Part shown: positions 1 through 21,373 of the stretch, piece after piece
How positions within the stretch are numbered: the stretch's first letter is position 1
How the letters are laid out: each line of letters opens with the position of its first letter
Virus record (IMG/VR): IMGVR_UViG_3300041403_000661
Span: 1 to 21,373 of that record
DNA from: a virus
Reading direction: 5' to 3' (one strand)
DNA: 21,373 nucleotides
Notes under the pieces: model-generated
What the model was told of the DNA's origin: nothing
The model's input: only the letters and a program-made list of their open reading frames with translations
Database searches by the model: none
Translations under genes and position numbers: made by a program

Positions 1-233
1 ATTGGTGAATTGCTTGTATAATCGTGTAATATATCTCCAACAGGAATTATCCCCATACCTTGTGGATTGGGGGTTGCTTTACCTGAAAATATCTTTGTGT
101 TAAAAATGTATAAATCATACTTATACCTGAACTTATCTTGTGTGTTCGTTGTTGCTGAAATCACAAAATAATTATCAGGTGATAATGTTGGTTGTATCCC
201 GTCTATATTCTTCGTTATTGTAATCTGTCCCAT
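1..233 (-). CDS. Virion structural protein, N-terminal part (runs off the left edge)
   Basis: This partial gene starts with ATG at 231-233 and stays open to base 1, giving about 77 residues that begin MGQITITKNIDGIQPTLSPD. Its start overlaps the TAA stop of the previous gene (233-235) as TAATG, so it belongs to the same tail operon. The visible part is rich in Thr, Tyr, Asn and aromatic residues, has no signal peptide or membrane segment, and looks like a beta-rich virion protein. Its place directly after two tail-completion-like genes makes a tail or baseplate protein likely, but no specific family is recognised and the C-terminus is missing. Confidence 0.6.
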   Translation of the reverse strand, partial: MGQITITKNIDGIQPTLSPDNYFVISATTNTQDKFRYKYDLYIFNTKIFSGKATPNPQGMGIIPVGDILHDYTSNSP

Positions 234-790
234 TATGTGTTATATGTTAAATCTCTTGATTGTTTAGATAATACCAACAATTTCTCATCTATAAACTCTT
301 CAAATCTTTCTGCGTAATCCTCTTCACCTTGTTCTATCAAATCGTCTATGATATTATCTATTGCGTTGTTTATGAAGTTAATACCTCCAATACCTTTCAT
401 CCATACACTCCTTCTAACAAGATACGATGTGCTCTCAAATGATAAACCAGGAAATGTCCCTATCTTCTGTCTAACCCAAGTATCTATTGCGTTTTTAAAT
501 GTTGTTGAACCCTTTGTTCCTTTACCACCAGGTTTTCTACCTCTATCAACAAACTCATAATAATTATCCATCACAATAACTCCCACATCTTCACCATCCA
601 CATTCCTTACTTCATAACTAATACTATTGGATAGATTACCTGTGTTATTCTTTGGGAATTGACCTATGGTCTTTGGACGACCAGGTCTGTTCCTTTGGGG
701 GTTATATCCTCTCGGTTGGTATGATTTACTTAACTCTACCTTGAGTTGTTTAACCAACATTTTTAACATTTTTTCCATTCCTTCTTCCAT
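233..790 (-). CDS. HK97 gp10-like tail completion / neck protein
   Basis: The 185-residue protein starts at ATG 788-790 (TGATG overlap with the previous stop); a GTG one codon upstream is less likely. The N-terminus has an amphipathic helix (EGMEKMLKMLVKQLKVEL). It is followed by a Pro/Arg-rich loop, a beta region with DNYYEFVDRGRKPGG, an AIDTWVRQK helix and a STSYLVRRS...KGI stretch. This order (Y-x-x-F-V-D-x-G, then a Trp helix, then a long C-terminal helix) matches HK97 gp10-like proteins, which join the head connector to the tail tube. Context agrees: it follows a tail-terminator-like gene. The family call rests on motif recognition only. Confidence 0.6.
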   Translation of the reverse strand: MEEGMEKMLKMLVKQLKVELSKSYQPRGYNPQRNRPGRPKTIGQFPKNNTGNLSNSISYEVRNVDGEDVGVIVMDNYYEFVDRGRKPGGKGTKGSTTFKNAIDTWVRQKIGTFPGLSFESTSYLVRRSVWMKGIGGINFINNAIDNIIDDLIEQGEEDYAERFEEFIDEKLLVLSKQSRDLTYNT

Positions 791-1278
791 CACTCAATAA
801 CTACCATATCAGAACAAGTGTTTATGCTGTCTCTAACTATGATAGTTAAGTCCAACGAAACACCCCCAATAAAGTCATTAAATCTCTCTTGGAAGGGAAT
901 ACCATTAACAGGAAAAGTTATATCAAATACATCCGTTAAATCAACGGAATTGGGATTAGATGGGGGGTTCGTGATGTATGATATTAAGTCCTTTGCGATA
1001 AGACCCATATTGGATATAACATATTTTCCATTCTCATTACCATCTTGTAATATATCACCAAAAACAATACTAATATCATATTGTGTGGTGGTCTTGTTAT
1101 ATGTGATATTCTGTGGGGTGATAAACATAAGGGGATATTTTACATCATCCACCTTTTCGTTTTTTCTTGAAAAATCAACAAGATTACCAAAACCATAATT
1201 GTTAATTTGTTTATGATATTTGGCGAACTTGAATAGTTCATCAATTACTGAATTAAAAGTCATTTCAGGATAAGTCAT
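790..1278 (-). CDS. Probable tail terminator / tail completion protein
   Basis: The 162-residue protein starts at ATG 1276-1278, overlapping the previous stop as ATGA. It has an N-terminal helix, then YPLMFITPQ, a beta strand pattern TTQYDISIVFGDIL, and a C-terminal strand ending IIVRDSINTCSD. The pattern 'helix; YPLMFI-P; alternating strand with D-I-L; late F-D-F-x-G-x-S-L-D-L-x-I' resembles small tail-completion proteins of Bacteroidota phages. Such proteins cap the tail tube before it joins the head. Its position next to the gp10-like gene supports a role in head-tail joining. Catalytic motifs are absent. The function is inferred from pattern and context. Confidence 0.5.
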   Translation of the reverse strand: MTYPEMTFNSVIDELFKFAKYHKQINNYGFGNLVDFSRKNEKVDDVKYPLMFITPQNITYNKTTTQYDISIVFGDILQDGNENGKYVISNMGLIAKDLISYITNPPSNPNSVDLTDVFDITFPVNGIPFQERFNDFIGGVSLDLTIIVRDSINTCSDMVVIE

Positions 1279-1427
1279 CGTCTTATTTGTTTTTGTCTGG
1301 CTTTCTTTATTGCGTTCATTTCTCTTGTTCGCTTGTCTTTATAATATGATAAATAATTAAAACACCTTGAAGTAGAATATTTTAATATCTCGTCAATTTT
1401 TGTTATATCATCATTCGCCAACAACAT
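1275..1427 (-). CDS. Small basic protein, possible second tail assembly chaperone
   Basis: This 50-residue gene starts at ATG 1425-1427, sharing bases with the TGA stop of the preceding 222-residue gene (TGATG), and ends in an ATGA overlap with the next gene. The sequence MLLANDDITKIDEILKYS...RQKQIRR is helical and ends strongly basic. A longer version of this frame (TTG at 1472, 65 residues) also exists, so its reading could extend back into the upstream gene. A short gene overlapping the end of a tail-chaperone-like gene recalls the gpG/gpGT layout of lambda-like phages. No clear slippery heptamer was seen in the overlap, so restart at TGATG is preferred. Confidence 0.55.
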   Translation of the reverse strand: MLLANDDITKIDEILKYSTSRCFNYLSYYKDKRTREMNAIKKARQKQIRR

Positions 1428-2095
1428 CAGTTGGGTTTGATAAAATCTTGCGGTAATTTCCCAATTAGCCAAGTCGGGAGTTTCCTCTTCATATATTCTA
1501 CTACCTTCATTCTCTTCCTCATCTTGATGTTCTTCCGCTTCAAAATATGTATCGTATCTTTTGTATATTGATTTGTAAATCTCAAAAAAAAAACAGAAGC
1601 ACCAGCAACATAATCAAAGGGGAGTTCCAAAAACTCTTCTGACCTTTTGATACAATCTTCCGTATCGTAAGGTTCAAGTATGTATTTTTTTCCTATCTGT
1701 GCTTTAATAGGTCTGTAATATAACGCAACAATCTTATTGAGGTTTTCTTTGAACCCCATACTGATAAAGGTTTCTAAATCTATCCATCCACCAAAGTTAA
1801 GTTTTGTTAAATCTGTTTCCAACCCATATAACTTATCTTTAAACTCAAAGGTTGCTCTAACAGATTTACCCCTATCGTTCATCTTTTCTTTTAAGATTTT
1901 ATTAACAATATATAACGACCTTTTGTCGTCAATCTTCTTAATAACTTTCTCTGGTATTCCCGTTATTAACTCCATCAGTTTGGGGGTGGTTAAATCGTCC
2001 TTATTCATCTTCTGTAAGGTCATATACTCCCCAAGAGTTAATTGTGGATTTATGGTGTATTTCTCTCCGTCTATTGTGAGTTTAATGTCGTTCAT
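1427..2095 (-). CDS. Putative tail assembly chaperone
   Basis: The 222-residue protein starts at ATG 2093-2095 with an ATGA overlap to the HNH gene upstream. It opens with a short beta hairpin (DIKLTIDGEKYTI), then LTLGEYMTLQKM and an ELITGIPEKVIKKI helix. The middle has WIDLETFISMGFKENL and ALYYRPI, and the basic C-terminus is helical. The pattern 'L-T-L-G-E-Y; L-I-T-G-I-P-E; W-I-D-L-E-T; L-Y-Y-R-P-I' recurs in proteins of phages from Bacteroidota and marine samples, which I read as tail assembly chaperone-like. Its position just before the tail completion genes fits. It could instead be another conserved tail factor. Confidence 0.45.
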   Translation of the reverse strand: MNDIKLTIDGEKYTINPQLTLGEYMTLQKMNKDDLTTPKLMELITGIPEKVIKKIDDKRSLYIVNKILKEKMNDRGKSVRATFEFKDKLYGLETDLTKLNFGGWIDLETFISMGFKENLNKIVALYYRPIKAQIGKKYILEPYDTEDCIKRSEEFLELPFDYVAGASVFFLRFTNQYTKDTIHILKRKNIKMRKRMKVVEYMKRKLPTWLIGKLPQDFIKPN

Positions 2096-2511
2096 ATCTT
2101 ATTCCAAGTTTTTCCTTTTATACAATTACTAATTGTTGTCTTCGCAACATCAAACATCGCTGCCAGTTGTGAATAACTATAAATATTTTTTTTATACAAA
2201 TCTCTTATCTCTTCTGCTAATTCCATATTGAGTTTGTTATATTCCCTCCTTCTACAATTAAACGCATTTGTGGTTAGTCGTAGGTTCTCCAATCTATTAT
2301 CCAACTTATCGTTGTTAATATGGTCTATAGTCATCTTATCTGGTATGGGTTCATTAAAGTATTCATATACGAACCTATGGACTGATTGTGCGTGTGCCTT
2401 ACCATCATAATACATCTTGAAGTAATAATACCCCGATGGGTTTATCCAACATTTCATTTGTCTTCCATTCTCGTTATATACATAACCTTCTTTTGTGGCA
2501 TAATAAGTCAT
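2092..2511 (-). CDS. HNH homing endonuclease with C-terminal helix-turn-helix
   Basis: The 139-residue protein starts at ATG 2509-2511. The N-terminal half forms the HNH_3-type nuclease: H45 in SVHRFVYE, then TIDHINNDKLDNRLENLR at 61-78 with D63-H64, N67 and N76 as the metal and catalytic positions. Residues 97-135 look like a DNA-binding helix-turn-helix (SQLAAMFDVAKTTISN). Such free-standing nucleases cut a site in a phage lacking the gene and spread by repair. The gene sits between the large terminase subunit and a tail gene and overlaps both by 4 nt (ATGA), so it is translated as part of the late operon. All active-site residues are present. Confidence 0.9.
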   Translation of the reverse strand: MTYYATKEGYVYNENGRQMKCWINPSGYYYFKMYYDGKAHAQSVHRFVYEYFNEPIPDKMTIDHINNDKLDNRLENLRLTTNAFNCRRREYNKLNMELAEEIRDLYKKNIYSYSQLAAMFDVAKTTISNCIKGKTWNKI

Positions 2512-3662
2512 ACTAAAGCATATTTTCCTCTGTTTATTGATTTCGGGTGTAATTCCATTTCTACTGCGTAGCGAAGTGCGTCTATACTATGATTGTTTCT
2601 GTCCTCTGGTATTCCAAGTATTCTACCATCTTTATCTGTCTTATATTTGTAGGAGTTAAACTCTTTTAATATATTTGGACTATCTACAATATGTATATAG
2701 TGTCTTTTAAGTAATTGAAGACCATATTCTATTGTTGTCTTCTTTGTTGGTTTGATATTAAACCCGCTCCTTCTAATTTCTTCTATGGCTGCTGGTTGGG
2801 AACTATCAGCCCATATATTATCTGTTCTATCCATCTGTAATTCACTCATACGATATATTAAATCACTAATGGTTAAATTACTTTCATATATCAATTCTTT
2901 AAAATATAAATGTTCTCCGTCTTTATATACTGATACTAATGCGTTCGCATCAACAAATCCAAAATCTAATCCATATCCCAATAACTTTGCTGTTGGTGGT
3001 ATTGTTTGTTCTTCTGTAAATGTTGTGAATACCAACTCTCTCGCAATTCCCCTTTCACCTAATGTGAATACTCTGTAAAGGTTTTCATCTTTGTCTTTTA
3101 GTGCTTCTATTTCATCTATTACTGCCTGTTGTAAAAAGACATTATCCTTGTATGTCGTTTTGAACCAATAACAAGTTTCTTTCTCCTCTTCTTCATATAT
3201 CCAACTATCTATATCACTTGGGTTATAATCTATAATAATCTTCTCTCTTGTTCTTATTGCCAGTTGTGTATATTCGTCTCTGTGTAATTCGTTTGCTTCA
3301 TTTATAAAACAAATATCTCTGGAACGACCACGAAGTTTTTGTTCGTCTTCACTATTAAGGAACTCTATTGTGTTATTGTTTAGTGTATAATACATCTCCT
3401 GTCGTCTTAAATCATTTGGATTGTATCTCCCGAACATTTCCAACACTTCAATAAAATCTTTCATTACAGACCCCTTTAATGATGGATAGTTTTTTCTAAC
3501 GATTGATATTGTTTTGTTTTTATTTCTTAAACAATATACTACCAACCATATACAGATGTTAAATGTCTTACCACTTCTTGAACCACCACGACAACTAATC
3601 ATTCTGTAGTTGTCTATGTTGTTTTCAATTTCCTCAAACACTCTCGTAGTTTTTATATTCAT
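2508..3662 (-). CDS. terL: Terminase large subunit
   Basis: This is the 384-residue packaging motor ATPase and headful nuclease (Terminase_3 / PBSX-like group), acting at the portal vertex. Walker A is GGSRSGKT at 26-33, and Walker B with the catalytic acid is ICFINEAN at 117-124. The C-terminal RNase H-like nuclease shows its acidic residues in LDFG (D233), ADSS (D286) and HSIDALR (D361). Length is normal to slightly short. The start at ATG 3660-3662 follows a terminator hairpin and an ATATTTAT motif 18 nt upstream, so it may have its own promoter. It is separated from the small subunit by an inserted HNH cassette. Confidence 0.95.
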   Translation of the reverse strand: MNIKTTRVFEEIENNIDNYRMISCRGGSRSGKTFNICIWLVVYCLRNKNKTISIVRKNYPSLKGSVMKDFIEVLEMFGRYNPNDLRRQEMYYTLNNNTIEFLNSEDEQKLRGRSRDICFINEANELHRDEYTQLAIRTREKIIIDYNPSDIDSWIYEEEEKETCYWFKTTYKDNVFLQQAVIDEIEALKDKDENLYRVFTLGERGIARELVFTTFTEEQTIPPTAKLLGYGLDFGFVDANALVSVYKDGEHLYFKELIYESNLTISDLIYRMSELQMDRTDNIWADSSQPAAIEEIRRSGFNIKPTKKTTIEYGLQLLKRHYIHIVDSPNILKEFNSYKYKTDKDGRILGIPEDRNNHSIDALRYAVEMELHPKSINRGKYALV

Positions 3663-3700
3663 CGTTCATATAATATAACCATAAATATCTAAAAGAAAAG

Positions 3701-3726
3701 AAAAGTCCCCGTTTTAGAGGACTTTT
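3701..3726. terminator. Bidirectional hairpin terminator after the HNH cassette
   Basis: An 8-bp stem AAAAGTCC (3701-3708) pairs with GGACTTTT (3719-3726). The plus strand continues in a T-run and the minus strand continues as CTTTTCTTTTAG. The stop codon of the minus-strand HNH gene (3714-3716) lies in the loop. It should end HNH transcription before the large terminase gene. Confidence 0.65.
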
Positions 3727-4451
3727 TTTCTCATCATCTTATACCACTCTTCAAATCCATCAGGGACTTTGTTTGACTTAATTATATTGTCTTTAGCCCA
3801 TAATGGTTGGAAGTTAGTGTAGTGATTGAAGATATACATATCTTCTTCTGTCTGTGCGAGTGATACAGGATAATAATGGTCGTAATGCCATTCTCCGTGA
3901 TTATCCCAAGTCATACCATCTACAAATTGATTTTCAATATGTTTTTTTAATGTCTTCCAATCACATTTTAAGTAATTATAAGTTTTAGATTTTTTACTCC
4001 AACCTTTTTTCTTAAAAGAAGAAATTAAAATGTTTCTAAAATTATGTGTTAATTTAAATATCTTATCCTTTTTTTTTCTTTGTTTTTGATATTGATTACT
4101 ATATTCGCACATCCTTTTTTTATTTTTTCTAAAATAAACTATTTTATTTTTTAATAATTCATCGCGATTATCATAATAATATTCTTTTTGTTTTTTTAAT
4201 AATTCATCGCGATTATCATAATAATATTCTTTTTGTTTTTTTATTATTTTCTCTTTATTATTATAATAATACTCTTTTTGTTTTTTTCTGGTTTCTAATT
4301 TTTTGTTTTTGTATGATTTCTTTCTATCTTCATTAATACATAATTTACAACGAGAAGTTAAAGAATTTTTTTGTTTATAAAAATATTCACTCGTCAAGGG
4401 TTTCTCCTCCCCACACTTACTACACTTCTTATATGTGATTTCTTGTTCCAT
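3714..4451 (-). CDS. HNH endonuclease with N-terminal zinc ribbon and Tyr/Lys repeats
   Basis: The 245-residue protein starts at ATG 4449-4451; a start 16 codons further up would lie across the promoter and is unlikely. The N-terminus is a CxxC...CxxC zinc ribbon (Cys10, 13, 35, 38). Residues 56-115 are about four 15-residue repeats of the type KKQKEYYYDNRDELL, two of them identical at DNA level. The C-terminal nuclease has WHYDHYYPVS (D191-H192), then NFQPL and N222, the usual HNH order. The gene has its own promoter (4456-4487) and is bounded by terminators on both sides. It looks like an independent mobile cassette inserted between the terminase genes. Confidence 0.85.
   Translation of the reverse strand: MEQEITYKKCSKCGEEKPLTSEYFYKQKNSLTSRCKLCINEDRKKSYKNKKLETRKKQKEYYYNNKEKIIKKQKEYYYDNRDELLKKQKEYYYDNRDELLKNKIVYFRKNKKRMCEYSNQYQKQRKKKDKIFKLTHNFRNILISSFKKKGWSKKSKTYNYLKCDWKTLKKHIENQFVDGMTWDNHGEWHYDHYYPVSLAQTEEDMYIFNHYTNFQPLWAKDNIIKSNKVPDGFEEWYKMMRKKVL
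4147..4243. repeat. 45-bp perfect tandem duplication in the HNH gene
   Basis: Bases 4147-4198 and 4192-4243 are identical with a period of 45 bp, that is 15 codons (KQKEYYYDNRDELLK twice). Diverged copies flank it in the protein. It is in frame, so it lengthens the Tyr/Lys linker without disrupting the gene. Confidence 0.9.
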
Positions 4452-4455
4452 ACCC

Positions 4456-4487
4456 CAAATATACAACAAATATTTTAATTCACAAAA
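4456..4487 (-). promoter_or_regulatory. Bacteroidota-type promoter of the HNH gene
   Basis: On the minus strand, TTTTG (4487-4483) is followed by a 19-nt spacer and TATATTTG (4463-4456), an exact TAnnTTTG -7 element. The ATG begins 4 nt later, at 4451. Transcription would therefore start at or within a few bases of the start codon, giving a leaderless or nearly leaderless message. Confidence 0.7.
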
Positions 4488-4489
4488 TA

Positions 4490-4519
4490 AATCCCCCAAC
4501 CTCGTTAGGTCAGGGGATT
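4490..4519 (-). terminator. Rho-independent terminator after the small terminase gene
   Basis: On the minus strand AATCCCC pairs with GGGGATT, with a second short helix ACC/GGT inside and a TAACGA-type loop, followed by TTATTTTG. It lies about 65 bases past the stop of the small terminase gene and directly before the HNH promoter. The stretch 4520-4583 holds only AT-rich leader and one GATATTTATT motif. Confidence 0.7.
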
Positions 4520-4583
4520 AAAAAATAAATCAATTAAAAAAAATATATTAAATATGGCAGATACTAAAATCTAATAATAAATA

Positions 4584-5048
4584 TCACTGACTTTCCTTAT
4601 CTTCATTATCTTCTATCTCTGGTCTGATAATTTGGATTTTGATTTTATCATCAACCTTGTTAATCTTTTCACCATCGGTTGTAATATCAACATTAACCTT
4701 CCAACTATCTCTATATACATTAGACATATAATATTTGAAGAATTGACTATTTAATTTTTGACTTGTTCCTTCTTCCCAAGCCTGTCTTCCTTTTTCTTGC
4801 CACCATTCTTCACTAAAGGACATTGCCATATTAACAACCTTTTTTAACTTTGGGTCTCTATCCATAAGTTTATAAAATACATCTCTTGAGATGTTAAGGT
4901 AGTTGGCAAAGTTTGTTTTATTCTTTCCAACCTTCCCCAAGTTGATAATATCATCAGCCCAAGTTTCAGGCACCTTACCTCTTTCAACCAACCAGTCCAT
5001 ATTCACATAAGTTGGTCTATGAGGAGGATTTGGTTGGTTCTGTTCCAT
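4584..5048 (-). CDS. terS: Terminase small subunit (probable)
   Basis: The 154-residue protein starts at ATG 5046-5048, overlapping the holin stop as TAATG. After a Pro/Asn-rich start, residues about 20-90 form helices with a helix-turn-helix-like segment NFANYLNISRDVFYKLM, then a Trp-rich helix (EEWWQEKGRQAWEEG), and the C-terminus is charged with short beta strands. A DNA-binding N-terminal region, a helical core and an acidic tail are usual in small terminase subunits, which bind the packaging site. The same-strand large subunit lies downstream, now separated by the HNH cassette. There is no Walker motif, so it is not a second ATPase. Confidence 0.7.
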   Translation of the reverse strand: MEQNQPNPPHRPTYVNMDWLVERGKVPETWADDIINLGKVGKNKTNFANYLNISRDVFYKLMDRDPKLKKVVNMAMSFSEEWWQEKGRQAWEEGTSQKLNSQFFKYYMSNVYRDSWKVNVDITTDGEKINKVDDKIKIQIIRPEIEDNEDKESQ

Positions 5049-5239
5049 TATTTCTCTTCTTCGGTATTACTACCCTCAAACTTTATTTTGTTGTAATACG
5101 ACCATCCAAACGCAATCATAGTCATAACAGCACCAACAAGTTCTGTTAATGCGCTTTCATCTATAACACCTTTCGTCACCAGAACACCTGCTCCAAACGA
5201 CAAAATATGTCTTATCAATCCGTAAATCTTTTCGTTCAT
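5048..5239 (-). CDS. Small holin-like membrane protein
   Basis: The 63-residue protein has two hydrophobic segments, HILSFGAGVLVTKGVI (about 11-26) and LVGAVMTMIAFGWSYY (about 34-49), joined by the short acidic turn DESALTE. A charged tail follows (KFEGSNTEEEK). The pattern, with a Gly-rich first helix, an acidic link and a Trp-Ser-Tyr-Tyr end, matches the small phage holins of the Pam3-gp28-like group. These form holes in the inner membrane for lysis. It sits immediately upstream of the small terminase gene, a frequent site for lysis genes. The endolysin partner was not found in this window. Confidence 0.7.
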   Translation of the reverse strand: MNEKIYGLIRHILSFGAGVLVTKGVIDESALTELVGAVMTMIAFGWSYYNKIKFEGSNTEEEK

Positions 5240-5240
5240 C

Positions 5241-5468
5241 TTAAATTAGTTTTTTAAGTTTATTATATATAAATACTCCCTCTGTTGAATTGTTTAAGGG
5301 GTATATATCGTGGAAATGAATATTGAGAGTTTGTTTCTCATCAAATGTTAATTCATCATATGTTTTGTCTCCAATATTTTCCATCCAATATGTTTTCATC
5401 TTTGGGATATATGAATGTTGAATTGTTGGTGGTTGTGTAGTTCTTTTACAATTACAGGGTCTCCGCAT
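5241..5468 (-). CDS. Hypothetical 75-residue protein
   Basis: The protein starts at ATG 5466-5468, inside the last codons of the preceding gene (17-nt overlap), and ends one base before the holin start. The N-terminus is basic with CNCKR and Pro-rich; the middle is rich in Tyr, Asp and Glu (YDELTFDEKQTL), and it ends IYNKLKKLI. There is no membrane segment. The TFDEKQTLNIHFHDIY stretch suggests a small helical domain. The family is not recognised. The position in a lysis/packaging cluster is the only clue. The DNA at its 3' end carries a GAGTATTTATATA-type motif that may serve the holin. Confidence 0.5.
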   Translation of the reverse strand: MRRPCNCKRTTQPPTIQHSYIPKMKTYWMENIGDKTYDELTFDEKQTLNIHFHDIYPLNNSTEGVFIYNKLKKLI

Positions 5469-5697
5469 TCTTAATTATTTTTAACATATTGTTTATTGCT
5501 TCACACATCATATAGTTTTCCAATTCTTTTGCGAATTCAAGTTCATTTAACAATATCTCTTCTATCACCTCATCCATAACATCACCCATAATATTACTAT
5601 CTTCCTTCATTAACTTTAAACACCTTCTGGCACTCTCATACCTTTCATCTTCGGTCATCTTAAAGTATTCCTGTTCTTTGATGTTGTATATATCCAT
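5452..5697 (-). CDS. Hypothetical acidic helical protein, 81 residues
   Basis: The protein starts at ATG 5695-5697, preceded by ATATTTATAGAT, one of the clearest examples of the recurring start motif of this phage. It is almost entirely helical and acidic: residues 12-75 hold MTEDERYESARRCLKLMKE, then a long Glu/Leu helix. Two Cys are present, with no zinc-binding spacing. It is the first gene after a strong terminator (5725-5762), so it probably begins a new transcript with the holin and small terminase genes. The family is not recognised; a role as a small regulatory or inhibitor protein is only a guess. Confidence 0.5.
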   Translation of the reverse strand: MDIYNIKEQEYFKMTEDERYESARRCLKLMKEDSNIMGDVMDEVIEEILLNELEFAKELENYMMCEAINNMLKIIKNAETL

Positions 5698-5724
5698 ATC
5701 TATAAATATGTTAATGTAATAAAA

Positions 5725-5762
5725 AATCCCCGATGCTTAAGTTTGGGACTTCATCGGGGATT
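5725..5762 (-). terminator. Strong rho-independent terminator
   Basis: An 11-bp perfect stem (AATCCCCGATG at 5725-5735 with CATCGGGGATT at 5752-5762) encloses a 4-bp inner stem AAGT/ACTT. On the minus strand it is followed by TTTTTTATT. It ends the replication/spanin transcript about 40 bases after the stop at 5804. Confidence 0.85.
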
Positions 5763-5803
5763 GTGGTTTGTAGTAAAACTACGGAGCATATATTATGATA
5801 ATA

Positions 5804-6067
5804 TTAGTTATTTTTTTCCAATAAGTCAATTTTATCTTTGAGTTCTTTTATCATTTTCTCATAACCCTCACACTTTTCAGTTAATCGTTTGATTTCTTCA
5901 TCATAACGCTCTTTCATATCCAATATAACCTGATTGTATGCTTTCAAACTTTCGTTGAGGTTTGTTATGTATAATGCTTCCTCATTCTTCTTTCTTTTGT
6001 AATTACCACCCATATAGCCCAATAATGTAGTTAAAACGGGAATAACATAAGTTAAAAATTGTTCCAT
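5804..6067 (-). CDS. Membrane-anchored coiled-coil protein, spanin (Rz)-like
   Basis: The 87-residue protein has one N-terminal hydrophobic segment (FLTYVIPVLTTLLGYMGGNY, about 4-23), then a positive KRKK patch. From about 40 to the end it forms a charged heptad-rich coiled coil (MKERYDEEIKRLTEKCEGY... and KELKDKIDLLEK). One helix in the inner membrane with a coiled coil outside is the layout of an i-spanin (Rz), which joins inner and outer membranes in the last lysis step. The nearby holin fits. No separate outer-membrane lipoprotein partner was found. It could instead be another phage membrane protein of this shape. Confidence 0.5.
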   Translation of the reverse strand: MEQFLTYVIPVLTTLLGYMGGNYKRKKNEEALYITNLNESLKAYNQVILDMKERYDEEIKRLTEKCEGYEKMIKELKDKIDLLEKNN

Positions 6068-6099
6068 AGTTATTATCTTTTCTTATAAAGATAAATATA

Positions 6100-6498
6100 T
6101 CAAATCATTTTGTTTTTAATCATACCCCAATTCATTTTTGATTTTAAGTTTCTTACATCAAGAAACTTTTTTGATATATCTGCGAAATCGTTTGCGTGAT
6201 GTTTATAAGCCATTTGATATAACATAGTTGCGGTAAAATCTATTGGATTAAGTTTTTCCCTTATTTCAACTTTATCTCCTAATATACTTCCTTTGTAGTA
6301 AATGGAATATATTTCATTAAGAAATGTTTTCCACTCACTCTTTGGTATAATAACAGATACTAAATTACCAACTAAATAATGGTTATTATCTTCATCTATG
6401 TAGTTTATTATATAATCAGGATTAAATAATGTTTCTTCATCTATAATCAACTTTGGTGTGATTATATTAGTTTCTAATACTCTGTTTAATTCGTCCAT
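6100..6498 (-). CDS. Hypothetical protein, 132 residues
   Basis: The protein starts at ATG 6496-6498 after an AT-rich 17-base gap from the initiator gene. It is a mixed alpha/beta soluble protein: the N-terminus is LNRVLETNIITPKLIIDEE, then a beta hairpin (NNHYLVGNLVSVIIP), and a helical C-terminal half with TATMLYQMAYKHHANDFAD. The two His and the acidic residues there do not form a known metal motif. Being next in the operon after the replication initiator suggests a replication or early role, but the family is not recognised. Confidence 0.5.
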   Translation of the reverse strand: MDELNRVLETNIITPKLIIDEETLFNPDYIINYIDEDNNHYLVGNLVSVIIPKSEWKTFLNEIYSIYYKGSILGDKVEIREKLNPIDFTATMLYQMAYKHHANDFADISKKFLDVRNLKSKMNWGMIKNKMI

Positions 6499-6515
6499 AA
6501 TTTTTACTTTTTAAT

Positions 6516-7289
6516 TTATTTTAATACTCCAATATTACGAAGGAAATCTTCGTTTTCCAAAGTTTCTTTGGATTTAGTTTTACCATCTATAACTTGTAAT
6601 CCTTCGTATTTATTTCTCTTTGGTTTCATTTTAGTCCAAGGCTCTTCCCTGAAGTAATTACCTATCTGTTTGATATATTGATGTTCTGTATTCTTAATAT
6701 AAACCTTGAGGTGTCTAAACACTTTCTGTTTATCCTCTTGAGTTAATGTATTCCATTTTGATATTGCTGATATTTCATCATTCAATTTATCCTTTGGATA
6801 TAATCTAACTAACTTCTCCCATCCTCCTTCATCGTGAGTGAGGGAGGAACTGGTGGCCGACAACTCTTCAAGAGTTGTCCCACCTTCCTCCTCACTCGTT
6901 GTTGTTTTTATTTTATTAATTACTTTCTTTGTGCTGTTGATTTCAACATCACTAGTCGTGTTGATTTCAACATCACTAGTCAGGCGATAGTTGAATAAAT
7001 CTAACAAAACCCCCTCAACGATGGTATAATAGTTTTTAGCAGGATTACCTTTTTTCTCAACTAATAATATTCCTTTATCTTGTAAAACTTTCATAGATTT
7101 TCTCCACTGATGGTCTGTTATACCTGTTTCTTTCATTATCCTTTCTTTTTGTTGATAGAATGGTTGGTCTAACATATCAGCACAATCTATAAGATGTGTT
7201 AATAACAAACTAGTTTCTATCCCAAGATTTGATGTAAGTTGCTTATTGATTATCCAATAAGAAGATTGACTTAATAGTTTTTTTAACAT
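6516..7289 (-). CDS. Replication initiator / DnaD-like winged-helix protein
   Basis: The 257-residue protein starts at ATG 7287-7289 in a TAATG overlap with the small regulator gene. Residues 1-100 form a winged helix (ETSLLLTHLIDCADML, ITDHQWRKSMKVLQDKGIL, then a beta wing NYYTIV), as in phage replisome organisers. Residues 101-155 are a low-complexity linker with a repeated TSDVEIN and a Glu/Gly/Ser/Thr stretch. Residues 156-257 are a small helical domain (WNTLTQEDKQKVFRHLKVYI). The linker is encoded by DNA with two direct repeats and a large hairpin, recalling the origin inside lambda O. No helicase or primase motif is present. The exact family is not certain. Confidence 0.65.
   Translation of the reverse strand: MLKKLLSQSSYWIINKQLTSNLGIETSLLLTHLIDCADMLDQPFYQQKERIMKETGITDHQWRKSMKVLQDKGILLVEKKGNPAKNYYTIVEGVLLDLFNYRLTSDVEINTTSDVEINSTKKVINKIKTTTSEEEGGTTLEELSATSSSLTHDEGGWEKLVRLYPKDKLNDEISAISKWNTLTQEDKQKVFRHLKVYIKNTEHQYIKQIGNYFREEPWTKMKPKRNKYEGLQVIDGKTKSKETLENEDFLRNIGVLK
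6836..6897. repeat. Large imperfect inverted repeat inside the initiator gene
   Basis: The 62-base structure has three paired blocks. The first is GAGTGAG(G)GAGGAA (6836-6849) with TTCCTCCTCACTC (6885-6897), a single-base bulge. The second is GGTGG (6852-6856) with CCACC (6880-6884). The third is a perfect 10-bp arm GACAACTCTT (6859-6868) with AAGAGTTGTC (6870-6879) around one central base. About 28 base pairs can form, far more than codon choice alone would need. It lies in the linker-coding part of the gene, next to an AT-rich stretch and two direct repeats. Confidence 0.85.
6898..6981. other. Putative replication origin: AT-rich stretch plus iterons
   Basis: Two copies of a 22-base repeat (6936-6957 and 6960-6981) lie 24 bases apart. 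Each begins with the palindrome GTTGATTTCAAC and ends with ACTAGTC. On their left is an AT-rich run (6901-6930) and then the large hairpin at 6836-6897. Iterons, an easily melted stretch and a hairpin inside an initiator gene are the usual parts of a phage origin. Two iterons are fewer than in lambda (four). This call is an inference from layout. Confidence 0.5.
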
Positions 7290-7432
7290 TACTTTTGATT
7301 ATTAATATGTTCCATAATTAGTTTATCAAGGGTAAATCCCATCTTTAACCCATTATTTTTACAATAGGTTTTAAAATCACTCAATACATTTGGTGATACA
7401 TAAATCGGTTTTCTTTCTTTCCAATCGCTCAT
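7289..7432 (-). CDS. Ribbon-helix-helix-like DNA-binding protein, 47 residues
   Basis: This small gene starts at ATG 7430-7432 and ends in a TAATG overlap with the initiator gene. The protein has a short strand (KPIYVSPN), a first helix (VLSDFKTYCKNNGL), a turn KMG, and a second helix (FTLDKLIMEHIN). This strand-helix-helix form with the I-Y-V-S-P start is typical of small ribbon-helix-helix repressors. These bind operators as dimers. It is the first gene of the minus-strand early unit, and a perfect 13-base palindrome lies about 55 bases upstream in the divergent promoter region. It is a good candidate for autoregulation and control of the plus-strand genes. Confidence 0.7.
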   Translation of the reverse strand: MSDWKERKPIYVSPNVLSDFKTYCKNNGLKMGFTLDKLIMEHINNQK

Positions 7433-7486
7433 TTTTAATATTTTTTATTGGTTTATAACAATAAATACTCCATACAAACAAAAAAG

Positions 7487-7499
7487 TCAAATTATTTGA
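7487..7499. promoter_or_regulatory. Operator-like palindrome in the divergent control region
   Basis: The palindrome is TCAAAT-T-ATTTGA, perfect over 13 bases. It contains the -33 TTTG of the plus-strand promoter (7495-7498) and, on the other strand, a TTTGA that could be the -33 of the minus-strand unit. A protein bound here would block both directions. The rest of 7433-7563 is AT-rich promoter DNA with no other repeat. Confidence 0.55.
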
Positions 7500-7525
7500 A
7501 ACTTTTTTTTATTCAACTATATTTA
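7495..7525 (+). promoter_or_regulatory. Promoter for the plus-strand zinc-ribbon gene unit
   Basis: TTTG (7495-7498), a 19-nt spacer and TATATTTA (7518-7525) differ from the Bacteroidota consensus only at the last base of the -7 box. A second ATATTTAT lies at 7552-7559, 4 nt before the chosen start codon. Confidence 0.55.
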
Positions 7526-7563
7526 TGATTATGGTAATTTTATCATATCTAATATTTATTATT

Positions 7564-7986
7564 ATGGCAAGACCTTTTGAAACAAAGAAAAGAATAATGG
7601 GAGAGAACGGACTATGGTATTACAGATGTGTAAAATGTAATACCTACAAACCTGAAACAGATATGGGTAAGAACTCTTCCAAGTCATTTAAGATTGATGG
7701 GTATTGTCTTGAATGTAAAAAGAAAAACAGAAGTAGTAAGAAGAGAAGTATTATGACCCAAAAGAATAAAGAGTATGGAACATCTTGGGTTGAACCTACT
7801 GGTCGTCATTTAAATCTAAAATATCATAAACTTCAAGATGATAGAGAAATGGAACAATACCTTATCAGAATGGGATATGATTTGGAACAACCAATATGGG
7901 AACAATTTGGAAAACGAGTAGAGGACAGATACGGGGTTAAATTGGAGTTTGATGATATACCATACTACGAAAGGGAAGATAATTAA
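7564..7986 (+). CDS. Zinc-ribbon protein of unknown function
   Basis: The 140-residue protein starts at ATG 7564. Upstream in-frame ATGs at 7525 and 7531 overlap or adjoin the promoter and would add an AT-rich hydrophobic leader, so they are less likely. Residues 19-49 hold a zinc ribbon: CVKC, then about 24 residues rich in Lys/Ser, then CLEC. A basic run (KKKNRSSKKRS) follows. The acidic C-terminal half is helical (REMEQYLIRMGYDLEQPIWEQFG). The Cys4 ribbon resembles the N-terminal domain of HNH endonucleases, but no H-N-H residues follow. It leads an early unit and may bind DNA or a host protein. Confidence 0.7.
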   Translation: MARPFETKKRIMGENGLWYYRCVKCNTYKPETDMGKNSSKSFKIDGYCLECKKKNRSSKKRSIMTQKNKEYGTSWVEPTGRHLNLKYHKLQDDREMEQYLIRMGYDLEQPIWEQFGKRVEDRYGVKLEFDDIPYYEREDN

Positions 7987-7996
7987 AATAAACCAC

Positions 7997-8014
7997 CTTA
8001 AAATCAGTTTTAAG
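7997..8014 (+). promoter_or_regulatory. Small hairpin directly before a start codon
   Basis: CTTAAAA (7997-8003), loop TCAG, and TTTTAAG (8008-8014) form a perfect 7-bp stem that ends 2 nt before the ATG at 8017. There is no T-run after it, so it is not a terminator. It may affect translation of the 43-residue gene. Confidence 0.4.
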
Positions 8015-8016
8015 AT

Positions 8017-8148
8017 ATGCCAATAGAACCAAAGTCAGGAGAAGACAAAGCAACATTCATAAGTCGTTGTATCTCCACAGAAAGAAAAGCAGGAAAACCA
8101 GCAGACCAAGCAGCCGCCATTTGTTATTCAAAGTGGAAAAATAAGTGA
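8017..8148 (+). CDS. 43-residue Cys/Trp protein
   Basis: The gene starts at ATG 8017 after TTTTAAGAT and ends in a GTGA overlap with the next gene. The protein begins MPIEPKSGEDKATFISRC and ends AAAICYSKWKNK, with two Cys about 18 residues apart. The pattern 'ISRC ... AAAICYSKW' is one I know as a short conserved segment of phage proteins, often at the end of longer capsid or protease proteins. Here it stands alone as a complete gene. Its role is unknown; the two Cys could bind metal with a partner or form a disulfide. Confidence 0.65.
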   Translation: MPIEPKSGEDKATFISRCISTERKAGKPADQAAAICYSKWKNK

Positions 8149-8498
8149 TAAAGTATTCAACAAGATTGGTTATATTAACCAAGAACAGAGCATACAAAAT
8201 ACCTTTGAGTTATAGGGGTTATTTACAAGGTAAGAACGAAAGAAAAGTATGGAATGAATACAGACATACCAATCTATTAGTTCCTCTGTTATACGAGAGA
8301 TATGGGGTCGTAATACAAGAAAGAGTTGAACCAGTCCAAAGTATAAACAAATCAGTAGTTCAACTAATCAAAACACTTATACCACAATTTCAATTTGATA
8401 ATTGTGATTTACATAATAAGGATAATTGGGGGTTATACAAGGGACAACTCCGTTTATTAGATTATGGTATTGATGAAAAAATAAGTAAGATGTATTGA
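8145..8498 (+). CDS. Miniature protein-kinase-fold-like protein
   Basis: The 117-residue protein starts at GTG 8145, overlapping the TGA of the previous gene, which makes translational coupling likely. The C-terminal part holds NCDLHNKDNWG (D88, H90, N94) followed by LLDYG (D106-G108). These match the catalytic loop (H-G/R-D-x-x-x-x-N) and the DFG metal site of kinase and aminoglycoside-phosphotransferase folds. A possible nucleotide-binding Lys is in AYKIP (K18), and EYRHTNLLVPLLY may stand for the alpha-C region. At 117 residues it is less than half the usual kinase size, so it may be a minimal enzyme or a degenerate binding protein. Activity is not proven. Confidence 0.6.
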   Translation: MIKYSTRLVILTKNRAYKIPLSYRGYLQGKNERKVWNEYRHTNLLVPLLYERYGVVIQERVEPVQSINKSVVQLIKTLIPQFQFDNCDLHNKDNWGLYKGQLRLLDYGIDEKISKMY

Positions 8499-8525
8499 CT
8501 TATATTCATATCGTTCCTATATTTG
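8495..8525 (+). promoter_or_regulatory. Bacteroidota-type promoter
   Basis: TTG (8495-8497), a 20-nt spacer and TATATTTG (8518-8525) match the consensus exactly. The message would have a leader of about 25 bases containing AAGGAG (8547-8552), the only good Shine-Dalgarno-like sequence seen in the window. Confidence 0.75.
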
Positions 8526-8556
8526 TGATATAAATAATCATTAAAAAAGGAGCAAT

Positions 8557-8769
8557 ATGAAAAACAACACGGGAACATCTATCGCAAGACAATCACAACT
8601 CAAACTCGTAAGTGAGTGGAGTAAAGATTGTGGGGTATGTCTATCACTTAAGGATATGGTCGCAATAACAAATGTTATGGTGGATTATGTTGAAAATGGA
8701 TATTCCAAAGAACTTGGAACACGACTTGAAAGTATTGATACATACATTAACACATTAAAGAAAAAATAA
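8557..8769 (+). CDS. Hypothetical 70-residue helical protein
   Basis: The gene starts at ATG 8557 behind AAAAGGAGCAAT, an exceptional Shine-Dalgarno-type leader for this phage, which suggests high expression. The protein is helical: QLKLVSEWSKDCGVCLSLKD, then AITNVMVDYVENGYSKELG, and a C-terminal amphipathic helix (RLESIDTYINTLKKK). Two Cys (CGVC) sit close together, but there is no second pair. The next gene starts 2 bases after its stop, so the two are co-translated. The family is not recognised. Its own promoter and leader point to an early function, perhaps a regulator or host-takeover protein. Confidence 0.6.
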   Translation: MKNNTGTSIARQSQLKLVSEWSKDCGVCLSLKDMVAITNVMVDYVENGYSKELGTRLESIDTYINTLKKK

Positions 8770-8770
8770 A

Positions 8771-9136
8771 ATGGGAACAATACATTCGTATAACACATTC
8801 TTAAGGGTCGTAAATGACCCCGAACAGATGACTAAAAGAAAAGAGTTATTGGAAGTATTCAAAGTAAAAGACAGAACCTTATATGAAGTTGAAGCATTAT
8901 TACCACACTTTAGACCAGGAACATTAAGCGCACGATGGAGTGAGTTATTGGATTTTGGAATGATTAAAGAAGTAAGAGAAGGTATATATTCTTATGTTGA
9001 AGATGAGACGGAACAAAAAGAATTGTTATTGAAAAGACAAAAACAGAAAAGAGATAAGTGGGAAAAGTTGGGTTATGAAGAAGGTTGGTTTGATTTATGG
9101 AAATTTGAAAATGGATATATGAAAGATGGAAAATGA
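8771..9136 (+). CDS. Winged-helix protein
   Basis: The 121-residue protein starts at ATG 8771, one base after the previous stop. Residues 25-75 form a winged helix: LLEVFKVKDRTLYEVEALLP, then PGTLSARWSELLDFGMIKEV as recognition helix and turn, and a wing EGIYSYV. The 'R-x-S-E-L-x-x-x-G-x-I' end of helix 3 is common in phage DNA-binding winged helices. The C-terminal half is a basic Lys/Arg helix followed by an aromatic stretch (EEGWFDLWKFENGY). It probably binds DNA as an early regulator or replication helper. There are no enzymatic motifs. Confidence 0.65.
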   Translation: MGTIHSYNTFLRVVNDPEQMTKRKELLEVFKVKDRTLYEVEALLPHFRPGTLSARWSELLDFGMIKEVREGIYSYVEDETEQKELLLKRQKQKRDKWEKLGYEEGWFDLWKFENGYMKDGK

Positions 9137-9239
9137 AAGAAAGATTGCTTGGGCTCGGTATGTTGAAATAATGTATGAGAAATACCATCAGGAGAGAGAG
9201 AAAGAGGATATATACATAACCGATGGATATGGGAACTAA
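9126..9239 (+). CDS. 37-residue microprotein
   Basis: The gene starts at ATG 9126, 11 bases inside the end of the winged-helix gene in another frame, and its TAA (9237-9239) lies in the loop of the following terminator. The protein begins MENERKIAWARYVEIMYEKY and ends ITDGYGN. It is a single charged helix with aromatic residues and a short tail. The overlap with an upstream gene and a terminator hairpin built around its stop support translation. Its function is unknown. Confidence 0.55.
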   Translation: MENERKIAWARYVEIMYEKYHQEREKEDIYITDGYGN

Positions 9240-9258
9240 AAAAGTTCCCATTTTTTTT
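9231..9258 (+). terminator. Rho-independent terminator
   Basis: A perfect 6-bp stem GGGAAC (9231-9236) / GTTCCC (9244-9249) with a TAAAAAA loop is followed by ATTTTTTTT. The last sense codons and the stop codon of the 37-residue gene form part of the hairpin. Confidence 0.85.
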
Positions 9259-9286
9259 GGTGGTTAAAGAAAAAGGCTTATCTTTG
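9256..9286 (+). promoter_or_regulatory. Bacteroidota-type promoter, near-leaderless
   Basis: TTTG (9256-9259), a 19-nt spacer and TATCTTTG (9279-9286) match the TAnnTTTG consensus. The start codon ATG is only 4 nt further on, at 9291. The -33 box lies in and just past the T-run of the preceding terminator, so the two signals are packed together. Confidence 0.75.
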
Positions 9287-9290
9287 TGAT

Positions 9291-9542
9291 ATGAAAAACA
9301 AAAACACTATGACTTACACATTCAAAAAACGGATTACCGACAAATACGCAACCAAGACCTTATCTGTAGAAGAATGGATTGATGGAGACCAACGATTTCA
9401 ACGAGTAGAACTTCTACCAAAAGGTGCTCGTAGTGGTGAAAATAAAGGTCTATTACTGGCTTACGGCGTAAGTCCAAAAGAAAAACGCACTTACAACCTT
9501 CAAAGTATTATTGAATGGAATAAAGCGGATATTTGGAGTTAA
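9291..9542 (+). CDS. Hypothetical 83-residue protein
   Basis: The gene is a single-gene unit with its own promoter ending 4 nt before the ATG and a terminator after the stop. The protein starts MKNKNTMTYTFKKR and continues with a beta-rich core (TKTLSVEEWIDGDQRFQRVEL), a Gly/Lys loop (KGARSGENKG), a second strand pair, and ends SIIEWNKADIWS. It has no Cys, no membrane segment and a basic charge. A second in-frame ATG is at codon 7. Monocistronic leaderless expression at the end of the early block suggests an accessory role such as host interaction. The family is not recognised. Confidence 0.6.
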   Translation: MKNKNTMTYTFKKRITDKYATKTLSVEEWIDGDQRFQRVELLPKGARSGENKGLLLAYGVSPKEKRTYNLQSIIEWNKADIWS

Positions 9543-9550
9543 TTAAAAAA

Positions 9551-9570
9551 GGGGAACTTAATTGTTCCCC
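9551..9570. terminator. Bidirectional terminator between converging units
   Basis: A perfect 7-bp stem GGGGAAC (9551-9557) / GTTCCCC (9564-9570) encloses TTAATT. On the minus strand it is followed by TTTTTTAATT, a strong terminator for the structural operon, and the stop codon of the connector gene (9558-9560) is in the loop. On the plus strand it is followed by TTAT, so it is weaker there. Confidence 0.85.
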
Positions 9571-10136
9571 TTATCAAACCCCCCACAAAATAACCATTCA
9601 TCTCTACAATAACCACTTGGAGTATCAAAGACAATTCCTGTAGAATATGTGCTTCTATCAGGTTCTGTCTCACCAGGATTTTCTCTGTCGTATTCAGGAT
9701 ATAACGATGTGTTATTATTCAACCACATCTTCAACTTCTCTGTATAGAAATCGGCAGTATGTTTGGAGCCACTCTTAATCGTTTTAAAGGTCGCCAAATC
9801 AACTGAAGCACCTTGTTCGGTGTTATTACTCACCAGACCAGCATTAGCGTATTCTACCAACGCAAAATCAAGTGAGATGTAATATGCGTTCCACATACAA
9901 CAAGGGACGATGTAATTATCCAATAGGTTCTTGTAATTTACATTACCCGATAAAGATATATCACCTGAAGAGACAAGTTCCATCATCTTCTCATATAGAG
10001 ATTGTCCCAAGGCTTCTTTGGCAACTATGTCTTGTGCTATACGAATAGCGGATACTAATTTACCACTATCCACATTTTGATTGACGGGTGTATATTCTTT
10101 TAACTTCTGTTCTGATACGAAATATGCTGTAATCAT
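9558..10136 (-). CDS. Head-tail connector (gp6-like adaptor)
   Basis: The 192-residue protein starts at ATG 10134-10136, overlapping the portal stop as ATGA. It is largely helical: SAIRIAQDIVAKEALGQSLY at about 28-47, DNYIVPCCMWNAYYISLDFAL in the middle, and an HTADFYTEKLKMWLNN helix. Early residues TAYFVSEQKLKEYTPVN and the 'I-x-x-A-Q-x-x-x-x-x-x-x-L-G-x-x-L-Y' helix are typical of phage adaptor proteins that attach below the portal. It is the last gene of the structural operon, and its direct coupling to the portal supports the call. The C-terminal 40 residues are a Pro/Gly-rich tail. Confidence 0.65.
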   Translation of the reverse strand: MITAYFVSEQKLKEYTPVNQNVDSGKLVSAIRIAQDIVAKEALGQSLYEKMMELVSSGDISLSGNVNYKNLLDNYIVPCCMWNAYYISLDFALVEYANAGLVSNNTEQGASVDLATFKTIKSGSKHTADFYTEKLKMWLNNNTSLYPEYDRENPGETEPDRSTYSTGIVFDTPSGYCRDEWLFCGGFDKGNN

Positions 10137-11215
10137 AATATTTGATTTTGTATTATATCAAGATTTATTTGTTCGTTGGGGTATAACAACTTAATCAAAG
10201 GCTCCATTTGAACTACCATCTCCATCTGTAAAGGTTTGATGGTTGTATTTAAGAACACTTGGAACGATTGGTTAATCTCATCGGCGTTAGACCCAAGACC
10301 ACCCCCGTTATTCAATCCAATTAATAATCCTGAAGTTATTTTGTGTCCCGACAAGATTTGTCTTTGGACTAATTCAAATATCTCTGTATAATATCCATCG
10401 TGAGTATTTGTGGGGATTTGTGTGATTGTTGGTGCCAGTTCTGCTCCATCACTAAAACTTACCATCGTCTTGCCAGCACCTTCGGCTCCTGAAAATCTCT
10501 CTTCAATCTTTGCCAACATCGTTCTTTGTTCGTTGTCGCTGTCTGGTATTCCGTTGTTAAAATTAACCCATAGACCAGGTAATCCACCATTTAAGATATT
10601 AGATAAATGGAATAATGTTATTTGATGAGCCAATCTAATATCGTTAATAACTGACATATAGTCAGGAGAACCATAATAGTTATAACCCGGTGCGTAATTC
10701 TTGATATGGAAGATTTGTCTGTTGTTTTGATTGTTCGGGTCTAATTTATTGAACTCAATAATCTTTTTATTTCTGTGGTCTTCCCAATTTTCACAATAAT
10801 AATAAGTGTCTTGTTCGGCATCTATACTATCCTTCTTTTGAACCCTTACAGACGACGAGGGAAGGACATAAATACCATTTAGACCCTCTGTCCTATCAGC
10901 AGACCATACACACTCCACAAAGACATTTCCTGTCGTTATATACTCTGTGGCGAACTCCATAAAGAACTCATTTAACTCTTGAGTTGAGTTCGCAAGTTTA
11001 TTACCATCTACGAACCCCTGACCTATTGAGTTTCTCACTTTTGCGTTAATACAAGCGTTATGTGTGGGGTTATAGTCAATATAGTCATATAGAGTTTCAG
11101 GGAAGTTGTTTTCACTTCCCCAATTTACCCAATCTTGATTTCTAACCACCTTCTCTTCAAAGCGATTAACACTATCTATTTTTCTACCGAATGCTTGGAA
11201 TTGTGTATCTTTCAT
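10133..11215 (-). CDS. Portal protein
   Basis: This is the 360-residue portal, the ring at the special vertex through which DNA enters and to which the tail joins. The N-terminus contains WVNWGSENNFPETLYDYI and NPTHNACINAKVRNSIGQG, a pattern typical of portals. It continues with a NVFVECVW strand region, a Pro/Arg wing, IFHIKNYAPGYNYYGSPDYM (the usual 'H-I-K ... G-x-P' element), the stem helix region, and ISGLLIG-like GLLIGLNNGGGLGSNADEINQSFQVF near the C-terminus. It is smaller than many portals (400-500). The start at ATG 11213-11215 follows ATATTTATAAGAT. It lies after the fibre genes, away from the terminase. Confidence 0.85.
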   Translation of the reverse strand: MKDTQFQAFGRKIDSVNRFEEKVVRNQDWVNWGSENNFPETLYDYIDYNPTHNACINAKVRNSIGQGFVDGNKLANSTQELNEFFMEFATEYITTGNVFVECVWSADRTEGLNGIYVLPSSSVRVQKKDSIDAEQDTYYYCENWEDHRNKKIIEFNKLDPNNQNNRQIFHIKNYAPGYNYYGSPDYMSVINDIRLAHQITLFHLSNILNGGLPGLWVNFNNGIPDSDNEQRTMLAKIEERFSGAEGAGKTMVSFSDGAELAPTITQIPTNTHDGYYTEIFELVQRQILSGHKITSGLLIGLNNGGGLGSNADEINQSFQVFLNTTIKPLQMEMVVQMEPLIKLLYPNEQINLDIIQNQIL

Positions 11216-11227
11216 ATCTTATAAATA

Positions 11228-11659
11228 TTATACTGCTGCGAAATTACCAATTTCTGTTAATACTAACCCACCATTTATTACAAATCCTCTATAGAAGTTC
11301 CAAGAATTATTATTTGGATTGGGTAGATTACCACCAACAGAATAGACATTTCCTCCTGATGTTAAAGTCATATTATTAACAGCATAGTTTCCATTTGAAT
11401 ATACCCAAAAGACAAACTCTTCACCTTCCTTTTCATTAGATAGTTCAACACTTACATTACCCGTGAGAGTGAATATAAACCACCTTCCTTGTGATAAATC
11501 AACAGAGAAAGACCCTGATACATTACCAGCATTTATAACGGGTTCTCTGATAAAATCTTCAACAGATATTTTCTTTGTTGAACCTCCATTTACAATAGCA
11601 ATAACATCTTGTTCTGTTCTCGCTGTGAGTTGTGTTAATTGTGATATTTTCTTATCCAT
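11228..11659 (-). CDS. Small fibre / virion protein with K-I-S-Q-L N-terminus
   Basis: The 143-residue protein starts at ATG 11657-11659 (TAATG overlap). The N-terminal 45 residues (KKISQLTQLTARTEQDVIAI and GGSTKKISVEDF) match a short segment found at the start of many phage fibres and virion proteins: 'K-I-S-Q-L ... D-x-x-x-I-V-x-x-G-x-T-x-K-I'. It probably anchors the protein in the virion. The 325-residue gene at 15370 has a similar start (TIPQLPEQTGKTNDDLLVIV). The rest is beta-rich (FIFTLTGNVSVEL, FVFWVYSNGNYAV) with no repeats. It is likely a small decoration or tail fibre protein located just before the portal gene. Confidence 0.6.
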   Translation of the reverse strand: MDKKISQLTQLTARTEQDVIAIVNGGSTKKISVEDFIREPVINAGNVSGSFSVDLSQGRWFIFTLTGNVSVELSNEKEGEEFVFWVYSNGNYAVNNMTLTSGGNVYSVGGNLPNPNNNSWNFYRGFVINGGLVLTEIGNFAAV

Positions 11660-12645
11660 TATTCTTGTCTTAATAATTCGTTATTTTCTGTTAATAAGTG
11701 ATATTCGTTTTCTTGTAAAATATGATATGTTGGGACTTTGTCCTCATCATAAATAGTTATTTCACTATTGGAATATCCTGTATAACTCACCTCATCGGGT
11801 GGTGGGGGGTATAGATATAATACGCCCTCATCAACAACATTTGTAGCCAAAGAAGGGTTTAAGTTCGTTTGTGAGGTTTGTTCGTATATCCTATAATAAT
11901 ACCAACCATAATCTTTTAAGTTAATACTTGTCTCACCAAGATATGTGATTGGATAATTTGGTCTTCTAAAGTTGTCTTGGTATTCATCACCATAATATTC
12001 CCACGGCTTGATATTACCTATCTCTTCCATAGATGCGAGATATATTGTATCACTAAAGGTTCTACCTGAATTGGTCTCTAATGTGTATGTAAAGGTTGTA
12101 GCCGTCCAACCCTGATTAGTTGTTGCCAAAGGAACTTGAGCATAAGGTATTCCATAATCTAAATTACCACCAGCAGTTGTTCCAAAACCCATAGGAGCAG
12201 TTAAATCAACACCATCAGCAAAGAATGTCCCACCGGTGAATATCTCACCTTCATTTGGAGTATCATAAGATATGCGTAATGTTCCTAATAAATTTGGTAT
12301 AATAAATAGTTGGTCGTAATATAGTTTATCTGTTCCTTGAAGATTACCTGATGTATATGTTGGGGCTTCATTATATACTAATGCCGGTGGTCTTTGTTTA
12401 GTCCAATACCTCGTTCCCCCTGTTAGATTAACACCTTCCTCATAGACACCGAACTTAAAAATATCAACACGGGGGTCATAAGCAGATGAACCAGAAAATG
12501 ATGATATATTCTGCGGAATAAAATAAGTCCTATCCCCTGAAACTTGATGTTCCAAAGACATAAGATATGTTGGATTAGTTAAGGTCTTGTTCCTTGAAGC
12601 ATTAACCCAAATCGTATTATCTGTATTTGCTGATATTTTTAACAT
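11659..12645 (-). CDS. Virion structural protein (conserved 'YYRIYEQ' type)
   Basis: The 328-residue protein starts at ATG 12643-12645 behind ATATTTATAGATA. The N-terminus is TIWVNASRNKTLTNPTYLM, then an HQVSGDRTYFIP region, a 'VDIFKFGVYEE' strand, a long insert rich in Gly/Thr/Tyr, and the C-terminal LKDYGWYYYRIYEQTS with NLNPSLATNVVDEGVLYLY. The outline 'W-V-N-x-x-R-N-K-T-L ... R-T-Y-F ... Y-Y-x-Y-R-I-Y-E-Q' is a conserved virion protein of marine and Bacteroidota phages whose exact place is not known. The ends look like those of a two-domain beta protein. The 100-residue middle insert may be a receptor or decoration domain. Confidence 0.5.
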   Translation of the reverse strand: MLKISANTDNTIWVNASRNKTLTNPTYLMSLEHQVSGDRTYFIPQNISSFSGSSAYDPRVDIFKFGVYEEGVNLTGGTRYWTKQRPPALVYNEAPTYTSGNLQGTDKLYYDQLFIIPNLLGTLRISYDTPNEGEIFTGGTFFADGVDLTAPMGFGTTAGGNLDYGIPYAQVPLATTNQGWTATTFTYTLETNSGRTFSDTIYLASMEEIGNIKPWEYYGDEYQDNFRRPNYPITYLGETSINLKDYGWYYYRIYEQTSQTNLNPSLATNVVDEGVLYLYPPPPDEVSYTGYSNSEITIYDEDKVPTYHILQENEYHLLTENNELLRQE

Positions 12646-12659
12646 TATCTATAAATATC

Positions 12660-13319
12660 TTAATAACTATATGTGATTATGTTTTCATAAATTGATGGAG
12701 AAGGGTTATTATTATTGTATGTTCCCGCACATAAATGATATATACCATCAGTTAAACATTCATTAGATATATCAGCCCATTCACTATCATAAATACCTGT
12801 ATTAGGTGATGTTGCTTCTCCATCAGTCCATCCAGAAGAAGTTTTGCTTGTTGCGTTAATTAATTGAAATCTTACTCTATTATTACTTGGGTCAAAAGTT
12901 ATAACCATAATAATATTATCAGGATTAGTGTTTTTTGTATATACCGCATAATTTTTACCATTAGGTGCTGTTCCTGTTCTATAATTTGATGTATAAGGTT
13001 GTAAATAACCAATACCATAATAACTATAATCACCAGTCCAAGTTGAACTCCATGCCGATGCTCCTGATAAGTTCATATTTGGATAAATACCTGTTGGAGT
13101 AGCAGATGGAGTTGGAGTAATTGAAGGAGTAATAGTAGTAGTTGGAGTAATTGAAGGAGTAATAGTAGTAGTAGGAGTAATAGTAATAGTAGGGGTATTA
13201 GTTGGCGTAGGAGTAATAGTTGGGGTTTGTGATGGTGAGGGACTTGGTTCTGGTATTACCTCAATATCCCAATAAGGTCTATTTAAACTATAATATTTTA
13301 CTCTGTTATATTTTGGCAT
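12660..13319 (-). CDS. Fibre / decoration protein with Pro/Thr/Ser linker
   Basis: The 219-residue protein starts at ATG 13317-13319. The first 20 residues (MPKYNRVKYYSLNRPYWDIE) resemble those of the next gene upstream and probably anchor it to the virion. Residues 22-78 are a Pro/Thr/Ser/Ile linker (TPTITPTPTNTPTI type) built from 30-bp DNA repeats. The rest is a beta domain (SGASAWSSTWTGDYSYYGIG, then AVYTKNTNPDNIIMVITFDP). This domain looks like a carbohydrate-binding or Ig-like exposed head. The gene is probably variable between related phages. No catalytic residues are seen. Confidence 0.6.
   Translation of the reverse strand: MPKYNRVKYYSLNRPYWDIEVIPEPSPSPSQTPTITPTPTNTPTITITPTTTITPSITPTTTITPSITPTPSATPTGIYPNMNLSGASAWSSTWTGDYSYYGIGYLQPYTSNYRTGTAPNGKNYAVYTKNTNPDNIIMVITFDPSNNRVRFQLINATSKTSSGWTDGEATSPNTGIYDSEWADISNECLTDGIYHLCAGTYNNNNPSPSIYENIITYSY
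13111..13170. repeat. 30-bp perfect tandem repeat in a fibre linker
   Basis: Bases 13111-13140 and 13141-13170 are identical 30-bp units (each encoding ten residues of the TTTITPSITP type). They sit in a longer Pro/Thr low-complexity stretch (13090-13250) that resembles stretches at 13540-13750, 16680-16765 and 16860-16935. Confidence 0.9.
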
Positions 13320-13330
13320 ATCTAATTATT

Positions 13331-14221
13331 TTATGTAGGACAAGCACCCAATAATGTTATTGTATAATCAGTTGAACCGAATACTCTAATTGGTGTAGAA
13401 CAAGAACACTGGGTAGTTATTGTATCTATTGGCACAATCAATATTTCAGTATTTAATGTATCACAATCCACATACTCCACAGATAAAGTTTGACCTTTAT
13501 CGTTATTATCTATACTATAATACTTACAATAACAAGGGTCGGTTGGACTTGGTGTAGGAGTTGCCGTTGGAGTGGCGGATGCTTTTGGTGAAGTAGTAGG
13601 AGTAATCGTAGGTGTAATTGAAGGTGTATTAGTTATGGTAGGAGTTGCGGTAGGTGTTGGACTTTTACTCGGTGGAGGTGTTGAAGTGATAGATGGAGTA
13701 ATAGAAGGGGTATTACTAATAGTTGGAGTGATAGAAGGGGTAGGACTATCACATACTTTATTATAAGTAATGTATCCCTCAAGGTCTGCTTCATCAGCAT
13801 AAATAACATTTTTACAAGTTATGGTTGAAGGTGAAGGATAAGCAACAAGGTCATATTTAGTGTTTATTGTCTCACCACAATCTAAAGTTCCTGAAAGTAA
13901 TTCAAAGAATTGGAAATCACCACTACTATTAAACGACCATACACCGGTGCTTAATGAAGCCGTTATACCTGTATAAATAGCATAATTTGAACCACAAGTA
14001 ATAGTGCCAGTCCAATTACTCGGAGTAATTGGAGTTAAATCTATTATTCCCTTTAATGATGTTTCATAATAAGTTCCATTTATAAAACTTAAACCATTTG
14101 TGGCATAGAAACAAAATAAATCATAAATAGAACAAGGATTAAAATAGGTTTTAATATCCCAATAGGGCACATCAAAACCATTTAACTTTTGATACTGAAC
14201 CCTTTTATATATTGGCGCCAT
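13331..14221 (-). CDS. Two-domain fibre / decoration protein with Pro/Thr linker
   Basis: The 296-residue protein is read from ATG 14219-14221 (17-nt overlap with the upstream gene); a TTG three bases up is possible but less likely. The N-terminus ([14 protein letters not shown] and PYWDI) matches the next fibre's anchor. Residues about 25-160 form a Cys-containing beta domain ([29 protein letters not shown]). A Pro/Thr/Ser linker covers about 162-230 ([14 protein letters not shown] type). The last 65 residues are a second Cys-rich domain ([32 protein letters not shown]). The C-terminal domain has the look of a small disulfide or metal-bound virion domain seen in other Pro/Thr fibre proteins. 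Confidence 0.6.
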
Positions 14222-14393
14222 CAATTAGTTTTTTTGTTGTTTCAATAAGGTCGTCAATATCAATTTCGTTTTCTTTGGCATCATACTTATATGACTTTAT
14301 TTGCCATCTGTTTCTCTTTTCTTGGAAAGCGACAAGGACTTCAACCTCATCTCTTTCCAAGTTTAACCTAACCTCCTTGAACTTATAATTCAT
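14205..14393 (-). CDS. Hypothetical 62-residue protein in the fibre cluster
   Basis: The gene starts at ATG 14391-14393 in a TAATG overlap with the stop of the beta-roll fibre gene, and its end overlaps the next gene by 17 bases. The protein is a short beta hairpin ([20 protein letters not shown]), a [12 protein letters not shown] segment, and an acidic C-terminal helix ([16 protein letters not shown]). It has no linker and no virion-anchor peptide, so it could be a fibre assembly chaperone or a small tail factor. No family is recognised. Confidence 0.5.
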
Positions 14394-15370
14394 TATACTA
14401 TTCTTACTCTTAATGCTCCTGCGTTATGATATACACCCCCTAATGGGACACCTCCTGCGGCTGCTAAAGCATCACTCGCAAAATCTAATGATGCGTAATT
14501 CGCAATAGTTAATGCTGGTACAATAACCTCGTCATTATGATTAGATGTAAAACCACTACCACCAATTATAACACTATTTGTATGTCCTGATAAGGTGTGA
14601 TTTTGTCCTCCAATAATCGCGCTTCTATCTGCGGTTCTTAAGATATGTGTATCACCACCACCGATAAAGGTGTTATTTACAACATCTACATCGTGAGAGT
14701 TTCCACCAATAATACCATTATTAACATTTCCGTATGCTTGAATGTTATGTGATGTTCCTCCACCTATAAATGAACGATTACTTCTTAAGTAATTATCATA
14801 ACCAGCAATTATACCTGAATAACTATTTAATACTGAATTACTAAAACCACCACCGATAAAAATATCATTTTGTGAGAATGAATTACTCTCTCCTCCAACA
14901 ATAGCACTTCTATAACCATAACCAATACTATTACTTAAACCACCTAATAAAATACTATTACTACTTTCTCTACCAAAAGTTAAGTTTTCACCACCAACAA
15001 TAGCCGCTTGGTCGTTCGGTCTTGAATTACTACCAGGAAAAATCCTGTTGTTTAATCCACCTATAATAACACATCTACTACTATTTATACCTGTTCTGGT
15101 ATTCATATCTATAGTATTACCTGAACCACCCAATAAAAAGTTGTAATCCACAACATTAGAGGGGTCGCCATATACTATACTATGTCCTCTATCTATCTGT
15201 AATATATTTGTTGTATCAGCACTAAAATATGAAGTGCCACCAACTCCACTTAATAAAGTTGATACTTTAATTTTACTTGTCGTTGTCTCCCCACTATCAA
15301 CTATGACGAGTAAGTCATCGTTGGTCTTACCAGTCTGTTCGGGAAGTTGAGGGATTGTCTTATTCGCCAT
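14393..15370 (-). CDS. Beta-roll fibre protein with IGG repeats
   Basis: The 325-residue protein starts at ATG 15368-15370 behind TTTAAGAT. The N-terminal 40 residues (TIPQLPEQTGKTNDDLLVIV and TTSKIKVSTLL) are the fibre-anchor segment. About eleven repeats of roughly 20 residues follow (residues about 70-270), each with a core such as AIVGGENLTFG, SILLGGLSNSIG, SAIVGGESNSFS, FIGGGTSHNI. This is like the left-handed beta-roll of YadA-type trimeric adhesins. The C-terminal motif (ASLDFASDALAAAGGVPLGG, then VYHNAG and VRIV) is a shared end seen on other phage virion proteins. It probably forms a trimeric adhesin-like fibre. The receptor is not known. Confidence 0.7.
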   Translation of the reverse strand: MANKTIPQLPEQTGKTNDDLLVIVDSGETTTSKIKVSTLLSGVGGTSYFSADTTNILQIDRGHSIVYGDPSNVVDYNFLLGGSGNTIDMNTRTGINSSRCVIIGGLNNRIFPGSNSRPNDQAAIVGGENLTFGRESSNSILLGGLSNSIGYGYRSAIVGGESNSFSQNDIFIGGGFSNSVLNSYSGIIAGYDNYLRSNRSFIGGGTSHNIQAYGNVNNGIIGGNSHDVDVVNNTFIGGGDTHILRTADRSAIIGGQNHTLSGHTNSVIIGGSGFTSNHNDEVIVPALTIANYASLDFASDALAAAGGVPLGGVYHNAGALRVRIV

Positions 15371-15381
15371 ATCTTAAATTA

Positions 15382-15684
15382 TTATAATTCTGTTATTACA
15401 ACTGAAAAACCCTTCTCTTCCAATTGCTCTTTTATTTTTTCATTTGAGAACGACAATAAATCAGTTCCATCAACTGCTCTGTCGTAATCTAAAGTAGATG
15501 CCCCAATATAGGGAAAATCTATAGGATATTTTTTATCTAAATAATCCTGTTCGCTTAACCAATATTCAGTTGTGGTTCTTACCTTATCACCTTCTGTTGT
15601 TAATCTTGGATTTACACGAGCATAAGCGGAGTTAATCACCAACCCACTCTGTAATTCTATTGTGCCTGTTATTTCTAAAGCCAT
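15382..15684 (-). CDS. Conserved virion-associated protein, 100 residues
   Basis: The gene starts at ATG 15682-15684. The frame is open further upstream, but those codons cover the AT-rich gap after the previous stop, and MALEITGTIELQSGLVINSA is the typical beginning of this protein type. The protein is a beta-rich N-terminal half (LVINSAYARVNPRLT and TTTEYWLSEQDYLDK), then a short helix and the end (LLSFSNEKIKEQLEEKGFSV). The pattern '[beta] ... YW-x-S-E-Q-x-Y ... Y-D-R-A-x-D-G-x-D-L' occurs in small structural proteins of other phages near fibre genes. The role is not known; a fibre base or trimerisation part is possible. Confidence 0.5.
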   Translation of the reverse strand: MALEITGTIELQSGLVINSAYARVNPRLTTEGDKVRTTTEYWLSEQDYLDKKYPIDFPYIGASTLDYDRAVDGTDLLSFSNEKIKEQLEEKGFSVVITEL

Positions 15685-15716
15685 TTTGTTTGTTTGTTTA
15701 ATTCGTTTATTTATAT

Positions 15717-15935
15717 TTATATTTCGTCTATTGGGGGAGCGGGAACGGGACAATACTGAATAACAGGTAAGTCCTTAACCCATAGATAATCAGGATTTAC
15801 ACAATTATCACACTCCTGTTGTGAGATAATCCAATTTCCATCACAATCCTCTATTGGATTGAAATATGATGATGGAGCGTATTGTTTTCCTTCAATCGCC
15901 TCCTTCTCAATAAGTGTTAATAATCTTACTTCCAT
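15717..15935 (-). CDS. Small conserved virion-associated protein
   Basis: The 72-residue protein is read from ATG 15933-15935, four bases after the stop of the preceding fibre gene. A TTG start 24 bases upstream inside that gene is possible but weak. It begins MEVRLLTLIEKEAIEGK and holds SYFNPIEDCDGNWIISQQEC, then LWVKDLPVIQYCPVPAPP. The 'F-N-P-I-x-D-C-D-G-N-W-I-I-S' element is familiar from small proteins next to phage fibre and virion genes. Four Cys suggest metal binding or disulfide links. It lies between two larger virion genes in the fibre block and is likely part of the particle. Its function is unknown. Confidence 0.5.
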   Translation of the reverse strand: MEVRLLTLIEKEAIEGKQYAPSSYFNPIEDCDGNWIISQQECDNCVNPDYLWVKDLPVIQYCPVPAPPIDEI

Positions 15936-15939
15936 TTTT

Positions 15940-17064
15940 TTAATATGTATTTCTTCCAAGTGTTGTTTGGAATGTGTTTATGATTGTTGATAATGTGGAT
16001 ACTTCACTATCAGTTAGATATGTTGAATATACAACAAAGTTAAATGTTCTTGGTGAATAAGCAGAACTAGGTCCACGCATAATTTGTGAGTTGGATGATA
16101 TATAATCATTATCATTCGTGGTTGAATTAATTAAAGTAGTTGAACCATTCTTAATCAACTTAACAACACCACCAGTTGAACCAGTTAAAGTAGAAATATA
16201 AAGTCCTGTCCCATCTGTATTTGTACCAGTAATAAATGATGAATATCTAACATATGCTAAATCATTAATATATCTTGTTATTAAAGCATTATCGTCTGTT
16301 CCTGTTGATTGTAATTCATACGAAACATCCGCAGAACCATCACCAATAACATAAACCCCTTGTGATATATCACCTAAATTAGAAAAAATCGTTCTCCCTA
16401 ATGAATGAACTCCATAACCATTTGTGTTATTACCAGTTGAACCGCTTATATCGTGAGACACTCCACCCAACCAACTAATATCATAAGTGGTTCCTAATGT
16501 TCTGTTGTGATATAATGCGTGTGAAGCAGCAGTTCCTCCAACAAACGGATAGAAGTGTAATTTACTATAAAGACCATTTGACTTAAGGTCTGTGAATAAT
16601 GTATCAACCGCTGATGTTATGGTGGCATCTATCGTTCCCCCTGAAGCGACAACATCGTCAAGATATGCTTGAGCGTCGGGGTCTAAAGGTATAGAACTTG
16701 GAGTTGGAGTTATAGTAGGAGTAATACTCGGAGTTGGAGTTATACTACTTGTGGGAGTTGGTGTCGGCGATGGTTCAATACAAGGGAAGTGGTCTATATA
16801 ATCACCATTTTGTGCGATTAGAATATCTCCATTCTGTGCTTCAATATGGCAGGTTTCAGGTAAAGTTGGACTTGGTGTAGGACTTAAGGTTGGACTTGGA
16901 GTTGGGGTAATTGATGGTGATGGAATTGGGGTTTCTTCGGTCTCACCACCAACAAAAGATGCGACCCACGCAGTTTTTGGTCTCCCATTAACAGGGACAC
17001 CTTTTCTATTTAAAAATGGTTTAAGTCCAGCGGGGACATATCTTCTTCCGTTCCAATTTATCAT
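15940..17064 (-). CDS. Fibre protein with Pro/Thr linkers and a C-terminal ConA/LamG-like domain
   Basis: The 374-residue protein starts at ATG 17062-17064. It has an N-terminal anchor (INWNGRRYVPAGLKPFLNRK) and a first Pro/Ser/Thr linker (47-68). A short insert holds two copies of an A-Q-N-G-D motif (IEAQNGDILIAQNGDYIDHF), and a second linker covers 98-127. The C-terminal 245 residues (DAQAYLDDVVASGGTIDATI then LYSKLHFYPFVGGTAASHAL) form a beta-sandwich like the LamG/ConA domains of phage fibres. Ser/Asn/Gly-rich loops continue to the end. It probably binds a cell-surface sugar. It opens the fibre transcript after a terminator at 17088-17127. Confidence 0.65.
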   Translation of the reverse strand: MINWNGRRYVPAGLKPFLNRKGVPVNGRPKTAWVASFVGGETEETPIPSPSITPTPSPTLSPTPSPTLPETCHIEAQNGDILIAQNGDYIDHFPCIEPSPTPTPTSSITPTPSITPTITPTPSSIPLDPDAQAYLDDVVASGGTIDATITSAVDTLFTDLKSNGLYSKLHFYPFVGGTAASHALYHNRTLGTTYDISWLGGVSHDISGSTGNNTNGYGVHSLGRTIFSNLGDISQGVYVIGDGSADVSYELQSTGTDDNALITRYINDLAYVRYSSFITGTNTDGTGLYISTLTGSTGGVVKLIKNGSTTLINSTTNDNDYISSNSQIMRGPSSAYSPRTFNFVVYSTYLTDSEVSTLSTIINTFQTTLGRNTY

Positions 17065-17087
17065 TTTAAGTGGGTGTATTTTTAATA

Positions 17088-17127
17088 AAAGGGGCGAGGA
17101 GGGGTCTAACCCTCACTCACCCCCTTA
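17088..17127 (-). terminator. Hairpin terminator after the capsid/tail-tube genes
   Basis: On the minus strand an outer stem AAGGGG/CCCCTT encloses an inner GAGGG/CCCTC stem, and TTTATTAAAAA follows. It lies 10 bases after the stop at 17136 and before the first fibre gene. The stem is interrupted, so partial termination is likely. Confidence 0.55.
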
Positions 17128-17135
17128 AAGTTTAA

Positions 17136-17681
17136 TTAAACTGCGTCAAAAGTAATACCACTAAAGACAGCGTCAATAGTTGTAGCAACTTCTACTTCTC
17201 TCGTAGCAGCAGGTTCTCCACCTGTTGCGGTCATAGTTGAACCATTAGCATCTGTGAAGGCCGCACCTGTAAAGACACTACCATCAGTAATAGTCAAACC
17301 ATTAACTTCACCAGGGAACCAGTATCTTCCATTATTGTCTTCAACAACAACAAAGAACTCTGGCTGCTTGGTTAATTCATACCATACTTTTCTCAAAGCA
17401 TTATCAAACTTGGTTAAGTTCAAAGTTAATGAAGGCTGATAAACAACACTATTAGATGTAGCATTAACAGAGATTGTTTCTTCAAATGAAGATGAACCTT
17501 TAACCAACTCAAACTTATACATTACACCAGAACCACTGATTGCTGTGATTTGGTCGTCAGCATCAGTAGTGATACTACTGATTGTGTTTCCTGAACCACC
17601 CAAGATATAGACACTCTTAATACCACCGATGGCAGCGTCTCTACATCCTAAAGTAAGTCCGTTTTCTATATAACAACTCAT
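17136..17681 (-). CDS. Tail tube-like virion protein
   Basis: The 181-residue protein starts at ATG 17679-17681. It is beta-rich: SVYILGGSGNTISSI, MYKFELVKGSSSFEETISVN, then FFVVVEDNNGRYWFPGEVNG, and the Gly/Ala/Thr-rich stretch TGAAFTDANGSTMTATGGEP. The final strand ends ATTIDAVFSGITFDAV. 'G-R-Y-W-F-P-G-E ... G-x-A-F-x-D-A-N-G ... T-G-G-E-P' is a pattern I associate with tail tube or major tail proteins of Bacteroidota phages. Its place right after the major capsid gene is unusual for tube genes, and a capsid-stabilising protein remains an alternative. No Cys-rich or coiled-coil segments are seen beyond two N-terminal Cys. Confidence 0.45.
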   Translation of the reverse strand: MSCYIENGLTLGCRDAAIGGIKSVYILGGSGNTISSITTDADDQITAISGSGVMYKFELVKGSSSFEETISVNATSNSVVYQPSLTLNLTKFDNALRKVWYELTKQPEFFVVVEDNNGRYWFPGEVNGLTITDGSVFTGAAFTDANGSTMTATGGEPAATREVEVATTIDAVFSGITFDAV

Positions 17682-17716
17682 TTCGTTTATTATTTAAGTT
17701 TTAATTTATTTATGGA

Positions 17717-18637
17717 TTACTGGAGATAAACGAAGTTATTTGGTTCGTGTAATCCAATTCCGAAACCTACTTTAGTCAAAGATGCGACATTATCTTCAAA
17801 TGGGTCATACTGAACTCTAACTTCCATACCATCGTCAGCAGCCAATCCCAACAAGATGTTCTGTGTTGGAGCCAATACGATAGTTGATTGTCCGTCTAAT
17901 CCCTGCGTAGGAATTACAGAAATATTTGAACCTGGCAAGAAGATAGTTGTTTCAGTTGCCAATCCACTCTCATCACCCAAAGTAAATAAGTTCATAGATG
18001 AACTCTTTGCCAAGGCTGCGATGAACGCTCTGTAATCACCGAACGACATAAAGATTGCCAAGTCGTCTCTTCTTTGAACTGCTGAAGGTAAGTTTTCAAC
18101 AAGTGTATTCAACACATCAATTGCGTTGGTTGAAGTTAATGCGGTATAAGCACCTGCTGACGCACCACCTGCGACAACCTGCTCTATAATACCATTTCCT
18201 TCAAAACAAGATGAACCCTGCCACAACTGAACTTCCATAAAGTCAGCACTTCTGTTAGACAAGTCCTGAATGAATAACTCCTCAAATGGGATGCTCTCTT
18301 GGAACAAAGAGTTAGTCAAAGCCTGTGATAAGAAGTAATCTCTCAACTCATTACCGCAGTTATTCATTCTGTTTGTTTTATAACAACCTACAATCTCAAC
18401 CTGTGTGATTTCAGTTGTTCCAGTTGGAGTTAATCCACAAGACAATCCGTCCTGCCATACTGGAGTTGATGCCATAACACCAACTTTCATAGATGTTCCC
18501 TTCATATTAGGGTAGATACGAGCGTATCTTGGGGTTGTAGCCCCCAATACTGACTTAAGTAAAATACTATCGGCAAGTTCGTTAGAGTAAGAACCCAAGC
18601 CGCTTAAGTCATACGAAAAATTAAGTTTCTTTTTCAT
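17717..18637 (-). CDS. Major capsid protein
   Basis: The 306-residue protein is read from ATG 18635-18637 (MKKKLNFSYDLSGLGSYSNE), one base after the stop of the scaffold-like gene. The open frame runs 32 codons further up but overlaps that gene. It has an N-terminal arm, a long beta/loop region (TPRYARIYPNMKGTSMKVGV, TPVWQDGLSC), two helices (NNCGNELRDYFLSQAL, FEELFIQDLSNRSADFMEVQ) and a C-terminal region (FLPGSNISVIPTQGLDGQ, VQYDPFEDNVASL). Size and layout fit an HK97-fold shell protein. The order protease, scaffold, shell agrees. Codon choice is less AT-biased than in the neighbours, as expected for a highly made protein. Confidence 0.75.
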   Translation of the reverse strand: MKKKLNFSYDLSGLGSYSNELADSILLKSVLGATTPRYARIYPNMKGTSMKVGVMASTPVWQDGLSCGLTPTGTTEITQVEIVGCYKTNRMNNCGNELRDYFLSQALTNSLFQESIPFEELFIQDLSNRSADFMEVQLWQGSSCFEGNGIIEQVVAGGASAGAYTALTSTNAIDVLNTLVENLPSAVQRRDDLAIFMSFGDYRAFIAALAKSSSMNLFTLGDESGLATETTIFLPGSNISVIPTQGLDGQSTIVLAPTQNILLGLAADDGMEVRVQYDPFEDNVASLTKVGFGIGLHEPNNFVYLQ

Positions 18638-18638
18638 T

Positions 18639-19256
18639 TTAGTTAAAATACTTTTGTAGTTGTTGTAGTCTATAATCTGCGAAACTCTCAACAACCTGTT
18701 TATTATTTGTTTTTTTGTTTTTGATATTATCAACCTCTGGTTCTTTTCTTAAGGTGTTAATATCGTTATTGACTTTGGAGAACTCCTCCTCTGTCTGTGT
18801 AGAAAAATCTTGGAATAAGTCCAACACTTTTGATAGAGCTTCTTTCATTTCAGTAATCTCGTTTTTCAACTCAACTAATGAAGTGTCTTCACTCATCTCT
18901 TCTGTTTCACTCATTTCTTCTTCAATTTCCTTTTGTTCTACAACTACCTCAACCTCATCGGGGGTTTCCTCTTCTTCTGTTTCTACCTTGATTTCAACAA
19001 CTTTACTTTCCTCGTCCAAGACAACAACTTCACCTGATTGTAAAGTATGTTCGCCTGATGGGGCAGGAACTAAATTGCCATCCTCAAGAACCACATATAG
19101 AGTATCACCTAATTCTAACTTCTCACTATCCGTGTTGTTAGTAATAGATGTTCCATCCGCAAGTTGTGATGTGTAAAACTTTTCAGTAGTCGTTTCAGCA
19201 AACTCAAGTCCTAAAACTTCTTTGATTTTACTGATTGCTTCTTTTGGGTTTAACAT
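18639..19256 (-). CDS. Scaffold-like acidic coiled-coil protein
   Basis: The 205-residue protein is read from ATG 19254-19256 (MLNPKEAISKIKEVLGLEF), 2 bases after the protease stop; the GTG at 19262 would overlap it. The N-terminal 75 residues include a small beta domain (LADGTSITNNTDSEKLELGD, GDTLYVVLEDGNLVPAP, SGEHTLQSGEVVVL). Next is a very acidic stretch (Glu runs at about 88-120), then a coiled coil (LVELKNEITEMKEALSKVLD) and a basic Lys/Asn tail with YRLQQLQKYF at the end. An acidic helical body and basic C-terminal end between protease and shell genes are the signature of a capsid scaffold, removed by the protease during maturation. Confidence 0.7.
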   Translation of the reverse strand: MLNPKEAISKIKEVLGLEFAETTTEKFYTSQLADGTSITNNTDSEKLELGDTLYVVLEDGNLVPAPSGEHTLQSGEVVVLDEESKVVEIKVETEEEETPDEVEVVVEQKEIEEEMSETEEMSEDTSLVELKNEITEMKEALSKVLDLFQDFSTQTEEEFSKVNNDINTLRKEPEVDNIKNKKTNNKQVVESFADYRLQQLQKYFN

Positions 19257-19258
19257 TT

Positions 19259-21169
19259 TCACTTTGTGTTTTTAATGATGTTTATTATTTTATTATATAA
19301 ATACTCGTCTTTTGAGAAAGATTGTGTAACCAGTTCAAACTCTCCCTCAACAGACAAACCTTTAACTTTACCTGTCTTTATTTGGTTTTCCCACACATCA
19401 TCATTCTTTACCTTATAACCGACCATCCAACTACCTATTGGAACATCTTTCTTTGTAAATCCTAATGAATATGCTTTGTCGTTTTCACTTGAAACTATCC
19501 AACTCTCTACCAAATAAATATCATCATATTTCTTATCTGTATGTTCCAAGTTGGTTTTATTAACCCTCTTTTCCATTAAGAACTTATGTGCTATTTTTTC
19601 TATTGTCTCTTTGGTGAAATACACCCAATATTCGTCTCTACCATCAAACCTTTTAATCAACCTATCAGGCAACATAGCCGGTGAGTATATCATCCTCTTT
19701 TCCTCCTCTGTCTTGAACTCAAATTGTTCTTTGAACTCCTGTGTATTCTCTTTATATTTACAGGTTCTATAGTAGGTCTTTCCGTCCTTATCAATCATAT
19801 CTATCTCACCCTTACAACCCATCATCTCACTTTTCCATACAGCCATCTCCTCTGTCTCATAAACAGGTAATCCGTATTCGTAAAATGAGGGGGTGTCTTC
19901 ACTTCTTTCTTCTTTTGAGTATTGAACGGGTGCGACAAGTATTTCAGCATTACCTGAACGACCTGGTGCGTTTGTTTCAACTTCTGCCTTACTGACGGCT
20001 CTTGTCTGTCTTGCGGGTATTCTTGTGTCTTCACTAAACCATAACTGAACCCACTTATGACGACAATTGGCTCCCGCCTTATACAAAAATATATTTGGAC
20101 TTGTCCCACTTGGTCTTGGTATAATCTTTCTATCTCCGTCCTCTGCTGTTAATTGTGCGTTTAACGCTTGTATATCTTCAAATCTAAAGACAAGTTGTTT
20201 CTTTCCAATCATATCACGACAAAATTGTCTTGATGTGGATATAAGGGGGGCTGCTGATGTTCCAACAACATAGATATATCTTACCTTCTTACCAAATCCA
20301 TCTTGAACCGATGGTTTATTTGGGTCAGCAACGATACTATAAAACTCTTCTTTTGTGTATTTACCATTCACCTTGTCTTTATAGTCCTCCAATATCTTTA
20401 ATGTTTCTTCTTCGTCTAATTCTAATACATCGCTTATAACATAACCTTCATCTAAAATATCTTCCAACTCAACCCCCCTACTCACATCTACTGAAGAACA
20501 ACTTTCACATAACTCTTCTGTTGAACTTTCGTCCCACAATTTCTTTGTATCCTCCATACTTTTACAAGGCATATACAAGGTCTCACCTTCGTATTCGTGA
20601 GGGTGTGAGCCTTCACAACCCATAGACGCTGCGATGGTGTCTGCTTCACTCTGTGTCTTATATAGGGGTAATCCGTCAATATCTACAACTGCTTCAAATG
20701 CGTCTTCACTTAACCCTTCATTTCTTATTATACGGAGTTTTCTTTGAGCCCACTTAATACCTTCATCTCCACCCCAAGCGTCCCACATAAGACCACCACA
20801 ACCTTCATCATAAGGGGTATTTTTGTTTCTTCTGTGCCTATCAAATGAAGCCATACGAGCAATCGTTTCTTCACTAATTCTTTCTCTATTACATAACTGA
20901 TGTGCTCTTTGTTTTCCAACATTTGTTCCACAAGAACCCCAACCATTTTCTTCAGCCCATTTTACGGCTCTACAGGCGTTTTCACTTGCGGCTCTTGGAT
21001 AGTCGTTATATGTCTCAAACTTTTCACTTGAGAAATACACCCATTCTGTCTCTATCGCAGGATTTTCAACCAACGCAATCTCACTTACAGAAGTATAATC
21101 ACCCAACTCATCAAGTGTTAAATCTTCATAAAGTTTCTCGTCGTCTATTTTAAGTTCATATATTTTCAT
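19259..21169 (-). CDS. Multidomain capsid maturation protein with XkdF-like protease
   Basis: The 636-residue protein starts at ATG 21167-21169. Residues 25-46 (SVSEIALVENPAIETEWVYF) are typical of prohead protease starts. About 57-150 is a Cys/Trp domain (ISEETIARMASFDRHRR, YDEGCGGLMWDAWGGDEGI) common in phage head proteins. Segments 166-212 and 433-481 repeat one small domain (GLPLYKT...MGCEG...MPC; GLPVYET...MGCKG...RTC). About 270-415 carries SRQFCRDMIGKK and KAGANCRHKW, a MuF/head-morphogenesis-like element. The C-terminal 495-615 is an XkdF-like serine protease (NLEHTDKKYDDIYLVESWIV with H543; VKGLSVEG with S606). It should cut scaffold and shell during maturation. The domain fusion is unusually long. 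Confidence 0.75.
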   Translation of the reverse strand: MKIYELKIDDEKLYEDLTLDELGDYTSVSEIALVENPAIETEWVYFSSEKFETYNDYPRAASENACRAVKWAEENGWGSCGTNVGKQRAHQLCNRERISEETIARMASFDRHRRNKNTPYDEGCGGLMWDAWGGDEGIKWAQRKLRIIRNEGLSEDAFEAVVDIDGLPLYKTQSEADTIAASMGCEGSHPHEYEGETLYMPCKSMEDTKKLWDESSTEELCESCSSVDVSRGVELEDILDEGYVISDVLELDEEETLKILEDYKDKVNGKYTKEEFYSIVADPNKPSVQDGFGKKVRYIYVVGTSAAPLISTSRQFCRDMIGKKQLVFRFEDIQALNAQLTAEDGDRKIIPRPSGTSPNIFLYKAGANCRHKWVQLWFSEDTRIPARQTRAVSKAEVETNAPGRSGNAEILVAPVQYSKEERSEDTPSFYEYGLPVYETEEMAVWKSEMMGCKGEIDMIDKDGKTYYRTCKYKENTQEFKEQFEFKTEEEKRMIYSPAMLPDRLIKRFDGRDEYWVYFTKETIEKIAHKFLMEKRVNKTNLEHTDKKYDDIYLVESWIVSSENDKAYSLGFTKKDVPIGSWMVGYKVKNDDVWENQIKTGKVKGLSVEGEFELVTQSFSKDEYLYNKIINIIKNTK

Positions 21170-21184
21170 CTCTTAATAAATATA

Positions 21185-21373
21185 TCATAGTTTAGATAGT
21201 TCCTGTAAGCGCTTCTCTATCTGTTGTGCTTCAGTAATATCCTTCTCAAATACATACGCCCTTAATGGTTCTTGTCTTGTCTTTCTCAATTCTTCTATAA
21301 TTCTACTATCATCAAAAATATTCTGTATAGTTGAAGTAGTAGGAATTGTTGTATCCAAGACATAACCACCATT
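21185..21373 (-). CDS. C-terminal end of a probable tail tape-measure protein (partial)
   Basis: The minus strand is open from the right edge to a TGA at 21185-21187, giving 62 residues that end AQQIEKRLQELSKL. The final part (RTRQEPLRAYVFEKDITEAQ) has the outline 'P-x-[KR]-A-Y-V-x-x-x-D-[IV]-T-x-A-Q-x-x-x' that I recall at the C-terminus of tape-measure proteins from Bacteroidota phages. A helical end is consistent with that. It is followed closely by the protease gene, with ATATTTATTAAGAG between them. Only the end is visible, so the call remains tentative. Confidence 0.45.
   Translation of the reverse strand, partial: NGGYVLDTTIPTTSTIQNIFDDSRIIEELRKTRQEPLRAYVFEKDITEAQQIEKRLQELSKL

What the first reader, a model, noticed from the sequence alone, without database searches (positions are those of the whole stretch)
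6936..6981. Iteron-like direct repeats inside the replication initiator gene
Seen: two 22-base identical repeats at a 24-base period, each with the palindrome GTTGATTTCAAC and the palindrome ACTAGT. They encode a repeated TSDVEIN in the protein linker, next to an AT-rich run. Known: lambda and relatives place their origin as iterons inside the initiator gene O. Inference: this is the phage origin, bound by the protein encoded around it. The host group has few described phage origins of this kind.
Basis: partly seen in the sequence, partly recalled or inferred. Interest (0 to 1): 0.7.

Follow-up and report, generated by a model that had tools for sequence, protein, structure and literature searches.

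The report
Phage replication origin inside its starter gene
A small phage, probably of Bacteroidota, appears to carry its DNA replication start site inside the gene for the protein that starts replication: two repeated binding sites, an A-rich stretch, and an unusually long hairpin that evolution has preserved by matching changes on both arms.

Summary
The repeats are real: 23 identical bases at a 24-base period (6935-6957, 6959-6981) in the linker of a PHROG-270 replication initiator gene (6516-7289, minus strand). All relatives found (58-100% identity) carry tandem repeats at the same place, but with different sequences. Window and L004 use GTTGA-AA-TCAAC, L005 GATCA-AA-TGATC, L006 GGGTGA-ATA-TCACCC, L007 GCAC-AAA-GTGC. 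L006's period is 25, which breaks the reading frame, so selection acts on DNA. A 32-40-base spacer, A-rich on the coding strand, follows. The order iterons, A-rich spacer, inverted repeat is that of lambda ori, and lambda's own relatives vary in a similar way. Direct repeats with inverted arms around a poly-A centre inside the rep gene are also typical of RepA_N plasmid origins. Verdict: very probably the phage origin, lambda-like in architecture but not in gene homology, with an unusually elaborate hairpin that co-occurs with the initiator's C-terminal domain and a new 132-aa partner gene. Function is inferred; nothing was measured.

The parts
6516..7289 (-). replication initiator gene, 257 aa (PHROG 270)
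   Evidence: ORF; phrog_270 'replication initiation protein' E=4.3e-12, phrog_428 E=1.1e-6, O-like phrog_9773 E=4e-4
7020..7244 (-). N-terminal winged-helix domain (residues 16-90), putative iteron binder; recognition helix residues 59-71 = 7077-7115
   Evidence: AlphaFold model, pLDDT mostly 57-83 in this part; Foldseek matches incl. RepA_N NTDs 5kbj, 4pt7, 4pql, 4ro3 and DnaD 2v79 at E 0.02-0.07, weak
6959..6981 (-). iteron 1 (core TGTTGAAATCAACA 6959-6972)
6935..6957 (-). iteron 2 (core 6935-6948)
6903..6934 (-). A-rich spacer (66% A on the coding strand), putative DNA unwinding element
   Evidence: 97th-99th percentile of A content within the gene in all five relatives; lambda's 39-nt spacer likewise
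6836..6897 (-). long hairpin / inverted repeat, invariant GGTGG/CCACC core with two 2-nt bulges, covarying outer and inner stems
   Evidence: z=-7.2, nine doubly changed pairs in four sequences, 0/1000 protein-preserving recodings as stable, strongest fold in the window
6654..6821 (-). C-terminal helical domain of the initiator (residues 157-212), putative host/partner interaction
   Evidence: low-confidence model; conserved in L004-L006, different in L007
6100..6498 (-). 132-aa ORF directly downstream, in the place of lambda P; no known relatives
   Evidence: conserved in L004, L005, L006, not found in L007; no PHROG or phage match

Best explanation
This is the phage's theta-type replication origin, embedded in the linker of its initiator gene. 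Dimers of the initiator's N-terminal winged-helix domain bind the two semi-palindromic iterons. The stress melts the neighbouring A-rich spacer. The long hairpin beyond it, extruded as a cruciform or folded on the exposed strand, acts with the initiator's C-terminal domain and probably the 132-aa downstream protein to load the host helicase and primase, since no such gene was recognised in the 28-kb relative. Shown here: the anatomy, its conservation at nucleic-acid level, and the exchange of iteron sequences between relatives. Inferred from lambda and RepA_N systems: binding, melting and origin use. The hairpin's role in loading is the least certain step (I would give it about 0.4).
For: Tandem repeats at the same gene position in five distinct initiators with four different arm sequences, each rarer than 1% among synonymous shuffles. 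25-nt frame-breaking period in L006. Arms meet at an A-rich centre, as described for RepA_N iterons (PMC7145576). A-rich spacer in all. Hairpin with 9/25 pairs doubly compensated and 99% of cells paired, against 87.5% in column shuffles, 0/1000 recodings as stable; between window and L004 the hairpin codons change amino acids far more often than the rest (10/20 vs 26/237, p=6e-5), so the structure, not the peptide, is kept. Initiator family hits. Same order of parts in lambda and its relatives. Two iterons plus the AT-rich region suffice for lambda unwinding (PMC7466680). The linker encoded by the ori is dispensable in pSK41 Rep (PMC5703833).
Against: No experimental evidence in this phage group. 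Only four to five independent lineages were found. More distant initiators (Fpv5, PMBT5, Ld17, Ld25A; at most 35% identity) show no comparable in-gene repeats at 18-30 nt spacing, so the arrangement is not universal in the family. The spacer is not the least stable DNA in the gene. GC skew is uninformative. L007 has three iterons but no hairpin, so the hairpin is not needed by every such origin. The HTH model and fold matches are of low confidence.
Confidence: 0.8

Rival explanations
1. The repeats are an operator, not an origin: the initiator (or another phage regulator) binds them to repress or time its own transcription, and the real origin is elsewhere.
For: Semi-palindromic sites can be operators. 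The 13-nt inverted pair 6987-6999 / 7508-7520 links the gene to the divergent promoter region.
Against: The sites lie about 310 bases inside the gene, not at a promoter. No further iteron core lies near the divergent intergenic region. No other non-coding repeat array was seen in the window. It leaves the A-rich spacer and hairpin unexplained.
Confidence: 0.1
2. The hairpin is an RNA element of the initiator mRNA (RNase III site, translation pause or decay control) or an antisense transcription terminator, and merely lies next to the origin. This rival concerns the hairpin only and can hold together with an origin at the iterons.
For: It lies in transcribed DNA and folds equally well as RNA on either strand. 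The plus strand has a T-rich run after the stem. Covariation alone cannot tell DNA from RNA.
Against: The terminator scan does not list it. Lambda and ES18 also carry an inverted repeat immediately after the A-rich spacer. Two conserved 2-nt bulges and an invariant GGTGG core are more than a terminator needs. The only G-U pair says little about strand.
Confidence: 0.3
3. The repeats are a protein-level feature: a duplicated TSDVEIN motif in a disordered linker, with DNA identity left over from recent duplication.
For: In four of five initiators the period is 24, a multiple of three, and the peptide repeats too.
Against: L006 repeats at 25 nt, so its peptide does not repeat. The synonymous positions match beyond codon shuffles. 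Inverted symmetry is kept while the peptide changes. Window and L004 keep both copies at 86% protein identity.
Confidence: 0.04
4. Rolling-circle or nick-type origin with iterons and a stem-loop, as in CRESS-DNA viruses or pT181.
For: Iterons beside a stem-loop, inside a rep gene as the dso is in pT181 (PMC5703833).
Against: No HUH motif in any of the five initiators. The loop is not conserved in sequence. The rest of the genome is a tailed dsDNA phage.
Confidence: 0.02

Closest known systems
Bacteriophage lambda ori in gene O
   Same: Origin in the middle of the initiator gene; semi-palindromic iterons; 39-nt spacer A-rich on the coding strand; then an inverted repeat (39158-39181). Relatives swap iteron sequence but keep the layout; ES18, with another C-terminal part and a primase/helicase gene downstream, has a different inverted repeat.
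   Different: Two or three iterons instead of four, 24-25-nt period; initiator only distantly O-like; no recognisable P gene; hairpin about 25 bp with bulges instead of a 10-bp stem, and it evolves by compensatory change.
RepA_N plasmid origins (pSK41, pTZ2162) and PLE RepA
   Same: Origin in the centre of rep (pSK41); direct repeats whose inverted arms converge on a poly-A tract; N-terminal winged helix binds DNA (PMC5703833, PMC7145576). Fold search lists 5kbj, 4pt7, 4pql, 4ro3 and DnaD 2v79.
   Different: No PF06970 match by sequence; fold matches are weak. No comparable long hairpin is described in the passages read.
pPR9 Rep / HTH_36 (pfam13730) phage-type initiators
   Same: Phage-like HTH_36 N-terminus paired with a retained C-terminus; N-terminal domain and origin exchanged together (PMC5703833).
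   Different: HTH_36 hit is below the curated cut-off (16.2 vs 25 bits).
SPP1 oriL in gene 38
   Same: Direct repeats plus AT-rich unwinding element, repeats inside the initiator gene (PMC6316719).
   Different: SPP1 encodes its own loader and helicase; no such genes were recognised here.
RSF1010 ssiA / pAMbeta1 ssiA priming or primosome sites
   Same: Strand-specific site beside an origin that directs priming or primosome assembly; ssiA of RSF1010 is a hairpin (PMC4434180; PMC5703833).
   Different: Analogy only; no primase gene was recognised here and no sequence similarity was tested.

Membership tests
lambda-type intragenic ori | origin repeats inside the initiator gene, between DNA-binding and C-terminal parts | tested here: met
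lambda-type intragenic ori | iterons with hyphenated dyad symmetry | tested here: met
   but 2-3 copies, not 4
lambda-type intragenic ori | adjacent A+T-rich melting region | tested here: met
   composition only; melting not tested
lambda-type intragenic ori | inverted repeat on the far side of the A-rich region | tested here: met
   far longer than lambda's
lambda-type intragenic ori | downstream helicase loader homologous to P | tested here: not met
   132-aa ORF has no match
lambda-type intragenic ori | initiator binds iterons and unwinds DNA | not testable with these tools
   needs gel shift, footprinting and melting assays
RepA_N initiators | PF06970 RepA_N domain by sequence | tested here: not met
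   Pfam scan lists HTH_36 at E=0.009 below cut-off and no RepA_N
RepA_N initiators | RepA_N/DnaD-like winged-helix fold | tested here: inconclusive
   several RepA_N NTD structures among hits at E 0.02-0.07, mixed with other winged helices, on a low-confidence model
RepA_N initiators | direct repeats with inverted arms around a poly-A tract, in the centre of rep | tested here: met
   against PMC7145576 and PMC5703833
rolling-circle (HUH) origins | HUH endonuclease motif in the initiator | tested here: not met
known structured RNA families | Rfam match above gathering score | tested here: not met
   best 30.4 vs 50 bits

The most novel reading that the evidence does not exclude
The hairpin is a distinct kind of origin element: a structured single strand or cruciform that serves as the helicase/primase loading site for a phage that brings neither enzyme. 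It would be recognised by its invariant GGTGG core and bulges, and inherited as a module with the initiator's C-terminal domain and the 132-aa protein. Lambda's inverted repeat would be a small version of the same element.
Probability: 0.3. Interest if true: 0.75.

Novelty: new variant of a known kind. Interest (0 to 1): 0.52.

Why it matters
It extends the origin-inside-the-initiator design to a group of small, probably Bacteroidota phages for which I found no described origin in the papers searched. It shows two modules side by side: exchangeable iteron/DNA-binding pairs and a conserved hairpin/C-terminal/partner-gene unit. The covarying hairpin makes a neglected part of lambda-type origins, the inverted repeat beyond the A-rich region, testable by comparison and by compensatory mutants. 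The 132-aa protein is a concrete candidate for a new helicase-loading partner.

Tried and rejected
Synonymous-site conservation as main proof: only p=0.085, and the longest run of identical codons between window and L004 (20 codons) lies in the DNA-binding domain, so it is not specific. GC skew as origin mark: follows coding strand. AT-rich run as weakest duplex: not so in window, L004 and L006 by nearest-neighbour energy (it is the weakest in L007 and tied in L005). Hairpin-core scans of viral and genome collections (a first viral pattern had one N too many): only the same phages returned this long hairpin, other hits are unrelated. Relatives in plasmids and genomes: none. Rfam: nothing. 132-aa protein structure: confidence too low (pLDDT 53) to search. 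Protein-level repeat: rejected by L006. Rolling-circle origin: rejected by the lack of HUH.

Full report
Observation. The window holds two exact 23-nt repeats, 6935-6957 and 6959-6981, 24 bases apart, in the linker of a 257-aa minus-strand gene, 6516-7289. The protein matches PHROG 270 'replication initiation protein' at E=4.3e-12 and more weakly other initiator and O-like families. The terminase's nearest relatives include Flavobacterium, Bacteroides and Parabacteroides phages and the initiator's best known relatives include Flavobacterium psychrophilum phages at 32%, so a Bacteroidota host is likely but not shown.

Relatives. Viral contigs gave L002 and L003 (identical initiator), L004 (86%), L005 (69%), L006 (63%) and L007 (58% over the N-terminus). 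Further searches added only the same contigs. Every one has tandem repeats at the same place. L004 keeps the window's unit. L005 has GATCA-AA-TGATC, L006 GGGTGA-ATA-TCACCC, and L007 three copies around GCAC-AAA-GTGC. A CTAGTGA box between the arms is kept in window, L004, L005 and most L007 copies. Longest exact repeats at 18-30 nt spacing are matched in 0, 1, 2, 0 and 7 of 1000 synonymous-codon shuffles for window, L004, L005, L006 and L007. L006's period of 25 shifts the frame, so its peptide does not repeat while the DNA does. This is the clearest sign of selection on DNA. The start of the predicted recognition helix differs along with the arms (TDH in window and L004, SER in L005, TEY in L006, GER in L007), which fits co-evolution, but four types are too few to test.

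Hairpin. It is present in window, L004, L005 and L006. Of 25 pairs, 9 show changes on both sides that keep pairing, 99% of cells pair, and no shuffle or slid control comes near. GGTGG/CCACC and two 2-nt bulges on the 3' arm are kept in all four; outer and inner stems covary. No protein-preserving recoding among 1000 was as stable in any of the four. Between window and L004, 10 of 20 hairpin codons change the amino acid, against 26 of 237 elsewhere (p=6e-5). Rfam has nothing above threshold. Scans for the core in viral and genome collections found this long hairpin only in these phages.

Modules. L007 lacks the hairpin, the C-terminal domain of the others and the 132-aa downstream gene; the other four have all three. 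No helicase, loader or primase was recognised when reading the ORFs of at least 100 aa in the 28-kb and 25-kb relatives; those ORFs were not all scanned by profile, and neither contig is proven complete. The downstream gene sits where P sits in lambda.

Comparison. In the lambda record the order is four iterons, 39-nt A-rich spacer, inverted repeat ATTCGTCAGA-GAAT-TCTGGCGAAT. Distant lambdoid phages replace the iterons but keep the A-rich spacer, and related versions of the inverted repeat, some with weaker pairing, follow it. ES18, whose downstream genes include a primase/helicase instead of P, has another inverted repeat (TGTCCGAA-AGTG-TTCGGACG) in the same place. Thus in both groups iterons go with the N-terminus and the inverted repeat goes with the C-terminal side. 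RepA_N plasmids such as pSK41 likewise carry the origin in the middle of rep, and RepA_N iterons are direct repeats whose arms converge on a poly-A tract (PMC5703833, PMC7145576); SPP1 has oriL in gene 38 (PMC6316719). The N-terminal model finds RepA_N structures 5kbj, 4pt7, 4pql, 4ro3 and DnaD 2v79 among its matches, at weak E-values; the RepA_N Pfam model itself does not match.

Conclusion. Very probably the phage origin: initiator binding to iterons, melting of the A-rich spacer, and helicase loading helped by the hairpin and the C-terminal module. The first step rests on anatomy and comparison, the second on analogy, the third is a proposal. It works like lambda ori and shares its architecture, but it is not a lambda O/P module by homology, nor a RepA_N member by sequence.

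Noticed in passing
window 6100-6498: 132-aa protein family with no database relatives, directly downstream of this initiator type in all four phages that have the hairpin; candidate helicase-loading partner.
   Followed up: partly
window 7289-7432 (-): 47-aa ORF (MSDWKERKPIYVSPNVLSDF...) overlapping the initiator start as TAATG; might be a small DNA-binding regulator, not tested.
   Followed up: no
window 6987-6999 and 7508-7520: Perfect 13-nt inverted pair (ATAGTTGAATAAA) linking the DNA next to the iterons with the region just before the divergent gene at 7525.
   Followed up: no
window 13093-13769 and 16685-16930: Proline/threonine-rich ([10 protein letters not shown]) repeat arrays in three probable structural proteins; DNA repeats in 9-18 nt steps.
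   Followed up: no
window 4133-4287: 45-nt tandem repeats encoding KKQKEYYYDNRDELL in a probable zinc/HNH-type protein (3714-4499).
   Followed up: no
window 7525-7986; L005 371-715; L006 2682-2999 and 5067-5375: Recurrent small endonuclease VII/HNH-like cysteine proteins, one or more per phage, close to the initiator.
   Followed up: no
L055-L062 (lambdoid phages): Lambdoid origins keep an inverted-repeat segment right after the A-rich spacer while iterons are exchanged; ES18 with a primase/helicase gene has a different inverted repeat.
   Followed up: partly
window 17091-17163: Strong hairpin between genes (GGGGCGAGGAGGGGTC...), terminator-like on the minus strand with a T-rich tail.
   Followed up: no
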